Assembly: GCF_037094495.1 (NCBI RefSeq)
Contig: NZ_CP146612.1
Span: 372,001 to 436,000, forward strand
Length of the DNA stretch: 64,000 nucleotides
Origin: Dehalogenimonas sp. W
GTDB taxonomy: Bacteria; Chloroflexota; Dehalococcoidia; Dehalococcoidales; Dehalococcoidaceae
Direction: 5' to 3'
Both the position numbers and the translations under genes were made by a program. Below are positions 1 through 64,000 of the stretch, piece after piece; the stretch's first letter is position 1, and each line of letters starts with the position of its first letter. Under the pieces are notes generated by a model that did no database searches, had not been told where the DNA came from, and saw nothing but the letters and a program-made list of their open reading frames with translations.

Positions 1-378
1 CTTTTCCCGTTTCTGCTTCAATTCCCGGCTGATACGTTCAACATCTTCCAGGATTACCACGATCCGGCTGGTTTGCGAACAACACCAGCCGCAACCATCA
101 CAGTACTCTTGAAGCCGCTTCATCTGCCCGCGTGAAGGCCCGCCGGAAATATCTACCACGGCGATGAAATTCATCAGGTTTTCTTCAGTCATATCCTGAA
201 AAACACGAGGAAAGTTCTGCCGTAGCAGTTCTCCCGTCCGCTTCAGAAAGACACCGTAGCGCGGCCCGATAGCCTTGCACTTGGTGGCTATAATTTCCTG
301 CGCCCGGGAGACATCCGGCATTATAATGGCATCAGCCTGATTTACCTCGGAATGCCCGGCTACAACATCATCTTTCAT
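1..378 (-). CDS. YkgJ-like cysteine-cluster protein (C-terminus cut by window edge)
   Basis: An uninterrupted 126-codon reading frame starts at the ATG at 378 and runs off the left edge, so the C-terminus is missing. Near residues 90-100 it has the cluster CDGCGWCC followed by a hydrophobic strand and a DVERIS helix. This is the hallmark of the YkgJ family of small zinc/iron-chelating proteins, which usually bind a metal or Fe-S centre through eight cysteines; the remaining cysteines would lie outside the window. The helical N-terminal ~85 residues have no recognised domain. The gene lies 33 bases downstream of coaD on the same strand. The exact function of the family is not known. Confidence 0.75.
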   Translation of the reverse strand, partial: MKDDVVAGHSEVNQADAIIMPDVSRAQEIIATKCKAIGPRYGVFLKRTGELLRQNFPRVFQDMTEENLMNFIAVVDISGGPSRGQMKRLQEYCDGCGWCCSQTSRIVVILEDVERISRELKQKREK

Positions 379-411
379 TTCAGCGTGCAGTTGTGGTAAC
401 TAAGTGCGGGT

Positions 412-897
412 TCAGCCGGAGCCGGCGACTTTGGCTTTCACGGCGTCCGCCACGAATCCCGGGACCAGACCCGTCACATCCCCGCCGAGGCGGGCGACCT
501 CTTTCAAAATGCTGGAAGACAGGAACTGGTAATCCGGGGACGCCAGCAGGCAGACGAGTTCAATATCCGGCGCCAGCCGCCGGTTAATCATGGCCATATC
601 AAATTCCAGCTCAAAGTCATTGTTGACCCGCAGCCCGCGCACCACCGTGGTCACGTTCTGCTGCCGGGCAAACTCCACCATCAGGCCAGAAAAGGGCTTG
701 ACCACCACGTTGGGCAGATCAGCAATCGCCCTGGCCGCCAGAGTGACCCGTTCGGCGGTATTAAACATCAGCTTCTTGTCCGGAGTGTCATAGACGCCGA
801 CGATGACCTGGTCAAACAACCGCGCCGAGCGACTGATTATGTCAATATGTCCGGCGGTAATCGGGTCAAAGGAGCCGGGGTATAAGGCGATTTTCAT
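412..897 (-). CDS. coaD: Phosphopantetheine adenylyltransferase
   Basis: This is CoaD, which transfers AMP from ATP to 4'-phosphopantetheine, the penultimate step of coenzyme A synthesis in the cytoplasm. The 161-residue length is normal for the family. The N-terminus carries the nucleotidyltransferase signature YPGSFDPITAGHIDII with its T/HxGH motif. The C-terminal half has the SSSILKEVA segment that matches the family ISSSxVRE motif. The start codon overlaps the rsmD stop as ATGA (894-897), so the two are translationally coupled. The rsmD-coaD pairing is common in bacteria. Confidence 0.96.
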   Translation of the reverse strand: MKIALYPGSFDPITAGHIDIISRSARLFDQVIVGVYDTPDKKLMFNTAERVTLAARAIADLPNVVVKPFSGLMVEFARQQNVTTVVRGLRVNNDFELEFDMAMINRRLAPDIELVCLLASPDYQFLSSSILKEVARLGGDVTGLVPGFVADAVKAKVAGSG

Positions 898-1457
898 TGT
901 ATTGTCTCCTTGTGGAAGATGGCGATGACGGAATCACCGTGCCGCCGTTCCTTGTACATTTTTAAATTGCCGTAGACTTCGTCCAGAGTCACCCGCGGCG
1001 AGTGTGTGATGACCAGCCAGGTATGTTCGTCAATGAGCGTGGTGCCGGCCATCTTGTCCAGCAGCTCACCGATATCTTCTCGCCGGTACGGAGGATCCAT
1101 CAGGATGACATCATAGGTTTTACCGAGGAAATTAACCGCCCGCTCCACGGGAGCGCAATGCACATGAGCCCGGTCAGCGACATCACACCGGGTAAGATTA
1201 GCTTTAATTATATCACAGCAGTCTCGACCCTGCTCCACAAAATCAACGTGCCCGGCCCCCCGCGAGAGCGCTTCAATGCCCAATGAGCCGGAGCCGGAAA
1301 ATAGGTCCAGCACCTCATCCCAGTCATCGGTGACGTTGGCCAGCATGGAGAAGATGGCCCCGCGCACCAGTTCGGTAGCCGGACGGGTGGCCTTGCGGTC
1401 CGGCACTTTGATGGGGCGGCCCTTGCACTCCCCGGCGATGATTCTCATATATCCCAT
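894..1457 (-). CDS. rsmD: 16S rRNA (guanine(966)-N(2))-methyltransferase RsmD
   Basis: RsmD methylates N2 of G966 in 16S rRNA using SAM. The 187-residue protein has the SAM-binding motif DLFSGSGSLGIEALSRGA (about residues 51-68) and the catalytic MDPPYRRE motif, which is the (N/D)PPY signature of N-methyltransferases. The N-terminal MRIIAGECKGRPIKVP is typical of the family, so translation may begin at the second Met three codons inside the longest frame (at 1448). It overlaps coaD by four bases (ATGA). A consensus promoter at 1735-1763 points toward it, leaving a leader of about 270 nt. Confidence 0.95.
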   Translation of the reverse strand: MGYMRIIAGECKGRPIKVPDRKATRPATELVRGAIFSMLANVTDDWDEVLDLFSGSGSLGIEALSRGAGHVDFVEQGRDCCDIIKANLTRCDVADRAHVHCAPVERAVNFLGKTYDVILMDPPYRREDIGELLDKMAGTTLIDEHTWLVITHSPRVTLDEVYGNLKMYKERRHGDSVIAIFHKETIQ

Positions 1458-1517
1458 GGTTAAATTGTGACCGATGGCGGGAACATAATCAAGCGCTCTG
1501 TACCAAGCCTTCAGCTA

Positions 1518-1697
1518 TCAGCTTTCAGCTTTCAGCGACCAAATACCGCCGGGAATTGTTTTTTGATTTTTTTGCCCGATGTCAATTGAAGGCGACGAAT
1601 CCATTTTTTTAGCTTTAACGTCGGACCAGCATAAACGTGAGCCGTTTTTTTCAATCAATTGAAACAATCGCCGGGATTTCACAAAATTTGCCGCCAT
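1518..1697 (-). CDS. Possible 59-residue small protein, unrecognised
   Basis: An ATG-started frame of 59 codons begins 31 nt downstream of the predicted start site of a perfect consensus promoter. The translation begins MAANFVKSRRLFQLIEK and ends in SLKAES, and is basic with no cysteine cluster or membrane segment. There is no clear Shine-Dalgarno sequence, and the last codons run into the heptamer repeat. These features argue that it may be chance. I do not recognise a family. The alternative is that this stretch is simply the long leader of rsmD. Confidence 0.25.
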   Translation of the reverse strand: MAANFVKSRRLFQLIEKNGSRLCWSDVKAKKMDSSPSIDIGQKNQKTIPGGIWSLKAES

Positions 1698-1734
1698 GCT
1701 TCATAGCGCACTAGTGTTCTTTTATGGATGTGCT

Positions 1735-1763
1735 ATTATAGCGCTCTTATTAAGTATTGTCAA
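1735..1763 (-). promoter_or_regulatory. Perfect sigma-70-type promoter
   Basis: On the minus strand TTGACA (1763-1758) is followed by exactly 17 bases and TATAAT (1740-1735). Both hexamers match the consensus perfectly. Transcription would start near 1728 and run toward rsmD. Confidence 0.7.
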
Positions 1764-1996
1764 TGGGTATTTGTCCCATTTGGGGGCAGAATTTTTCCAA
1801 CAGGAGAGGATTACCGTTATAACAAGACCAGAACGACGCAGTAGCAGTTCAGCACCTTCCCAGTTTTGTCGCTGATGAGCCGGTTCAAGCTGACCTTTGA
1901 CTCGGAATCTCAAGCTCACTTCGCGACCAGTGGTTCAGGGCCATATTGTTCTACTCTTCCAGAACGCTATGCTCTATTTGCGCTGTCGTTCCAAGT

Positions 1997-2632
1997 CTAG
2001 TGTGTACTAATTGAATATCGACACGAAGGATAACCGGAACATCCCATAAATACTTGACCAGCTCTTTGTCCCTTGTTGGCAGTCCTTTGTACTAAATCCT
2101 TACCACACTTGGGGCAAACCATTTTGGGGTAAGAAATTGAGGGCTCGCTAACTTTCGGGCTGTCTATTTCAATGGTAAATTCCTTTAATAGTTCAGCAGA
2201 ATTCACATGTTGTTTAGATATACCAACAATGGATTTAATCTCTTCCAATATTTGTTCGTATAACTGTTTATCCCGCTCAAGAGTTATACTTATACCCATT
2301 TCACGATTATTGTTTTCTGAATATTCATGAAGATTCATTGAAGAGATAAGCATCATCTGCTCATTCCCATAACATTTTGCGTGTAATTCTTTGCAATAAT
2401 ATACTTTTACATATTTTAACTGGCTAAGAAATTGTTTTTCGGAAGGTGTTAATTCTTTTTTGCCATAAATGACATATATATTTACTGCCCGATTATTAGC
2501 TTCGACAATTCTTTCAGTAAAGTATTTAGACAGTTTCAAATATGGGGAAACAATAAATAGCTTTTGACGAGCATGAACGATAATATTGTCGATGTAATGA
2601 GCAACACCTTTGGTAGCAAGAAATTCAGCCAT
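1997..2632 (-). CDS. Phospholipase D-like protein with C-terminal topoisomerase-type zinc finger
   Basis: The protein has 211 residues. Residues 5-135 fit a single phospholipase D-like module: HAKCYGNE supplies an HxK(x)4E version of the HKD motif, followed by ISSMNL in the place of the usual GSANL. The C-terminus (about 175-207) is a CPKCG...C...C zinc ribbon like those at the end of topoisomerase I. PLD-fold proteins with this layout are usually nucleases acting as dimers; a role in DNA processing is inferred from the zinc finger. The acidic position is Glu where Asp is usual. Base composition is clearly more AT-rich than all neighbours, which suggests horizontal acquisition. The ATG is preceded by TAGGAGAAG. 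Confidence 0.8.
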   Translation of the reverse strand: MAEFLATKGVAHYIDNIIVHARQKLFIVSPYLKLSKYFTERIVEANNRAVNIYVIYGKKELTPSEKQFLSQLKYVKVYYCKELHAKCYGNEQMMLISSMNLHEYSENNNREMGISITLERDKQLYEQILEEIKSIVGISKQHVNSAELLKEFTIEIDSPKVSEPSISYPKMVCPKCGKDLVQRTANKGQRAGQVFMGCSGYPSCRYSISTH

Positions 2633-2672
2633 CGCTGTCTTCTCCTAAAGTATTTTGTCATATTGAAGACGA

Positions 2673-2681
2673 ATTATACCA
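2673..2681 (-). promoter_or_regulatory. Extended -10 promoter of the PLD-like gene
   Basis: The minus strand reads TGGTATAAT, a TGn-extended perfect -10 box, about 40 bp upstream of the ATG at 2632. No good -35 hexamer is seen, as expected for extended -10 promoters. Confidence 0.5.
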
Positions 2682-2845
2682 TTATCAGGCAAGCATTTTG
2701 ACATGATCTGATTCAAACACCCTGTTCCATGTATATTCGGCTACCCTTCGGCTCTAATACACCCACATTGAAGTCAATTAACTTTCAGCATTTTCAAAAC
2801 AATCATCCCCTTGCACCCTGCTCTCCAATCAGCTAAAGTTCCACC

Positions 2846-4237
2846 ATGCCTAAACAAAAGCTGGTTTTTGTCTGTTCCAACTGCGGCAATGAAAGCGCCA
2901 AGTGGCAGGGCAAGTGCCCCGGCTGCCATGAATGGAACACCCTGTTTGAGCAGACGGTCAAAGCCGTCAAGCCGACGGCGCGGCGCTCACCTTTGGCTAA
3001 TTCTCCGCTGGCGTTGTCAGAAATCAAGATTGATGCGGGCAGTGAACGCACCGGCCTGGGGATGGGGGAGGTGGACCGGGTGCTGGGCGGCGGGCTGGTG
3101 GCCGGATCTTTAACGCTAATCGGCGGGGAACCGGGTATCGGCAAATCCACTTTGCTGCTACAGATAGCCGCCCTGATGGCCGCTAAAAGCACTACACCGG
3201 TACTTTATGTTTCCGGTGAGGAAACCCGGCCGCAGATCAAGATGCGGGCGGCTCGGTTAGGGATTGCCGGAGAAAAACTGTTCCTGCTCAATGAGACCGA
3301 CCTGGACACCATCATCAGTGAAATGGAACAGTTGTCCCCGTCTATGGTGATTATTGACTCCATCCAGACGGTTTATACGGCGGATCTGGAGATGGCGCCG
3401 GGCGGGGTGTCCCAGGTACGGGAATGCGCGGCGAGGCTGGTGACCTGGGCCAAAGCGACCCAGATACCGGTGATGATTGCCGGACATGTGACCAAAGATG
3501 GCGCGATTGCCGGCCCCCGGCTGCTGGAACACATCGTGGATGCGGTATTGTATCTGGAGGGCGAACCGTTTTCCAGTTACCGGGTGCTGCGCTCGGTCAA
3601 GAACCGCTATGGCTCGGTTAATGAGGTGGGCATATTTGAAATGAAAACCGGCGGCCTGTGTGAAGTGCAGAATCCGTCCGAAGTGTTTTTATCCCGCGAC
3701 CGTCAGCACCCTATCGGCTCAGCAGTGGTGCCGGTGCTGGAAGGCTCCAGACCGCTCCTGGTTGAAATCCAGGCACTGACCAATGCCACCAGCTTCGGTC
3801 AGCCGCGTCGCACCGCCAACGGGCTGGATTTCGGCAGACTGTTGATTATCACGGCGGTGCTGTCGCGCCGGGCATACCTTAAACTGGGCAATCAGGACGT
3901 CATCGCCTCGGTAACCGGGGGACTGCATGTGGCCGAACCGGCGGCTGATCTGGCGGCAGCTATTGCCATCGCCTCCAGTTATAAGAATATCAGCGTGGAC
4001 CCGCACCTCATCGCCATCGGCGAGGTAGGCTTGTCCGGGGAAATCCGCAACGTGCCGCAACTGGAACGCCGCCTGAGTGAAGCGGCCCGCCTGGGCTTCA
4101 CCAAAGCGCTGGTGCCGGCCGCCGCCCGAGCGAAGGCGCCGTGCGCCGACTTTACACTGGTACACGTCCGGGATGTGAAACAGGCCCTGGCAGCGGCGCT
4201 GACCGGGCAGAGGGAAACCGAACCCGACGCCGAATAG
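2846..4237 (+). CDS. radA: DNA repair protein RadA (Sms)
   Basis: RadA is a RecA-related, DnaB-like branch-migration ATPase that helps process recombination intermediates. The 463-residue protein has all the expected parts in order: the N-terminal C4 zinc finger (C10, C13, C24, C27), Walker A GGEPGIGKSTLL near residue 93, the RadA-specific KNRYGS motif in the middle, and a Lon-protease-like C-terminal domain. Length is typical. The start MPKQKLVFVCSNCG fits the family N-terminus exactly. The gene runs opposite to the PLD-like gene, 213 bp away, and the same strand continues into a DUF454 membrane protein. Confidence 0.97.
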   Translation: MPKQKLVFVCSNCGNESAKWQGKCPGCHEWNTLFEQTVKAVKPTARRSPLANSPLALSEIKIDAGSERTGLGMGEVDRVLGGGLVAGSLTLIGGEPGIGKSTLLLQIAALMAAKSTTPVLYVSGEETRPQIKMRAARLGIAGEKLFLLNETDLDTIISEMEQLSPSMVIIDSIQTVYTADLEMAPGGVSQVRECAARLVTWAKATQIPVMIAGHVTKDGAIAGPRLLEHIVDAVLYLEGEPFSSYRVLRSVKNRYGSVNEVGIFEMKTGGLCEVQNPSEVFLSRDRQHPIGSAVVPVLEGSRPLLVEIQALTNATSFGQPRRTANGLDFGRLLIITAVLSRRAYLKLGNQDVIASVTGGLHVAEPAADLAAAIAIASSYKNISVDPHLIAIGEVGLSGEIRNVPQLERRLSEAARLGFTKALVPAAARAKAPCADFTLVHVRDVKQALAAALTGQRETEPDAE

Positions 4238-4300
4238 CAGTTTATCCAGCGCAGATGCCAGCGTGATATAATCACCGCTTATTATTCCTGATGAGGCCGA

Positions 4301-4672
4301 TTGAACAAAGTCCTTCGCATATTGCTGATTATCGCCGGGTCCATCGCCCTGGGGCTGGGCATACTTGGCATTTTCCTGCCTCTGCTGCCGACAACCCCGT
4401 TTCTGCTACTGGCCGCCGCCGCCTACGCCCGCAGTTCCGACCGGTTCCATGACTGGCTGCTGGGGCACCGGGTCTTCGGCGAATACATCCGCAACTACCG
4501 CGACCATCGCGCCATCAAGCTCCAGGCCAAAGTGATGGGCATCACCATGCTGTGGCTGACCATCGGCGTCAGCATCCTGCTGGTCAGTCTGTTATGGGTA
4601 AAGCTACTGCTGGCGATAATCGCCATCGGGGTCACCTGGCACCTGCTGTCGCTTAAAACCATCCGATCATAG
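4301..4672 (+). CDS. DUF454 (YbaN-family) inner membrane protein
   Basis: The frame opens with TTG at 4301, preceded by a GAGG ribosome site. The 123 residues give three likely membrane helices (about 5-25, 26-42 and 80-115). They contain the family core GxLGIFLPLLPTTPFLLLAA followed by the basic YARSS..FHDWLL..HRVFG region. That pattern is characteristic of DUF454/YbaN. The biochemical role of the family is unknown. It lies 63 bp after radA, with a strong hairpin immediately downstream that separates it from the convergent MFS gene. Confidence 0.9.
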   Translation: MNKVLRILLIIAGSIALGLGILGIFLPLLPTTPFLLLAAAAYARSSDRFHDWLLGHRVFGEYIRNYRDHRAIKLQAKVMGITMLWLTIGVSILLVSLLWVKLLLAIIAIGVTWHLLSLKTIRS

Positions 4673-4677
4673 AAAAG

Positions 4678-4701
4678 GGGCGCCTCATTGCTGAGGCGCC
4701 C
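4678..4701. terminator. Bidirectional terminator hairpin
   Basis: A perfect 10-bp inverted repeat (gggcgcctca / tgaggcgccc) with a 4-nt loop sits between the convergent DUF454 and MFS genes. A-rich sequence lies on both sides, but no long U-run follows. Confidence 0.6.
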
Positions 4702-4726
4702 AAATGGTATTTCGGTCTAACCGGCT

Positions 4727-6400
4727 TTAAAGCTTCGGCTCATGCCGCTTATCTGATTGACCTAATTCCAGATCCAGCATGATGCCCGCTTCTTCAGCGG
4801 CCGGATGATGGTGCGTCTTGCGCAGGGCAATCTGGGGTAGTAAAAAGACCGCCGCAGTTGCCGTACCCAGAAGCAGGGCGCCGACAATAAAAACCTGATC
4901 AATAGAAACACTGTACGCAGATTTCAAGGTTTCCAGAAAACCGGCAAATGCCGCATTAAGCTGGTCCTGTACTGCAGCTGGCGCCTGGGCGATCAGGTTC
5001 TGTATCTGCGCCTGGCCTTCAGAGCTCAGGAAAGCCTGAATAGTGTTACCGTCAATATGCACCGGTGTAGCCGGACTAATCTGCTGGATCGCCTTGATAA
5101 AGGGGTCGTTGTTAATATCTGTTAATTGCCCGGCCAGGCCGGCATTCATCACGCCGCCCAGCACGGCACCGCCGACAGTGCCGCCAACGCTGCGGAACAA
5201 CTGGATACCGGCGGTTACCTCACCCAGACGAGCCTGAGAAAAGGCGTTCTGCACCGCCAGGGTGAAGATGGGCATGGTGATACCCAGACCCAAACCGATA
5301 ATAATCATGCGCATGACCAGCCCGCCGGAAGTGGTGTTCTGGTCAATTTGAGAAAACAGAATCATGCCGATGGTGGCGCCCATCATACCCAAAATAGCCA
5401 GTATCTTATAATTGCCGGTGCGGGAGACCAGTTGGCCAGAGATGATTGAGGCGGAGACCATCGCCAGCGACATCGGCATCAGGATTAAACCGGAGTTGGT
5501 AGCCGAGACGCCGGTGACACCTTGGGCAAACACCGGAATGAATAAAATGGAACCAAACATCCCCAGGGCGCTGAAAAAGACCGCCACCACAGAGACCGAA
5601 AAGACCTTGTTGCGAAATAGTCCCAATGACAGGATGGGGTCCCGGGCTTTTCGCTCACGCCAGATGAACAGAATCAAAGATACCGCCGCCCCGGCAAGTA
5701 ATCCAATGATCATGACGGAACCCCAGGCATACTCCGAACCGCCCCAGACCAGCGCCAGCAGCAACGGCACCAGGGTCAGCGTGATAAGCACCGCGCCCAG
5801 ATAGTCAATGGACCGGCTTTTAATTTCGTGCGCCGAGGAAATTTTCCTGGGTAAAGCCGCCGCCATGACGGCCAGCGCGGCCAGGCCGAGCGGAATATTA
5901 ACGTAAAATATCCAGCGCCAGGAGAAGCTGTCAGTCAGCCAGCCGCCAAGTAACGGACCTATGACCGAGGTAACACCGAAGACCGCACCGAGCAGCCCCT
6001 GATACTTGCCGCGCTGAGCCGGGGGAAAGAGGTCACCAACGATAGCAAAGGAATTGACCATGATGGCGCCGCCGCCGATACCCTGAATACCACGGAAGAA
6101 AATCAACTGAGTCATGCTTTGCGCCAGACCGGACAGGATTGAACCGAATAGAAAGATGACTACCGCCAGCAGGATTAGATTGCGCCGGCCGAACATATCA
6201 GATAGTTTGCCATAAATGGGCACGGTCACCGCTGAAGCCAGCATGTAAGCAGTGAACACCCATGACAGGTGGGACAGGCCTTCAAATTCCTGTACGATAC
6301 GCGGCATGGCGGTGGCTACGATAGTCTGGTCAAGTGAGGCCAGCATCAGGGTGATCATTACGCCCGCCATAATAAGGGCGGTCTTGGGTTTGGGCGTCAT
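4727..6400 (-). CDS. DHA2-family (EmrB/QacA) multidrug efflux MFS transporter
   Basis: A 557-residue protein with about 14 hydrophobic helices, the size and topology of DHA2 drug:H+ antiporters. Helix 1 carries LASLDQTIVATAMPRI, the family D1 motif. The loop 2-3 motif GKLSDMFGRRNLI and the antiporter motif C region (GPLLGGWLTDSFSWRWIFYVN) are intact. A loop of about 100 residues between the last helices (around residues 425-500) is long but normal for this class. The gene starts one base downstream of the MarR regulator stop and is co-transcribed with it. It would export hydrophobic or cationic drugs using the proton gradient; the substrate cannot be read from sequence. Confidence 0.93.
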   Translation of the reverse strand: MTPKPKTALIMAGVMITLMLASLDQTIVATAMPRIVQEFEGLSHLSWVFTAYMLASAVTVPIYGKLSDMFGRRNLILLAVVIFLFGSILSGLAQSMTQLIFFRGIQGIGGGAIMVNSFAIVGDLFPPAQRGKYQGLLGAVFGVTSVIGPLLGGWLTDSFSWRWIFYVNIPLGLAALAVMAAALPRKISSAHEIKSRSIDYLGAVLITLTLVPLLLALVWGGSEYAWGSVMIIGLLAGAAVSLILFIWRERKARDPILSLGLFRNKVFSVSVVAVFFSALGMFGSILFIPVFAQGVTGVSATNSGLILMPMSLAMVSASIISGQLVSRTGNYKILAILGMMGATIGMILFSQIDQNTTSGGLVMRMIIIGLGLGITMPIFTLAVQNAFSQARLGEVTAGIQLFRSVGGTVGGAVLGGVMNAGLAGQLTDINNDPFIKAIQQISPATPVHIDGNTIQAFLSSEGQAQIQNLIAQAPAAVQDQLNAAFAGFLETLKSAYSVSIDQVFIVGALLLGTATAAVFLLPQIALRKTHHHPAAEEAGIMLDLELGQSDKRHEPKL

Positions 6401-6401
6401 A

Positions 6402-6848
6402 TTACCTCTTTTCAGTATTCTTGGAATTGACGATTTTGTCCACCAGACAGCTCAGGATTTCAAATTCAGCGTCATCCAGCACACCAAACACCTGATTCAA
6501 CTGCTCCAGACGCTGTTGCCGAACCGCCTCCACCTGCTGGCGGCTGGCTTCCGGCAAACTTAAAATCAGGGCACGGCGATCATCCAGCGACTGCTGGCGA
6601 GTGAGTAAGCCCTTGCAGACCAGACTTTCCACCAACTGAGTGGCGGCGCTGGAGGTAATGCCAAGCAAGCCGGCCAGTTCCTTGATGCCGATGCCCTCGT
6701 TTTCGCTCACCAGATGAAGGGCCAGCCACTGGGAGTGGGCCAGTCCTTCGCCAGCGGCAGCCTGAGTGTCCGGGGCCATGAGGCGCTTTAGCGAATGGAA
6801 TCGCTTCATTAAGCACCCGATTTGTTGTCGGCGGTCAGCCATCGTCAA
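6402..6848 (-). CDS. MarR-family transcriptional regulator
   Basis: A 148-residue winged-helix protein. The core IKELAGLLGITSSAATQLVESL is the recognition HTH, and the wing TRQQSLDDRRALILSLPEA is the conserved D-x-R-[SA]-x-x-L motif of MarR proteins. It is the first gene of a two-gene unit with the DHA2 efflux pump, a standard arrangement in which the regulator represses itself and the pump until a ligand binds. An inverted repeat flanking the promoter at 6852-6888 is the likely binding site. The C-terminal KNTEKR tail is short and unremarkable. Confidence 0.93.
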   Translation of the reverse strand: MTMADRRQQIGCLMKRFHSLKRLMAPDTQAAAGEGLAHSQWLALHLVSENEGIGIKELAGLLGITSSAATQLVESLVCKGLLTRQQSLDDRRALILSLPEASRQQVEAVRQQRLEQLNQVFGVLDDAEFEILSCLVDKIVNSKNTEKR

Positions 6849-6851
6849 TCC

Positions 6852-6899
6852 TTAGATAAGTTACTATATAGATTAGCACCTTATCTAATAACCTGTCAA
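6852..6899 (-). promoter_or_regulatory. marR-efflux promoter with candidate operator
   Basis: A perfect 9-bp inverted repeat, TTAGATAAG (6852-6860) and CTTATCTAA (6880-6888), lies directly upstream of the MarR ATG. On the minus strand TTGACA (6899-6894) is followed after 18 bp by an extended -10, TGCTAATCT. One half-site overlaps the spacer and the other lies just past the -10, so a bound dimer would block initiation. Confidence 0.6.
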
Positions 6900-6949
6900 A
6901 AAAAACAAGGAGGGTTATCCAGCCCGATTGAGGAGATTTACAGCCAGGC

Positions 6950-7789
6950 TTAGTCGGTGCGGAAAGTCACCGCCAACACACCGGGGCCGCCGTGGGCGCC
7001 CAGCACCGGACCAATCCGGGCGAGGTGAATCTTGTCCATGGGAACGAATTCGGCCAGCCGTTTAACCAATGCTTTGGCCTCATCCGGCGTAGTGGAATGC
7101 ACCACCGATAAGTCAACGATACTGTGGCCGGCGTTTTTGACCAGATCAACCAGTCGTTCAACCCCTTTGTTCCGGCTTCTGACCTGGCTGACCGGCACAA
7201 ATTCACCGCCCTGAATATCCAGCAACGGCTTAACGTTCAGTACGGAACCCATCAGCGCCTTGGCCCGGCCGATGCGGCCGCCGCGGGCAATGTATGTCAA
7301 GGTATCAAAGAGAACTAACAGGGTGATTTTAGTGACGGAGTCGCGGGCGGCAGCGGCTACCGATTGGAGGTCGTAACCGGCCTGAGCAAGGCGGGCGGCG
7401 GTCAGGGTTACCAGACCGGTAGCCATGGAAATGAAAGTAGAGTCCACTATTTCCACCGGCACCGGGTTTTTCATCATTTTGGCCCCCTGCCGGGCAGAGG
7501 AAATGGTGCCGCTCATTTTCTCCGAAAGGTGGACAGAAACGATACCATCAGCCCCTTCAGCGATACGGTCAAAGGCATCGGCAAAGTCCTGGGGCGAGGG
7601 CTGGGCGGTTGTCGGATGAACCGGACCGTTCTGCAAGCGGGAGTAGAAATCATCCTCGGTAATATCCACCCGATCCCGGAAGGAATCAACGCCGAACTGG
7701 ACATACAACGGAATGGTGGTAATATCAAATTGAGCAGCCAGCTCCGCCGGAATATCAGCCGTGGAATCAGTAACAATCTTGACGACCAT
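6950..7789 (-). CDS. DegV family fatty-acid-binding protein
   Basis: The 279-residue protein has the DegV signature at its start (KIVTDSTADIP), the SxKxxGTxxS-like loop EKMSGTISSARQGA around residues 89-102, and a C-terminal GPVLGAHGGPGVLAV. DegV/FakB proteins bind a single fatty acid; in bacteria with FakA they present it for phosphorylation so it can enter phospholipid synthesis. No fakA is seen in this window. The ATG is preceded by AGGAGGAG seven bases away. It is a monocistronic gene between the efflux operon and the helicase. Confidence 0.94.
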   Translation of the reverse strand: MVVKIVTDSTADIPAELAAQFDITTIPLYVQFGVDSFRDRVDITEDDFYSRLQNGPVHPTTAQPSPQDFADAFDRIAEGADGIVSVHLSEKMSGTISSARQGAKMMKNPVPVEIVDSTFISMATGLVTLTAARLAQAGYDLQSVAAAARDSVTKITLLVLFDTLTYIARGGRIGRAKALMGSVLNVKPLLDIQGGEFVPVSQVRSRNKGVERLVDLVKNAGHSIVDLSVVHSTTPDEAKALVKRLAEFVPMDKIHLARIGPVLGAHGGPGVLAVTFRTD

Positions 7790-7884
7790 GGCAAAACTCC
7801 TCCTCGCCTCGGCAATATTGCCTCAGTATAGCGTAGAAAGAGCTTATTGCCTAGTAAAAGTTGCGAATTATTACCCCGGAGGAT

Positions 7885-9144
7885 TTAACTGTTGGCCGGC
7901 CGCTGCGGGCGGCGGTTCCGCCGGAAATTATAGGGCGTCCCGTCCCCGACCGGGCGCGGCGGTGCCGGACGGCGTTCGGGGCGGCGAGTCTCATAAGCGC
8001 CCGCAACGCGCGGCGGTGCCGGCGCGTTATACTCAAACCCCTCAACGGTGCGGCGTTCAATTGAGGTTTTCAACAGCTTTTCCAGTGACCGCACCATCGG
8101 CTCATCTTCCGGACTGACAAAGGTAAAGGCATCGCCGGTGCGGCCGATGCGGCCGGTACGGCCGATGCGATGGATATAAGCGTCGGAGGTGTCCGGCATA
8201 TCGTAGTTGATGACGTGGGAAACATCGGAGACGTCAATACCGCGGGAAGCGATGTCGGTGGCCACCAGCACTTTGTAGGTGCCGTTTTTGAAGCCGTCCA
8301 GCGCCGCCTGACGGCGGTATTGCGACAGATTACCCTGAATAGAGGCGACTTTGTAACCCGCCTGCCCCAGGGCAATGGCGACACGTTCCGTTCGGTGTTT
8401 GGTCCGGGTAAAAACCAGCACCGAACCGGTTTCAATCTGCTGTAATATAATTTTAAGCAGACCGGTTTTCAGGTCCTGCCGTATCGGATAAAGGGCATGG
8501 GATACGGTGACCGCCGGCGCCACGGTGCCGATCTGCACTGTCACCGGGTCAGTCAGTATCTGGGTGACCAGCTTTTTAACATCACCGGGCATGGTGGCGG
8601 AAAATAACAGCGTCTGACGTTCCCGCACCAGACATTTCAGTATCTTGTGAATATCCGGCAGAAAGCCCATGTCAAACATGCGATCAGCTTCATCAATAAC
8701 CAGCATTTCCACGTTATTGAAGTCAATAGTCCCCTGCCAGACATGGTCCAGCAGACGTCCGGGGCAGGCAATGACGATATCCATGCCGGCACGCAACTTG
8801 GATTTCTGCGCTTCCATGCCGACGCCGCCGTAAATGGCCATACTCCGGAGGCCGGTGTGCCGGGACAGGGTCTTCACGGTATCATAAATCTGTTCCGCCA
8901 ATTCCCGGGTGGGCGAGATAATCAGGCCTCTTAATTTGCCGCGCTGACCGCGCAACAGTTTCTGAAGCATCGGCAGGACGAAGGCGGCGGTTTTGCCGGT
9001 GCCGGTCTGGGCCAGCCCGATCAGATCCCGGCCTTCCAGTGCCGGCGGAATGGCCTGAGCCTGGATAGGCGTCGGGGCAGTGTAGCCGGCGGATTTGACC
9101 CCGTCCAACAGGGCGGGGTGCAGGTTAAAAGATTCAAAACTCAT
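7885..9144 (-). CDS. DEAD-box ATP-dependent RNA helicase (RhlE-like)
   Basis: The 419-residue protein has all the DEAD-box motifs in order: a Q motif with F upstream (TAPTPIQAQAIP), Walker A AQTGTGKTAAF, PTRELAEQ, the DEAD box VIDEADRMFD, SAT (FSATMP), and the C-terminal domain with ATDIASRGIDVSDVSHVINYD and HRIGRTGR. The C-terminal tail (about 365-419) is rich in Arg and Pro, typical of RhlE-type helicases and likely RNA-contacting. It probably remodels RNA during ribosome assembly, decay or cold growth. A candidate promoter lies about 150 bp upstream of the ATG, leaving a long leader. Confidence 0.95.
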   Translation of the reverse strand: MSFESFNLHPALLDGVKSAGYTAPTPIQAQAIPPALEGRDLIGLAQTGTGKTAAFVLPMLQKLLRGQRGKLRGLIISPTRELAEQIYDTVKTLSRHTGLRSMAIYGGVGMEAQKSKLRAGMDIVIACPGRLLDHVWQGTIDFNNVEMLVIDEADRMFDMGFLPDIHKILKCLVRERQTLLFSATMPGDVKKLVTQILTDPVTVQIGTVAPAVTVSHALYPIRQDLKTGLLKIILQQIETGSVLVFTRTKHRTERVAIALGQAGYKVASIQGNLSQYRRQAALDGFKNGTYKVLVATDIASRGIDVSDVSHVINYDMPDTSDAYIHRIGRTGRIGRTGDAFTFVSPEDEPMVRSLEKLLKTSIERRTVEGFEYNAPAPPRVAGAYETRRPERRPAPPRPVGDGTPYNFRRNRRPQRPANS

Positions 9145-9303
9145 TGGGCGCTATTTATCCTTGGATAATATTTTATATCGTGAAACGGTGAATGAAAAGA
9201 CAGGGCGCCCTATCGGGATATAAACGAATTCCGGCTGAGTAGAAACGGAGTGGTTTAAAATTAACTGTCTGATAAATTGAACAATTTCTGATATATTGCT
9301 TTG

Positions 9304-9333
9304 ATTATACAACTATTCGGCAGCGGGGCACAA
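9304..9333 (-). promoter_or_regulatory. Candidate promoter of the DEAD-box helicase
   Basis: The minus strand has TTGTGC (9333-9328), an 18-bp spacer and a perfect TATAAT (9309-9304). The predicted start near 9297 leaves an untranslated leader of about 150 nt before the ATG at 9144, which is long for this window and common in cold-regulated helicase mRNAs. Confidence 0.4.
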
Positions 9334-9376
9334 TTGTACCGTTTTAGACGGTTTTGAACACTGATTAAAGGACACC

Positions 9377-10591
9377 TCAGGCCGGCTGAGCTGTTTGATT
9401 AACCGTGCCGCAGTGGGGGCAACGCACGGTAGGGGCCTTATAATCAGGAGGCAGGCGCAGGGTGGTGCCGCAGTTTTTACAATCCAATTTCCGGTAATTG
9501 CTGATACCGAAAAGCAGGTTCTGAGTTTCCCGGGTGCGGGCTAGTTTGTCCGGCTCCCCGACCGCGCCTTCCAGCGATGGTTCCCGGACGGCCAGCGGCT
9601 GTTCCCCGACCAGAGCGGAACCCGGGATGATTTTATGATGGGCTACTTCCTCAGCTGCTTTTTCATAAGCCTGATAGGAAATCCCGCCGCCCATCTTGCG
9701 TAGAATTTTGACCCGCTCTGAAATAGGCGGATGGGTGCTGGTCAGATCCGCCGCCTTGCGGCCATGCTCCCTGAACGGATTAACCGTGTACATGGGCGCA
9801 GTGGCCTGATTAGCCGCCTTAACCTGATTAGTGGAAGCGCCCAGTTTTTCCAGCGCCGAAGCCAGGCCTTCCGGATAACGGGTGTATAACGCCGCTGAGG
9901 CATCGGCCAGATATTCACGCCGGCGCGAAACAGCAAAGTATATCAATTGAGCGAAGATAGGAGCCAGAATGATAAAGACCAGGCCGACGATAGCGATGAT
10001 AGCCCCGCCGCCCCCGCCGGAGTCATTAGAACGCCGGGAACCGCCGCCGCCGGTAAAGAACATCATGCGGCTGAAGTAGTAAGACAAAAGCACGATGGTG
10101 CCCAACAGCACCGCGGTCAGCGACATCAGCAGGACATCGCGGTTTTTCACATGCGCCATCTCATGGGCGATAACCCCTTGCAGCTCATCGCGGTTCAGTT
10201 TCTGCAACAGCCCGGAGGTGATGGCTACGGCCGCCTTTTCCGGATCACGCCCGGTGGCGAAGGCGTTAAGCGCCGGGTCGTCAATTATGTAAACATCCGG
10301 CATTTTGGGTAAGCCGCAAGCGATGGTCATCTCTTCCACCACGTTAAAGAGACGCGGGTGATCTTTTTTCTCAATCTTTTTGGCACCGGCGGTGGCCAGG
10401 AGGATGCTGTCACCCTGAAAATAACCGACGAGGGTCATGACAATCCAGACCACGGCGGCGACGGCAACCCCGGCATAAGCACTATTAAAGAAATAGACGC
10501 CGATGCCATATCCGACGGCGACCAGTAAAGCCCCCATGCCGATGACTAATAGAATACTTCGGTTGCGATTGGCATTGATCTGTTCCCACAT
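9377..10591 (-). CDS. htpX: HtpX-like M48 zinc metalloprotease with C-terminal zinc ribbon
   Basis: An integral membrane protease of 404 residues. Two N-terminal membrane helices (about 13-35 and 42-60) precede the catalytic HEMAH motif (H143, E144, H147). Two more hydrophobic segments follow (about 155-172 and 198-220), then the YLADASAALYTR segment that supplies the third zinc ligand. HtpX degrades damaged membrane proteins. This copy is longer than the ~290-residue E. coli enzyme. The extra C-terminus ends in a CKNCG...CPHCG zinc ribbon (about 369-398), and a Gly/Ser-rich loop sits near residue 180. It follows lemA on the same strand, a frequent pairing. Confidence 0.92.
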   Translation of the reverse strand: MWEQINANRNRSILLVIGMGALLVAVGYGIGVYFFNSAYAGVAVAAVVWIVMTLVGYFQGDSILLATAGAKKIEKKDHPRLFNVVEEMTIACGLPKMPDVYIIDDPALNAFATGRDPEKAAVAITSGLLQKLNRDELQGVIAHEMAHVKNRDVLLMSLTAVLLGTIVLLSYYFSRMMFFTGGGGSRRSNDSGGGGGAIIAIVGLVFIILAPIFAQLIYFAVSRRREYLADASAALYTRYPEGLASALEKLGASTNQVKAANQATAPMYTVNPFREHGRKAADLTSTHPPISERVKILRKMGGGISYQAYEKAAEEVAHHKIIPGSALVGEQPLAVREPSLEGAVGEPDKLARTRETQNLLFGISNYRKLDCKNCGTTLRLPPDYKAPTVRCPHCGTVNQTAQPA

Positions 10592-10686
10592 GGATCAGCC
10601 CAAAACCCCGCTGCCACAATATCTAAATTCCAATATCCAAGTCCTAAACAATCTCAAAATACAAAACCCGGTAAAACCGGCCGGTA

Positions 10687-11253
10687 CTAGTTGAAGCTGA
10701 CCTTGGGCGCATTGCGCTCGGCTTCAACCTTGACCTCAAAGAACTCGCTCATCACAAAGCTGAACATGCCGGCAATGATGTTGGATGGGAACATCTGGAT
10801 CTTGTTGTTGTAACCCAGCACGGAATCATTGTAGAACTGCCGGGAAAAGGAAATCTTGTTTTCTGTGGATGACAGTTCTTCCTGCAAAGCCAAGAAGTTT
10901 TGATTGGCCTTCAGGTCGGGATAGGCCTCAGCTACCGCCAGCAGGCGGGACAGCACGGCGGAAAGCTCACCTTCCGCCTGAGCCCGGACATTAGGCGCGG
11001 ATGACGATACCTGCTGAGCCAGATTGCGGGCTTTGGTGACGTTTTCAAAGACTTCACGTTCATGCTTGGCGTAGCCCTTGACCGTTTCCACCAAATTGGG
11101 GATGAGGTCATAACGCCGTTTAAGCTGGACATCAATCTGCGCCCAGGTATTTTTGACCTGGTTGCGCAGGCGCACCAAACCATTGTAGATGCCTATGAGC
11201 GCCAGCACCAGCAGTACAATGACCACCAGGATGACTATCAGGACGATTTCCAT
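10687..11253 (-). CDS. lemA: LemA family protein
   Basis: A 188-residue protein with an N-terminal membrane helix (residues 1-25) followed by the LemA signature [20 protein letters not shown] and [20 protein letters not shown], then a helical bundle ending in [14 protein letters not shown]. LemA proteins are membrane-anchored with the helical bundle outside or in the periplasm-equivalent space; their function is unclear. They often lie beside HtpX-type proteases, as here, so a role in membrane protein quality control is plausible. It is followed, after about 95 bp, by the HtpX-like gene. Confidence 0.95.
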
Positions 11254-11271
11254 AGTGTTGTTTCCTCCGTT

Positions 11272-11691
11272 TTAATCGGCCGCATCGGCCTTAAGGGCTT
11301 CGCGTAAAAATGACATCATGCCGCCGGCGGGCGAATTATCTGTTACCGGCAATTGATTAAGTACCTGATGCAACTCCCCGCCGTCAAACCAAAGACCGTC
11401 TTCCCGAACGACGCAGGCGTCTATAACCACTTCCGGGGCGGTACCGATCTTCTCCTTGCGCATCGTCTGCCGACAGATAGGGCACCGGCGTTTGGCTTCT
11501 TTGACGGTGGCCTCCCGGCGATGAAAAAAGGCTTCCAGACAAACCGTTGTGTCAACCGGGCAGCTTCTTTCCACAATCAGTTCCAGTTCACCCCGATCCA
11601 GCCATACGCCGCGGCATTCCGGGCAATAGTCAACGGCGATCTGATCATGTTCAACAACGATCATCGGCGAGTGGTCTTTTGGACAGTTCAT
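11272..11691 (-). CDS. TFIIB-type zinc-ribbon protein
   Basis: The 139-residue protein starts with a complete zinc ribbon (C3, C18 and C21 region: MNCPKDHSPM... DYCPECRGVWLDRGELE), the zf-TFIIB pattern in which CPxCxGxWLDxGEL closes the finger. A second copy (about 69-120) keeps CPICRQTM and the ending GLWFDGGEL, but its second knuckle is DACVVRED, so one zinc ligand is lost. It lies 18 bp upstream of lemA in the same direction. Such proteins are widespread and uncharacterised. Confidence 0.82.
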   Translation of the reverse strand: MNCPKDHSPMIVVEHDQIAVDYCPECRGVWLDRGELELIVERSCPVDTTVCLEAFFHRREATVKEAKRRCPICRQTMRKEKIGTAPEVVIDACVVREDGLWFDGGELHQVLNQLPVTDNSPAGGMMSFLREALKADAAD

Positions 11692-11790
11692 GCTGATTTA
11701 AGTTTAGGCCCAAGAGTCGACGGTGTCAATATCATCACACAGGATATAACGCCAGCGCGCTTCAAAGGTTAGAGACGCCCGCCGACTGCC

Positions 11791-12279
11791 CTACTGAAAG
11801 AAATCCTTGATGGTATCAAATTGAGACGGTAATAACGACAAAATAAATGGGAATTTATCCAGCAGGAAGCCGGCCATAAAGGAATCCGTCAGGGCATCGC
11901 CGCCGAAAAATTTAGCCCAGGCAGCCAAAGCCGCCCCGATGATAAACACGCCCATCAACAGAGCAAAGACGGCACCGCCCAGCCGGTTGACCCAGCCCAG
12001 AAAAACGATGGAAGCCAGCCTGGTCAATATGCCGGCAATGACGGCAAAAATAATCCAGACGGCCAGGATAATGGCAACATAGGCCACAATATTGGCCCAA
12101 TCCGGATTGGAAATAAAACTGAACAGGCTGCCGGCCAAACTCTCATGGAACCGTCCGGCTAACACTACACCGACAATCAGCCCCAGTAGACCGGCCAGCG
12201 ACTTGATAAGCCCCTGAGTCAACCCCCGGAATACCAGCAGTGCCAGAATAACCAATATGACGATATCTAACCAGTTCAT
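11791..12279 (-). CDS. CvpA family membrane protein
   Basis: A 162-residue protein with four hydrophobic helices (about 4-22, 26-44, 62-85 and 100-122). The N-terminus MNWLDIVILVILALLVFRG and the following GLIKSLAGLLGLIVG match the CvpA/colicin V production family. The family's role is linked to envelope and stress functions but is not settled. It starts the minus-strand group that includes the zinc ribbon, lemA and htpX genes, about 100 bp ahead of them, so it may or may not be co-transcribed. Confidence 0.88.
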   Translation of the reverse strand: MNWLDIVILVILALLVFRGLTQGLIKSLAGLLGLIVGVVLAGRFHESLAGSLFSFISNPDWANIVAYVAIILAVWIIFAVIAGILTRLASIVFLGWVNRLGGAVFALLMGVFIIGAALAAWAKFFGGDALTDSFMAGFLLDKFPFILSLLPSQFDTIKDFFQ

Positions 12280-12322
12280 GAAACCATTAAATCACCTTTT
12301 TACGGCTGACGCAATACCCTGT

Positions 12323-12351
12323 TTTACCATATGGAGATTTTTAGCTATAAT
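12323..12351 (+). promoter_or_regulatory. Ferredoxin promoter
   Basis: TTTACC (12323-12328), a 17-bp spacer and perfect TATAAT (12346-12351). The predicted start near 12358 lies downstream of the upstream in-frame codon at 12354, so translation must begin at the ATG at 12390. Confidence 0.6.
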
Positions 12352-12389
12352 AGGTGTTACCAATTTGGCGAGAGGTTAAAAAAAGAAAA

Positions 12390-12653
12390 ATGGCTTTCAA
12401 AATTACCGAGGAATGCATCAGTTGCGGCGCCTGCGAACCGGAATGCCCCAACAACGCCATCACCGAGGGAGAAACTGTTTACGTCATTGACCCGGTCAGG
12501 TGCACCGAGTGCGTTGGTTCTTTTTCCACCAAGCAGTGCGCCGATATCTGCCCGGTTGATTCTTGTGTTCCTGACGAGGCCAATCAGGAATCTCACGAAG
12601 CGCTGCTGGAACGGTGGCGCGGCCTCCACCCCGGCGAAGAACCCAAGGTATAA
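12390..12653 (+). CDS. 2[4Fe-4S] ferredoxin
   Basis: An 87-residue electron carrier. The first cluster motif is CISCGACEPECP. The second is CTECVGSFSTKQCADICPVDSC, with the insertion of about eight residues between second and third cysteines that marks the Alvin-type/YfhL-like 2[4Fe-4S] ferredoxins. These carry very low-potential electrons in anaerobes. The ATG at 12390 is chosen because the promoter start lies after the alternative upstream codon. GAGAGG lies upstream, with AAAAGA nearer. Partners inside this window could be the NfnAB-like flavoproteins (46145-48394), but that is inference. Confidence 0.94.
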   Translation: MAFKITEECISCGACEPECPNNAITEGETVYVIDPVRCTECVGSFSTKQCADICPVDSCVPDEANQESHEALLERWRGLHPGEEPKV

Positions 12654-12663
12654 ATCAAAGAAC

Positions 12664-12717
12664 AATCAAGTTCAAGAACAGGCGGCCGATATCGGCCGCC
12701 TGTTCTTGAACTTGATT
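12664..12717. repeat. Perfect 54-bp palindrome
   Basis: Positions 12664-12690 are exactly the reverse complement of 12691-12717, two 27-base arms with no spacer. It sits 11 bp after the ferredoxin stop and 53 bp before tRNA-Ala. It can form a very stable hairpin in RNA from either strand, and may terminate or insulate transcription. No U-run follows. Confidence 0.9.
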
Positions 12718-12752
12718 CGCCGGAAAATCTAATCCTCGTTTAGCCGTTGTGT

Positions 12753-12758
12753 TATAAT
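12753..12758 (+). promoter_or_regulatory. -10 box of tRNA-Ala
   Basis: A perfect TATAAT lies 13 bp before the tRNA 5' end. The sequence at the -35 spacing does not resemble TTGACA. Confidence 0.45.
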
Positions 12759-12770
12759 CCATCTTCGCAT

Positions 12771-12846
<76 letters not shown>

Positions 12847-13048
12847 CCATATTTAACGATATCTAGAAACACCTTCTCCCAGTCTGTTCCATCAACACGA
12901 TAATAATTGTAAACGTCAATACCACCTCAGAACCGAGTTTTACCCCTGACTATTTGGTAAAACTCTTCAGAAACGGCCTACGCTCTGCCACAGAGTCCTC
13001 TTCAGATCTAAAAAAGCCGGTTATGATTTCACAGTGTTGATTTAACGA

Positions 13049-14089
13049 TTATTCAGCAATGGCCAACTTCATAAGAGCGTTGACTGCCGCCGCCGCCAAG
13101 TTGCTACCGCCTCGGGTGCCGCGAACGGTGATATAAGGGACGTTGCGCTTTACCAGTGCCTCTTTGGACTCCTTGGCCTGGACGAAGCCAACCGGCATCC
13201 CGATCACCAAGGCGGGGCGAATTTGGCCGGCGTCAACGAGTTCCAGCAACGCATACAGAGCGGTAGGTGCGTTACCGATGGCCACAATCGCGCCATCAAT
13301 TCGGTCGGCGAGCCTTTTAATAGCTACGGCGCTCCGGGTCTGATTAGTCGCACTGGCTTCATCGGCCAGATCTTTCTCATCCAGAGCACAAATGACCTGA
13401 ACCCCTAACTTCTCCGCGTTCGCCCGGTTAATCCCCACTCCGACCATGCGAACATCGGTAAATACGCCCTTACCGGCACGGAAGGCGGAGATGCCTGAAT
13501 CCACTGCGTTAGCAGTCATCTGGATTTTGCTAGCCAATGGTATTTCGCCGGAGGCGTGAATCAGCCTTTTGACTACTTCTCTTTCGGATCGGTTGAAGGA
13601 CAGTTCCGGGAGGTTTGCTTCAATAATCTCCATGGACAAAGCCTCGATCTCTTCCGGGCGGTTGGCTTTTGCTGATTCATCAAAATGCGGTAACAACTCC
13701 GGAACGGCCGCGCCCAGTCTTTCAGCAACGAGTTCAATCAGGCTTTCTGCCCGGTCCAAAGTACCGGCCAACTTTAGTTTGAAATCCGGGTATTCTTTAC
13801 TGATATCATCTATCATCATCGGGATGTCGTGGCTAACATGTTGGCCACTATATAGGAAGTACGGCATGATTACGACGTTCCGGACTCCCTCTTGATAAAG
13901 GGCGGAGGCTGATTCGGCCAGGGTAGGGTGATTGAACTGCATCGCCGCCCAACGGATTTCGATGCCCGGCGCCAGGTAACGTTTCAGGCGCGAACATAAT
14001 CCCGTCATGATAGAAATAACGCTATCGGCCTTTGGGCTGCCGTGGGATAGAATTATTACTGCAGACTGGCTTTGTTTGACAGGCATCAT
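13049..14089 (-). CDS. CbiX-CbiC fusion: sirohydrochlorin cobaltochelatase / cobalt-precorrin-8 methylmutase
   Basis: Two corrinoid enzymes in one 346-residue chain. Residues 10-125 are a CbiX(S)-type chelatase (ILSHGSPKADS and MPYFLYSGQHVSHDIP supply the metal-handling histidines), which inserts Co2+ into sirohydrochlorin to start the anaerobic corrin pathway. Residues 140-346 are CbiC: IEALSMEIIE, the catalytic-His motif RLIHASGE, and the C-terminal GNAPTALYALLELV and GMPVGFVQAKESKEAL segments. CbiC shifts the C11 methyl to C12, giving cobyrinate. The two reactions are early and late in the same pathway. The ATG is preceded by AGGAGG. The gene diverges from the cobalamin-riboswitch operon across a 360-bp intergenic region. 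Confidence 0.93.
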   Translation of the reverse strand: MMPVKQSQSAVIILSHGSPKADSVISIMTGLCSRLKRYLAPGIEIRWAAMQFNHPTLAESASALYQEGVRNVVIMPYFLYSGQHVSHDIPMMIDDISKEYPDFKLKLAGTLDRAESLIELVAERLGAAVPELLPHFDESAKANRPEEIEALSMEIIEANLPELSFNRSEREVVKRLIHASGEIPLASKIQMTANAVDSGISAFRAGKGVFTDVRMVGVGINRANAEKLGVQVICALDEKDLADEASATNQTRSAVAIKRLADRIDGAIVAIGNAPTALYALLELVDAGQIRPALVIGMPVGFVQAKESKEALVKRNVPYITVRGTRGGSNLAAAAVNALMKLAIAE

Positions 14090-14163
14090 TATCCTCCTGA
14101 GATTTTGCTACTGGATATCTCCAGCGTATCTTCATTGATGTGAAAATATTACCATTAAAGTCC

Positions 14164-14190
14164 TTGACAATCAACTACAGATGATATAAA
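14164..14190 (+). promoter_or_regulatory. Promoter of the corrinoid operon
   Basis: A perfect TTGACA (14164-14169) and TATAAA (14185-14190) are separated by 15 bp, slightly short. The predicted start near 14197 lies about 20 nt before the riboswitch P1 stem. A 10-bp palindrome ttcaattgaa (14196-14205) covers the start region. Confidence 0.55.
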
Positions 14191-14217
14191 TTAAGTTCAA
14201 TTGAATAACCCAACAAT

Positions 14218-14330
14218 CTAAGGTAGCTCGAGAATCGGGCGTACAGGTGTAAGTCCGGTGAATAGTCCGGCACAGTCCCGCCTGCTGTAACCGGTAATTA
14301 AACGACCGGAAGTCAGAACCCTGGCCTTAG
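14218..14330 (+). promoter_or_regulatory. Cobalamin riboswitch
   Basis: The conserved core is present: CCGGTGAATAGTCCGGCA (14257 region), then CAGTCCCGCCTGCTGTAACCGG, then a variant B12 box AGTCAGAACCCTGGCC near 14311-14326. P1 can form between ctaagg (14218-14223) and ccttag (14325-14330). It precedes the cobalt-transport and corrin synthesis operon, which fits feedback control by cobalamin. The aptamer is compact and its B12 box differs from the common AGTCAGGAGACCTGCC. A terminator lies downstream, so control is probably transcriptional. Confidence 0.9.
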
Positions 14331-14384
14331 GTTAGATGGGCGCATCCGCGGAAGAAGGATAGTGCCAGTTTATTATTGACGCTG

Positions 14385-14419
14385 ACCCTTCGGCCGCCGG
14401 CTAAAGGGTTTTTCTTTTT
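14385..14419 (+). terminator. Riboswitch-controlled intrinsic terminator
   Basis: ACCCTTCGGCCG pairs imperfectly with CCGGCTAAAGGGT (14385-14409), and the stem is followed at once by TTTTTCTTTTT. It ends 31 nt before the cbiM ATG, the expected position for an expression platform that ends transcription when cobalamin is bound. Confidence 0.75.
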
Positions 14420-14449
14420 GTAAAGATACAGTCTCAAAAGGAGGAGAAG

Positions 14450-15256
14450 ATGATACAAAACCGAGTTAACCCTGTACCGACCAAAATTTCCGATAAAAAC
14501 CGGAAGTCTGTTATTCAAGGGGCACTCACTACCGTAGCTCTTTTATTTCTCGCTCCTAAGCAAATTTCTGCAATGCATATTGCCGAAGGTCTCCTACCTG
14601 CAGCCTGGGCAATCGGCTGGTATATCCTGGCTTTACCTTTCCTGATTGTCGGCGTCCGGATGATCTCAACCCGGGTTAAAGAAGACCGCAGAATACTGCC
14701 GTTATTGGGTTTGGTCGGGGCCGTTGTTTTTTTGATCTCAATATTCCCCATCCCAGTACCCGTCGCCGGAACATCCTCTCACCCCTGCGGCACGCCTTTG
14801 GGTGCCATTTTGCTGGGACCGTTCATCAGCACCGTGCTGGGCGCCATTGCCCTGCTGTTCCAAGCACTTTTCCTGTCCCACGGCGGTCTTAGTACGCTGG
14901 GTGCCAACATCATCTCAATGGCGGTAGTCGGTTCTTTTGTTGGTTTCGGGGTTTTCTGGCTCACCAGGCGTTTCGGGGCTAGCTTATTTTTGGCTGCTTT
15001 TGCTGCCGGCATTATAGGCGACTGGGCAACGTACACCATGACCTCATTGGAACTAGCCTCCGGACTTTCTGTTGGCAATTTCGGTGAACTATGGCGGACT
15101 TTGATTATTGGCTACGCCCCAACTCAATTGCCCCTTGGTGTCATTGAAGGCCTGTTTACCGCAGCAGTGGTGGTAGCTATTGCACAGCGTCGCCCGGAAT
15201 TGTTGTCAAATTTCTTTGCCCCCAAGAAAACCGCCTTTCAAGGAGCAACACCGTGA
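14450..15256 (+). CDS. cbiM: Energy-coupling factor cobalt transporter, substrate component CbiM
   Basis: CbiM is the Co2+-binding membrane component of the CbiMNQO ECF transporter. The core begins with MHIAEGLLPAAWA, whose Met-His pair forms the metal site at the mature N-terminus, and includes PVPVAGTSSHPCGTPLGAILLGP and TLGANIISMAVVG. The 268 residues include about 42 extra N-terminal residues with a hydrophobic stretch ending in LAPKQISA, a signal peptide whose removal would expose MHIAEG. The ATG at 14450 has a strong AAGGAGGAG site. The 3' end overlaps the next gene by GTGA. Confidence 0.95.
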   Translation: MIQNRVNPVPTKISDKNRKSVIQGALTTVALLFLAPKQISAMHIAEGLLPAAWAIGWYILALPFLIVGVRMISTRVKEDRRILPLLGLVGAVVFLISIFPIPVPVAGTSSHPCGTPLGAILLGPFISTVLGAIALLFQALFLSHGGLSTLGANIISMAVVGSFVGFGVFWLTRRFGASLFLAAFAAGIIGDWATYTMTSLELASGLSVGNFGELWRTLIIGYAPTQLPLGVIEGLFTAAVVVAIAQRRPELLSNFFAPKKTAFQGATP

Positions 15257-15789
15257 AATCTAATAATATATTCATCAACGTTATGATCATTCTGCTGGCG
15301 GTCGCTGCCGTCGCCGGCACCTTTTACCTGGCGGATAATAATCCCGCCAAGGAGGAAGGCGTTATCAACGATGCCACCGATGTGCTGGCCAGTGGTGCCG
15401 CAACCGAGGCTGGGCGGGAAGCCCGAGATCCGATAATCAATACCGAACAAGGTAATATGCTGGTCTTTTTCTTCACGTTGGGCGGTCTTGTCGCAGGCGG
15501 ATTAGTCGGTTTCAACTGGCGCAGGCTAATGACCGGCAACGAGAACCCAAAATCATCCGCAACCGGACGAGTCGGGATTCTGGCGGGATTTATTCTTGTC
15601 GGTGCTTGGATTATCCTAGCCGCTTTCGAAGCTTTTTCCGGCAACCCAATCTTCAATCCAGAATTGGGTGATGTGGTGCTCTTCATCTTCATCTCTTCCG
15701 GGTCCGTCATTGGCATCATAGCCGGCTATCAATACCAGAAGTACGCTGTTGTTAAAAACGGCCGCGCTGGAACTCAACTAATTGGCTGA
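15253..15789 (+). CDS. Membrane protein at the CbiN position of the cobalt transporter
   Basis: The gene starts with GTG overlapping the cbiM stop (GTGA) and ends overlapping cbiQ by 8 bases, so it is locked between transporter components. The 178-residue protein has an N-terminal membrane helix (about 6-25), a soluble loop of about 45 residues, and three further helices (about 72-92, 108-128 and 137-158). CbiN proper is only about 90-100 residues with two helices around an extracellular loop. The first half here fits that plan, but the last two helices are extra and no CbiN or PDGLE motif is visible. I infer an accessory role in cobalt uptake from position only. Confidence 0.7.
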   Translation: MKSNNIFINVMIILLAVAAVAGTFYLADNNPAKEEGVINDATDVLASGAATEAGREARDPIINTEQGNMLVFFFTLGGLVAGGLVGFNWRRLMTGNENPKSSATGRVGILAGFILVGAWIILAAFEAFSGNPIFNPELGDVVLFIFISSGSVIGIIAGYQYQKYAVVKNGRAGTQLIG

Positions 15790-16558
15790 TTTCCATATTC
15801 TAGAAGCTGCAGCCGCCAGCGACAGTCGCCTGAGCAGGTTTGACGCTCGGTTGAAGGTGATTATCGTTATCGTTGCCATCACTGTAAACCTGTTCAGCCT
15901 CAATATTTTGGCACCCCTGTTAGTAGCTGGAATCAGCTTAGGCAGCCTTACGGTTTCCGGTATTCCCCTCAGGCTGATCCGCTTGAGGCTGGGGTTGCCT
16001 ATTGTGATGGCCGTGATAATCTTTCTGACCCAGCTTTTTCTTTATGGAGAGTCGGTCATCGGTAAGATTGATGTTTTAGGGTTGACTTTGTCGATGTATT
16101 CTGAAGGTTTGGACCGTGGGTTGCTGATCATTGGGCGGGTAATTGGTGGCGCAGCTCTTGTTGTGTGGCTGAGCCTATCCACACCGGTAGAACAGCTTAT
16201 AGGAGCCAGTCGCTGGTTCCGGATACCCAAAATCATCGTCGAGATCATGGCACTTATGTACCGTTTCATTTTCGTCCTCCTTGAGGAGGTCATCGCCATT
16301 CGTCAAGCACAGCATTTGCGCCTGGGTTATACCCGCTGGCGCACCGGCATTAAATCGATTTCCATCCTGGCAGCAAATTTGTTTTTTCGGGCTTATGATC
16401 GTGCCGACAAAGTCTTTGAGGCAATGAGTCTGCGAGGTTATTCCGGTAACTTGGTTTCAGTTAATAAACGCGTGCTTTCAACCATTGACTATGTATGGCT
16501 CAGTCTGGCACTATCGCTCCTTATCGCAATTTATTTCATTGGCAGGGTCGCGCTTTGA
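15782..16558 (+). CDS. cbiQ: Energy-coupling factor transporter transmembrane protein CbiQ
   Basis: CbiQ is the T component that joins CbiM to the ATPase. The 258-residue protein has the family N-terminus (SRLSRFDARLKVIIVI), several membrane helices, and the two cytoplasmic coupling-helix motifs with A-R-G-like signatures: AQHLRLGYTRW and VFEAMSLRGYSGN. The start is TTG at 15782, inside the end of the previous gene (8-base overlap). The stop overlaps the cbiO start as TTGA at 16555-16558. Confidence 0.93.
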   Translation: MADFHILEAAAASDSRLSRFDARLKVIIVIVAITVNLFSLNILAPLLVAGISLGSLTVSGIPLRLIRLRLGLPIVMAVIIFLTQLFLYGESVIGKIDVLGLTLSMYSEGLDRGLLIIGRVIGGAALVVWLSLSTPVEQLIGASRWFRIPKIIVEIMALMYRFIFVLLEEVIAIRQAQHLRLGYTRWRTGIKSISILAANLFFRAYDRADKVFEAMSLRGYSGNLVSVNKRVLSTIDYVWLSLALSLLIAIYFIGRVAL

Positions 16559-17397
16559 TAAATCTAGATCACGTTTCCTTCCGCTATCCCGATGGCACCC
16601 GGGCATTGAAAGACATTTCGTTAGAAATTCCGACTGGCCAGTTCTGGGCTTTGCTGGGCGCCAACGGTTGCGGTAAAACTACGCTGCAAAAGCTACTGGT
16701 TGGTCTTTTCAAACCGACAACGGGTTCCATTTTGCGTGATGGCCGGGATCTGAATAAGATCAAGGACACGGAACGTTTCTCTCAAATTAACCTTGTCTTT
16801 CAGGACCCCAATGACCAGCTGTTTGCCACGACCGTCGCCCAGGACGTCGCTTTTGGCCCCGTCAATCTCGGACTTTCATCGCTTGAAGTTGAATCACGAA
16901 CCCGGGAAGCACTAGCCGAGGTTGGCTTGACCGGTCTGGAAGATCGGCCGATTCATACGTTATCCTACGGGCAGAAGCGACGGGCTGCCCTGGCTGGCGT
17001 CCTGGCGATGCGCCCGGCGGTCATCCTGCTTGATGAGCCTACCAGTGGGCTTGACCCCAAAGGCATATCCGCCATTATGCATTTACTACGCAAGGTAAAC
17101 CGCGATAAAGGTACCAGCATTGTCGTCGCCACCCATGATGTTGACCTGGTTCCCTTGTTCTGTGACAAGGTCGCCATTTTAAAATCTGGCGAACTGTTGT
17201 CTTGCGGGCAACCGGAAGATGTATTTGCCGATGAAAAACTCACTCGGTCTGCCGGGTTACGGTTGCCCCGTATCGCTCACCTTATGGAAATACTGGAGAA
17301 AGAAGATGGCTTATCCTTCACCCGCCGCCCGCTGACTATCGTTGCCGCCCGGCAGGAATTGAAGGAAGTTATCCGTAAAGCTGCTGATAACAAGTGA
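16555..17397 (+). CDS. cbiO: Cobalt ECF transporter ATPase CbiO
   Basis: The ABC ATPase that powers cobalt uptake. The 280-residue protein has Walker A GANGCGKTT, a Q loop, the signature LSYGQKRRAAL, Walker B VILLDEPTSGLD and the switch His in VATHDVDLV. I place the start at TTG 16555, giving M-I-N-L-D-H-V-S-F, the normal CbiO N-terminus, and an overlap TTGA with the cbiQ stop. A longer frame back to 16495 would extend 20 residues into cbiQ and is unlikely. Confidence 0.94.
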   Translation: MINLDHVSFRYPDGTRALKDISLEIPTGQFWALLGANGCGKTTLQKLLVGLFKPTTGSILRDGRDLNKIKDTERFSQINLVFQDPNDQLFATTVAQDVAFGPVNLGLSSLEVESRTREALAEVGLTGLEDRPIHTLSYGQKRRAALAGVLAMRPAVILLDEPTSGLDPKGISAIMHLLRKVNRDKGTSIVVATHDVDLVPLFCDKVAILKSGELLSCGQPEDVFADEKLTRSAGLRLPRIAHLMEILEKEDGLSFTRRPLTIVAARQELKEVIRKAADNK

Positions 17398-17464
17398 CAT
17401 CATGAAAATGTATTCATTTCACAGCGGTATTGTCAGGTTGAAAAAAGCGGGAGGGTATCACTAG

Positions 17465-18733
17465 ATGCCATTGTTCATCTATGGGGTTAACCACAGTGCC
17501 ACCCCGGTTCATATCCGGGAGAGACTGTCCATTACCTCGTCGCGGCTGAAAACCGGACTTGAAATGCTGCGTGATTATTTCCCTCACGCCATAATATTGT
17601 CCACCTGTAACCGGACTGAGATTTATTTTCTGGCACATTCCGGTAGTGATAAAAACATCCTGACTTTTTTCGGTGAATGGTCCAAGCTGTCCCGTCTGGA
17701 GCTTGAACAGTATCTTTACACTTACCAGGATTACGAAGCCATGCACCACTTGTTTGAGGTTGCCGCCGGTTTGGACTCCATGATTATCGGAGAATATGAA
17801 GTACTGGGGCAGGTGAAGCAGTCGCTTGAGGCTGCGCGTCAGAGTGAAATGACCAGTTTGAAGCTGGAAAGATTATTTGACCATGCTATTCTTGCCGGTC
17901 GTCGGGTCAGAGCTGAGACCGGAATAAGCCAGAATGCCTTATCCATCAGTTCCGTGGCTGTTGACCAGGTAGAAAGTATTGCCGGTAATTTGGAGCGATG
18001 TAAAATACTGGTGATTGGCGCCGGTGAAGCCGGTTGGCTGGCAGCGGAAACTATCGTTAAACGCGGCGGCAGATTGTCCGTCTATAACCGGTCTTCCGAT
18101 AAGGCTCGCCTGCTGGTTGACTCGCTGGATAATGCGTCATTAGCGAAGGGTCATTTAATATGTGAACTGGAAGCGACCGACGTCGCCATCAGTTGCACCT
18201 CCGCCCCTCACCTGGTTGTCGGTTACGACCTTGTTGTTGAGGTGATGAAGTCCCGGCCTGAGCGACCGCTTGTATTTATTGACATCGCGGTGCCCCGCGA
18301 CATTGATGACCGGGCGCGCGATATCGCAAATGTACATGTATTCAACATTGATGACTTGAACCATATCTGTCAGCAAAACCGGGCCAAACGGCTGGCTGAG
18401 GTTGACCGGGCGAAAACTATTCTGGCTGTTGAAATGGACCGATTTTATATGTGGTGGCAATCCCAGAAAAATCGTCCGGTCATTCAGGCCCTGTATCAAA
18501 AAGCTGAAGTAATCCGTCGCCAGCAGTACGAAGAAACCGTTAAAGCACTGCATCAATCCGATGATTTTACCTTGGAAAAAATAGATGCCATGTCGCAGGC
18601 AATAGTAAATAAACTTCTTCACAGCGTCGTGGATAAGTTAAAACTGGAGGCCTCCCGAGACAATTATCTGGACGAACTGGTTCAGGAGTTATTCAACTTG
18701 AAAGTGATGAAAGATGAAAAATCTGAGGTCTGA
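17465..18733 (+). CDS. hemA: Glutamyl-tRNA reductase
   Basis: HemA reduces glutamyl-tRNA(Glu) with NADPH to glutamate-1-semialdehyde, the first committed step of the C5 tetrapyrrole pathway. The 422-residue protein has the N-terminal GVNHSATPVHIRERL, the active-site STCNRTEIY (C48), an IIGEYEVLGQVK segment, a Rossmann NADPH motif VIGAGEAGWLAAE and the C-terminal dimerisation helix KLLHSVVDKLK. It lies 67 bp after cbiO and 50 bp before cbiD, so precursor supply is regulated with corrin synthesis. It sits away from the other hem genes, which are not in the window. Confidence 0.96.
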   Translation: MPLFIYGVNHSATPVHIRERLSITSSRLKTGLEMLRDYFPHAIILSTCNRTEIYFLAHSGSDKNILTFFGEWSKLSRLELEQYLYTYQDYEAMHHLFEVAAGLDSMIIGEYEVLGQVKQSLEAARQSEMTSLKLERLFDHAILAGRRVRAETGISQNALSISSVAVDQVESIAGNLERCKILVIGAGEAGWLAAETIVKRGGRLSVYNRSSDKARLLVDSLDNASLAKGHLICELEATDVAISCTSAPHLVVGYDLVVEVMKSRPERPLVFIDIAVPRDIDDRARDIANVHVFNIDDLNHICQQNRAKRLAEVDRAKTILAVEMDRFYMWWQSQKNRPVIQALYQKAEVIRRQQYEETVKALHQSDDFTLEKIDAMSQAIVNKLLHSVVDKLKLEASRDNYLDELVQELFNLKVMKDEKSEV

Positions 18734-18783
18734 CCAGTTTTGCCGATGAGAAAACTAATGTTGTCCGGACAGAAAAGCTGCTT

Positions 18784-19878
18784 ATGAAGACGATGACCAT
18801 AGACCGCGAACACCTCAGGCGAGGTTTTACCACTGGAGCCTGTGCCACCGCCGCAGCCCGGGCAGCCGCACTCGCCCTTATTGGTCAAAAGAGAGTAACG
18901 GCGGTGGAAATCAGCCTTTTAACTGGGGAGACGGTGGCTTTTGACGTTAGTGAATGCCGATATTCCAGGGGCGAGGCGGTGTGCCGCGTCATCAAGGACG
19001 CCGGAGATGACCCGGATATTACTCATCACGCAGTTGTGGAAGCCACCCTCAGGTGGACTGATACACCCGGCATCAAACTCGCCGGCGGCGAAGGCGTAGG
19101 GACAGTAACCCGTCCGGGTCTGGAAGTGCCGGTGGGTGAGTCGGCTATTAACCCCGGACCCCGGAAAATGATTACCGGTGAACTCATCCCGTTATTAGGT
19201 ACTTGTGAGGGCGGCCGGGGGTTTTCGGTGACGGTGGCCATTATCGGCGGCGAGGCACTGGCGAAGCGCACCCTCAATCCCCGTTTGGGTATTGTCGGAG
19301 GCTTATCTGTATTAGGGACTACCGGAATCGTCATACCGTATTCGTTGGACGCTTATAAGGCCAGCATTCCGCAATCGGTGAGTATCGCCAAGGCCTGTGG
19401 CTGTCCCAAGGTGGTGGCGTCGACCGGACGCCGCACTGAGAAGTACGCTCAGGCGGCGAACGACCTTGGTGAGGAATGCTTTATTTTAGTCGGCGATTTC
19501 ATGGACGAGGCGCTTCGGGCTTGCGGTGAGAAAGGTGTCCCTGAAGCAGAAATCTGGTGCATGGTCGGCAAGGCGAGCAAACTGGCGGCGGGTGAGATAA
19601 ATACCCATTTTACGAAATCCGATATTGACATCGGCCTGCTTGCCGGCATTGCGGTCGAAATGGGCGCGTCCGAAGAATTACAAACCGAGTTGGGTACAAC
19701 GGTCATGGCTAATGAGTTTCTCTCAAAGCTGCCTATTGAAATGGTTCCCGATTTCTGCCGCCGTCTCAGTCTCGCGGCGGCGTCACGCTGTGCTGATTTC
19801 ACTGGTGGAGGACTGGTTAAGGTTGTATGTGTCGTCTGTGACTATGACGGAAAAATCCTGGGGCGAAGCGATGACTGA
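18784..19878 (+). CDS. cbiD: Cobalt-precorrin-5B (C1)-methyltransferase CbiD
   Basis: CbiD methylates C1 of cobalt-precorrin-5B in the anaerobic corrin pathway. The 364-residue protein opens with the diagnostic RRGFTTGACATAAARAA, and contains VGTVTRPGLEVPVGESAINPGPR and GTTGIVIPYSLDAYKAS, all characteristic of CbiD. Its presence marks the oxygen-independent route. The stop overlaps the cbiE-T start by eight bases. Confidence 0.96.
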   Translation: MKTMTIDREHLRRGFTTGACATAAARAAALALIGQKRVTAVEISLLTGETVAFDVSECRYSRGEAVCRVIKDAGDDPDITHHAVVEATLRWTDTPGIKLAGGEGVGTVTRPGLEVPVGESAINPGPRKMITGELIPLLGTCEGGRGFSVTVAIIGGEALAKRTLNPRLGIVGGLSVLGTTGIVIPYSLDAYKASIPQSVSIAKACGCPKVVASTGRRTEKYAQAANDLGEECFILVGDFMDEALRACGEKGVPEAEIWCMVGKASKLAAGEINTHFTKSDIDIGLLAGIAVEMGASEELQTELGTTVMANEFLSKLPIEMVPDFCRRLSLAAASRCADFTGGGLVKVVCVVCDYDGKILGRSDD

Positions 19879-21103
19879 TAAATTGGTCCACATTGTCGGC
19901 ATCAGCGGTGGTCGCGAGAGTGTTCCTCCGGCTACCAGAGAAATCATTGAAACGGCAGAGTTGCTCATTGGCGGTGCTCGTTTGCTGAAGATGTTCCCCG
20001 AAATCAAGGCCGAGAGGCTAGCCATCGGCCATAACTTGCCCGAGGTTATCGCCGCGGTCAAGGATAACCTTCCCCGGCGCCGGGTAGTTGTGCTGGCATC
20101 GGGCGACCCGAACTGTTACGGCATTGCCAAGAACCTGACCGGTGCTCTGGGACCGGATAATATCAAAATAATACCGGGAATCAGTGCCTTTCAACTGGCG
20201 TTTGCCGCGGTTAAAATCTCCTGGGATGATGCCGTCCTGTCCAGCGTTCACTCCCGGCCGATTGACGACATTATCGGTCTGGTGCGCCAAAACCAGAAGG
20301 TATCGTTGTTGACCGACAGAGACAACACGCCGTCAAAAGTAGCGCAAACCCTGATTGCGGCCGGGATAGATCGCCAGGTCTATGTTTGTCAGGATCTGGG
20401 TACGGGCGATGAGCAAGTATTTTCAGGAACTTTAGCGGAAGTTGCCGCAGCTGAGTTTTCGCCGCTTAACGTGATGATTCTCTTGGGTGAATTGCCACCG
20501 AAACAAGATATGCCGTTCTTCGGGCAGGACGACACGAGTTTCATTTTCCGCACCCCTGATAAAGGACTTATCACCAAGATGGAGGTCAGGGCCATCAGCC
20601 TAGCCAAACTTGGCCTGCGGGATGATAGTGTAGTCTGGGATATCGGGGCTGGCAGCGGTTCGGTCTCCATTGAGGCTGCCCGGGTGGCACGCTGCGGCCG
20701 AGTGTTCGCTATAGAACGAGCCGCTGAAAGCCTTGAAGGATTGAAGGCCAACGTCGCAAAATTCAGCGATGGAAATATCTCTGTCATCGAGGGCGGCGCG
20801 CCTGAGGCGTTAATCGGACTGCCTGATCCGGACGCCGTATTCATCGGGGGCAGTGGCGGTAGGATAAACAAGATACTGGCTAAGATTTCCGGCCGTTTGA
20901 ATACTCAAGGCCGTATCGTGCTCAATCTGGCCACAATCGAGAATCTCACCGAGGCCAGGCAAGCATTAAATGATCTTGGATTTGATTCAGATATGATTAT
21001 GCTCAATATTTCGCGCAGCCGCGCGATCGGCAGTCTAACCCGGTTCGAACCATTGAATCCGGTATTCATCTTATCAGCCCAACGGCAGAAAGAGGTAAAC
21101 TAG
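19871..21103 (+). CDS. cbiET: CbiE-CbiT fusion: cobalt-precorrin-7 (C5)-methyltransferase / cobalt-precorrin-6B (C15)-methyltransferase, decarboxylating
   Basis: A 410-residue CobL-type bifunctional protein. Residues 1-200 are CbiE, a class III methyltransferase with HIVGISGG, a LASGDPNCYGI segment and the IIPGISAFQLAFA motif. Residues 205-400 are CbiT, a Rossmann methyltransferase with VWDIGAGSGSVSIEAARV and AVFIGGSGGRI. Together they add methyls at C5 and C15 and remove the C12 acetate carboxyl. The ATG at 19871 sits inside the cbiD end; the frame is open further upstream, but that part is out of frame within cbiD and has no homology. It ends with TAG directly before the cbiL GTG. Confidence 0.94.
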   Translation: MTDKLVHIVGISGGRESVPPATREIIETAELLIGGARLLKMFPEIKAERLAIGHNLPEVIAAVKDNLPRRRVVVLASGDPNCYGIAKNLTGALGPDNIKIIPGISAFQLAFAAVKISWDDAVLSSVHSRPIDDIIGLVRQNQKVSLLTDRDNTPSKVAQTLIAAGIDRQVYVCQDLGTGDEQVFSGTLAEVAAAEFSPLNVMILLGELPPKQDMPFFGQDDTSFIFRTPDKGLITKMEVRAISLAKLGLRDDSVVWDIGAGSGSVSIEAARVARCGRVFAIERAAESLEGLKANVAKFSDGNISVIEGGAPEALIGLPDPDAVFIGGSGGRINKILAKISGRLNTQGRIVLNLATIENLTEARQALNDLGFDSDMIMLNISRSRAIGSLTRFEPLNPVFILSAQRQKEVN

Positions 21104-21808
21104 GTGACTCAAGGAAAACTATACGGTATCGGTGTCGGACCCGGCGATCCGGAACTGGTTACCATCAAGGCATTGCGTCTCCTTCGAGAAGTCACAGCTA
21201 TTTTTGCCCCATGTAAAGCGGAAGGAGAGCCCAGCCTGGCCTCGCGCATCGTTTGTCAGCTTGACGGTACTCTGGGAGCTAAAATCACCAACCTTGTTTT
21301 CCCCATGTCTGATGATGAGACGGAACTCGATGCCGCCTGGCGGGCCGCTGCCCGTGCCGTTGCCGCCAAGCTCGATGACGGTCACGATTGTGCCTTCATT
21401 GCGGAGGGCGATCCGTTTTTGTTCGGCAGCTTCATCTATCTCTACGAAAAACTGGCCGCCGACGCTGACCGATGGATTGAGGTCGTACCCGGCGTTTCAT
21501 CGATCACCGCCGCGCCGGCCCGCGCCGGCATTCCTCTGGTGCGAGGCGATGAGCGGCTGGCTGTTGTGCCGGCGCCTTCGGACCGGGAGGCGATTCGGAG
21601 CGTTCTCTCCGAATTTGACAGTGTTATATTCATGAAAATCAATCCGGTTTTTGATGAACTTGTCGTTGTGCTGGAAGAAATGGGGCTTCTAGGCCGGGCC
21701 ACGGTGGTAATAAAGGCTTCGACCACTGAAGAGCGTATTATCCGCGACCTTAGGGAACTCAACGGCCGGAAACCCGGCTATTTTTCACTGATGATGGTAC
21801 GGAGGTAA
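21104..21808 (+). CDS. cbiL: Cobalt-precorrin-2 C20-methyltransferase CbiL
   Basis: CbiL adds the C20 methyl to cobalt-precorrin-2. The 234-residue class III methyltransferase has the N-terminal GIGVGPGDPELVTIKA, the CKAEGEPSLASRI segment typical of CbiL/CobI, an IAEGDPFLFGSFIYLYE motif and EVVPGVSSITAAPARAG. It begins with GTG immediately after the cbiE-T stop (no gap) and is followed after two bases by cbiF, so it is translated within the same coupled series. Confidence 0.95.
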   Translation: MTQGKLYGIGVGPGDPELVTIKALRLLREVTAIFAPCKAEGEPSLASRIVCQLDGTLGAKITNLVFPMSDDETELDAAWRAAARAVAAKLDDGHDCAFIAEGDPFLFGSFIYLYEKLAADADRWIEVVPGVSSITAAPARAGIPLVRGDERLAVVPAPSDREAIRSVLSEFDSVIFMKINPVFDELVVVLEEMGLLGRATVVIKASTTEERIIRDLRELNGRKPGYFSLMMVRR

Positions 21809-21810
21809 AG

Positions 21811-22566
21811 ATGACCCAGGTATATTTTATCGGGGCCGGCCCGGGCGATCCCGATCTCATAACGGTCAAGGGCATGAAGGCGCTTGGTCAGGCGCAGGTT
21901 GTTATATATGCCGATTCGCTGGTTAATCCAGAAGTGTTGAAATTTGCTCAACCCGGTGCCGAGATTCACAAGAGTGCCGCGATGAACCTGGAAGAAACTA
22001 CCGCTGTCATCGAAAAAGCGGTCGCCGATGGCAAGCTGGTAGCCCGGCTACAGACCGGCGAGCCAAGTCTCTACGGCGCCATTGGTGAACAGATGGCTGA
22101 ACTGGACAAGCGGGGCATCGGATACACTGTGATCCCTGGCGTGAGCTCCCTCTTTGCCTCCGCTGCGGCGCTAAGAACAGAACTGACAATCCCAGAGGTC
22201 AGTCAGACGGTGGTTATTACCCGTCTGGCTGGTCGTACGCCCGTACCCGAAAATGAGGCATTGCACCGCCTGGCCAGCAATGGTGGCACGCTGGCTATAT
22301 TCCTCAGCTCCGGTATGGTGCCGGAGGTCGCCGCCGAACTGTTAAAGGGCGGCCGCAATGCGGAGACTCCGGTGGCCGTGGTTTACCGCGCCAGCTGGCC
22401 GGAGGAAAAGGTGATCAGGACAACAATCGCCAATCTTGCGTCCGATGTCTCAAAGGCGGGGATTTCCCGCCAGGCGCTCATCATTGTCGGCGATGTACTT
22501 GCCGCGAAAGATAGGGGCATGGTTTCCAAGTTATACGATAAAGAGTTCTCCCATGGTTACCGCTAA
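21811..22566 (+). CDS. cbiF: Cobalt-precorrin-4 C11-methyltransferase CbiF
   Basis: CbiF methylates C11 of cobalt-precorrin-4. The 251-residue protein has YFIGAGPGDPDLITVKG, the CbiF/CobM-specific YADSLVNPEVLKF, RLQTGEPSLYGAIGEQM and VIPGVSSLFASAA, followed by TVVITRLAGRTPVPE. Class III methyltransferase fold, normal length. Its end overlaps the start of the cbiG-H gene by 14 bases. Confidence 0.96.
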   Translation: MTQVYFIGAGPGDPDLITVKGMKALGQAQVVIYADSLVNPEVLKFAQPGAEIHKSAAMNLEETTAVIEKAVADGKLVARLQTGEPSLYGAIGEQMAELDKRGIGYTVIPGVSSLFASAAALRTELTIPEVSQTVVITRLAGRTPVPENEALHRLASNGGTLAIFLSSGMVPEVAAELLKGGRNAETPVAVVYRASWPEEKVIRTTIANLASDVSKAGISRQALIIVGDVLAAKDRGMVSKLYDKEFSHGYR

Positions 22567-24391
22567 GCTCGGCATCGTCGCTGTCACCAAAAAGGGCACG
22601 GCGCTGGGGCGGCGGCTGAAGTCACTTTCACCGCAGTCCGTACTATACGCTCCGTCCCGGTTTCTCGATAACCCGCAGACCGGCGAGCATCCCTATGAAG
22701 GACCGGTGGGTGAACTGATCGGACGGTTGTTCAAGGAATGCGGGTCAATGGCACTCATCATGGCCAGCGGTATTGCTGTCAGGGCTATTGCGCCTCACCT
22801 TAAAAGCAAGCAGTCTGATCCAGCAGTGATCGTCATTGACGAATGCGGCGAAAATGTCATCAGCTTACTATCCGGGCACCTCGGGGGGGCTAATGCGCTA
22901 ACCCAGAAGGTCGCGGCGGTGTTGGGGTCGCATCCCGTGATCACCACGGCAAGCGATGTCTCGCACAACCTGTCGCCTGACAATCTGGCGGCGCGTAATA
23001 ACTGGCGCACCGAACCAGGCAGCGACTTTACCGGATTGGCCGCGGCGTTAATCAACGGGGACCCGGTAGGAATTTACCAGGATTCGGGAGAGACAGATTG
23101 GCAAGAAACGATTTCAGGAAACGTTACATTGTATAAAACAATCGAGGAATTGAAATATGAGAAAGCCACAGCCCGGATGGTGATAACCAATCGAGAAGTG
23201 AAGTTGGATTCCGATATTCCGACGGCAACCTTCCATCCCAAGAATTTGGCCGTGGGCATCGGTTGTAACCGTGGCACCAGCGCCTCCATGATCGAAAAAG
23301 CGATAAACGGGGTATTTTTGAAGTACGGCTTGTCAACAATGTCAATAGCCATGCTAACCTCCGTTGATCTGAAAAGTGACGAGCTTGGACTGATCACGTA
23401 TGCTAAAATGGGCGATATCCCACTTAAGTTTTTTCCTTCCGATGAGTTGGCGCGGGTTCCGGTGCCGTCATCACCGTCGGCGCACGCCCTCACTCACGCA
23501 GGGACTCCTTCGGTAGCTGAGGCCGCTGCCCTGTCAGCAAGCGGCAACACGGCGCTCCTTGTGGAAAAGCACGCGGTGGACGGTCAGGTCACGGTGGCTG
23601 TAGCTGAGATCGTCGCCAGTACAGTCAAAAGAGGAAAACTGTCGGTAGTCGGCATCGGACCCGGTGATTTCGCCGATATGAGCTTTCGCGCCCGGCAAGC
23701 CATTGATGAAAGCGATGTCGTCATCGGCTACAAGATGTACCTCGATCTAATCCAGCCGCTATTGGCTGGGAAGACTCTGATGTCCAGCGGTATGACTAAA
23801 GAGGTAGATCGAACCCGCGAAGCAGTCAAATTGGCCTGCGCCGGGAAAATAGTCTCTCTCATCTCCAGCGGGGACGCCGGCATTTATGGTATGGCCGGCC
23901 TGGCACTCGAGGTGGCGGCGGAAATGGAAGTGACGCCGGAAATCGTGGTGATTCCAGGTATTTCAGCGGTTTCAGCTGCGGCCTCGCTCCTCGGTGCACC
24001 GCTTATGACCGATTTTTGCACCATCAGTCTGAGCGATTATCTCACCGACTGGCCGAAGATAGAGAAGCGGATTGCGCTGGCCGCTGAAGCTGATTTCGTC
24101 ATCGGCTTCTATAATCCCAAGAGTCGGAAACGGCCGCACCAGATCGAAAAGGCCGTACAAATTCTCTCAAGGCATCGTGACAGCGGTACCCCGGTCGGCA
24201 TCGTCAGCGATGCTTACCGTCCGGATCAAACCGTGGTCATTACCGACCTGGCAAGTCTTACCCGGCAGGAAGTGGGTATGACCAGCATCGTAATCGTTGG
24301 TAATTCACAAACCACTATTATTGAAGGGCGAATGGTAACTTCCCGTGGGTATCAGCAGAAGTATGAACTTGGGGATTCGGATAGCACCTGA
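22553..24391 (+). CDS. cbiGH: CbiG-CbiH fusion: cobalt-precorrin-5A hydrolase / cobalt-precorrin-3B C17-methyltransferase
   Basis: A 612-residue bifunctional protein. Residues 1-345 are CbiG: SMALIMASGIAVRAIAPHL, VISLLSGHLGGANALT in the N and middle parts, and GIGCNRGTSASMIEKAI in the C-terminal domain. CbiG opens the delta-lactone and releases acetaldehyde during ring contraction. Residues 360-600 are CbiH: SVVGIGPGDFADMSFRA, ISSGDAGIYGMAGLALE and VIPGISAVSAAASLLGAPL. CbiH forms that lactone, so the fused enzymes act on closely linked intermediates. The ATG at 22553 overlaps cbiF by 14 bases; an upstream in-frame extension inside cbiF is unlikely. It is the last gene of the run. Confidence 0.94.
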   Translation: MVTAKLGIVAVTKKGTALGRRLKSLSPQSVLYAPSRFLDNPQTGEHPYEGPVGELIGRLFKECGSMALIMASGIAVRAIAPHLKSKQSDPAVIVIDECGENVISLLSGHLGGANALTQKVAAVLGSHPVITTASDVSHNLSPDNLAARNNWRTEPGSDFTGLAAALINGDPVGIYQDSGETDWQETISGNVTLYKTIEELKYEKATARMVITNREVKLDSDIPTATFHPKNLAVGIGCNRGTSASMIEKAINGVFLKYGLSTMSIAMLTSVDLKSDELGLITYAKMGDIPLKFFPSDELARVPVPSSPSAHALTHAGTPSVAEAAALSASGNTALLVEKHAVDGQVTVAVAEIVASTVKRGKLSVVGIGPGDFADMSFRARQAIDESDVVIGYKMYLDLIQPLLAGKTLMSSGMTKEVDRTREAVKLACAGKIVSLISSGDAGIYGMAGLALEVAAEMEVTPEIVVIPGISAVSAAASLLGAPLMTDFCTISLSDYLTDWPKIEKRIALAAEADFVIGFYNPKSRKRPHQIEKAVQILSRHRDSGTPVGIVSDAYRPDQTVVITDLASLTRQEVGMTSIVIVGNSQTTIIEGRMVTSRGYQQKYELGDSDST

Positions 24392-24727
24392 TCAGTCTTG
24401 GTGAATTCAGATTTTGTCACGAACACGATTGCCTCTGTTCGCCATACACGTCAGACCACCACGCCGAACTCAAATCTAGAATTTGCGCCTTGTTATATAC
24501 TAAGGTAACATTGGAGATTCGGGCTACACCAAACTAAACGAAAACCCTTGATCATGAACGTAGGTATACCTACACAAGGTCGGGGATCCTGGTATTCACA
24601 TGATGACAAAAGCACATTCAAAAGTTCTAGCTATCGTTCCCTCAGCTCCATTTTTCTTCGGCTTTTCTACCAAAATTATTATCGGCCCCCTTTTTACACA
24701 CCCCTCAAACTGGGCTATGATTGAAGC
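24392..24727. other. 336-bp intergenic region with a 14-bp palindrome
   Basis: No recognised gene. A perfect palindrome, gtaggtatacctac, lies at 24560-24573. A 43-codon frame from ATG 24601 overlaps the next start as ATGA; its translation is hydrophobic (LAIVPSAPFFFGF), but it lacks a ribosome site, so it is probably chance. The last 35 bp hold the promoter of the DUF4256 gene. Confidence 0.5.
24693..24721 (+). promoter_or_regulatory. DUF4256 gene promoter, apparently leaderless
   Basis: TTTACA (24693-24698), a 17-bp spacer and TATGAT (24716-24721). The expected start, six or seven bases after the -10, falls on the ATG at 24728, and no Shine-Dalgarno sequence fits between. Confidence 0.5.
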
Positions 24728-25297
24728 ATGACAACAGATCACACAAAGGAATTATCCCCGGCACAACACCAGGAGCTTCTGATAACCCTGGAAGCCCGCT
24801 TCAAGACAAACTTCAGCCGCCACAAAGGCCTTGAGTGGGACAAGATACAGCGCAAGCTGGAAGCCAGCCCGGAGAAACTGTGGTCACTCAGTGAAATGGA
24901 AAGAACCGGCGGAGAACCGGATGTGGTTGGTTATGATGACAAGACCGGTGAATACATTTTTTACGATTGCTCACCGGAAAGCCCCAAAGACCGCAGAAGT
25001 GCCTCCTATGATCGTGAAGCGCTGGAGTCACGGAAAGAACATCAGCCGAAAAACAGTGCCGTTGACCTGGCAACCGCCATGGGTATTGAGCTTTTAACGG
25101 AAGCCCAGTATCGGGAACTGCAGGGCCTCGGCGAATTTGATACGAAAACATCAAGCTGGATACAAACACCACCAGAAATTAGAAAACTGGGGGGTGCCCT
25201 CTTCGGCGACCGTCGCTTTGACACGGTATTTATCTACCACAACGGTGCGGAATCCTACTATGCCGCCAGAGGGTTCAGCGGTCGGCTGAAGGTATAA
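24728..25297 (+). CDS. DUF4256 family protein
   Basis: The 189-residue protein matches the DUF4256 family along its whole length: RFKTNFSRHKGLEWDKIQ, EKLWSLSEMERTGGEPDVVG, GEYIFYDCSPESPKDRRS, AMGIELLTEAQYRELQ and HNGAESYYAARGFSG. This family has no known function; it is soluble, with several conserved charged and aromatic residues that look like an active site. The start at 24728 fits the family N-terminus. It stands alone, facing the convergent Cys-repeat gene. Confidence 0.92.
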   Translation: MTTDHTKELSPAQHQELLITLEARFKTNFSRHKGLEWDKIQRKLEASPEKLWSLSEMERTGGEPDVVGYDDKTGEYIFYDCSPESPKDRRSASYDREALESRKEHQPKNSAVDLATAMGIELLTEAQYRELQGLGEFDTKTSSWIQTPPEIRKLGGALFGDRRFDTVFIYHNGAESYYAARGFSGRLKV

Positions 25298-25343
25298 CGT
25301 AATTCGGACAGCCTCTCTTGACCAGAGGGAGCCAACAGTTGGC

Positions 25344-25808
25344 TTAGAAACAGCCTAACTGGCAAATGTGAACTTTTAATCCCATGGCGCTTATTTCATC
25401 AGCAATCACCATGGGATTCAACTTATGGGTCTTAGCCAGGTCAAATACCGCAGCACAGGTAAGCTGATCGTCAGCCTCCAAGCCTTCAATGGCGGCAACC
25501 ACGCCGCTTTCAAGCGCTTCATAATCTGTTTTCTTCCCAGGCGTCTTGGCCACTCCGAAACAGCCTAATTGACATTTGACAACCCGGACTCCCAGGCCGT
25601 CGGCGATACTCCCGATCACAATTCGGGGGACTTTAGCTTCGTCCGCCAGCACCCAAGCCGCCGGACAAGGCAAATACCCGTCTTTCAATGAGCCTTTGAC
25701 CACATTTTCCAGTTCGGCCAGGACTTCAGGGGAGAGATTACCGGGGTTGGCCGGTACGTTTATCCTTTTTTGTTTCTTCTTTTTGTCAGCTTCATTGAAA
25801 TCCCGCAT
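25344..25808 (-). CDS. Duplicated cysteine-repeat protein (two HTH-like modules ending CQLGCF)
   Basis: The 154-residue soluble protein has a Lys-rich N-terminus (1-25) followed by two copies of one module, residues 27-84 and 97-154. In each copy a Cys (C48, C118) is followed exactly 31 residues later by CQLGC (C79/C83 and C149/C153). The part between looks like a helix-turn-helix (AAVFDLAKTHKLNPMVIADEI in copy 2). Three cysteines per copy at fixed spacing suggest metal or Fe-S binding, or a redox switch in a DNA-binding protein; this is inference. I do not recognise a named family. The ATG at 25808 has a strong AAAGGGGG site. The protein ends exactly at the second CQLGCF. Confidence 0.8.
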   Translation of the reverse strand: MRDFNEADKKKKQKRINVPANPGNLSPEVLAELENVVKGSLKDGYLPCPAAWVLADEAKVPRIVIGSIADGLGVRVVKCQLGCFGVAKTPGKKTDYEALESGVVAAIEGLEADDQLTCAAVFDLAKTHKLNPMVIADEISAMGLKVHICQLGCF

Positions 25809-26030
25809 TACCGTTCCCCCTTTATGAATTTAATATACCATATAATAAGGAATCCCGAACATGCAGTGCCGGCTGAATGCTGGTGTCGCCCGTGCTACAA
25901 TAATCCGACCAATGACCATCGCCGGTAAAAGACAGCAAGCACGGTCAAGAAACCATCCCGCTGCCGCGGTATACTGCCGGATGGAGGTAAAGTTACGGAA
26001 CACTGGGAAAAGGTAAAAGCGGTTCAGCGG

Positions 26031-26909
26031 ATGCAGGACCACATTGAACGGCAACTCCAGGAACCGATTTCACTACACGACCTGGCAGTCGCGGCCGGCT
26101 ATTCCCCCTGGCATTCGGCCAGAATATTCAAAGAACTCACCGGCAAAACTCCGTTTGAATACATACGGGCTTTGCGGCTGTCCCGGGCAGCCGCCAGACT
26201 ACGCAATGGCGGCGCGCGAATCATTGACGTGGCTCTGGATTTTGTCTTTGAGTCCCATGAAGGATTCACCCGCGCTTTTTCCCGTCAGTTCGGCATGAGT
26301 CCCCTTAATTACGCCAGGAACAAGCCGCCGCTCAAGATGTTTATGCCGCCCGGCGCCCGTGACTATTACCTTACGCTACAAACAGGAGACACTGAAATGG
26401 CAACCAACGACATGAATATGGACACGGTTTTCGTCCAGGTAGTAGAGCGCCCGGCGCGGAAACTGCTTTTGAAACGGGGCAAAAAAGCGACTCATTACTT
26501 TGAGTATTGCGAAGAGGTAGGCTGTGACGTTTGGGAAACCCTTTCCGGCATCAAGGATGCGCTATACGAACCCATGGGTATGTGGCTACCGGAGAACCTC
26601 CGCCCGGCAGACACTTCGGCATACGCTCAGGGGGTGGAGGTACCGCTGGATTATACAGGACAGGTACCTGAAGGGTTTGACATCGTAGAACTACCGCCAT
26701 GCAAAATGATGGTGTTCCAAGGGCAGCCGTACGACGACGAGAAATTTGAGCAGGCTATCGGGGACCTGTGGGCAGTGATGAAGCGCTACAACCCGGAAAC
26801 CTACGGCTTCCGCTGGGCGGATGAAGACGCCCCCCGATTCCAATTGGCACCGGAGGGGTACCGGGGTTATATTGAAGGCCGGCCGGTGAGAGAACTGAAC
26901 AAAAAGTAG
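26031..26909 (+). CDS. AraC-family regulator with GyrI-like effector domain
   Basis: The 292-residue protein has an N-terminal AraC DNA-binding domain with two HTH units (LHDLAVAAGYSPWHSARIFK and IIDVALDFVFESHEGFTRAF, ending in GMSPLNYAR), and a C-terminal GyrI-like ligand-binding domain (about 120-285). That order is known in Rob/SoxS-like multidrug sensors. The first ATG is at 26031, but the frame upstream encodes TEHWEKVKAVQR, which looks like the normal family N-terminus. A good SD (GGAGGT, 25983-25988) precedes GTT-ACG at 25992-25997, where no ATG, GTG or TTG occurs. So the true start may be non-canonical (ACG at 25995) or mutated. Confidence 0.88.
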   Translation: MQDHIERQLQEPISLHDLAVAAGYSPWHSARIFKELTGKTPFEYIRALRLSRAAARLRNGGARIIDVALDFVFESHEGFTRAFSRQFGMSPLNYARNKPPLKMFMPPGARDYYLTLQTGDTEMATNDMNMDTVFVQVVERPARKLLLKRGKKATHYFEYCEEVGCDVWETLSGIKDALYEPMGMWLPENLRPADTSAYAQGVEVPLDYTGQVPEGFDIVELPPCKMMVFQGQPYDDEKFEQAIGDLWAVMKRYNPETYGFRWADEDAPRFQLAPEGYRGYIEGRPVRELNKK

Positions 26910-26940
26910 AATGACCTGAAGATTATCAGGCCGGGCATAA

Positions 26941-26974
26941 CGAAAGGCCCGCGCCATCCAGCGCGGGCCTTTCG
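26941..26974. terminator. Strong bidirectional terminator
   Basis: A perfect 14-bp inverted repeat (cgaaaggcccgcgc / gcgcgggcctttcg) with a 6-nt loop lies between the convergent AraC and rubrerythrin genes. Confidence 0.75.
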
Positions 26975-26990
26975 CAGGGAGGGCAAATTA

Positions 26991-27569
26991 TTACCAGTTC
27001 TCAGCCAGCAGTTCATAATAGGACTGCGGATGTTTGCAAGCGGGGCAACATTCCGGCGCTTCGGGTCCTTCATGGACGTAACCACAGTTGGTGCAATGCC
27101 ATTTTACGGTCGCCGGGCGTTTGAAGACTTCACCCTTATCAATATTAGCAGCCAAAGAACGATAACGCCGCTCATGGAACTCTTCCACCTCAGCGATTTC
27201 GCGGAAAGAAGTCGCGATATCAACAAAGCCTTCTTCATCCGCTACAGCGGCGAAATTGGCATATATCACCGACCATTCCATCTTTTCACCGTTGGCCGCT
27301 TCTTCCAGGTTTTCACGGGTGCTGCCGATGACACCGGCTGGATAAGTGGCGGTAATTTCTACATCACCGCCTTCCAGGTATTTGAAAAATACCTTGGCAT
27401 GCTCTTTCTCATTTTCCGCAGTTTCAATAAAGATATGGGCTATTTGTTCAAAGCCCTCTTTTTTGGCGGCGCCGGCAAAATAGGTGTAGCGATTACGTGC
27501 CTGAGACTCGCCGGCAAAGGCGGTCAGCAAATTAACCTCAGTCCTGGTACCCTTAATTGATTTTCCCAT
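26991..27569 (-). CDS. Rubrerythrin
   Basis: A diiron peroxidase for oxygen stress in anaerobes. Residues 1-140 form the ferritin-like four-helix bundle with the iron-ligand motifs LLTAFAGESQARNRYTYFA, ETAENEKEHAKVFF and EVEEFHERRYRSL. The C-terminal rubredoxin domain has CTNCGYVHEGPEAPECCPAC, giving the FeS4 site. I start at ATG 27569 (MGKSIKGT), six bases after GAGAGG; two TTG codons just upstream are less likely. 192 residues is the normal length. A strong terminator follows. Confidence 0.96.
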   Translation of the reverse strand: MGKSIKGTRTEVNLLTAFAGESQARNRYTYFAGAAKKEGFEQIAHIFIETAENEKEHAKVFFKYLEGGDVEITATYPAGVIGSTRENLEEAANGEKMEWSVIYANFAAVADEEGFVDIATSFREIAEVEEFHERRYRSLAANIDKGEVFKRPATVKWHCTNCGYVHEGPEAPECCPACKHPQSYYELLAENW

Positions 27570-27629
27570 CAACAACCTCTCTATCTGATTTATTATTTGT
27601 TTTGTCCATGATAACAGGAATTTTGTCGG

Positions 27630-28460
27630 TTACAAAACAGCGATATTGGCATCATCAGGTTTGAAAACTGCCGGTTTGAACGGATTGGATTCCAGCAGAG
27701 AATGGAACAGGGTGGGATAGAATCGTCTCAGGTAATTCAAGTGTTCCAGCCAGAGTTTGACCAGCGGCTGGTAGATCTTGGTGAAGTCACTGGCAAGATG
27801 ATCAAGCTTAGCCTGCTTGAGAACCATCAGGTCAGGATGAGCGGCTAACTCGCCCCGCAAGTGGAACATGGCACGAAGCAAAGAATTAAACAAGTCGTGT
27901 TCAAATACATGGGGTGCCTCCAGCAAGCGGAACAACAGACCCGAAGCCAATAACTTACGCAAGGCTTCGGCATCAGCAGCTAACGGATCAATGTTAACGC
28001 GGTGAAGTTTCAAGGCCCGAGACAGAGGCGCGAAATCATCTTCCGTCCATTCAGATTGATCAGGTAATGCCGCCTGCAACCGATGGTGGTCAACATCGCA
28101 CTGATGGAGCATTCTAAGGAGATTATCCCCGATTTCACTGAAAAACAGGGTGGTCAATGTATTCAACTGCTGAGCGCGGCGGGTGTCCTCCCGCTTTTCA
28201 AAAAAAAGTTGAACACTGGTAACCACTACGGCGGTAAAAAATGTAAAACCGGTAATGACAACCACCATTGAAAGAACCTTGCCTCCGGTCGTCGCCGCCA
28301 CAATATCGCCATAACCCACAGTGGTGATAGTCATGACCGTCAGGTAGAAGGCATCAAAGAACGTCAGTTTCTCCACGGCCATGAAGCCGCCGGTACCGAC
28401 GGCAACGATCCCGATAAGGATACCGATTACTAACAGCAGGCGTTTAAGAGTGGCGCTCAT
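27630..28460 (-). CDS. Two-helix potassium channel protein with unusual helical C-terminus
   Basis: A 276-residue protein. Two membrane helices (about 8-28 and 65-90) flank a pore loop with the K+ filter TTVGYGD, as in the Ion_trans_2 family. Bacterial channels of this type usually carry a TrkA-N/RCK ring domain after helix 2. Here the remaining 185 residues show no Rossmann GxGxxG motif; they are helical and rich in Leu and His, and not recognised. The channel is probably a tetramer gated by something other than RCK ligands. It stands alone between rubrerythrin and serpin genes. Confidence 0.88.
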   Translation of the reverse strand: MSATLKRLLLVIGILIGIVAVGTGGFMAVEKLTFFDAFYLTVMTITTVGYGDIVAATTGGKVLSMVVVITGFTFFTAVVVTSVQLFFEKREDTRRAQQLNTLTTLFFSEIGDNLLRMLHQCDVDHHRLQAALPDQSEWTEDDFAPLSRALKLHRVNIDPLAADAEALRKLLASGLLFRLLEAPHVFEHDLFNSLLRAMFHLRGELAAHPDLMVLKQAKLDHLASDFTKIYQPLVKLWLEHLNYLRRFYPTLFHSLLESNPFKPAVFKPDDANIAVL

Positions 28461-28530
28461 GAATTACCCCGGTACAAGTAGAATATAAATGACATCTTAA
28501 CCCAAGGTGACTATTTTGCCAAATTGAAAA

Positions 28531-28555
28531 GGGGGCGGTATTTCACCGCTCCCCC
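28531..28555 (-). terminator. Terminator of the serpin gene
   Basis: gggggcggt pairs with accgctccccc with one bulged base. On the minus strand the stem is followed by TTTTC, 20 bp after the serpin stop. Confidence 0.6.
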
Positions 28556-28574
28556 TGTTTACGGATAGCCGATG

Positions 28575-29846
28575 TTATTCCAGCGGATTCATCACCCGGC
28601 CGGTGAATAAGACGGCACCAGTGGCAATATCTTGAATGAGAAAAATAAACGGCCGGTCAATGGTCATGGTGACAGGGTCACCACCCGGGGCGGAGGTCAG
28701 GTCCATGATCACGCCGGTGGCCGCTGCGGCCTCGGTGCCGGCTTCATCAACCGCCACAAAGGACTTATGAACCACATCCGCGATCAGCAGGTTCGGCTGG
28801 CCGGTGATGCCGGAAAAATCCGCCGCGTCGGTAAAGGCAACGGGCATACCCATGGCTGAGAGCGCGGATTTCAGGCTGAATGAGGACTCAAATTCAAATT
28901 TAGGCATGAACAGATTGACAAACCCATTGCGCAGATCACCGATGATGTGTTGCAGCATCACCCCGTCAAGAGTATCCTCAAAGGATTCAAAACCCCCAAC
29001 CTCAGGTAGAATGATAACCATGGACAATTCACCGCCGTCATACTGCAGCTCTACCGCCTGATAGCCGGAACCGGCGGCATAGCCCAAGGTTTCACTCTGG
29101 TGCATCATGGAAACCGTCACCGGATTGCCGTTAAGCAGGTTAAAAATCCCGTCAGTTGTGGCATTCTCCTCAAACGGTTTTAGCCAGCCGCCATTAAAAT
29201 AAATAGCGTTGGTCAGCACCAGCCGGGTAATTTCCTTGATGCTGCCCGGCGGCAGCAGATCCTGGATGCGTTTTTCGGTTTCCCGGGCTACCCAGTCGTT
29301 GATGGTTTTGCGGGCACCTTCCGGGTCAGCCGCAAAATCCAGCGTACGCAGCCCGGCACCGTAATTCGCCGCCAACAGGTCCAGATACGAATTTAAAAAC
29401 TGAAAATCCTGCTGGCCCCAGATGGCATTAACCACCTTCAGGGAGAAGGGCTGATCATCCTTGCCTTTAGCCCCCTGACCACGGGAATTGACGGCGGCGT
29501 CCAGCGCATTCAACGCCTGATGGAGCTTAGCCTGCCCCAGAGTGAAACGCAGCGTATCGGCCATCTGCCGCTCCGTTTCACCGTTCGCCCCGGCATAGGT
29601 CATAGCCAGGGCGACAGAAATGCTGTACGGGGAGTAGAAAAAGTTGCCGCCCTCTTCTTTTAGTAACTGGTACAACGCCAGGGCGAAGTCAGTATTGCCC
29701 GACACCAGTTCGGTCATCTCCGCCGCCGGGACATCCGGCGTTTGCCGGGGCAGGTCCGACTTTAGTTCCTGGCCGTAGCTAGGACGGGTACAGGCCGACA
29801 CAACAATCAGCGCTGACAGAAGCAGCGGCACCAATACTTTTTTCAT
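28575..29846 (-). CDS. Serpin-family lipoprotein
   Basis: A 423-residue serpin, a suicide inhibitor of serine or cysteine proteases. The N-terminus is a lipoprotein signal (LLLSALIVVSAC, lipobox Cys near residue 19), so it is anchored outside the membrane. The serpin core starts near residue 50 (NTDFALALYQLLKEEGGNFFYSPYSIS). The hinge GTEAAAATG at the base of the reactive loop has small residues as inhibitory serpins need, followed by VIMDLTSAPGG, then the signature DRPFIFLIQDIATGAVLFTGRV. The target protease is unknown; the cleaved bond lies in VIMDLTSA. It could protect surface proteins from neighbours' proteases. Confidence 0.93.
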   Translation of the reverse strand: MKKVLVPLLLSALIVVSACTRPSYGQELKSDLPRQTPDVPAAEMTELVSGNTDFALALYQLLKEEGGNFFYSPYSISVALAMTYAGANGETERQMADTLRFTLGQAKLHQALNALDAAVNSRGQGAKGKDDQPFSLKVVNAIWGQQDFQFLNSYLDLLAANYGAGLRTLDFAADPEGARKTINDWVARETEKRIQDLLPPGSIKEITRLVLTNAIYFNGGWLKPFEENATTDGIFNLLNGNPVTVSMMHQSETLGYAAGSGYQAVELQYDGGELSMVIILPEVGGFESFEDTLDGVMLQHIIGDLRNGFVNLFMPKFEFESSFSLKSALSAMGMPVAFTDAADFSGITGQPNLLIADVVHKSFVAVDEAGTEAAAATGVIMDLTSAPGGDPVTMTIDRPFIFLIQDIATGAVLFTGRVMNPLE

Positions 29847-29862
29847 GCGAACACCTCACCTG

Positions 29863-29891
29863 ATTATAAAGTGGATTGATCGCTCAACCAA
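29863..29891 (-). promoter_or_regulatory. Serpin promoter
   Basis: Minus strand TTGGTT (29891-29886), 17-bp spacer, perfect TATAAT (29868-29863), 17 bp before the ATG. Confidence 0.5.
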
Positions 29892-29946
29892 CAATTATAA
29901 CGCCGGAGGGGTGGTAGAGATAGGAAAGACTTTCAGTAAAAGCGTC

Positions 29947-30720
29947 TCAACGCCAATTTTCCAGCATCTTGTTGACCGATCGATTCATCTCAATCGCAAA
30001 ATCTGCAGTGAACTTCCGAAAAAAGACATCTTGCCCCGCGTTCGTTATTTCAGGAGCATGAACACCAGCAATAAATTGAGTTTCCATATCCGTAAAAACC
30101 GTTTTCAGTTTATCAGCATCCAGTCGGCGGTATTTATCCTGATGCACAAGCCCCTCACGCGGTAGTCGGAGGGTAAGTTTACGGCGCAAGGCGCTTTCGG
30201 TCGGGTGACCAAAACATACCATAGTAATCGGCAATGTATACGGGGGTAGATTAAACAGTTCCCGATGATACTCGTAGTTCTCCAGAATATCGCCGATATA
30301 ACACGAACCGATTCCTATGGATTCGGCGGCAATGACCGCGGTCTGGGCCGCTATTAAAGCATCGCAGCAAGCTAATAAAAGATCGCCGGACTGAGGGTGA
30401 CGAAAAGGGCGGTTTAACTCTTTTGCGCGCGGTTCAACATTGGAAAGGTTAAAATAATCAAACCATCGCTGATAATCAGCCAGGAAAAGCAATACATAAG
30501 GCGCTTTGGCAATGAAAGGCTGATGATCACAACTAGTTGCCAATTTGTCCTTTAAGCCCTGGTCAGCAATGTCAATGACTGAATAAAGCATCAGTCCTCC
30601 GGCTGTCGGAGATCTGAAAGCGGCATTCAAAATCAGCTCCTTTTCGGAATCGGTAACTGGCTGAGAAGTATAAGCCCTTACAGAGCGGCGATTATTAATG
30701 ATTTTTAATGTCTCATTCAT
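29947..30720 (-). CDS. Nitroreductase family protein
   Basis: An FMN-dependent oxidoreductase of 257 residues. It opens with the family motif IINNRRSVRAYTSQPV, in which the RRSxR segment binds FMN phosphate, followed by AAFRSPTAGGLMLYSV. The C-terminal half has AAQTAVIAAESIGIGSCYIGDI and VCFGHPTE, also conserved. Such enzymes use NAD(P)H to reduce nitro groups, quinones or flavins. The extended C-terminus (about 185-257) is longer than in minimal members. The natural substrate cannot be read. The 47-residue Cys-tailed gene lies 70 bp upstream on the same strand. Confidence 0.9.
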   Translation of the reverse strand: MNETLKIINNRRSVRAYTSQPVTDSEKELILNAAFRSPTAGGLMLYSVIDIADQGLKDKLATSCDHQPFIAKAPYVLLFLADYQRWFDYFNLSNVEPRAKELNRPFRHPQSGDLLLACCDALIAAQTAVIAAESIGIGSCYIGDILENYEYHRELFNLPPYTLPITMVCFGHPTESALRRKLTLRLPREGLVHQDKYRRLDADKLKTVFTDMETQFIAGVHAPEITNAGQDVFFRKFTADFAIEMNRSVNKMLENWR

Positions 30721-30789
30721 GCACTGTCCACTCCAGTTTTTAAGGTTACAGGAACCTCACCCTTCACGAGGGTGGTCATGTGAACCCTC

Positions 30790-30933
30790 TCAGCAACCAG
30801 GTTGGCCGTGATGCCCGCAACAACTCTGGCGTTTTACCAGCTTAATGCCGTTGTTGCGGAAAACCAGATAGATTTTCTTATGGAGGGGCATGGGCGCAGA
30901 CATGTTGGTAAAAAAGGCTTTAAGGCTCGGCAC
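30790..30933 (-). CDS. 47-residue microprotein with CCGHHGQPGC tail
   Basis: A GTG-started frame of 47 codons, preceded by GGGAGG seven bases upstream (30941-30946). The protein is basic, with SLKAFFTNMSAPMPLHKKI at the N-terminus and an amphipathic middle (YLVFRNNGIKLVKR). It ends in the dense motif SCCGHHGQPGC, with three Cys and two His in ten residues. Such a tail could bind a metal or be lipid- or redox-modified. I recall similar CCGxxGxPGC tails in small Chloroflexota proteins, but this is memory, not a search. It begins 21 bp after the tRNA-Arg 3' end on the same strand, so it may share the tRNA transcript, and precedes a nitroreductase. Confidence 0.65.
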   Translation of the reverse strand: MPSLKAFFTNMSAPMPLHKKIYLVFRNNGIKLVKRQSCCGHHGQPGC

Positions 30934-30953
30934 GATACAACCTCCCGAATCTT

Positions 30954-31029
30954 TGGTGCCCCTGGCGCGACTCGAACGCGCGACACGCGGTTTAGGAAAC
31001 CGCTGCTCTATCCTCTGAGCTACAGGGGC
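30954..31029 (-). tRNA. tRNA-Arg (CCU)
   Basis: A 76-nt cloverleaf including encoded CCA. The acceptor GCCCCTG pairs perfectly with CAGGGGC. The anticodon stem GCGGT/ACCGC encloses loop TTCCTAA, giving anticodon CCT for AGG codons. The T arm has GCGTTCGAGTCGC. Confidence 0.96.
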
Positions 31030-31038
31030 CTGGGGATG

Positions 31039-31066
31039 ATTATAGCAATATTGAGGTACCGTGTAA
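31039..31066 (-). promoter_or_regulatory. tRNA-Arg promoter
   Basis: Minus strand TTACAC (31066-31061), 16-bp spacer, perfect TATAAT (31044-31039), 9 bp before the tRNA 5' end. It may also drive the downstream 47-codon gene. Confidence 0.5.
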
Positions 31067-31074
31067 TCCGGCGC

Positions 31075-32469
31075 CTAATGCTTTGTTGGTTTCTCCGGTT
31101 CCAAAGTACAGGTATCTGTAGCCGGCTGCTTGAGCAGAAACAGCACTCCAATAATACCAGCTACGAGGGACGTACCGACGATAGCCAGTTTGGCGGAATC
31201 TATGGAGCCGACGTCAGTAAACGCCAGGCCGGTGATGAAGATGGACATGGTAAAACCCACGCCGGCCAGCAAACCGGCACCGATGATATGATTCCATTGG
31301 CAGGTGGCCGGCTTGGCAATCCAGCCGATTTTGCTGATAAGCCAGGTCAGTCCAATGATGCCCACAGGCTTACCGATCAGCAGACCGGCCATAATGCCCA
31401 GAGTAATCGGCTGGACCATTTCAATATCACCGCCGATGGCGACGCCGGCGTTGGCCAGGGCAAAAACCGGCATGATGAAAAAGGCACTTATAGGATGCAG
31501 CGCGTGCTCCAGCCTAAGCAAAGGATTCTGAACATGTTCGTATGCCGCACCGATTTTTTCAACGGCGTCTTGTTGTTCCGAATTCAACAGAACGTTTTTA
31601 CGCCGGGACTCGGCGCCGCTGAAGGCTTCCAATTCCAGATTGCAGGTATCCACAAACTCCTTGCTGGAAATCTTCTGCCTTACCGGAATGGTTAACGCCA
31701 ACAGTACGCCGGCAATAGTGGCGTGAATGCCGGATTCAAAGACAAAGAACCAGAGTATCAGGCCAAGAGCCAGATACGGTGTTAGTTTTTTAACCCCACC
31801 GGCATTAAGCATGATCAGACCGGCGACAACCACACCCGCCATACCAAGGGAACCCCAGTCCAGATTACTGGAATAGGCTACGGCGATAATCAGGATAGCA
31901 CCGAGGTCATCAATGACGGCGAGTGACACCAGAAAGACCTTGAGTGCCAGTGGCACCCTCTTACCCAGCAGCATCAGGAACCCCAGCGCAAAAGCGATGT
32001 CGGTAGCCATGGGGATTCCAAAACCGTGCGCTTTGCCGCCATCGGCCATATTAATGGCCAGATAAATACCCGCCGGTACCAGCATGCCGCCGAGGGCACC
32101 TATGGCCGGGAAGGCGGCTTTAGCCGGTGAGGACAATTCACCGACCATAAGTTCCCGCTTGATTTCCAGGCCGATGAGCAGGAAAAACAGTGCCATCAGG
32201 CCATCGTTGATCCAGTGAGCCAGCGACATTTCCAAATGAAAATCACCGACATTAATGCCGGCTTCTATATGCAGAAAGTCAAAATACTGGGCAGACAGCG
32301 GGGAATTGGCGATAATCATGGCCAACACCGCAGCACCGAACAATAAAAACCCGCCGGTGGACTCCTGGCCCAAAAAACGCTCAACGGCGCTGACTATTTT
32401 CAGATTATTGAACTGCAAACGCATGCGGTTAAAATCCTCAAGAGTTGATTTGACGGACAATTCTAGCAA
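31075..32469 (-). CDS. nhaA: Na+/H+ antiporter NhaA
   Basis: A 464-residue membrane antiporter that exports Na+ in exchange for protons. The helices carry NhaA landmarks: ALFFLLIGLEIKREL in the second helix, PMATDIAFALGFLMLLG, and the discontinuous helix with the ion-binding Asp pair in LAVIDDLGAILIIAVAYSS. The C-terminal TDVGSIDSAKLAIVGTSLVAG is also typical. It is longer than the 388-residue E. coli protein: a soluble loop of about 60 residues near positions 275-330 (containing SGAESRRKNVLLNSEQ) is inserted. It stands alone, divergent from clpC. Confidence 0.95.
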   Translation of the reverse strand: MLELSVKSTLEDFNRMRLQFNNLKIVSAVERFLGQESTGGFLLFGAAVLAMIIANSPLSAQYFDFLHIEAGINVGDFHLEMSLAHWINDGLMALFFLLIGLEIKRELMVGELSSPAKAAFPAIGALGGMLVPAGIYLAINMADGGKAHGFGIPMATDIAFALGFLMLLGKRVPLALKVFLVSLAVIDDLGAILIIAVAYSSNLDWGSLGMAGVVVAGLIMLNAGGVKKLTPYLALGLILWFFVFESGIHATIAGVLLALTIPVRQKISSKEFVDTCNLELEAFSGAESRRKNVLLNSEQQDAVEKIGAAYEHVQNPLLRLEHALHPISAFFIMPVFALANAGVAIGGDIEMVQPITLGIMAGLLIGKPVGIIGLTWLISKIGWIAKPATCQWNHIIGAGLLAGVGFTMSIFITGLAFTDVGSIDSAKLAIVGTSLVAGIIGVLFLLKQPATDTCTLEPEKPTKH

Positions 32470-32583
32470 TTAACCCTTGTTGGTGGCAATAGGACGCCCC
32501 GGCACCAGCACTGTATCCGGATGATTTACCGGCCTTGAATAAGCTTTCCTGTAGATTTTATTCGCGGTTTGTAGCTGGTATCC

Positions 32584-32612
32584 TTTACGCTTCAGCGTTT
32601 TTGACCTATAAT
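32584..32612 (+). promoter_or_regulatory. clpC promoter
   Basis: TTTACG (32584-32589), a 17-bp spacer and perfect TATAAT (32607-32612). The -10 overlaps an upstream ATG at 32611, which therefore cannot be the start of clpC. Confidence 0.6.
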
Positions 32613-32643
32613 GGTTATGTATCCCGAGGGAGGGGATTTTATT

Positions 32644-35169
32644 ATGGCAAGTCGGTTTGACAAATTTTCTGAACGCGCCAGACGCGTTTTAACCTACGCC
32701 CAGGAAGAGGCGCAGAACTTAAATCACAACTACATCGGCACCGAGCATATCCTGCTGGGTATGGTGAGGGAAGAGGACGGCGTCGCCGCCCGGGTGTTGA
32801 CCGGAATGGACGTTAACCTGGCTAAGTTGCGCTCCGCCGTAGAATTCGTTATCGGTCGGGGTGAAAAACCGTCCAGCGGCGAAACCGGACTGACTTCAAG
32901 GGCTAAAAAGGTTATTGAACTGGCGATTGACGAAGCCAGAACCCTTAATCATAACTACATCGGCACCGAGCATCTGTTGCTGGGGCTATTGCGCGAAGGC
33001 GAAGGCGTTGCCGCCGGTGTGTTGGACAGCTTCGGCATCACCATTGAAAAGGCCCGGGCGGAAATTACCCGAGTACTGTCTCAGGGGGCTATCAACCGCG
33101 GCGCGCCGCTCAAGGCCGGCAAGGCGCAGGGTAAGACGCCTAACCTTGACGCAGTGTCTCTGGACCTTACCGCCGCCGCCCGCGCCGGCAAGTTGGACCC
33201 GGTGGTTGGCCGACAGAAGGAAATTGATCGGGTCATCCAGATTCTGTCCCGGCGCACCAAGAATAACCCGGCTCTGATCGGTGAACCCGGCGTCGGTAAA
33301 ACCGCCATCGTGGAGGGCCTGGCCCATCGCATTATAGCCGCCGACGTCCCAGAGACGCTGGAAAATAAACGGCTGGTTTCCATGGACATCGCCTCCCTGG
33401 TAGCCGGCACGAAATACAGGGGTGAATTTGAAGAGCGGCTCAAGAAAATACTTGAAGAGTTAAGAAGCGTCGGCAATATCGTCGTCTTTATTGACGAATT
33501 TCACACCATGGTCGGCGCCGGCGCGGCCGAGGGGGCGGTAGATGCCGCCAACATCATGAAGCCGTCGCTGGCCCGCGGTGAAATTCAGATTATCGGCGCT
33601 ACCACACTTGATGACTATCGCAAGCATGTGGAACGGGACGCAGCTCTGGAACGGCGCTTCCAGCCGGTGCTGGTTGAAGAACCATCGCTGGAAGATACTA
33701 TTGAAATTCTGCGCGGCATCCGAAGCCGCTATGAGGAGCATCACCGGCTGGACATCACCGATGACGCACTGGAAGCGGCGGCCAACATGGCCTCGCGCTA
33801 CATCTCCGACCGTTTCATGCCGGATAAGGCGATTGACATTATTGATGAGGCGTCCTCCAGGGTGCGCATCCGTCACCGAACCAAACCCATGCCGCTCAAG
33901 GATCTGAAGAAGGCGGAGGACTCCTACCGCCGCGACAAGGAAGCCGCACTGGCTACCCAGCAGTACGACTTTGCCGCCGAACTGCGGGAACGTGAATATC
34001 AGATCGCCGAAAAACGGCGCAAGATGGAAGAAGAGTGGCAGCAGGAACAAGGCCAGGAAAAGCCCCGGGTCACCAAGGAAGACATTGCCGACGTGGTCAG
34101 CATGTGGACCGGGGTACCGTTGTTGCAACTGACCGGCGATGAAACCGAACGGTTGCTGCACATGGAAGAAGTGCTGCACGAACGCATTATCGGCCAGGAT
34201 GAAGCGATTGTTACCATTGCCAAAGCGGTCAGGCGCGCCCGCGCCGGTCTTAAAGACCCGCGACGGCCTATCGGCAACTTTGTCTTCTTAGGGCCCACCG
34301 GCGTCGGCAAGACTGAACTGGCCCGCGCCTTAGCCAAGTTTATGTTCGGTTCAGAAGACAGCATGGTGCGCATTGATATGAGCGAATTCATGGAGAAATT
34401 CGCCGTGTCCCGCCTGGTGGGAGCGCCTCCCGGTTATGTCGGTTACGATGAAGGCGGCCAACTCACCGAAGCGGTGCGCCGCAAGGGGTACTGTCTGATT
34501 CTGCTGGACGAGATTGAGAAAGCCCATACAGACGTTTTTAATATTCTGCTCCAGATATTTGACGATGGTCACCTGACTGACGCCAAAGGCCGGCGGGTGG
34601 ATTTCCGCAACAGCATCATCATCATGACCTCCAACATAGGAGCCGACCTGATCCGTAAAGGCTCCGGAGCCATCGGGTTCTCCACAACCAGCGATGAGAC
34701 CAAAGCGGTTGAGGTCAACTATGAAAAGATGAAGGATAAACTGCTGAGCGAGGTCAAGAAGAGCTTCCGACCGGAGTTCCTGAACCGTATTGACTCCACG
34801 GTGGTCTTCCATTCGCTGACCCGTGACCAAATCAGGCAGATAGTTGACCTGCAACTGATGTCGGTTACCACTCAGCTTAAAGAAAAGAATATCGGAATTG
34901 AAATCACTGAAGCCGCCAAGGACGTCCTGGGCCGCAAGGGTTATGATGAGGTGTACGGCGCGCGTCCGTTGCGCCGCGTCATCCAGAGCCTGATGGAGGA
35001 CAAACTTTCCGAGGACCTGCTCCGCGGCGATTACGGCCCCGGCGATACCGTAGTGGTTGATGCCGCCGGCGAAGGTGAAGAACTGGCCTTCACGATCCGA
35101 CATGCACCGCCGGCGGTGGAGGCTCCGGAAGAGTACCCCGCCCTGGTCGGCGGCAACGAAGGCGAGTAG
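32644..35169 (+). CDS. clpC: ATP-dependent Clp protease ATP-binding subunit ClpC
   Basis: An 841-residue AAA+ unfoldase that feeds ClpP. In order: two Clp_N repeats ([19 protein letters not shown] and a repeated [12 protein letters not shown]), AAA module 1 with GEPGVGKT near residue 214, a UVR linker ([19 protein letters not shown], about 440-460), AAA module 2 with GPTGVGKT near residue 551, and the sensor/ClpP-binding region. The UVR motif distinguishes ClpC from ClpA and ClpB. The ATG at 32644 has GGGAGGGG eight bases upstream; an ATG at 32611 lies in the promoter. No ctsR, mcsA or mcsB is next to it, so the usual Gram-positive control operon is absent here. Confidence 0.97.
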
Positions 35170-35203
35170 CGCTGGGGTACCGCCAACTTTGAGCCTAAAT
35201 TAA

Positions 35204-35234
35204 AAAGCCGCCGGGTGAATCACCCGGCGGCTTT
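35204..35234 (+). terminator. clpC terminator
   Basis: A perfect 14-bp stem (aaagccgccgggtg / cacccggcggcttt) with a 3-nt loop, 34 bp after the clpC stop, ending in a short T stretch. Confidence 0.8.
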
Positions 35235-35257
35235 GTTCAATCATACCGGATAAAGTA

Positions 35258-35286
35258 TTGACATCCCTGTAATGCGGGCATATAGT
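35258..35286 (+). promoter_or_regulatory. Promoter of the zinc-ribbon cassette
   Basis: Perfect TTGACA (35258-35263), exactly 17 bp, TATAGT (35281-35286). The start near 35293 gives a leader of about 23 nt before the ATG at 35316. One of the strongest promoters in the window. Confidence 0.7.
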
Positions 35287-35315
35287 TGAACAAGCTAATC
35301 AACTGGGATTGACAG

Positions 35316-36746
35316 ATGAAACGCCTGATTCCCAAATCGTTGGTTGTTCTTATTGCCTGTATATTCGGTCTTATCCCCCTGTCGCTCAGCGCCGCCGCTT
35401 ATGATTTTGCGATACAGGATGTCATGTCGGGAGGGATACCAGGAGTTAACGCCGTAGTTAATGGCTCAGGAAATGGCTACTACGGACAGTCTTTACAAGC
35501 GACCTTTAATAACGCCACCGGGAACACCTACCACATAAAAGTCCCCATCGGACTGGCCATGGTCCCGCAGAATGTCGTAACTCAAACGATGTACACCGCC
35601 GGAGCCGAAATTATCACTGTTCCGCCCGGCACCAGCCAGAGTCTCATCATCGCCTTCTGCGGAGAACAACATGATTCCGGACCCAGGCGCTCAGACATTT
35701 TTTCACCTGGCGATATGGCCACAGGCAGTTTACTTCAAACATTGGAGAATATAAACCGGTCAGGGGAATTCGGCAGTACTGCTCAGCATGCCGTCTGGCA
35801 TCATACCGATGGTTATGACATATCCGGTGATGAGGCAGCCACGGAGTTGGCCCAGGGGTTTGGCTCTCTCGGGACCACCGCGGCCGCTGGTCTGGCGGCA
35901 GCGGCCCTGGCCGTTGGGGCCGCTTTGTTGGGAAATCGCTTTGAAAGATACCCAGAAACAAGTGCTTCAGGAGGGTCAGACCCGTACTTTGTTTCCGCCG
36001 AAGAGACCTTCGGCGATAGCTATATCACCGGTGCGTCGGGTGATAACCTGCCACCGGAATTACGGCCACCGATTGAAATTGCCGCGATACCGCCGCCGGA
36101 GGACCCTGCCGAAGGGATACTGATTGCGGGCGGGGATGATGGCTTTTTTGAAACCCTATTTAATTTGGTACGCCAAGGCGGCCAAATGGAGGTAAAGCCC
36201 CCGGCAGTGCGCCCGGCAATCTTCGGCCCGCCGCCACCAGAAGATGAGAGTTTCTGGGAAATGGTCCAACGTATTACGCGGTGGGGACAAACCCAAACAC
36301 CTGAAGAAAGGGAAGCGCAGGATGAAGCTGATGCGCACGGAGGACAGGTCCTACGGGATAATGCGCCTTTGGGCAGCGGCGGTAAACTCAACCCTGCCTT
36401 ATCGGGCAATAGTCCCGACCAACTGGTTCGCCAAGTCAATAGAGAAAAGTGGGAGGAAGGCGCCACGGAAGGCATCAGGATTATTCGCCGGTTGATGAAT
36501 TTAACATCGCTGGCCAACTCCCAGGGAGGCAGCAGAGACACCTCAGGATTTGCCAATATCGGACGGGATCTGGTAGAGCCAGATGCTCGGGGGCTAATTG
36601 ATATGACCGGGGTTTACCAGAAGGACGCTGCCGCTCATCAGGCTTGGAACGAATTCTATGATAAATACGGCTCGGTTCCCGACCCCGATAACCAAAGCGA
36701 TGTTCATAATTTCATGAACATTCTCAATCGGTTCAAAGGTCACTGA
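35316..36746 (+). CDS. Secreted, membrane-anchored protein of unknown function (cassette gene 1)
   Basis: A 476-residue protein. A signal peptide (about 1-27, VLIACIFGLIPLSLSAAA) is followed by an exported domain of about 160 residues that looks mainly beta-sheet (residues 30-115, FNNATGNTYHIKVPIGLA) with one cysteine (AFCGEQHD). A single Ala/Gly-rich membrane helix lies near 188-207. The last 265 residues would be cytoplasmic: low complexity, rich in Pro, Gly, Asp and Glu (IAAIPPPEDPAEG, FGPPPPEDESFWEM), ending in a helical part. I recognise no family. It is the first gene of four in the same direction; the next starts two bases after its stop. Topology suggests a surface sensor or anchor. 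Confidence 0.85.
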   Translation: MKRLIPKSLVVLIACIFGLIPLSLSAAAYDFAIQDVMSGGIPGVNAVVNGSGNGYYGQSLQATFNNATGNTYHIKVPIGLAMVPQNVVTQTMYTAGAEIITVPPGTSQSLIIAFCGEQHDSGPRRSDIFSPGDMATGSLLQTLENINRSGEFGSTAQHAVWHHTDGYDISGDEAATELAQGFGSLGTTAAAGLAAAALAVGAALLGNRFERYPETSASGGSDPYFVSAEETFGDSYITGASGDNLPPELRPPIEIAAIPPPEDPAEGILIAGGDDGFFETLFNLVRQGGQMEVKPPAVRPAIFGPPPPEDESFWEMVQRITRWGQTQTPEEREAQDEADAHGGQVLRDNAPLGSGGKLNPALSGNSPDQLVRQVNREKWEEGATEGIRIIRRLMNLTSLANSQGGSRDTSGFANIGRDLVEPDARGLIDMTGVYQKDAAAHQAWNEFYDKYGSVPDPDNQSDVHNFMNILNRFKGH

Positions 36747-36748
36747 AC

Positions 36749-37243
36749 ATGTCAAACAAAAGCCGACAAGAAGTTTGTATACCAGCCCCCCGCTGTTTTC
36801 AACCAATTGAAGTGCAAACTATATTTCACACTCTTTTCCAGGCCCACAGAAAGGGAAAGTTTACATTCCGGGAGTTGGGCGAAGCCTTGAAAGCACTTCG
36901 ATTCTACGACAGTCAGAGAACGGTGTGGACTATCGGCGCCGGTTCAGGGAAATGGTACCGACTGGTAAATAATCAGTGGCAAAGCGACGGTACACCGGCA
37001 GGAGAACTGGTGGCAACCATTCAAAAAGGGTGGCAGCATTATATGTCAACACTGGATCAAGGAGCCAGATGCCTCAAATGCGGTCATGGCCTGCCGGATT
37101 CTGCTCGTTTCTGCCTGAATTGTGGCACGACGGCCATTGTCCGAACCGAGACCGACAGAACTACGGTTTTCTGCCGTCATTGCGGAAGTCGTCTGGCGGC
37201 AGAGGCCAGGTTCTGCAATCACTGTGGGCAAGAGAGACAGTAA
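36749..37243 (+). CDS. Double zinc-ribbon protein with N-terminal WxIGxxxGxWYR domain (cassette gene 2)
   Basis: A 164-residue soluble protein. Residues 18-95 hold a small domain with FTFRELGEALKALRF and VWTIGAGSGKWYRLVNNQW. Its aromatic-rich pattern resembles short input domains of other zinc-ribbon proteins in Chloroflexota and Actinobacteria (from memory). The C-terminus has two complete zinc ribbons: CLKCG/CLNCG and CRHCG/CNHCG. The start is two bases after gene 1 and the stop is one base before gene 3, so they are co-translated. Function unknown; double ribbons often scaffold protein contacts at the membrane. Confidence 0.82.
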   Translation: MSNKSRQEVCIPAPRCFQPIEVQTIFHTLFQAHRKGKFTFRELGEALKALRFYDSQRTVWTIGAGSGKWYRLVNNQWQSDGTPAGELVATIQKGWQHYMSTLDQGARCLKCGHGLPDSARFCLNCGTTAIVRTETDRTTVFCRHCGSRLAAEARFCNHCGQERQ

Positions 37244-37244
37244 T

Positions 37245-37910
37245 ATGTTGAATACCGTAATGTTAATCGCCGGATACGCCTCTATACCACTCGTCCTGTT
37301 ATCGGTCTTTGCAATGATGAGAACGATCGGCAAACCACGGCCATTAATGGTAACCGGATTGATTGCCCAGATATTATTCAGCGCTCTGTTTTTGCTGCTT
37401 TACCGTTTCCTGCTCAATCTGAGTGAACCTACGCTTCTTTCCTGGGGACTGCTGGGCATAGGCCTGTTTGGCGGGGTTTTCCAGGGGTTTACCACAAAAA
37501 TCAACATCACCGGTGATAAGATTACCGCCAAAAGGTCTGTCATATATCTGATTATCTGGGGCGTGTCCTTCAGTGCGACCCAGGCTTTGGCAATGCTGGG
37601 CCAGGATACCATCGCAGCTTACGGCCTTTCATCGGTATATCTAGCGACCGGAATCGCCATTGGAATGAACGCCACTTTATTGGTCAGGCGTCTATTGACC
37701 GCCCCTGCCAATGTATCACCATCAATTCTGCAGGGGTCAATCTGCCCCAAGTGTGCTGTGTCCAATTCATCAACAAGAAAATTCTGCCGCAATTGCGGGA
37801 CGGCTCTGGGTTCGTTTACAGTCCCTGTCGGCTCATCGTGCCCAAATTGCGGACAGACGGCAACGCCGACCCAGAAATATTGTAATCATTGCGGCCGCAC
37901 ATTGCAGTAG
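37245..37910 (+). CDS. Polytopic membrane protein with C-terminal double zinc ribbon (cassette gene 3)
   Basis: A 221-residue protein with about five membrane helices (roughly 3-21, 30-52, 58-76, 95-113 and 120-142), followed by a linker and two zinc ribbons (CPKC/CRNCG and CPNCG/CNHCG) to the end. I start at ATG 37245, one base after the gene 2 stop (TAATATG); the frame is open upstream within gene 2, but that part has no domain. Not recognised as a named family. The same ribbon type in genes 2, 3 and 4 suggests the three proteins pair through these modules. Confidence 0.8.
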   Translation: MLNTVMLIAGYASIPLVLLSVFAMMRTIGKPRPLMVTGLIAQILFSALFLLLYRFLLNLSEPTLLSWGLLGIGLFGGVFQGFTTKINITGDKITAKRSVIYLIIWGVSFSATQALAMLGQDTIAAYGLSSVYLATGIAIGMNATLLVRRLLTAPANVSPSILQGSICPKCAVSNSSTRKFCRNCGTALGSFTVPVGSSCPNCGQTATPTQKYCNHCGRTLQ

Positions 37911-37929
37911 TCATTTACGGAGGAATAGT

Positions 37930-38376
37930 ATGCGCTGTCCCAGGTGCCAATCGATAAATGAAGCCGGATCCGGTTTCTGCGGAAACTGCGGGGCTAAACT
38001 TGAAATTGTTCCGCCGGCTCCACCGGCGATGAAGGCTGTATCACAGATCTACTGCCAAAGGTGCGGAAAAGGCAATCCTGCCGCGTCCAAATTCTGCGAA
38101 AGTTGTGGTTCAGCGATGGGCCCGTTGCCCGAATCTATCCCGAGCGCCGGCAGCATGCAGAATAACAAAACCGGCCATCCTTCCGGGGTCTGGTGGCTGT
38201 TACCGATATTATTTGGCTGGTTGGGCGGTATTATCGCCTGGGCGGTGATAAAAGAAAGTAATGGGGGCAGGGCTCGGCAGATGTTGGGGTTGGGATTTTT
38301 TATAACTTTTCTATGGATTGGTGTCGCCTTCATGCTGTCAGGCGGTCTTGCATTATCTGATTTCAGTTTTGACTAA
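37930..38376 (+). CDS. N-terminal double zinc ribbon, two membrane helices (cassette gene 4)
   Basis: A 148-residue protein with the reverse order of gene 3: two zinc ribbons first (CPRC/CGNCG at 3-20 and CQRCG/CESCG at about 42-60), a Pro/Ser-rich linker, then two membrane helices (about 85-105 and 118-140). The ATG at 37930 follows GGAGGAATAGT; the frame is open back to 37711 within gene 3, but no domain lies there. Membrane proteins with N-terminal zinc-ribbon pairs are common and mostly uncharacterised. It lies 19 bp after gene 3 and ends the cassette, which runs into the convergent purQ. Confidence 0.85.
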   Translation: MRCPRCQSINEAGSGFCGNCGAKLEIVPPAPPAMKAVSQIYCQRCGKGNPAASKFCESCGSAMGPLPESIPSAGSMQNNKTGHPSGVWWLLPILFGWLGGIIAWAVIKESNGGRARQMLGLGFFITFLWIGVAFMLSGGLALSDFSFD

Positions 38377-38394
38377 AGGCAACGATAAAATCGT

Positions 38395-39168
38395 TCAGCT
38401 ATCTCGTGCGGCTTTAATACCGTTTTGGAAGACTTTTAGTCCGGCTCCGGGTTCATCAATACTCTGACGCGTCCATCTGGGGCGCTGGGAGGCGCGGATG
38501 AAGCGTTCCGGATGAGGCATCAGGGCAAACACCCGGCCGGTGTTGTCGGTCAGGCCGGCGATATTATCCAGTGCGCCGTTAGGGTTAGCCGGATATTCAG
38601 CAGTCGGCTTTCCAAACTCATCGGCATAATAGAAGACCGGACGCAGACGGGACAACATCTCCGGTGCAGCTACCAGTTTGCCCTCACCATGAGCTACCGG
38701 CACCTCAAGTTGAGTAATACCTTCAGTCCAGACACAAGGGTTAGAGGGTTCAGCGGTCAGTTTAACCCAGCGGCATTCAAAACGTCCGGAATCATTATTG
38801 GTCAGGGTGACCAGCGGCAAAGCGGGGTCAGGCGGCCCGGGCAGGATGCCGGTCTTAATCAGGACCTGGAAACCATTACAGACTCCGATAATCAAACCAG
38901 AGCGAGTCATAAACCCCTTCAATGCCTCAAAAAGACGCAGGCGCATCTCATTGGCTTGTACCTTGCCGGCACCCAGGTCATCGCCGTAGGAAAAACCACC
39001 GGCGAGGCCGATGACCTGATAATCCCGGAGGTTAACTTCCCCGGAGATAAGCTCGTTGATATGAACGACCCGCGGTACGCCACCGGCCAGTTGAAAGGCC
39101 TCAGCCATCTCCCGGTCACAATTGGTACCCGGAGCCCTAAGAACTAAAACCTTAACCTCGGTTACCAT
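38395..39168 (-). CDS. purQ: Phosphoribosylformylglycinamidine synthase subunit PurQ
   Basis: PurQ is the glutaminase of FGAM synthase, supplying ammonia for the fourth step of purine synthesis. The 257-residue protein has RAPGTNCDREMAEAF at the start, AGGFSYGDDLGAG, the nucleophile loop IIGVCNGFQ (C97) and ALMPHPERFI with the catalytic His. Its start overlaps the purL stop by seven bases, so the subunits are coupled. Confidence 0.95.
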   Translation of the reverse strand: MVTEVKVLVLRAPGTNCDREMAEAFQLAGGVPRVVHINELISGEVNLRDYQVIGLAGGFSYGDDLGAGKVQANEMRLRLFEALKGFMTRSGLIIGVCNGFQVLIKTGILPGPPDPALPLVTLTNNDSGRFECRWVKLTAEPSNPCVWTEGITQLEVPVAHGEGKLVAAPEMLSRLRPVFYYADEFGKPTAEYPANPNGALDNIAGLTDNTGRVFALMPHPERFIRASQRPRWTRQSIDEPGAGLKVFQNGIKAARDS

Positions 39169-42008
39169 TTAAGCGGCCTCTGCCAGGCATTCTTCAAATC
39201 AGTTATCCCCTGGTCAATGACAACGTTGCCGTTCAAGCCCTTAACGACCACCCGGTCATCCGAGGCCACCACACCGATTAGGGCGACCGGGGTCATGCCC
39301 ATTACCTCTTCAAATGCAGCACGGTTTTCCGGTGCGACTTCAGCCAAAAAGCGGGAATTGGATTCCGCAAAAAGCAACGTGTCGTCACGGATAATGTCAT
39401 TATCTCGCATTACCTTGGACAGGGATACATCAGCACCATATCCTCCGGCAAAAGCCATTTCCGCCAGGGCAACACCCAGGCCGCCTTCAGACAGGTCATG
39501 GCACGCCTGCACCAATCTTTTATCGGTAGCCGCCGCCAGACGCTCATAGATAGCGCGGGCCTGGGCCGTATCCACCGCAGGAGCGCCGTTACCGATACAA
39601 CCCCGGTGGGCATAGTAGGCCGACCCGCCGAGTTCTGCCCGGGTACGGCCGATGGCATAAATCAGGTTGCCGGGTGACTTGAAATCCATGGTGACGGCTT
39701 TTGAGGTATCCGCCATAATACTGATAGCCGAGATTAACAGAGTATGCGGAATGGATACGATTTTATCACCCACCCGGAACTGGTTATTCAATGAGTCTTT
39801 ACCGGAGATAAAAGGCGTTTCATAGGCCAGTGACAGATCGGCGCAAGCCTGAGCCGCCCGGGCCAGCGCGCCGAGGGCGGCCTGATCAGTGGCTGAACCC
39901 CAGCAGAAATTATCCAGCAGCGCCAGGCGATCCAGCGAACCGCCGACGGCGATAATCTGCCGCACCGCTTCATCAACCGCTGAGGCCGCCATATTGTAGG
40001 CATCCACATCGGCATAAGCCGGATTGATGCCACAGGAAACAATCACACCCCGCTGCGAACCGGCAACGGGTTTGACGATAGAGGCGTCACCCGGACCGTC
40101 GGATTGCCGGCCTACCAGCGGTTTCAGTACACTGCTGCCCTGAACTTCATGGTCGTACTGGCGGATAACCCATTCTTTGGAGCAGGTGTTCCACCGGCCT
40201 AACAGCTGTAACAGATCATCATCCAGCCGCTCCGGGCAGGGAAACGACGGCTCCGGATTTGACGACGGCCGGTCGGTGGCCACGAGTTCCAGTTGCGGCC
40301 GTCCTTCATGCAGAAAATCCATATCCAGGTCACAGACCTGATGGTTTTTATAATGAAGTTTTAATTTTTTGTCATCGGTAAACTCACCTATTGCGGAAAC
40401 TTCTACACCTTCGCCGCGACAAATTTCTTCCAGGCGGGCAAAGTGCTGCGGCGGAACGGCCAGCACCATCCGTTCCTGAGACTCGGAAATCCAGATCTCG
40501 GCATAGGACAAACCGGAGTATTTCAGCGGTACCCGGTCCAGGTGAACTTCCACTCCGGTGTCAGCTCCCATCTCGCCGACTGCGGAGGACAACCCGCCGC
40601 CGCCGACATCGGTAATGCGGCTGAAAAGTCTTTCATCCCGAGCCTGGATGATGGCTTCAATCATTCGCTTTTCCACGATGGGGTTGCCGATCTGCACCGA
40701 GGAAAAGGACTGCTCATTGCTCTTATCGGACAGTGCTTCGGATGAAAAGGTAACCCCGTGAATGCCGTCACGACCGGTTCGGCCGCCCATCAGCACCACC
40801 AGATCACCCGGGGACTGCTGTCCCGGTTTAGCTGCCCAGACCGGCATGATACCGGCAGTGCCGCAATAGACCAGCGGATTGCCGGTGTACCGTTCGTCAA
40901 AAAGCACCGCCCCATTGACAGTGGGAATACCCAGGCGATTACCATAATCAGCCACCCCGGAGCGAACACCTTTAAATACCCGGCGGGGGTGCAACGCACC
41001 GGGCGGGACTTCTTCGTACGGCATATCCGGTTCGCCAAAGCAGAAAACATCGGTATTAAAAATGGGACGGGCGGCGAGCCCGGTGCCTAGGACATCACGG
41101 ATTACCCCGCCCAAACCGGTGGCAGCGCCGCCATAAGGCTCTACCGCTGAGGGATGGTTGTGGGTTTCCACCTTAAAACAGACGGCGTACTCACCATCAA
41201 AATCAATCACACCGGAATTATCCACAAAAACGCTCAGGCACCAGGGCTTGTCAAGCTGTTTGGTCGCCCGGGCAATAGTGGATTTGAGTAAGTTATCTAT
41301 GACCTGACCGTCAAGGTTATATCTGGCCTTGAAGGTCTTGTGAACGCAATGCTCACTCCATGACTGGGCCAGCGTTTCCAATTCCACATCTGTCGGCTTG
41401 CGGCCGGCTTTCTGATAATAATCAGCGGCGACCCGGACTTCGTCCGGTGACAGGCAGAAATCTCGGCCGACGGCACACAGCGCGGAATCGTCATCCAGCA
41501 GGTCAACTTCCCGCAGCGCAAAATCATAAACCGGGTTTTCCCCGAAAATGACCGAGGCCGGCGTCACCGCATGCTGAATAATGGGATTGAGCAACAGCCG
41601 GTTGGTAATCAAGGTGAGGGTATCGGCGTCAAAATCACCTTCCAGAAGATAGAGCTTGCCGGTTCGGGCGCCGGAAAGAGTCACGCCCAGATCCGCCGCT
41701 GCCTTCAGAATGGTCTCTTCCACCGGATCGGCAACACCCGGATTGTGAACAACCAGCACCGCCTGACCGGTAAATGATTTTTCCACGGGTTGTTCCACGG
41801 AGAACGTCTCGGTCACCGGGTCGGCCAACAGCTCTCGGCCCACGATATCGGCGTCAGATCGTTCAATATCGCCCTTAAGCCAGTACACGTCGGAAACTCT
41901 GACATTGGTGACACCACTGAGATTAAGGTCGGCGATGTCCTTTAACAGCGCCGCACCGCGCCGGTCGGTAAGATTGGAAACGGGTGAAACATCAATGCGG
42001 TAAATCAA
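39162..42008 (-). CDS. purL: Phosphoribosylformylglycinamidine synthase subunit PurL with N-terminal PurS-like pair
   Basis: The 948-residue synthetase converts FGAR to FGAM with ATP and ammonia from PurQ. Residues 1-75 and 83-152 are two PurS-like modules in tandem (each ends with a D-[AT]-D-[IT]-[VL] helix and LLx(N/D)P). The linker holds AQSWSEHCVHKTFKARY (the SEHC motif). The core has FKVETHNHPSAVEPYGGAATGLGG, RMVLAVPP and the AIRS-like VGGGGLSSAVGEMG. Small PurL (~720 residues) uses a separate PurS; this form carries it internally while PurQ stays separate. It is divergent from the short stretch before the methyltransferase gene. Confidence 0.94.
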   Translation of the reverse strand: MIYRIDVSPVSNLTDRRGAALLKDIADLNLSGVTNVRVSDVYWLKGDIERSDADIVGRELLADPVTETFSVEQPVEKSFTGQAVLVVHNPGVADPVEETILKAAADLGVTLSGARTGKLYLLEGDFDADTLTLITNRLLLNPIIQHAVTPASVIFGENPVYDFALREVDLLDDDSALCAVGRDFCLSPDEVRVAADYYQKAGRKPTDVELETLAQSWSEHCVHKTFKARYNLDGQVIDNLLKSTIARATKQLDKPWCLSVFVDNSGVIDFDGEYAVCFKVETHNHPSAVEPYGGAATGLGGVIRDVLGTGLAARPIFNTDVFCFGEPDMPYEEVPPGALHPRRVFKGVRSGVADYGNRLGIPTVNGAVLFDERYTGNPLVYCGTAGIMPVWAAKPGQQSPGDLVVLMGGRTGRDGIHGVTFSSEALSDKSNEQSFSSVQIGNPIVEKRMIEAIIQARDERLFSRITDVGGGGLSSAVGEMGADTGVEVHLDRVPLKYSGLSYAEIWISESQERMVLAVPPQHFARLEEICRGEGVEVSAIGEFTDDKKLKLHYKNHQVCDLDMDFLHEGRPQLELVATDRPSSNPEPSFPCPERLDDDLLQLLGRWNTCSKEWVIRQYDHEVQGSSVLKPLVGRQSDGPGDASIVKPVAGSQRGVIVSCGINPAYADVDAYNMAASAVDEAVRQIIAVGGSLDRLALLDNFCWGSATDQAALGALARAAQACADLSLAYETPFISGKDSLNNQFRVGDKIVSIPHTLLISAISIMADTSKAVTMDFKSPGNLIYAIGRTRAELGGSAYYAHRGCIGNGAPAVDTAQARAIYERLAAATDKRLVQACHDLSEGGLGVALAEMAFAGGYGADVSLSKVMRDNDIIRDDTLLFAESNSRFLAEVAPENRAAFEEVMGMTPVALIGVVASDDRVVVKGLNGNVVIDQGITDLKNAWQRPLKW

Positions 42009-42042
42009 GATGCTTTATTATAGCCAAAATCAGCCGGTGGGG

Positions 42043-42714
42043 CTAATCTTTGCCAGACGAAGGTTTTTGCATCAGCACCACGTCTTTGACCGGGAACCGG
42101 CAGGACCATCCCAGACCGGCGGCGATAAACCGCAGTGTCTCTTCACGATAAAAAACTACATGAGTGGGATCACGGCGATAATACCAGTCAACAAAGGCGG
42201 CATCATCAGTTTGGAAACAGGTCATAACCGCCAGCCGGCCGCCGGGACGAAGCAAACGGTCAAAACCGGTAAACTCTGCCGCTGGCTGGTGAAAATGCTC
42301 CGCCGTTTCGGTACAGGTAATAAAATCATAGGTTTGTTCCAGCACCCGGCGGTCAGGATAAAACAAGGGGTCATACAGCTCCACCTGATGTCCGGCTTCC
42401 TTAAGTATTTCAGCCAGAGCCGCCCCCGAACCGCAGCCATAGTCCAGACCACTCTGCCCGTCAGACAGCACCTCCAAAAAAGGTATCGCCAGCCGCGACA
42501 AAAACGCGCGATAGGCCGGGTCATCCGGATGATTACGGTGCTGCCGGTACCGCTCGTATTCCCTTTCCCGCGGCATTCTGTGAGCGGGGTCCAGAAAAGT
42601 TGCCCGGCAAACGGGACAACGGTAATAGTCACGACCGTCAGCCGTAATGAAAAAAGCCGCCGCCGGCGACGGGCAGACAATACAAACCTGATTATTTTTG
42701 GAGTCAGTCATCAC
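42043..42714 (-). CDS. Class I SAM-dependent methyltransferase with N-terminal zinc knuckle
   Basis: A 223-residue protein. The first 40 residues hold two Cys pairs (CIVC, CPVC) like the zinc knuckle seen ahead of some methyltransferase domains. SAM motif I is LDYGCGSGAALAEILKEAG, followed by DFITCTETAEHFHQP and LRPGGRLAVMT, a Methyltransf_23-type core. Its substrate is unknown. It lies just upstream of purL (34 bp gap) on the same strand. The double ATG at the start leaves a one-residue uncertainty. Confidence 0.85.
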   Translation of the reverse strand: MMTDSKNNQVCIVCPSPAAAFFITADGRDYYRCPVCRATFLDPAHRMPREREYERYRQHRNHPDDPAYRAFLSRLAIPFLEVLSDGQSGLDYGCGSGAALAEILKEAGHQVELYDPLFYPDRRVLEQTYDFITCTETAEHFHQPAAEFTGFDRLLRPGGRLAVMTCFQTDDAAFVDWYYRRDPTHVVFYREETLRFIAAGLGWSCRFPVKDVVLMQKPSSGKD

Positions 42715-42760
42715 CTGAGGCTCATTTTAGCAGTAAAACCAGACTGAAGCCATGATTTTG

Positions 42761-42789
42761 TTGTTATTTATACTCTATGGTAGTATATA
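42761..42789 (+). promoter_or_regulatory. csoR promoter and candidate copper operator
   Basis: TTGTTA (42761-42766), 17-bp spacer, TATATA (42784-42789). An inverted repeat, TATACT-n7-AGTATA (42769-42787), covers the spacer and -10. It is the right size and place for CsoR binding. Confidence 0.55.
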
Positions 42790-42813
42790 GTATATTAACC
42801 TAAAGGATGACAA

Positions 42814-43122
42814 ATGGAAAACGCCCCAGCCGTGCAGGAACGCTATCTCTACACCGCCGAGACGGAAACCTTGCTGACCAGAGTCAAGAAGATTCAGGGG
42901 CAGGCCCGCGGTATTGAGAAAATGATAACCGACGGCCGTTATTGCCTGGACATCGTCCAGCAGTTGACCGCCCTGTCGGCGGCGGCAGATGAGCTGTCGC
43001 TCAAATTGCTGGAAACCCATATTGAGGGTTGTGTCGCCGGAGCTATCCGCGCCGACCAGGCTTCCGGCGAAGCTCACATCAAGGAACTGATGAAATCCAT
43101 TCGTAAAGCCTTGAAAAGATAA
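42814..43122 (+). CDS. csoR: Copper-sensing repressor CsoR
   Basis: A 102-residue all-helical repressor of the CsoR/RcnR family. It has the Cu(I) ligands in the right places: C44 in YCLDIVQQL, and H69 and C73 in THIEGC. The family segment RVKKIQGQARGIEKMI is intact. With Cu(I) it leaves the operator and turns on export. It heads an operon with copZ and copA (12 bp and 47 bp gaps), and an inverted repeat overlaps its promoter. The C-H-C set points to copper rather than nickel or cobalt. Confidence 0.94.
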   Translation: MENAPAVQERYLYTAETETLLTRVKKIQGQARGIEKMITDGRYCLDIVQQLTALSAAADELSLKLLETHIEGCVAGAIRADQASGEAHIKELMKSIRKALKR

Positions 43123-43134
43123 AAAAGGAGAAGC

Positions 43135-43356
43135 ATGATGACGACCACCACACTGACCATTAAAGGCATGAGCTGCGGCAACTGCGTCCGACACGTAGAA
43201 AGCGCCCTCAAAAAACAGAACGGCGTCGCCGCGGTCACCGTTGACCTGGCCGCCGGTCAGGCGACCGTGGAGTTTGATCCGCAGGCAACCAACCTCAATA
43301 CCCTGAAGCAGGCGGTCACTGATGCCGGCTACGAAGCCACTGCTAACGACGAATAA
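43135..43356 (+). CDS. copZ: Copper chaperone CopZ
   Basis: A 73-residue heavy-metal-associated domain with the MxCxxC motif in [17 protein letters not shown] and a beta-alpha-beta-beta-alpha-beta pattern. It carries Cu(I) to CopA. It has AAGGAG before the start. Met-Met start; the second Met may be used. It sits between csoR and copA, as in many Gram-positive copper operons. Confidence 0.94.
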   Translation: MMTTTTLTIKGMSCGNCVRHVESALKKQNGVAAVTVDLAAGQATVEFDPQATNLNTLKQAVTDAGYEATANDE

Positions 43357-43403
43357 ATTCCAGCGGGAACCGGTTCCAGACCGCTATCTCAGGAAGCTGA
43401 CCA

Positions 43404-45950
43404 ATGACTGAACATCAAAAAACCGTGCCCATAAACCTTTTTATCGGCGGCATGACCTGTGCGGCCTGCGTCCGGCACGTAGAGTCCGCCTTGAAAACCG
43501 TGCCCGGCGTCACGGCGGCTACCGTCAACCTGGCGACCAGCAAGGCGCTGGTGTCCTACGACCCGGCGGCGGCCAGCCTGGCTGACCTCAAGAAAGCGAT
43601 TGAGGACGTGGGTTACTCCGCGGCTTTTAATAACGCCAAGCTGACCATTACCGGCATGACCTGCGCCTCCTGCGTTAACAACGTGGAGCGGGTTATCGGC
43701 AATATGCCCGGTGTTTACCATATCATCGTCAACCTCTCCACCGGCAGTGCCTCAGTTGAATATGCCCCGGCGGTGACGCCGCTGGCGGAAATCATCAGCG
43801 TCATCAAGGATTCAGGTTACGGCGCGGTGGAAAAGATTGAAGGCCAGGCGGCACTGGACCAGGAACAGGCGGCCCGGGAAGCCGAGATAAAGAAGCAAAA
43901 ACGTAATCTTATTATCGCCTGGACAATGGGTTTGTTGGTAATGCTGGGTATGTTTCAGCCGTACTGGATTCTGTCATCTTTCATTCCGGAATGGATGAAC
44001 AATAAGATCTTTCTGTTCTTGCTGACCACCCCTATCGTTTTTGGGCCGGGACGGCAATTCTTCGTAAACTCCTGGAACGGCCTTCGGCGCGGGTTGACCG
44101 ACATGAACCTTTTGTACGCCACAGGTATCGGGGCAGCCTACCTTATTGCCGTCATCAACACCTTCTTCCCGGAGGCAGGTTTCGGCGGCCCTGAAGCCAC
44201 TTTTTACGAAGCAGCCGCCCTCCTGACCGCCTTCATCATCCTGGGACGCTATCTGGAAGCCGTCACCCGCGGCCGCACCTCAGAGTCCATTCGCCGCTTG
44301 ATGAAGCTGCAACCCAAAATGGCGCGGGTGATCCGCGACGGTCAGGAACTGGAGATACCGGCTGACAACGTCGTCGCCGGCGACATCGTCGCGGTGCGCC
44401 CCGGAGAAGCGGTGCCGGTTGACGGCATTATTATTGAAGGTTATTCCGCCGTTGACCAGGCCATGATTACCGGCGAAAGCCTGCCCGTGGAAAAACAGGT
44501 CGGCGATGAGGTTATCGGCGGCACCATGAACAAGACCGGCGCTTTTCGCTTCAAAGCGACACGCGTCGGCCAAGAAACAGCACTTGCCCAGATCATCAAA
44601 CTAGTTGAGGATGCCCAGACGACCCGCGCCCCCATCCAAAAACTGGCCGACCGGGTAGCCGGTCACTTTATCCTAGGCGTTCATATTATTGCCCTGTTGG
44701 TATTTCTCTTCTGGTTTTTCTTCGGCTATGACCTGTGGTTTACACCGGAAACGAAATTGATTCTGACCCCATATACCCTGCACGGGCTCGGTGTTTTCGG
44801 CTTCGCCCTGCTGACCTCCGTCACCGTGCTGGTCATCTCCTGCCCCTGTGCGCTGGGACTGGCCACGCCGTCTGCGGTGATGGCCGGCAGCGGCAAAGGT
44901 GCCGAATACGGCATCCTGTTTAAGGGCGCCGATGCCATGGAAACCACCGCCCGTTTAAATGCCATAATATTTGATAAAACCGGCACTTTGACTCGCGGTG
45001 AACCTTCGGTGACCGACGTAGTCACCACGGGAAGTTTTGAACGCGATGAAGTCTTACACCTGGCAGCGGCAGTGGAAAAACACTCCGAACACCCGCTGGG
45101 AGAAGCGATCGTCCGGGCCTATCAGGAAGAGAGTACCCAGCCGGCCGAAGCAACCAACTTCAGCGCTTTACCCGGCCACGGTGTCGCCGCCCTATTTAAC
45201 AACCGCCGGGTGCTGTTAGGAAACCGCAAGCTGATGGCCGACCACGGCATTGACATTGCCTCAGTTGAAACGGAAGCCGTCAGGCTGGAACATGAGGGTA
45301 AGACGGCCATGTTTGTGGCTGTTGATGATGCAATGGCGGGAATTGTGGCCGTGGCCGACACGCTCAAAGAAACCTCCGCCCCGGCTGTCGCCGAACTCAA
45401 ACGTCTGGGCATCCGCGTGCTGATGATTACCGGCGACAACCGCCGGACCGCGGATGCGGTTGCCCGGCAGGTCGGCATAGACCAGGTGCTGGCTGAAGTG
45501 CTGCCGGAAGATAAAGCGGGTGAGGTTAAGAAACTCCAGGCCGAGGGACTGAAGGTAGGCATGGTCGGCGATGGTATCAACGACGCCCCGGCGCTGGCCC
45601 AGGCTGATGTCGGCATTGCCATCGGTTCCGGAACCGATGTCGCCAAAGAAACCGGCCATGTCATTCTGGTCAGGGACGACATTCTGGACGTGGTGGCCGC
45701 GCTTCAGGTAGGACGGCAGACACTGGGACTGATCAGGCAGAATCTGTTTTGGGCTTTCGGATACAACACCCTGGCTATCCCGCTGGGGATGGGACTGCTC
45801 TATCCCTTTACCGGACAGATGGTTTCACCAGAACTGGCGGCACTGCTGATGGCCACCAGCTCATTATCGGTAACGCTGAACACACTGCGAATGCGCGGCT
45901 TTGTGCCCGCCATCCGCCGCAACGTTATTAAAGCCCGAGGCGCTGTATGA
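43404..45950 (+). CDS. copA: Copper-exporting P1B-type ATPase CopA
   Basis: An 848-residue Cu(I) exporter. Two N-terminal HMA domains carry GMTCAAC and GMTCASC. The membrane copper site is [14 protein letters not shown] (CPC), the phosphorylation motif is [12 protein letters not shown], the ATP-binding HP motif is [11 protein letters not shown], and the hinge is [18 protein letters not shown]. The actuator motif is [10 protein letters not shown]. All are intact. CPC with two HMA domains fits P1B-1 Cu(I) pumps. The final ATGA overlaps the next small gene. Confidence 0.97.
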
Positions 45951-46135
45951 AAATAAAGCCCGGATTTGCCGCCGTCGTCTATACCGGTCTGTCGCTGCTG
46001 GGTTCAGCACTGTTTCTGATGGTAACTGCGTCTGGAGGCTATTCCGGAGTGGAGCGGATCGGCGGTTCCGTATGGATATTTATCCTGCTGATGATTGTGC
46101 TGATGCCGGCGATCACCGGCCTGACGAAAAAGTAG
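45947..46135 (+). CDS. Small two-helix membrane protein of the copper operon
   Basis: A 62-residue protein with two membrane helices (about 8-28 and 42-58) and a short Gly-rich loop. It starts inside the copA stop (ATGA), so it is translated from the copA mRNA. No metal-binding Cys or His is present. I do not recognise a family; a regulatory or stabilising partner for CopA is plausible from position. It is followed nine bases later by the convergent NfnB-like gene. Confidence 0.7.
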
Positions 46136-46144
46136 CCGCCCGGC

Positions 46145-47542
46145 TCACTCCAGCCCGGCGAGATAGCGGTCAATATCCGCCGCCGCCGCTTTACCGGCGC
46201 CCATGGCAGAAATAACGGTGGCGGCGCCGGTCACGATGTCGCCGCCGGCCCAGACAGCCTGTTTCCTAGTCAGGCCGGTTTGTTCATCGGCAATCACATT
46301 TCCTTTACCGGCGAATTCCAAATCCGGGGTAGCGCGGGCAATCAACGGATTAGGTCGGGTACCCAGCGCAATAATGGCCATGTCAACCGGCAGATTAAAC
46401 TCGGAACCGGCCACCGGCACCGGCCGGCGACGACCGCTGGCATCGGGTTCACCCAGTTCCATCTTTTGACAGGTCATGCCGTTAACCCACTTGTGTTCGT
46501 TGATTTGAAAACTGACGGGATTGGTTAAATACAGAAAATCAATGCCTTCTTCTTCGGCGTTTTCCACTTCCTCAATCCGGGCCGGCATCTCTTCCCGGCT
46601 GCGCCGGTAAACTACGGTGACATGGGCCCCCAGTCTGACAGCACTCCGGGCAGCATCCATGGCTACATTGCCCCCGCCGATGACGACAACCTCCGTACCA
46701 ACCTTTAGCGGTGTATCGTACTCTGGAAAGCGCCAGGCTTTCATCAGATTGACCCGGGATAAAAACTCATTGGCTGAATAAACTCCGGGTGCATTTTCAC
46801 CTTCAATATTCAGGAAAAGCGGCAGTCCGGCACCGGTACCCAGGAACACCGCCTGGAAGCCGCCAGCCAGCAGTTCATCTATGGTCAGCGTCTTACCGAT
46901 GACGGCGTTAAGTTCAATATTTACGCCCAGACTTTTGACGTAATCCACCTCAGACTGCACGATGCTTTTAGGTAAGCGAAACTCCGGTATGCCGTACATC
47001 AGTACGCCACCGGCAACGTGGAGGGATTCAAACACGGTGACCTCATGTCCCAGCCGGGCCAGTTCCGCCGCAGCGGTCAGACCGGCGGGACCGGCGCCGA
47101 TGACGGCGACGCGCTTGCCGGTGGGTGCGCGGAGTTCTCCCGGGGCAGTTTTGGCCGACTGCCCCAATTCCCAGTCAGCAATGTAACGCTCCAGCCGCCC
47201 GATGGCGACCGGCGCTCCCTTTTTAGCCAGCGTACAAACAGCCTCGCACTGACTCTCCTGAGGGCAAACCCGGCCGCAGACGCCGGGCAACGCATTGGTC
47301 CGCTTAAGTATCCGGGCGGCTTCCGGCAGGTCGTTGTTTTTTAATGAACGGATAAAATCCGGTATTTCAATGGCCACCGGGCAACCAACCACACAGTTCC
47401 GGGCCTTGCAGTCAATACAGCGGGACGCCTCCTGTAAAGCCTCTTCAGCGGAATAACCCAGCGCGACTTCGTCAAAATTAAGCCGCCGTTGGTCTGCCGA
47501 CTGCTTGGGCATCCCTACCCGGTTAAGGTCCAGCTTAGCCAT
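46145..47542 (-). CDS. NfnB/GltD-like NADPH-dependent flavoprotein (glutamate synthase small-subunit family)
   Basis: A 465-residue iron-sulfur flavoprotein. The N-terminus holds two [4Fe-4S] motifs (CIDCKARNCVVGCP and CGRVCPQESQCEAVC). FAD and NADPH Rossmann folds follow: VIGAGPAGLTAAAELARLG and VIGGGNVAMDAARSAVRLG, then IALGTRPNPL. Alone it would be called gltD, but no gltB is nearby; instead it lies 15 bp after an NfnA-like gene. Together they fit NfnAB, which couples NADH and reduced ferredoxin to NADP+ reduction by electron bifurcation, or the related sulfide dehydrogenase SudAB. Cytoplasmic. Confidence 0.88.
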   Translation of the reverse strand: MAKLDLNRVGMPKQSADQRRLNFDEVALGYSAEEALQEASRCIDCKARNCVVGCPVAIEIPDFIRSLKNNDLPEAARILKRTNALPGVCGRVCPQESQCEAVCTLAKKGAPVAIGRLERYIADWELGQSAKTAPGELRAPTGKRVAVIGAGPAGLTAAAELARLGHEVTVFESLHVAGGVLMYGIPEFRLPKSIVQSEVDYVKSLGVNIELNAVIGKTLTIDELLAGGFQAVFLGTGAGLPLFLNIEGENAPGVYSANEFLSRVNLMKAWRFPEYDTPLKVGTEVVVIGGGNVAMDAARSAVRLGAHVTVVYRRSREEMPARIEEVENAEEEGIDFLYLTNPVSFQINEHKWVNGMTCQKMELGEPDASGRRRPVPVAGSEFNLPVDMAIIALGTRPNPLIARATPDLEFAGKGNVIADEQTGLTRKQAVWAGGDIVTGAATVISAMGAGKAAAADIDRYLAGLE

Positions 47543-47557
47543 GACAGACTCCGGTTT

Positions 47558-48394
47558 TCATCCCGGCCCCTCAGGACAGCGGCAAAGTTCCAGAGAACGC
47601 TTTTCTTCGTCAATATAGGTGCGCTGGCGCGACATGAATGAGTCCCAGTCAATGGCATGGGCATCAAATTCCGGGCCATCCACACAGGCAAAGCGGGTTT
47701 GTCCAGCCACCGACACCCGGCAACAACCGCACATACCGGTACCGTCAATCATAATGGGGTTCATACTGACAATGGTCTTGACGCCGTAAGGCTGAGTGGT
47801 CAGGGCGGAAAACTTCATCATAATGCTGGGGCCGATGGCAATAACCCGGTCAATTTTATCGCCCCGCTCCAGTTTTTCTTTTATCGGCTCGGTCACCACG
47901 CCTTTTCGGCCGGCGGAACCGTCATCGGTACTGATAATCAGTTCGTCACTGACCTCAGCCAAACGGTCCTGCCAGAAAAGCAGGTCTTTATTGCGCGCCC
48001 CGACAATGGTGATAATGTAATTACCGGCGGCTTTCATGGCCCGGGCAATGGGCATGATGGTCGCCGTAGCAAACCCTCCGGCCATCAGGCAGACAGTACC
48101 GAAGTTTTCCACTTCAGTGGGATTGCCGAGCGGGCCGACGAAATCAGCGATGCTGTCGCCGACCCCCAGCCGGGCGAGTTTGGTGGTAGTGGTGCCGACT
48201 TCCATAAATACCACAGACACGCTGCCTTCGGCGGCGTCCCAGTCAGCGATAGTCAGCGGAATGCGCTCCCCTTTTTCATCCACCCGCAGGATTACGAACT
48301 GACCGGCGGCAGCTTTTTGAGCCACCCGCGGCGCGTGAATACGATACAACCTGACTCTGGGGACCAGTTCGTCAACAGCAATAATGGGATACAA
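47558..48394 (-). CDS. NfnA-like FAD/NAD-binding subunit (ferredoxin-NADP reductase / PyrK family)
   Basis: A 278-residue protein with an FAD-binding beta-barrel and NAD-binding domain. The [2Fe-2S] motif MCGCCRVSVAGQTRFACVDG near residues 220-240 and the following PEFDAHAIDWD are typical of NfnA/SudB. The start is TTG at 48394 with AAGGAG five bases ahead. With the downstream GltD-like gene it forms the two-subunit bifurcating flavoenzyme, which would regenerate NADPH from NADH and ferredoxin. Confidence 0.88.
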   Translation of the reverse strand: MYPIIAVDELVPRVRLYRIHAPRVAQKAAAGQFVILRVDEKGERIPLTIADWDAAEGSVSVVFMEVGTTTTKLARLGVGDSIADFVGPLGNPTEVENFGTVCLMAGGFATATIMPIARAMKAAGNYIITIVGARNKDLLFWQDRLAEVSDELIISTDDGSAGRKGVVTEPIKEKLERGDKIDRVIAIGPSIMMKFSALTTQPYGVKTIVSMNPIMIDGTGMCGCCRVSVAGQTRFACVDGPEFDAHAIDWDSFMSRQRTYIDEEKRSLELCRCPEGPG

Positions 48395-48500
48395 TAAAAC
48401 TCCTTGACGGCATTAACAGGATTAAGACTGAAGTACCAGTACCGTGCCATAATCTATCACTATAAGACCCCGTTGTTCAAGCCTGACGCGGCATAAAAAA

Positions 48501-48524
48501 GGGAGTGCGGCTGACCGCACTCCC
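48501..48524 (-). terminator. Terminator of the NTF2-like gene
   Basis: A perfect 10-bp stem (gggagtgcgg / ccgcactccc) with a 4-nt loop, followed on the minus strand by TTTTTT, 22 bp after the stop. Confidence 0.85.
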
Positions 48525-48546
48525 TGATTCAGAACCGTAACGATTT

Positions 48547-49113
48547 TTAGTAATAGTCAAAGAATGACTGGTCAGCCGGCGGCTCATCGGCTTTGAGTGC
48601 CGCCTCATGTTTAGCTTCTTCTTCCTTGCGTTTGGCTTCCTCGGCGGCCTTGCGCTCAGCCTCGGCAGCCTCTTCAGCCTCTTTTTCTTCCGGTGTCGGC
48701 TCCGGCATCTTGACCTCAGCCGGGATGGACAGATGCATTTCCGAGAACTTCCAATTATCGTCAATCTTTTCCGCCACTGCCGTCAGGCGCATGTCCAATA
48801 CCAGCTCTCTGGTATTTTTGGTCAGCGTCTCATAAAGATGGCTGGAGACCCAGGCTACATCACCGTTAGCCTTGATAGTGGTATAACCGTACTTCACCGC
48901 CACGGTATCCGCCATGGCGAAATGTTTCTCAAAACGTTCTTTAAGCTGTCCCGGGCCGATGCTCATCTCTTCCTGGCCCGGCCCGATGTTGAGCATATTG
49001 GGATCCTTGGTGGTTACATTCAGCAGCGCGTCAACATTTTTAGCCTCAAGCGCATATTTATACTCTTCAAGTAAGGCATTTATAGCGCTGCGTGTCTCAG
49101 AATCAGCTCTCAT
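48547..49113 (-). CDS. SnoaL/DUF4440-like (NTF2-fold) protein with a charged helical tail
   Basis: A 188-residue protein. Residues 1-130 match the SnoaL-like/DUF4440 NTF2 fold: a long first helix (INALLEEYKYALEAKNVDALL), a FxxDPNML segment and the WVSSHLYETL...KFSEMHLS strands. Residues 135-178 are a run of Glu, Lys and Ala (EEAAEAERKAAEEAKRKEEE) that would form a single charged helix or coiled coil, ending in DQSFFDYY. The fold is used by many enzymes and binding proteins; no catalytic set is evident. It is monocistronic with a clear terminator. Confidence 0.85.
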   Translation of the reverse strand: MRADSETRSAINALLEEYKYALEAKNVDALLNVTTKDPNMLNIGPGQEEMSIGPGQLKERFEKHFAMADTVAVKYGYTTIKANGDVAWVSSHLYETLTKNTRELVLDMRLTAVAEKIDDNWKFSEMHLSIPAEVKMPEPTPEEKEAEEAAEAERKAAEEAKRKEEEAKHEAALKADEPPADQSFFDYY

Positions 49114-49200
49114 CTGTCATCTCTCCCTTTTTTATAAATCAATTGAAGTACTTTTATAGGCTAAACATGGCATCAGTGTCAAGCCTTTACGTTACGGTAA

Positions 49201-50364
49201 TTATTGCTGACGCGCCACCGGCGACATGGCGCGCAGACGGCTGACAACCTCAGGCAAAACGGCCATCACCCGGTCAATCCCCGCCTTACCAGTCCCGCGC
49301 CCCAGTGATAAGCGCAGGGAACCGAAAGCCTGATGCGGCGGTAAGCCCAGGGCCGTCAAAACGTGCGAAGGCGAGGTGCTGGTCGAGGAACAAGCGGAAC
49401 CCGGAGAAGCGGCAATGCCCGCCAGGTCCAGGTTAAGGCAAACCGACTCCCCCTCCACATAATCAAAACTGAAGTTGGCATTATTCGGCAGACGACGGGT
49501 CGGATGCCCGTTCAGGCGTGAACCCGGCACCCCGGCCAGAACGCCGGCAATCAGCCGGTCTCGCAGGAGCGTCAACCTTGAGGCTTCCGCGGTCAGGTCA
49601 GCAGCCGCCAGTTCAGCGGCTTTGCCGAGACCGATGATACCCGGCACATTTTCAGTACCGGAACGTTTGCCCCGCTCCTGCCCGCCGCCCCAAATCAGCG
49701 GCGCTATGCGGGTGCCCTTCCGGATATAAAGCGCACCGATGCCTTTAGGCCCGTACAACTTGTGGGCTGAAATGCTGAGTAAATCCACGCCCAGGGCCTG
49801 AACATCCACAGGAATCCGGCCGAACGCCTGCACCGCATCGGTATGCAGATAAACACCGGCCGGCCGGGTAATCCGGGATATGGCAGCCAAATCCTGAATG
49901 ACCCCGATTTCATTATTAGCCAGAATGACGGAAACCAGCACCGTATCCGGCCGCAGGGCTTTTTCAACACTAACCGGGTCAACGAACCCCTGACCGTCAA
50001 CCTGGAGTATCGTCACCGCGACACCCTGCTTTTCCAGAAAGTGACAGGTTTCCAGTACGGCGTGATGTTCAATCGCAGTGGTTATGATATGGGGATGACT
50101 CTTAGCCGAAGCCCGGCACACCCCAGCCAGCGCCATATTGTCGGCTTCGGTGCCGCCGCTGACAAAGGTTATCTCGTCAGACCGGGCGTTAATAACCCGG
50201 GCGCAGGCGGCGCGGGCGCCTTCAACCGCCTGCCGGGCTTGCTGGCCTTCAGCGTAGATTGCCGACGGATTCCCGGAAACAGCCTGAAAGTAAGGCTGCA
50301 TGGCTTCTATAACTTCCGGGGCTACCGGAGTGGTGGCGGCATAATCCAGATAAATGCGAGTCAT
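49201..50364 (-). CDS. Cysteine desulfurase (NifS/IscS type)
   Basis: A PLP enzyme of 387 residues that moves sulfur from cysteine to Fe-S assembly or thiolation partners. The start YLDYAATTPVAPEVIEAM is the class signature. SISAHKLYGPKGIGALY holds the PLP Lys (K202). The catalytic Cys is C325 in GSACSSTSTSPSHVL, a loop with the insertion typical of NifS/IscS. FVSGGTEADNMAL is also conserved. No iscU or mnmA lies next to it, so its partner is not clear from context; a small zinc protein gene precedes it. Confidence 0.95.
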   Translation of the reverse strand: MTRIYLDYAATTPVAPEVIEAMQPYFQAVSGNPSAIYAEGQQARQAVEGARAACARVINARSDEITFVSGGTEADNMALAGVCRASAKSHPHIITTAIEHHAVLETCHFLEKQGVAVTILQVDGQGFVDPVSVEKALRPDTVLVSVILANNEIGVIQDLAAISRITRPAGVYLHTDAVQAFGRIPVDVQALGVDLLSISAHKLYGPKGIGALYIRKGTRIAPLIWGGGQERGKRSGTENVPGIIGLGKAAELAAADLTAEASRLTLLRDRLIAGVLAGVPGSRLNGHPTRRLPNNANFSFDYVEGESVCLNLDLAGIAASPGSACSSTSTSPSHVLTALGLPPHQAFGSLRLSLGRGTGKAGIDRVMAVLPEVVSRLRAMSPVARQQ

Positions 50365-50403
50365 ATCGTCTATTATAACCGAAACAAACCCAAAAAAGGC
50401 GGG

Positions 50404-50643
50404 CTAAAAATCATCCAGGCTGCTGAAAAATATTTCCGGTATTGAAGGGGTGTTTTCATTGACCCAGCGCTGCAGACAGGTCAGCGAACAGAAGCCGTAG
50501 CGTTTGATATCCTCCGGCCCTTTCAGATGAGATACGATATACCAGCCCTGCAACGTCAGGCATGGCAGATCCGAAGACTCCACCCCCTGGTTGCGGCCGC
50601 AGCCGTAGCAATGACAAGTACGTTCACTCAATACCGGTTCCAA
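50404..50643 (-). CDS. Small zinc-binding protein, unrecognised
   Basis: A 79-residue protein with an N-terminal CHCYGC cluster and a second pair, CSLTC, about 40 residues on, ending in an acidic, aromatic tail (EIFFSSLDDF). The four or five cysteines would fit one treble-clef-like zinc site. I recognise no named family. It lies 39 bp upstream of the cysteine desulfurase on the same strand and may be co-transcribed with it. Confidence 0.65.
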   Translation of the reverse strand: MEPVLSERTCHCYGCGRNQGVESSDLPCLTLQGWYIVSHLKGPEDIKRYGFCSLTCLQRWVNENTPSIPEIFFSSLDDF

Positions 50644-50816
50644 CCCTCAGGCCTAAAAGGGCCCCATATAACTGTATCTACCTTTCAATTATCCTTTTGA
50701 TTCCGCGTTGTGTCAAACGGGTATACATCTGCCATCAGGGACCCGGTAGAATTCTGGCGAAAAGATTTCAGTTCCGGTATATTGGCATGAAACGCACAAT
50801 GAATTAGAGAGACCCC

Positions 50817-51959
50817 ATGTCTGATTATCCGCCCGCAGCAATGATAACCCGAACCCCTGAACTTGAGCGGGCAACTGCCGATATGCGACATTCCGATGTC
50901 CTTGCCGTTGACACCGAATCCAACAGCCGGCACCGTTACCCGGAACAACTCTGCCTCATCCAAATTGCCACCCGCCGTAAAATCTATCTGATTGACCCGA
51001 TTTCGCTCAATGATATATCGGCGCTCCATGAGGTATTTAATGACAACACCATTAAGAAACTGTTTCATACCGCCGACTCCGACCTCCGCACGCTTGACCG
51101 GCACGGCGGCTTTCGTCTTAATAATGTCTACGACACCAAAATCGCCGCCCGTTTTATCGGCCTGACCCAATTCAGTCTGGTGGCCGTTATCCAGGAAATG
51201 CTCGGTCTCACCATTGAAAAAAAGGCGGCGTTGCAAAAAGCCGACTGGGGACAACGGCCGCTGTCAGGTGAAGCCGTTGACTATGCCGCCGGAGACGTTC
51301 GTTACCTCATCAGACTTCAGGAAGGACTGGACCAAAAACTGGAAGCTCTGGGCCGAACCGCCTGGGTATCGGAAGAAAACGCCCGGCTTGAAGCAGTCCG
51401 CTACAACCCGCCCGACCCCGAAACAGTTTATCTGTCGGTTAAAGGCGCCTATACGCTTAACCCGCGCGGTTTGGCCGTCCTGAAAAGTCTGGTTAGTTTT
51501 CGTGAAGCCGAAGCCCGGCGCTGGAACCGGCCGCCGTTTTATGTCATGCCGGACTCCGCCCTGATCAGCCTCGCGGTTAACCCCGTTGACGACCTTGCAG
51601 CAGTGCCCGGCATCGGGAAACACGTTTTGGACCGATTTGGACCAGCGCTCAAACAGGCCTTGCGCGCCGGGCTGTCGGCATCGCCGGTCATTCTGCCGTC
51701 AGTGAATCCGCCGCCGCGCCTGAACGCTCAGCAGTTGCAACGCCTTAACCGGCTCAAAGAATGGCGTTCCTCTATTTGCACCAACCTTTACCTGGAACCT
51801 GATCTCATCTGGCCGACCGCCAGCCTGGGACGTTTAGCCTTAGCACCGGACACGTTGCAGATTGAACTGGAAATGCCCGCCATTCGCCGGTGGCAGCGGG
51901 ACAATTTTGGAATGACGCTTCAGGCGGTTTTGGATTCTGAGCCACCGCTCAATCCATAA
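50817..51959 (+). CDS. rnd: Ribonuclease D
   Basis: A 380-residue 3'-5' exoribonuclease for tRNA and other stable RNA 3' ends. The DEDDy motifs are visible: VDTESNSRHRYPEQLCLIQIA (Exo I), LFHTADSDLRTL (Exo II) and VDYAAGDVRYLIRLQ (Exo III). An HRDC domain follows (about 210-285, LNPRGLAVLKSLVSFREAEARRWNRPP), then a second, weaker helical copy. Length is typical. Confidence 0.94.
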   Translation: MSDYPPAAMITRTPELERATADMRHSDVLAVDTESNSRHRYPEQLCLIQIATRRKIYLIDPISLNDISALHEVFNDNTIKKLFHTADSDLRTLDRHGGFRLNNVYDTKIAARFIGLTQFSLVAVIQEMLGLTIEKKAALQKADWGQRPLSGEAVDYAAGDVRYLIRLQEGLDQKLEALGRTAWVSEENARLEAVRYNPPDPETVYLSVKGAYTLNPRGLAVLKSLVSFREAEARRWNRPPFYVMPDSALISLAVNPVDDLAAVPGIGKHVLDRFGPALKQALRAGLSASPVILPSVNPPPRLNAQQLQRLNRLKEWRSSICTNLYLEPDLIWPTASLGRLALAPDTLQIELEMPAIRRWQRDNFGMTLQAVLDSEPPLNP

Positions 51960-52105
51960 ACGGATGCCGGGCGGCCGAGATAGTACAGATAACTCAATTT
52001 GTTGATGGGTACACACTTCACCCTCAAATCAGGGGTTATAAGAGGACGTCAATATCTGAAGAGACAATACCGGGGTTTGAAAGGCAAACTGGGAAGAATT
52101 TAGAA

Positions 52106-52178
52106 TACCCCCAAGGGAATTCGAATCCCTGTTGACGGCGTGAAAGGCCGTTGTCCTAGTCCACTAGACGATGGGGGC
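52106..52178 (-). tRNA. tRNA-Glu (UUC)
   Basis: A 73-nt cloverleaf. GCCCCCA pairs with TGGGGGT (first pair G-U). The anticodon stem ACGGC/GCCGT encloses loop CTTTCAC, giving anticodon TTC. The T arm has GGGATTCGAATTCCC. CCA is not encoded, unlike the other two tRNAs here. Confidence 0.96.
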
Positions 52179-52192
52179 ACGATAACCGAAGT

Positions 52193-52221
52193 AGTATAGC
52201 AAAAAACCTGTTCGCTGACAA
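52193..52221 (-). promoter_or_regulatory. tRNA-Glu promoter
   Basis: Minus strand TTGTCA (52221-52216), exactly 17 bp, TATACT (52198-52193); each hexamer matches consensus at five of six bases. Located 15 bp before the tRNA. Confidence 0.65.
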
Positions 52222-52255
52222 ACGTCAGGCGCGGTTTATGCTAAAATGACTGCCG

Positions 52256-52885
52256 ATGAATAACCCGGATACACCCGAAGACTTGAAACCGCCGGCTGAC
52301 GAACACCTGGCCCCTAAAAACGGCGTCTGGGTTCAGCGGCGGCTGTTACCGATACTGTCCATCGTATTCGTCGTCGTCATCGTCGGCGGCGTCCTGTATG
52401 TCTATAACTCCAACCCCGACCTGACCGCGAAACTTCAGGAATACGGCTATCTGGGTGCCTTTTTAATCAGTGCCATGCTCAATGCTACCGTTGTGCTGCC
52501 GGCGGGTAATTTTCTGGTACTCGCTGCCCTTGGGGCCGCGATGCCTTCGCCCACCTTTGTGGGTCTGGCCGCCGCATTGGGCGCGGCGATAGGTGAAATG
52601 ACCGGTTATCTGGCCGGCTTTTCCGGCCGGGCGGTGGTGCCGCAACACCACAAGTGGTACCAACGCGTTCACGGCTGGTTGGACCGCTACGGCATGTGGG
52701 CTATCTTCGGGCTGTCGGCAGCACCGCTGGTCTTTGACGTGGCCGGCATTACCGCCGGAGTCATGCGTTTCCCGGCTCGCAAGTTCTTTATCGCCTGCTT
52801 CCTGGGCCGCAGCGTCCTCTACATCATCCTGGCCTGGGCCGGCGCACTGGGCTGGGATCAGGTTATTGACTGGCTGGCCGCTTAA
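52256..52885 (+). CDS. DedA/VTT-domain membrane protein
   Basis: A 209-residue protein. An N-terminal soluble stretch (1-28) is followed by one helix (30-50) and a VTT domain with GAFLISAMLNATVVLPAG, an AALGAAIGEMTGYLAGF re-entrant segment, and the final helices VMRFPARKFFIACFLGRSVLYIILA. VTT/DedA proteins move lipid carriers or lipids across the membrane. The 3' end overlaps the convergent MFS gene by 23 bases. Confidence 0.87.
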   Translation: MNNPDTPEDLKPPADEHLAPKNGVWVQRRLLPILSIVFVVVIVGGVLYVYNSNPDLTAKLQEYGYLGAFLISAMLNATVVLPAGNFLVLAALGAAMPSPTFVGLAAALGAAIGEMTGYLAGFSGRAVVPQHHKWYQRVHGWLDRYGMWAIFGLSAAPLVFDVAGITAGVMRFPARKFFIACFLGRSVLYIILAWAGALGWDQVIDWLAA

Positions 52886-54119
52886 CCTTCAGAATCAACA
52901 ACCCCCCAATCACAAAATAAAGCAGCGCCGCTGAAAGCATGACCTGATAACCCATATTAGCTGATACCCCGTTAAAATGGTCAATCACCGGACCGATGAG
53001 TCTGGCCAGCGCCGCCCCACCGGCGGTCGCCATATTGGCGATGGCCAGATAACGCGCTTCCTGACCGGGCACTACCAGATCCGCCGCCAGCGCCCAGTTA
53101 ACCACCACAAAGGTACCGGTGGCATAACCGGTAATGGCAGCCGCCACATAAACCGCAGCGGCGGTCGGCCAGACGATCAGAATAAGAATACCAAATGCCC
53201 CGGTAAGCGCCGCCGCCATTGATAACCGGTGCCGCCCATACCGGTCTGCCAGATAACCTGCCGGAAACACCGACAACGCCATCCCCGCCACCGCTATTAC
53301 CAGGAATCCGGCGGTCGCCCCGGCCGGGTCGCTCACGCCGATAACATCCCGGATATAATAAAGGGCAAATTGCTGGATTGTTGCCCCGGCCATAAGCACC
53401 AGAAGACGGGAGGCCAGAAACCAGCCGAATCCGGGCACTTCTTTAAGGTTAAAGCGGTAACTCAGCAGCGGGTTCTTGAATTTAGGCAGCGGTAAGACAA
53501 TCGGCGGTTCCCGGAGGCGTTTCCACAGATAAACCAGGATTCCCATGTTCAACAACGCCAGTAGCCACAGCGCGGTCCACAATCCCCGGTCGTCTGCCAT
53601 GGTATAGCCGGACAGGAGCCGACCGACCACCAGCACCGCCACCGCGCCGCCCATGATTTCCATCAATGACTTTAAAGATGAGGCCCTTCCGCGATAAGCC
53701 GGTGAAACCAGTTCCGGCAGATAACCCTGATAGGGACCTTGGGCGGTATTACTGGCCAGTTGCAGCAGACAATACAAGACAAACAAGGCTGCCAAACTGC
53801 CCGCCAGGCCGATGCCGGGCAACAGCAGCAGCCCGGCGATACCGCCGCCGATGACATAAGGCTTGCGCCGTCCCCAGCGGGTCACCGTAGAATCCGACAA
53901 CGCCCCGGCTACCGGCTGCCACAGGGCGGCAATAACCAGACCGGTAAAAGTCAAAGCCCCCAAAGCGGTGTTTTTATCGGCTTCACCGACAAAATCCAGC
54001 ACCCGCAGGGGCAGAATAATACCGTGGAGACTTTGGGACAAAGCGGTCAGGCCCAGACCGAGAATGGTAATCTTGAGATAATCGCTTATCCCCAGTACTG
54101 GAAACCTTAACCGTTTCAT
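52863..54119 (-). CDS. MFS transporter (GPH/SLC45-like)
   Basis: A 418-residue transporter with about 12 helices. The motif A loop is GALSDSTVTRWGRRKPYVIG, and helix 4-5 has ASNTAQGPYQGYLPELVSPAYRG. These resemble the GPH/sugar-cation and SLC45 branch of the MFS (SALSDxTxTRxGRRRPxI). Substrates there are sugars or glycosides, so uptake of such compounds is possible but unproven. The 3' end overlaps the VTT gene by 23 bases; it diverges from the dUTPase-like gene. Confidence 0.85.
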   Translation of the reverse strand: MKRLRFPVLGISDYLKITILGLGLTALSQSLHGIILPLRVLDFVGEADKNTALGALTFTGLVIAALWQPVAGALSDSTVTRWGRRKPYVIGGGIAGLLLLPGIGLAGSLAALFVLYCLLQLASNTAQGPYQGYLPELVSPAYRGRASSLKSLMEIMGGAVAVLVVGRLLSGYTMADDRGLWTALWLLALLNMGILVYLWKRLREPPIVLPLPKFKNPLLSYRFNLKEVPGFGWFLASRLLVLMAGATIQQFALYYIRDVIGVSDPAGATAGFLVIAVAGMALSVFPAGYLADRYGRHRLSMAAALTGAFGILILIVWPTAAAVYVAAAITGYATGTFVVVNWALAADLVVPGQEARYLAIANMATAGGAALARLIGPVIDHFNGVSANMGYQVMLSAALLYFVIGGLLILKVKRPASQ

Positions 54120-54203
54120 GCGGCCACTTTAGCAGAGCCTGAGGCTTTTCTCAATCGGCCCACCCGTTGCCGGAACCGCGCCGCCCGTGCTACACTTCCG
54201 GGC

Positions 54204-54722
54204 ATGACAGCCTTAGCGAAAACGGAATTACTCCAGCTTATCCAGGGCACGCCGCCGCTCCTGACGGATTACCCTGATCTGGAAGCCCAGTTGCAGCCCA
54301 ATGGTGTAGACCTGACTTTGAAAGAGGTTTTCAGTATTAAAGGCCAGGGAGTTATCCCGGTCAGCAACACCGGCCGGGAACTATCCACTTTGACCCCATT
54401 AACCTACGACGATACCGGTCGCATCCACCTGCCCCCGGGGAATTACCTGATCACTTATAATGAGGTCGTCAGCCTGCCTAAAAATGTTATGGCCCTGGGC
54501 CGCGCCCGCTCCAGCCTGCTGCGCTGCGGCACCGCCATCCACACCGCCGTCTGGGACGCCGGATATTCGGGGCGTTCTCAGTCACTGATGGTGGTTTATA
54601 ACCGGGACGGTATTACCTTTGAGCGAAACGCCCGGTTGATGCAGCTGGTGTTCTTCCGGCTATCCGGCACCACCGAAGGTTATGAAGGCATTTATCAGAA
54701 CGAAAACACCATCCGTTACTAA
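54204..54722 (+). CDS. dUTPase / dCTP deaminase-like protein
   Basis: A trimeric dUTPase-fold protein of 172 residues. LQPNGVDLTLKEVF is the QPxSxDL motif, RARSSLLRCGTAIHTAVWDAGYSGR carries the RSSLxR and DAGYxG motifs, and the end ENTIRY closes the domain. It removes dUTP or deaminates dCTP; members of this group with DAGYSG are usually annotated as dUTP diphosphatases. The Glu typical of dCTP deaminases (HPGE) is not visible. It faces the Smr gene. Confidence 0.85.
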   Translation: MTALAKTELLQLIQGTPPLLTDYPDLEAQLQPNGVDLTLKEVFSIKGQGVIPVSNTGRELSTLTPLTYDDTGRIHLPPGNYLITYNEVVSLPKNVMALGRARSSLLRCGTAIHTAVWDAGYSGRSQSLMVVYNRDGITFERNARLMQLVFFRLSGTTEGYEGIYQNENTIRY

Positions 54723-54734
54723 GACCTGCCGTTT

Positions 54735-55055
54735 CTATCGGTAACTTAGGTCAGCTTCAGTGACGCCCGACCCGCCGTGCCAAACGTCTGCCTGGCGGTG
54801 GCTGATAACCAGCGGATGCCCGGCCAGATAACGGCCGACCTCCAGTTTTAACACCCCGGTGCCCTTGCCGTGATTCACGCGCACCCGGTAATGCCCGGCT
54901 TGAAAAGCATCATGGATGAACTCATCCAGTTTATCCAGCGCCTCCATCACCGTCAGAGCATGCAGGTCAATCTCCGGCGCAAATTCAGCAGCCCCCGGTG
55001 ACGGGTGGCCGGCAACCGGAGCAGTCTGGCTTTTTCGTGGTTTTTTACGGCCCAT
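54735..55055 (-). CDS. Smr domain protein
   Basis: A 106-residue protein with a basic N-terminus (GRKKPRKSQ) and a Smr domain: EIDLHALTVMEALDKLDEF and VNHGKGTGVLKLEVGRYL, the LDxH and HGxGxG motifs. Stand-alone Smr proteins nick branched DNA or cut RNA. The usual C-terminal end of the domain is present. It lies tail-to-tail with the dUTPase-like gene (12 bp). Confidence 0.9.
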   Translation of the reverse strand: MGRKKPRKSQTAPVAGHPSPGAAEFAPEIDLHALTVMEALDKLDEFIHDAFQAGHYRVRVNHGKGTGVLKLEVGRYLAGHPLVISHRQADVWHGGSGVTEADLSYR

Positions 55056-55154
55056 GACTGATTATAACACCTGTAAGCCCCGGCCGGTCGGAAACAGGCG
55101 TTTATTGACCCTGATTAGGTAAAAATACCTATTCCCTTTCGTATGAAGGACTAT

Positions 55155-55160
55155 TATAAT
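55155..55160 (+). promoter_or_regulatory. -10 box of the 68-residue gene
   Basis: A perfect TATAAT 20 bp before the ATG at 55181. No convincing -35 at the usual spacing. Confidence 0.35.
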
Positions 55161-55180
55161 CAGTGGTGGAGGATACTGTC

Positions 55181-55387
55181 ATGACAACAATAAAGCAGTT
55201 ACATCCGCTGTCCCTCAATGAGGGTGCGCGTCCGGTCGGCTTGTTGCCGCAGTCGGAGAACCGCAAGGTTTTTTACGCCCTGCCTGAAGGCGGCTGTTTT
55301 CAAATTCCCCTGCCGGAATCAGGCGATGCCCGTCTTCATAAGAAAGTAACCGACCCGGACTGGCATTTTTACCTCGGCAGCCGCTGA
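55181..55387 (+). CDS. Hypothetical 68-residue protein
   Basis: The ATG at 55181 follows GGTGGAGG with good spacing; an upstream in-frame GTG at 55163 overlaps that site and is less likely. The protein is a single small domain, LHPLSLNEGARPVGLLPQS through KVFYALPEGGCFQIPLP, with many strands and no membrane segment. I do not recognise a family. Position between the Smr gene and the coiled-coil gene gives no clue. Confidence 0.6.
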   Translation: MTTIKQLHPLSLNEGARPVGLLPQSENRKVFYALPEGGCFQIPLPESGDARLHKKVTDPDWHFYLGSR

Positions 55388-55454
55388 GGCGCTGTTTTTC
55401 TGACCCTGAAACGCCCTGATATACCCGGTAATTCCCGTTTGTCCATTTCCGATT

Positions 55455-55495
55455 TGTCAATAACTATTGACACCCCCCTTGCCGCCTCTTATACT
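55455..55495 (+). promoter_or_regulatory. Promoter with overlapping 18-bp inverted repeat
   Basis: Perfect TTGACA (55467-55472), exactly 17 bp, TATACT (55490-55495). The -35 lies inside a perfect inverted repeat, TGTCAATA-AC-TATTGACA (55455-55472). Such a site overlapping the -35 is a likely repressor or activator operator for the coiled-coil gene. Confidence 0.6.
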
Positions 55496-55534
55496 TCAAG
55501 CTAACGGGCTTTGACATCGGACAGGGAGGTCCCC

Positions 55535-56911
55535 ATGGACGAACGCAGCATAGAAGAACGTATCCGCAAAGAGGCGGAAAGACTGGCCGCCGAAAGGCAG
55601 CGTCGGGATGCCCGTGAGGCCGAGGAGATTGTGCGCAATCTCCAGACTGAAGAACAAGCCCAACCTGACCGGCAACAGCCCTCTGCCGTCGTCGAAAAAG
55701 CGGGAGAGTCAGAAACGATGAAACCGGAAAAACCCCAGGCTGAGGTTCAAGACCAGGACACCGCCGAGTTGTCGGAAAAAGCCCGGAAAGAGTTGGCCAA
55801 ACAACAAGCCCGGGAGGCCGAGGAAGCCCGTCGCCGGGCTGAACAGGATGCCCGCCTGAAAGCTGAAGCAGAAAGAAAAGCTCAGAAAGAAGCAGAACTT
55901 CAGGCCAAACTGGAAAAACAACAAGCCGAGCAGACCGCCAGAGAACAAGCAGAGGCGGAGAAGAAAGCTCAAAAAGAAGCGGAACTTCAAGCTAAACTGG
56001 ATAAACAGCGCCAGGAAAAAGAAGCCCGTGAACAGGCCGAAGCAGAAAAGCGCGCCCAAAAAGAGGCAGAGCTTCAAGCTAAACTGGAAAAACAGCAGGC
56101 CGAGCAAGCCGCCCGGGAAAAGGCGGAAAATGATCGCCGCCAAAAATTAGAAGACGCCGCGAGGGCCAAACAAGAAGCGGAAGCTAAAGCCCGGGAAGAG
56201 GCTGAGGCCCGCGTCCGCGCCGAGCAGGCCGCCAGAGAACAAGCCGAAGCTGAAAAGCGTGCCCAAAAAGAGGCCGAACTTCAGGCTAAACTGGATAAAC
56301 AGCAAGCCGAGCAGGCCGCCAGAGAGCAGGCCGAAGCCGAAAAACGCGCTAAAAAAGAGGCCGAACTTCAGGCTAGACTGGAAAAGCAGCAGGCCGAGCA
56401 GGCCGCCCGAGAACAGGCTGAAGCTGAGAAGCGTGCCAAAAAAGAAGCCGAGCTTCAGGCTAAACTGGAAAAACAGCAAGCCGAGCAGGCCGCGAAAGAA
56501 CAGGCTGAAGCTGAAAAGATTGCCAAAAAAGAAGCCGGCAAACCAGTGGCAGCGGCTGCCGGCCCTCCGGCAACTGCACCGGATGAAATCCCGGAGGCCG
56601 CGGCACCGGTTGCTGCAATCATTGAATCAGAACCCGCATCAGCCGGGGAAATCCCGCCCGGAGTTTATGCCCTGCACCTGAACAGCTTCCCGGCGCAGAC
56701 CATCGCCGAAATTAAGGAAGCCTTGCTGAACACCGATGGCTGCCGGCTGAACGCGCTGTCCGGTTCCGGTCACGTCATCACCATTAAACTGACACTGGAA
56801 CAGCCGTTGCTGTTCCATGCTACCCTCCGGTCTTTACCCGGTGTGGTTGAAGTGAGCCACAAGGACAACATCTTCGTACTTGATGCGGTGGCGTCCCGCC
56901 CGGCGGAATAA
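55535..56911 (+). CDS. Coiled-coil protein with 29-residue repeats and a small C-terminal domain
   Basis: A 458-residue protein. After a charged N-terminus (RIRKEAERLAAERQRRDA) the middle is built from six near-identical 29-residue units (KKEAELQAKLEKQQAEQAAR followed by EQAEAEKRA): three at about 55885-56145 and three at about 56262-56530, split by a divergent linker. The composition is Ala, Glu, Gln, Lys and Arg, predicting a long single helix or coiled coil. Residues 375-458 form a separate alpha/beta domain (PPGVYALHLNSFPAQTIAEI). There is no signal peptide. TolA-like composition is superficial; no TolA domain is seen. I start at ATG 55535, six bases after GGGAGG. Role unknown, perhaps a cytoskeletal or scaffold protein. 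Confidence 0.8.
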   Translation: MDERSIEERIRKEAERLAAERQRRDAREAEEIVRNLQTEEQAQPDRQQPSAVVEKAGESETMKPEKPQAEVQDQDTAELSEKARKELAKQQAREAEEARRRAEQDARLKAEAERKAQKEAELQAKLEKQQAEQTAREQAEAEKKAQKEAELQAKLDKQRQEKEAREQAEAEKRAQKEAELQAKLEKQQAEQAAREKAENDRRQKLEDAARAKQEAEAKAREEAEARVRAEQAAREQAEAEKRAQKEAELQAKLDKQQAEQAAREQAEAEKRAKKEAELQARLEKQQAEQAAREQAEAEKRAKKEAELQAKLEKQQAEQAAKEQAEAEKIAKKEAGKPVAAAAGPPATAPDEIPEAAAPVAAIIESEPASAGEIPPGVYALHLNSFPAQTIAEIKEALLNTDGCRLNALSGSGHVITIKLTLEQPLLFHATLRSLPGVVEVSHKDNIFVLDAVASRPAE

Positions 56912-56937
56912 TCACCCCACCAGGTAAAAGTATAAAA

Positions 56938-57933
56938 TCAGTAGTTCCGGTACCAATCCGCGTCCGGAAGGGCCCGCTCTTCTTGAATCCCGTCGGCACT
57001 CCGGTACCAGGGCCGGCCCCACTGTCGGGTCAGGTCAATCAATTCATTCAGCCGCGCTAACGCCGTCGTTTCAAAAAATCGCCGCCGGGCATCACGGTCT
57101 GTCATGGCAACGGCTTCCTGCCAGATTGCCCGGCCGCCTAAAAAGCCGGAGGCTCCGGCGCGGCAAGCCAGCTCCACCTGACGGCGGAAGACGCTGAAAT
57201 CAGCCCCGGCGGAGAGAATCACCCAGGGTTTGGCGGAAGCCGCGTCCAGCGCCCGGCAGGCATCCAGCAGCCTCCCTTCATCGGTAACCAGCTTCATGTC
57301 AGCAGGGAACTCCGCCTTAAGCACGTCAATAGGCAGCGCCGTCATCATTTTCGCCGTAGCGATGACTATGTCGGTCTTTTTGGCGCCGTACGCTTCAGCG
57401 GACTCCCCGTCCAGCGCATAACTTACCGGTTCCACCAGAAACGGAATGTCATGCTCCCGGCATTGCGCAGCTGCCTTAGCCACCGTATCCAGTTGGATAG
57501 TAGCCAGGTCACCCGAATCCGGCCTGAAATAGACCAGCATTTTAACGGCTGAGGCACCGAGGCGTTTGATTTTCTCCACCCCCCAGCCGTCCAGCAGCCG
57601 GGTAACCCTGGCCGTTTTACCGCCCTCATAACCGGTGGCCTCCACACTGACCAGGAGGCCGGTGTTACCGGGCAAAGCGCCTGATGCTATGGCCTGGGCG
57701 GCCCCATAAATCGGGTCAAGCAGCACTCCGGATGACGCCGGGGCCAGAGCCCGGCATAAATCAAGCTTGAAATCCACCATCAGCCGGAAGCAGTCGGCGT
57801 CAGGGTCAATGCAAAGTCCCTTTTCCAATGAGCCGCGGTGATCCATGGCGGTCATAATAAATAACCCTTGAGCATCCGCCAGTTGCTGCAAGCCGCGTAA
57901 TTTGCCGATGGTCAATGCATCATCAATTCCCAT
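56938..57933 (-). CDS. Class I aldolase, LacD-like (tagatose 1,6-bisphosphate aldolase family)
   Basis: A 331-residue TIM-barrel aldolase. It has FIMTAMDHRGSLEKGL near the start, GVLLDPIYGAAQAIAS, the Schiff-base Lys strand ASAVKMLVYFRPD, IPFLVEPVSYALDGES and WVILSAGADFSVFRRQVELA. This matches the LacD/tagatose-bisphosphate and related sulfofructose-phosphate aldolase family. No lac or sulfoglycolysis genes are beside it. In an anaerobe without other sugar genes here it may serve gluconeogenic fructose-bisphosphate formation; that is inference. Confidence 0.87.
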   Translation of the reverse strand: MGIDDALTIGKLRGLQQLADAQGLFIMTAMDHRGSLEKGLCIDPDADCFRLMVDFKLDLCRALAPASSGVLLDPIYGAAQAIASGALPGNTGLLVSVEATGYEGGKTARVTRLLDGWGVEKIKRLGASAVKMLVYFRPDSGDLATIQLDTVAKAAAQCREHDIPFLVEPVSYALDGESAEAYGAKKTDIVIATAKMMTALPIDVLKAEFPADMKLVTDEGRLLDACRALDAASAKPWVILSAGADFSVFRRQVELACRAGASGFLGGRAIWQEAVAMTDRDARRRFFETTALARLNELIDLTRQWGRPWYRSADGIQEERALPDADWYRNY

Positions 57934-58030
57934 ACTCTGATTATGCCCCTGTTTGGGGCTTAACGCAATCCTGACAGTATCCCCATCATGGAGTGACTAA
58001 GGTACTGAAAAATAAGTACTAATTGGGGTC

Positions 58031-58059
58031 TTGTATATGCCTCAGGGTTGATGTATAGT
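58031..58059 (+). promoter_or_regulatory. Promoter of the BldC-like/response-regulator pair, with direct repeats
   Basis: TTGTAT (58031-58036), exactly 17 bp, TATAGT (58054-58059). A direct repeat, AGTACTAATTGG (58015-58026) and AGTACTATTTGG (58057-58068), 11 of 12 identical and 42 bp apart, brackets the promoter. This is a possible binding site for the BldC-like protein itself. Confidence 0.55.
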
Positions 58060-58104
58060 ACTATTTGGTGAGCTATAGTTAGTTAAAGGAAGGTTTGAAG
58101 AGTT

Positions 58105-58344
58105 ATGGGGCAAACAGTTAACCGGCCGGCGGTGACACCGATGCTGACCACCAGTGAAGTGGCCGTCGTTCTCAACGTTCATATCAATACCGTCAGACGC
58201 TGGAGCAACCAGGGCACGCTTAAATCCTATCAGTTAGGCCCCCGGGGCGACCGCCGCTTCCGGCGGGAGGATATAGACGCCTTTCTGGCTGGCCACCGCC
58301 ACCCGGACAATGGTGCCTCCGGCTCTGAGGAACAAGGAGAATAG
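58105..58344 (+). CDS. BldC/MerR-like excisionase-family DNA-binding protein
   Basis: A 79-residue HTH protein: MLTTSEVAVVLNVHINTVRRWSNQGTLKSYQLGPRGDRRFRREDIDAFL is spread over residues 13-61, a complete winged HTH of the MerR/excisionase (HTH_17) type with the RRFxxxDI wing. It ends in a short acidic tail (GASGSEEQGE). BldC-like proteins bind direct repeats cooperatively. The next gene starts after two bases, so it is co-expressed with a response regulator. It lies upstream of the type IV pilus operon. Confidence 0.9.
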   Translation: MGQTVNRPAVTPMLTTSEVAVVLNVHINTVRRWSNQGTLKSYQLGPRGDRRFRREDIDAFLAGHRHPDNGASGSEEQGE

Positions 58345-58346
58345 TC

Positions 58347-59048
58347 ATGAATATGCACAAGACCAGAATCATGGTCTGCGATGAGCAGCCGTTCTTCCGT
58401 TCCGGCGTGGCCCACGCTCTGGGAAATAAGCAGGATTATGAAGTCATTGAGTGCGACCCTTCGGACAAGCCGCTGGAAAGAATAGAAGAAACCATGCCGG
58501 AGGTGGTGCTGCTCGGCTCGGATCTCACCTCCCAGAACGGGCTGGACCTGGGCCGGAAGATTGTGCGCCTGTTCCCCAACATCCGGGTCATTATCCTGTC
58601 ACCCGACCCCAATGACGCGGAGCTTTTTGATGTCATCCGCACCGCTGCTGTGGCCTGTGTCCGGAAGAGTTCCACGCCGGAACAACTGCTGGAAACCATC
58701 CAGCGCGCTTCCCGCGGTGAATACCCCATCAATGAAAGCCTGCTGAGTCCCAACATCGCCCAGCGGGTGCTAAAGAACTTCCAGGAACTGGCCGATGATG
58801 ATGACGGCCTGGACGTGGTCACCCCGCTGACACAGCGGGAGCGCCAGATACTTATCCGCGTCACCGACGGCCTGACCAACAAGCAGATTGCCACCGAGCT
58901 TAAAATAAGCGAACAGACCATCAAGAACCATGTCTCGGCCATCCTGCGCAAACTCAATGCCAATGACCGCGCCCATGCCGCCGTACTGGCCATCCGCCGG
59001 GGGTATATCCCCCTGGGTCAGGATAAAGGCCATGAACAAGCCGGGTAA
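58347..59048 (+). CDS. NarL/LuxR-type response regulator lacking the phosphoacceptor Asp
   Basis: A 233-residue regulator. Residues 5-125 are a receiver-like domain with the acidic pair (D12, E13), Ser85 and Lys107 in place. But at the phosphorylation position the usual VVLLD is VVLLG (G57), and the following MPxMNG is DLTSQNG. So it cannot be phosphorylated in the usual way. Residues 160-225 are an intact LuxR HTH (LTQRERQILIRVTDGLTNKQ and IATELKISEQTIKNHVSAIL). It probably responds to a ligand, a partner, or protein level. It may start at the first or third codon Met (both follow GGAGAATAGTC). No sensor kinase is adjacent. Confidence 0.9.
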   Translation: MNMHKTRIMVCDEQPFFRSGVAHALGNKQDYEVIECDPSDKPLERIEETMPEVVLLGSDLTSQNGLDLGRKIVRLFPNIRVIILSPDPNDAELFDVIRTAAVACVRKSSTPEQLLETIQRASRGEYPINESLLSPNIAQRVLKNFQELADDDDGLDVVTPLTQRERQILIRVTDGLTNKQIATELKISEQTIKNHVSAILRKLNANDRAHAAVLAIRRGYIPLGQDKGHEQAG

Positions 59049-59127
59049 AATAACGTTCGTTAATAATATTCAGCGCGTTTGAACTAACATAAATTGTATG
59101 ATTAACTTGAATAAGGGGAATTAAAGA

Positions 59128-61521
59128 ATGCCGGTATCCGCCACCGAAAAAAACATCGCCGCCGGACTGTCGGCCTATTTGCGCGGTCAGGGTTATGAGG
59201 TCACGGAAAAAGCGGCGCTTAAGGGCCGTTCCGGGCTGGAACACACTTTTGACATCCTTGGCCGCCGCAATGACGGCTTTACCCAGCGCACCATCGCTTT
59301 TGCCGTCCTGTCCGGTTTGTCTGATCAATCGGCCGCAGAATCAGCCATCTTCGCTTTTGCCAACAAAACCTATGATGCCGGCATCAATGAACGGGTGGTC
59401 ATCCTGCCTTCGGCACTGGTGGCCAAATCCCAGGAATTCGCCGACAGCCAGAAGGTCCAAATATTTGACGAAGGGTCATTGGCTGCGCTGTTCAGCCAGA
59501 ATGACCCGTCAACCGCCGCCGCGCCGACACTGAACCAACCGCTCAAGTTTGTCAGCCGGGCTGAACTGGTTGAAGCCTTAATTAAGACCGGTTACCGGGT
59601 GGAAGAACACGCGGTCCTGTCCGGCCGCAGCGGTGTGGAACACACCTTTGACCTGCTGGCCAGATCCAATGGCTCCCGGGAACACAGCCTGGGCATTGAT
59701 ATTTTTGATAACGTTCCCATGGTCAATCTGGAAGAAATCTCAGTTTTTGACACCAAGGCTTACGATACCCGGGTGGGGGCCAAATTTATCGCCACCACGG
59801 CACCGCTGACGCCGGAAGCCCGCAAATTCGCTGACAGCCAGAAGATCAAGATTATTGAACTGGAACCCAGGCCGTTATCCCAAGCCAAAATAGAGCCGGC
59901 AACCCAGGAAAAACCGGCTGAGACTGACGTCAAAACGCCGGAAAAGCCGCAGGCAGCCACCTCTGTCCCGCCAATTCCGGCTGTCCCGAAAACGGAACCT
60001 AAAAGTGATAAATCTTCCAGCCAGGAACCATCGTTACGACAGGCTCCCACCGCGGAAGCTCTCAAGCTTATTCCTGAAATCATGGCCCGCCGCTACTCCG
60101 CCATGCCCATCAAACTTACCGGCAACACGCTGGAAGTGGCCATGTGTAACCCGTCCGATATCATGGCTATTGAGGCGCTGTCCGCCTATTCCAAACGCCG
60201 GGTGAAAGCCGTCAAGGCCGACGAAAATGAACTCCGTGATGCCATGGATTTCAATTACAAGGGCTATGGCGAGGTGGACAAGTTCCTGTCGCGCGTTTCC
60301 ATTTCTTCTGAAGCCAGCGACGAATCCATGGCCGTTGACGCCGCCATGGACGCCCCACTGGCCCAGGCGCTTAACCTGATCATTGAGGAAGCCGTCAAAG
60401 CCCGTGCTTCAGATATTCATCTGGAACCGGATGAAGAGCGCCTGCGGGTACGTTTCCGCATTGACGGCACCCTTCAGGAGATGATGAGCCTGCCCATCAG
60501 CGTCCAGCGGGCTATCGTCTCCCGCATCAAGATTCTGTCGTCATTGAATATCGCCGACCATCATCATCCCCAGGACGGCCAGTTCTCCACTGTTTCGGGC
60601 GGCCGCAACATTGATATCCGGGTGGCTACCGCGCCCACCGTTCATGGTGAAATGGCGGTGTTGCGTATTCTGGATAAATCCCGTGGCTTGCTCCAATTAC
60701 CGCAACTCGGCTTTAACGAAAAAACCCTGGCTAAATATGAAAGCATGCTCCGGGTGCCTTACGGCATGATTCTGGTATCGGGCCCCACCGGTGCCGGCAA
60801 GACCACCACGCTGTATGCGTCTTTGTCCACCATTGACACCAAAGGCCGCAACGTCATTACCATTGAGGACCCGGCGGAATACCGTTTCAAGGACATCAAC
60901 CAGATTCAGGTTAATGTTCAGGCCGGCATCACCTTCGCCTCCGGTCTGCGTTCCATCCTGCGCCTGGACCCGGATGTCATCATGGTCGGTGAAATCCGGG
61001 ATGCAGAGACCGCTAACATCGGCGTTCAGGCTGCTCTGACCGGCCACTTGATGCTGTCATCCATCCATGCCAACGATACGGTCGGCGTCCTCTTCCGGAT
61101 GATTGATCTGGGGGTGGAGCCATTCCTGATCTCTTCAGCCGTCATCGGCGTTGTGGCCCAGCGCATGGTGCGCCGCATCTGCCCCTATTGCAACCATGAA
61201 GTGGAAGCCCCGATCATTGAACAGGTGGCTTATGAGCGGGAAACCGGCGAGAAACGCACCAAATTCACCTATGGCACCGGCTGTAAATCCTGTGCCTTCA
61301 CCGGCTATCTGGGCCGGGTGGGTATCTATGAGATTATGTTTTTCTCGGAAACTCTGAAGCGGATGCTCCTTGAGGGTGCCAGCGCCGGCGATATTCACCA
61401 CCAGGCTATCCGGGAGGGCATGGTTACCATAATGAAAGATGGCATGCTCAAGGTTCAGGAAGGTATCACCACGCCGTCAGAAGTACTGCGAAACGCCTAT
61501 TCACCGGAGGAAGCGTTCTAA
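59128..61521 (+). CDS. pilB: Type IV pilus / type II secretion assembly ATPase (PilB/GspE) with tandem Mrr-like N-terminal domains
   Basis: A 797-residue ATPase that extends pseudopili or pili. Residues 3-125 and 145-250 are two copies of one module, each with GRSGxEHTFDxL and a later EFADSQK or KFADSQK segment, like Mrr-type restriction-endonuclease folds; the usual Mrr ExK catalytic pair is not evident. A low-complexity linker (255-300) leads to a GspE N-domain (PEIMARRYSAMPIKL) and the ATPase: Walker A GPTGAGKTTTLYASL near residue 552, VITIEDPAEY, Walker B DVIMVGEIRDAETA, His box HANDTVGV, and the zinc site CPYC...CKSC. It heads the pilus operon with pilC and prepilins. Confidence 0.94.
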   Translation: MPVSATEKNIAAGLSAYLRGQGYEVTEKAALKGRSGLEHTFDILGRRNDGFTQRTIAFAVLSGLSDQSAAESAIFAFANKTYDAGINERVVILPSALVAKSQEFADSQKVQIFDEGSLAALFSQNDPSTAAAPTLNQPLKFVSRAELVEALIKTGYRVEEHAVLSGRSGVEHTFDLLARSNGSREHSLGIDIFDNVPMVNLEEISVFDTKAYDTRVGAKFIATTAPLTPEARKFADSQKIKIIELEPRPLSQAKIEPATQEKPAETDVKTPEKPQAATSVPPIPAVPKTEPKSDKSSSQEPSLRQAPTAEALKLIPEIMARRYSAMPIKLTGNTLEVAMCNPSDIMAIEALSAYSKRRVKAVKADENELRDAMDFNYKGYGEVDKFLSRVSISSEASDESMAVDAAMDAPLAQALNLIIEEAVKARASDIHLEPDEERLRVRFRIDGTLQEMMSLPISVQRAIVSRIKILSSLNIADHHHPQDGQFSTVSGGRNIDIRVATAPTVHGEMAVLRILDKSRGLLQLPQLGFNEKTLAKYESMLRVPYGMILVSGPTGAGKTTTLYASLSTIDTKGRNVITIEDPAEYRFKDINQIQVNVQAGITFASGLRSILRLDPDVIMVGEIRDAETANIGVQAALTGHLMLSSIHANDTVGVLFRMIDLGVEPFLISSAVIGVVAQRMVRRICPYCNHEVEAPIIEQVAYERETGEKRTKFTYGTGCKSCAFTGYLGRVGIYEIMFFSETLKRMLLEGASAGDIHHQAIREGMVTIMKDGMLKVQEGITTPSEVLRNAYSPEEAF

Positions 61522-61656
61522 AAAAGCCTGATTTAAATCATATATACTATTGCAAAACGGAGTATAATACTTATTAGAACACTTAGCGTATGCAGGAGTA
61601 ATCAACGAAACAAGCGGCATTGCCGGCAATAATTATGAGTATTAGGATTTAATAAA

Positions 61657-62862
61657 ATGGATTTCGCTTACGTCGCCTACAATCAGGAACGCCGATTGGT
61701 ACAAGGTAAGGTAGCAGCAACCGACAGGGATGCCGCGGCCAAACTCCTGGCGCACAATGGATTTCAGGTTTTATCCCTGAAGTCTAAATCAAAGCTGTTT
61801 TCCGCCGGTACTTCCAGTATGTTTGCCCAAAAGGTGAAGCTGGGTGAAATCATCCTGTTCTCCCGTCAGTTGGCGCTCCTGTTGGAATCCGGCACGGACA
61901 TCGTCACCGCGCTGGAACTATTGCAGGATCAGACCACCAATAAAACATTCCGGGCCACCCTTGGGCATGTCGCCAATGATATCCGGGGCGGAACATCGTT
62001 GTCCGGTGCCATGAGCAAACACCCCAGGGTCTTCTCTCCGCTCTTTCACCGCGTCCTGTCCGCCGGCGAACAGGGCGGCAACCTGGAAGTAGTCCTGCGC
62101 AATATGGCGGACTTTCTGCAACGCATGAATGAAACCCGTAAAAAAATAAAAAGCGCCCTGACCTACCCCGTCGTGGTGGCCATCGTCGCCGTTATCGTGG
62201 TCGCGGTTCTGATGATCTTCGTATTACCCACGTTCACTGACATGTACCGGCAACTGGGCACGGAGTTGCCCGCTGCCACCAAGATTTTGATATCGGTAAC
62301 AGACTTCTCCACCGCTTATGGCCTTTATATTTTAATTGGTTTGGCGGCAATTATTATCGGCCTGGTGGTATGGGGCCGCACCGCCAACGGCAGATATATG
62401 ATTGATAAAGGCTTGCTTAGAATGCCGGTCATCGGCCGCATCATCCTGCTGTCTGAGCTTTCACGGGCCGCCCAAACAATTGCCCTGTTGTTCAAAGCCG
62501 GTCTGCCTCTGCCGGAAATCATGGTGCAGGCTAAAAACGCCACTTCCAACAAAGTTGTGAGTGAGGCTTTAGAAGAAGTCCAAAGGGAGCTTATCCGCGG
62601 TGAAGGCATCTCCGGGCCTATGTCCCGGCGCAAAGTCTTCCTGCCCATGATGGTCCAGATGGTCGGTGTTGGTGAAGAAACGGGCAAACTGGATGACACC
62701 CTCGCCACCGTGGCCCACACCTATGATATGGAATCTGATGACCGTATCAAAGGCGCCATTGACCTGATCCAGCCGGCTATGACCGTCATCATCGGCATCA
62801 TCGTCGCCTTCATTGCTGTGGCGCTGGTATCTTCCATGTACTCCATGTACGGCCAACTATAA
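61657..62862 (+). CDS. pilC: Type IV pilus / type II secretion inner membrane platform protein PilC/GspF
   Basis: A 401-residue protein with the two-fold GspF/PilC layout: two cytoplasmic helical domains (FSRQLALLLESGTDIVTALELL and SRAAQTIALLFKAGLPLPEIM), each followed by membrane helices. There are three helices in all (about 168-192, 220-240 and 370-395). It couples PilB to the growing pilus. It starts 135 bp after pilB, and a TATAAT lies at 61563-61568, so a separate promoter is possible. Confidence 0.94.
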   Translation: MDFAYVAYNQERRLVQGKVAATDRDAAAKLLAHNGFQVLSLKSKSKLFSAGTSSMFAQKVKLGEIILFSRQLALLLESGTDIVTALELLQDQTTNKTFRATLGHVANDIRGGTSLSGAMSKHPRVFSPLFHRVLSAGEQGGNLEVVLRNMADFLQRMNETRKKIKSALTYPVVVAIVAVIVVAVLMIFVLPTFTDMYRQLGTELPAATKILISVTDFSTAYGLYILIGLAAIIIGLVVWGRTANGRYMIDKGLLRMPVIGRIILLSELSRAAQTIALLFKAGLPLPEIMVQAKNATSNKVVSEALEEVQRELIRGEGISGPMSRRKVFLPMMVQMVGVGEETGKLDDTLATVAHTYDMESDDRIKGAIDLIQPAMTVIIGIIVAFIAVALVSSMYSMYGQL

Positions 62863-62910
62863 ATAAGAATAACACTCCACCGGTAGCGGCGGACAAACGA
62901 GAGGGCCTTT

Positions 62911-63330
62911 ATGGCCGCTATGAATAAAATAAAATTGAAGAAAAACGGCTTCAGCATGGTTGAAGTGCTGATTGCGTTGCTGTTGCTGGGTACCGTCGGA
63001 CTCGGTTTCTTGGCGGTACTGGCCAATTCTTCCAGCCATACGCTTAATGCGGATGTCAGAGCGACGGCGGAAAGTATCGCCCGCAGTCAGATGGAATATG
63101 TTAAAGCCCAACCCTATGACGGATCCAATCCACCTGTTTATTTGGTGGATACTACAAAATTTGATGCCACGATATGGCAGATTACCATCACCGGAGAACG
63201 CCTGGATCCACGGGGCGATGGTACCGGCAACGATGACGGTCTTCAAAAGATTACCATCACCGTGGAATACTATCGTGGCGGATCATGGGATGACGTTGTG
63301 GTACTGGAGGGTTACAAGTACACAGGATGA
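62911..63330 (+). CDS. Type IV prepilin / pseudopilin (GspI/PilV-like)
   Basis: A 139-residue protein with a class III signal: KKNGFSMVEVLIALLLLGTV. Cleavage is expected after the Gly before FSMVE, with Glu+5 present. The mature part has one membrane helix and a small globular domain with ESIARSQMEYVKAQPY, common in minor pseudopilins that form the tip complex. It may start at the fourth-codon Met (62920). It overlaps the next gene by four bases (ATGA). Confidence 0.85.
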   Translation: MAAMNKIKLKKNGFSMVEVLIALLLLGTVGLGFLAVLANSSSHTLNADVRATAESIARSQMEYVKAQPYDGSNPPVYLVDTTKFDATIWQITITGERLDPRGDGTGNDDGLQKITITVEYYRGGSWDDVVVLEGYKYTG

Positions 63331-63869
63331 AGATGCTGTTTAAGCGCCTGTTTAATACCAGGCGGGGATTTACCCTGGTGGAAGTGTTGGTAGCCCTAAC
63401 CATCACCGGCTTGATCATGGGTGGTATTTCCACGGGTATCATCCAGCTTATGTCAATATCAGAGCGGAATACCAACGCCATCACCGCCCAACGTCAACTG
63501 CAACAGGCTGGCGATGCCATCAGCACCGATGTCGTGCAAGCACGCCGTGTATTATATGGGCAAGGAAATACTCCGGCGGGTACGGGCTTCAGCATAGTAC
63601 TGGAATGGACCAATCTCGTCGGTAATGAATTCACCATCACCTATCGGATTACTAATGACGGCCTGCTTCTCCGGGACGAGTCCATCAATGGCGGCACAGC
63701 CACCACCAGAAAGATAGCCGAGCATATCAGCACCTCAGCGGCAAACACTTTTTTTGTTCCCAGGTCAGGGTTCCCCGGGACCTATACCCTGACCATCACA
63801 GCCATAATAGAGGGCAGATACACAGTAACAGAGACCCGGATTTATGAAGTCCGGCAGAGGTCAAGCTAA
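63327..63869 (+). CDS. Type IV prepilin / pseudopilin (GspJ/PilW-like)
   Basis: A 180-residue protein with NTRRGFTLVEVLVALTITGL, the prepilin cleavage site and Glu+5 followed by the long N-terminal helix. The globular domain has strands with LQQAGDAISTDVVQARRV, like minor pseudopilin GspJ or PilW. The start overlaps the previous stop (ATGA), and the stop overlaps the next start (TAATG). It is likely a tip component. Confidence 0.85.
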   Translation: MKMLFKRLFNTRRGFTLVEVLVALTITGLIMGGISTGIIQLMSISERNTNAITAQRQLQQAGDAISTDVVQARRVLYGQGNTPAGTGFSIVLEWTNLVGNEFTITYRITNDGLLLRDESINGGTATTRKIAEHISTSAANTFFVPRSGFPGTYTLTITAIIEGRYTVTETRIYEVRQRSS

Positions 63870-64000
63870 TGAAAAAATCATTTTCCATACTTAATAAAAG
63901 CCAGCGCGGGCAAGCGCTGATATCAATGCTGGTGTTTATTGCCATCGGCGCCATTATCTTGGCTCCAGTCCTCAATTATATCGGTACCGGTTTAATTGTC
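63869..64000 (+). CDS. Prepilin-like or PilX-like protein (cut by window edge)
   Basis: The ATG at 63869 overlaps the previous stop (TAATG) and the frame is open to the window end (44 codons). The N-terminus MKKSFSILNKSQRGQALI leads into a hydrophobic helix (SMLVFIAIGAIILAPVLNYI). The RGQAL junction before the helix resembles PilX-type proteins with a non-standard prepilin signal. It continues the pilus operon; its function cannot be settled from this part. Confidence 0.7.
   Translation, partial: MKKSFSILNKSQRGQALISMLVFIAIGAIILAPVLNYIGTGLIV

Follow-up and report, generated by a model that had tools for sequence, protein, structure and literature searches.

Four co-oriented genes on the + strand of the window (the 64,000-nucleotide stretch of Dehalogenimonas sp. 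W DNA analyzed here) are supported as a single operon and a single co-inherited unit. They encode a secreted surface protein and three zinc-ribbon proteins, and the explanation that we tentatively favor as the most likely one is that the cassette specifies an envelope receptor/anchor complex. The elements of the cassette are as follows.

35204–35234, strand unassigned: terminator-like hairpin of 14 pairs, between the upstream clpC and the cassette
35258–35286, + strand: sigma-70-like promoter TTGACA-N17-TATAGT, 11 of 12 consensus bases, a consensus match only
35316–36746, + strand: gene 1, 476 aa, secreted single-pass surface protein
36749–37243, + strand: gene 2, 164 aa, putative soluble adaptor with a W..G..GxWYR..W domain and two zinc ribbons
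37245–37910, + strand: gene 3, 221 aa, about five transmembrane (TM) stretches and then two C-terminal zinc ribbons
37930–38376, + strand: gene 4, 148 aa, two N-terminal zinc ribbons and then two TM stretches

Gene layout and distribution of the cassette

The genes are separated by gaps of only 2, 1, and 19 bp. Both the promoter and these gaps, described in the initial annotation, were found in place when the sequence was re-read. The promoter is the top-scoring site of the region, although chance alone would be expected to produce about three weaker promoter-like sites over such a length. All four are real genes, as their frames are open in four or five genomes and their third codon positions are the most variable.

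Whole-genome searches found full-length gene 1 in 4 of the 11 genomes of the family, all four within the genus of the window. Gene 1 is missing from the remaining seven and so is gene 3; genes 2 and 3 occur in the four gene 1 genomes and in no other searched genome of the family, and within the genus the cassette is present all-or-none. A class-level search of 294 genomes yielded no further full-length gene 1, and when GTDB contigs were scanned, one more gene 1 locus emerged, L017, from a MAG of another family of the order. The order 1-2-3-4 is kept in all five genomes with gene 1 (the four of the genus and L017), with one extra gene, encoding a 371-aa zinc-ribbon protein, inserted between genes 1 and 2 in L017. 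Spacing within the genus is nearly constant, at 2/1/19, 2/1/19, 3/0/26, and 3/1/27 bp. The expectation that the four genes would co-occur in order in many genomes was thus borne out for order (5/5) but not for breadth: the complete cassette was found only within the taxonomic order, and it is lineage-restricted, occurring in some relatives of dechlorinating bacteria and lacking in others.

The flanking genes, judged from translated frames, are clpC and purQ in this genome, a DAHP synthase-like gene in G010 (with purQ-purL two genes off), and, in both G004 and G009, trypsin-like proteases plus a peptidase-like gene. As these neighbors differ between genomes, the cassette occupies two or more genomic sites. 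With the gene 1 ectodomain as query, sequence searches returned no relatives from plasmids, phages, or viral contigs; a plasmid search with a distant ectodomain relative as query likewise returned none, and the small family of G172, when searched, yielded no further locus. Weak matches at L022, L024, L025, and L044 were judged to be noise. Separately, L015 and L016 match weakly at around profile positions 177–260. In the literature searched (thioester domains, Chloroflexota, Dehalogenimonas, and zinc ribbons with FHA, PP2C, VWA, or tubulin-like proteins), there was no paper on the four-gene cassette.

The gene 1 ectodomain and the thioester question

Gene 1 has the architecture of a secreted, single-pass protein, as initially proposed, with a signal peptide, an ectodomain, one TM stretch (about residues 183–206), and then a tail. 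Its features up to the membrane are listed here.

35316–35396, + strand: signal peptide, residues 1–27, hydrophobic stretch 9–27, cleavage site inferred
35397–35858, + strand: ectodomain, residues 28–181, about six strands and then three helices in the model
35583–35585, + strand: Gln90 of the [VT]QTM[YF] motif, invariant among five close members
35658–35660, + strand: Cys115 (AFCGE), the sole ectodomain cysteine, invariant in 5/5 close members, Ser/Thr in distant members
35784–35798, + strand: QxAVW helix motif, Q157–W161, with Q, A, and W invariant family-wide; site of a sub-threshold TED (PF08341) match
35862–35933, + strand: Ala/Gly-rich TM stretch, residues 183–206, with N-R-F-E-R directly after

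The ectodomain is 60% invariant, and gene 1 from L017 matches this gene 1 over residues 1–181 only (48%). No significant family match to gene 1 was obtained in Pfam or NCBIfam. A more distantly related Chloroflexota genome encodes three tandem lipoproteins that match the ectodomain profile (hhalign probability 93%), and further members were found once the profile was widened with them. A G, a P, a second G, and Q-x-A-x-W are kept in all sequences of the 17-sequence alignment. The first AlphaFold model of the ectodomain, from five close sequences only, was poor (pLDDT 55.4). Addition of the distant Chloroflexota relatives to the alignment is what made a confident model possible (17 sequences; pLDDT 90.6, pTM 0.85). 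Fold searches of the PDB and BFVD with this model gave no significant match, which does not by itself show a new fold. In the libraries searched, the ectodomain is a member of a previously undescribed family.

Could this ectodomain be a rearranged thioester domain? Thioester domains are defined by three signatures, [YFL]C, Φ-Q-x-Φ-Φ, and a TQxxΦW helix; the reactive Gln lies in Φ-Q-x-Φ-Φ, and the Gln of the helix is not reactive (PMC4450167, PMC6194298). Gene 1 would then be a covalent surface adhesin in which Cys115 and a glutamine, most likely Gln90, form an internal thioester that reacts with amines of a target surface, with genes 2–4 anchoring and regulating it. In outline, gene 1 shares several features with Gram-positive TED/TIE adhesins (PF08341; e.g. 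SfbI and pLS20 gene 34): it is a secreted surface protein with an FC cysteine, a Φ-Q-x-Φ-Φ motif, a QxxΦW helix, and, in the model, a small β part plus three helices. Counterparts of all three signatures (FC115, [VT]Q90TM[YF], and Q157xAVW) do not vary among the five close members, each of which has Cys115 as its single ectodomain cysteine, and the gene 1 segment IAFCGEqHDsgP aligns locally with IAFCxDHxKxxP, found in genuine thioester domains. When 21 genomes were scanned with PF08341, sub-threshold matches arose in three of them only, all at the QxAVW helix of gene 1. The predicted fold of about six strands and three helices resembles the description of class I thioester domains, and 6fwy, a class II thioester domain, is present in the list of structural matches.

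The profile comparisons point the other way. The PF08341 matches fall below the cut-off (E 0.08–0.5; best 13.9 bits versus 22), and hhalign against seven Bacillota thioester domains, a set of class II-like domains from Bacillota plasmids, gave a probability of <1.5% in the native order and in all 26 of the 26 circular permutations tried, so that TED membership by profile was rejected. The 6fwy structural match (VIA Z 4.0, 95 residues) is tied with unrelated folds. The motif order in gene 1 is Q-C-QxxW rather than the C-QxxW-Q of thioester domains: a conserved Gln is absent between the helices and the TM stretch, and the candidate, Gln90, precedes Cys115. Distant ectodomain members have Ser/Thr instead of Cys115 and mostly lack Gln90, and the helix motif of gene 1 has A where TQxxΦW has T before Q. 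Gene 1 also differs from the TED/TIE adhesins in its TM anchor and long cytoplasmic tail, and neither LPXTG nor an isopeptide stalk was seen. An α-2-macroglobulin-type CGEQ thioester was also rejected, as two of the five sequences have Lys in place of the CGEQ Gln.

Homology of the gene 1 ectodomain to thioester domains is thus not supported by the sequence comparisons, and we consider the rearranged-domain explanation very unlikely. The fuller proposal, a TM-anchored, zinc-ribbon-scaffolded protein that attaches covalently to its target through a Cys115–Gln90 thioester in an anaerobic Chloroflexota lineage, is in our estimate highly improbable. If true, it would place such surface chemistry outside the Gram-positive adhesins, where it has been described so far.

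Zinc-ribbon proteins and the gene 1 tail

Six zinc ribbons, two each in genes 2, 3, and 4, had been reported initially, and all are present, each with the pattern CxxC-N10-CxxC. Pfam Zn_Ribbon_1 and DZR (PF13240/PF12773) score above cut-offs in all three genes. Each ribbon listed below rests on its CxxC pairs and on Pfam.

36803–37000, + strand: gene 2 N-terminal tryptophan-motif domain, common to other Chloroflexota proteins
37070–37123, + strand: gene 2 zinc ribbon 1, C108–C125
37172–37225, + strand: gene 2 zinc ribbon 2, C142–C159
37743–37796, + strand: gene 3 zinc ribbon 1, C167–C184
37839–37892, + strand: gene 3 zinc ribbon 2, C199–C216
37936–37989, + strand: gene 4 zinc ribbon 1, C3–C20
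38053–38106, + strand: gene 4 zinc ribbon 2, C42–C59
38194–38337, + strand: gene 4 two-TM hairpin with basic loop KESNGGRARQ, from TM stretches and loop charge
36045–36110, + strand: candidate docking motif NLPPELRPPIEIAAIPPPEDPA, gene 1 residues 244–265, 22 residues in the cytoplasmic tail

The opposite domain order noted initially for the two membrane proteins was confirmed, with ribbons C-terminal in gene 3 (as also in gene 2) and N-terminal in gene 4. The further claim that the ribbons match one another has no support from the sequences. With the cysteines left out, positional counterparts share 51% identity across genomes, whereas ribbons at different positions within a genome share 30%, close to the background of 27%. 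These values suggest six specialized ribbons with no sign of homogenized pairs, and they lend no support to the idea that matching ribbons pair with one another. Compared with other Zn_Ribbon_1/DZR proteins, which the products of genes 2–4 resemble in their paired above-cut-off ribbons, those of the cassette are fused to a W-domain (gene 2), a five-TM domain (gene 3), and a two-TM hairpin (gene 4), and all three ribbon genes sit in one operon behind gene 1. The domain in the first half of gene 2 occurs in 8 of 197 sampled genomes of the phylum, beyond the four cassette genomes, sometimes in a short ribbon-bearing protein near FtsK-like genes and sometimes as the N-terminal part of membrane proteins.

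The loops of gene 3 obey the positive-inside rule when its ribbons are cytoplasmic, a prediction that puts them on the same side as the gene 1 tail. The basic inter-TM loop of gene 4 leaves its topology ambiguous, with ribbons possible on either side. An assignment of gene 3 to CcdC/DUF1453 (PF07301) was rejected: there was no match in this genome and one weak match in L017, at E 0.0076, below the cut-off. Genes 1–4 and two L017 proteins gave no match to the PADLOC defense models at E 0.1.

Across the four genomes of the genus, 28% of the cytoplasmic part of gene 1 is invariant overall, whereas residues 244–265 reach 86%, with 11% and 21% in the stretches on either side. This short conserved motif amid a variable tail is the basis for regarding NLPPELRPPIEIAAIPPPEDPA as a likely candidate docking site. 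The description of a Pro-rich cytoplasmic half applies more to the motif (36% Pro) than to the tail overall (9% Pro).

Related loci and a possible envelope complex

Relatives of gene 3 were found at three further loci. L045, on a contig that begins inside gene 1, has a gene 1 tail, a gene for a 373-aa homologue of the extra L017 protein, and gene 3; the tail end is 46% identical to that of L017, and the 373-aa protein is 34% identical to its 371-aa counterpart. L046 starts with a secreted single-pass protein whose ectodomain is different and rich in cysteine; a 206-aa zinc-ribbon protein and then gene 3 come after it. In L059, further out in the phylum, the gene 3 relative lacks ribbons and stands behind a secreted protein. 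Gene 1-like proteins and gene 3-like multi-TM neighbors therefore recur together, with ectodomains and tails exchanged, and outside the order such pairs come with different ectodomains and adaptors. A more remote case is offered by L072 and L073, where a multi-TM zinc-ribbon protein adjoins a secreted protein whose ectodomain is distantly related to that of gene 1 (hhalign probability 55%, remote homology). In L072, this ectodomain relative has its own TM stretch (it is single-pass) and comes immediately after a multi-TM protein with a zinc ribbon and an FHA domain, close to PP2C-like, VWA, tubulin-like, and, as judged by eye, kinase-like genes. The cassette differs in lacking the FHA domain of the L072/L073 partner and the PP2C-like, VWA, and tubulin-like genes near L072.

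There are two other explanations of the cassette. Gene 1 could be cargo for insertion or export, with gene 2 and the 371-aa L017 protein acting as chaperones or assembly factors. In L017, which belongs to another family, the gene 1 tail reaches ~950 residues and the gene for the 371-aa zinc-ribbon protein follows directly; L045 retains this follower as well as the end of the tail, and the 206-aa ribbon protein of L046 is encoded at the equivalent place. Against this trafficking role, no chaperone or secretion family was matched in Pfam, NCBIfam, or PADLOC, and the gene 1 signal peptide is ordinary, and we regard it as distinctly unlikely. The cassette could instead be a loose neighborhood in which a fast-evolving accessory surface protein and three generic zinc-ribbon proteins share a promoter and do not act jointly. 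Double zinc ribbons are common, the first domain of gene 2 is found in many unrelated Chloroflexota proteins, and ribbon matching is absent, all of which would fit. However, gene order and spacing persist despite different flanks, and the genes are present or absent together; we consider a loose neighborhood likewise unlikely.

The receptor/anchor complex is thus the explanation that we tentatively prefer. Anchored by one Ala/Gly-rich TM helix, gene 1 would display its compact ectodomain on the cell exterior, and the ectodomain might recognize a surface, a neighbor cell, or an envelope component. The soluble gene 2 product would serve as an adaptor, and the products of genes 3 and 4 would be membrane-embedded zinc-ribbon proteins. 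We infer that the four proteins bind one another, with the tail motif as the docking site; the zinc-ribbon proteins could dock on this motif and beside gene 1 in the membrane, where they might hold several gene 1 copies together or relay the state of gene 1 inward. The same gene order, near-identical spacing amid changing neighbors, and all-or-none presence in the genus count for such a complex, as do the conserved and confidently modeled ectodomain, the conserved tail motif, the predicted cytoplasmic location of the gene 3 ribbons, and the recurrence (L045, L046, L059, and L072) of a signal peptide–ectodomain–TM–tail protein beside a multi-TM, mostly ribbon-bearing protein. Counting against it are the absence of ribbon matching within genomes, the positive-inside rule, which with the basic gene 4 loop would place the gene 4 ribbons outside, the ribbonless gene 3 relative of L059, and the remoteness of the L072/L073 ectodomain homology. 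The part of the initial annotation that cast gene 1 as an outward-facing receptor or anchor is supported by the conservation of both its ectodomain and its tail motif.

Little is known about surface machinery in this branch of the Chloroflexota. With an undescribed ectodomain family, a lone invariant cysteine, and a candidate docking site, the cassette offers a handle on how a surface protein may be wired to the cytoplasm. The cassette also suggests that zinc ribbons serve repeatedly as assembly modules for surface proteins of this kind across the phylum.

Versions of gene 1 and its ectodomain family

Very long versions of gene 1, the cassette's surface protein, were observed at a cassette locus from a metagenome-assembled genome (L017) and at a locus with a gene 3 relative (L045):

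L017:5456-8992, very long gene 1 version
L045:1-1209, very long gene 1 version

The two share a conserved C-terminal region of 310 residues, and a Pfam search with the long L017 protein gave no match. At L046, which also has a gene 3 relative, the usual ectodomain of the gene-1-like protein (7037-8146) is replaced by a small, cysteine-rich one; the next gene encodes a zinc-ribbon protein of 206 aa that matches DUF2299 weakly. Genome G540 and its relatives (L023, L060-L071) encode one to three lipoproteins (211-217 aa), in tandem where three are present, which belong to the ectodomain family of gene 1 but lack its cysteine.

Upstream proteases and W-domain relatives

In two other genomes a tandem pair of proteases lies immediately upstream of the cassette; they were called trypsin-like by visual inspection of their reading frames:

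L027:11084-12872, tandem trypsin-like protease pair
L028:4598-6386, tandem trypsin-like protease pair

In a different family of Chloroflexota, matches to the tryptophan-motif domain of gene 2 lie close to FtsK-like genes (L081, L084, L086); the L086 protein, the one read, is short and has a zinc ribbon.

The L072 gene cluster

The locus with a distant ectodomain relative (L072; G784:C220, 454-16909) is a cluster in which kinase-like and PP2C-like frames (both called by eye) are accompanied by VWA proteins, a protein that combines TM, zinc-ribbon and FHA parts, and an ectodomain protein with a TM. The cluster also encodes a secreted VWA protein, a tubulin-like protein (PF13809, E = 1e-61) and a second large protein that has no assignment.
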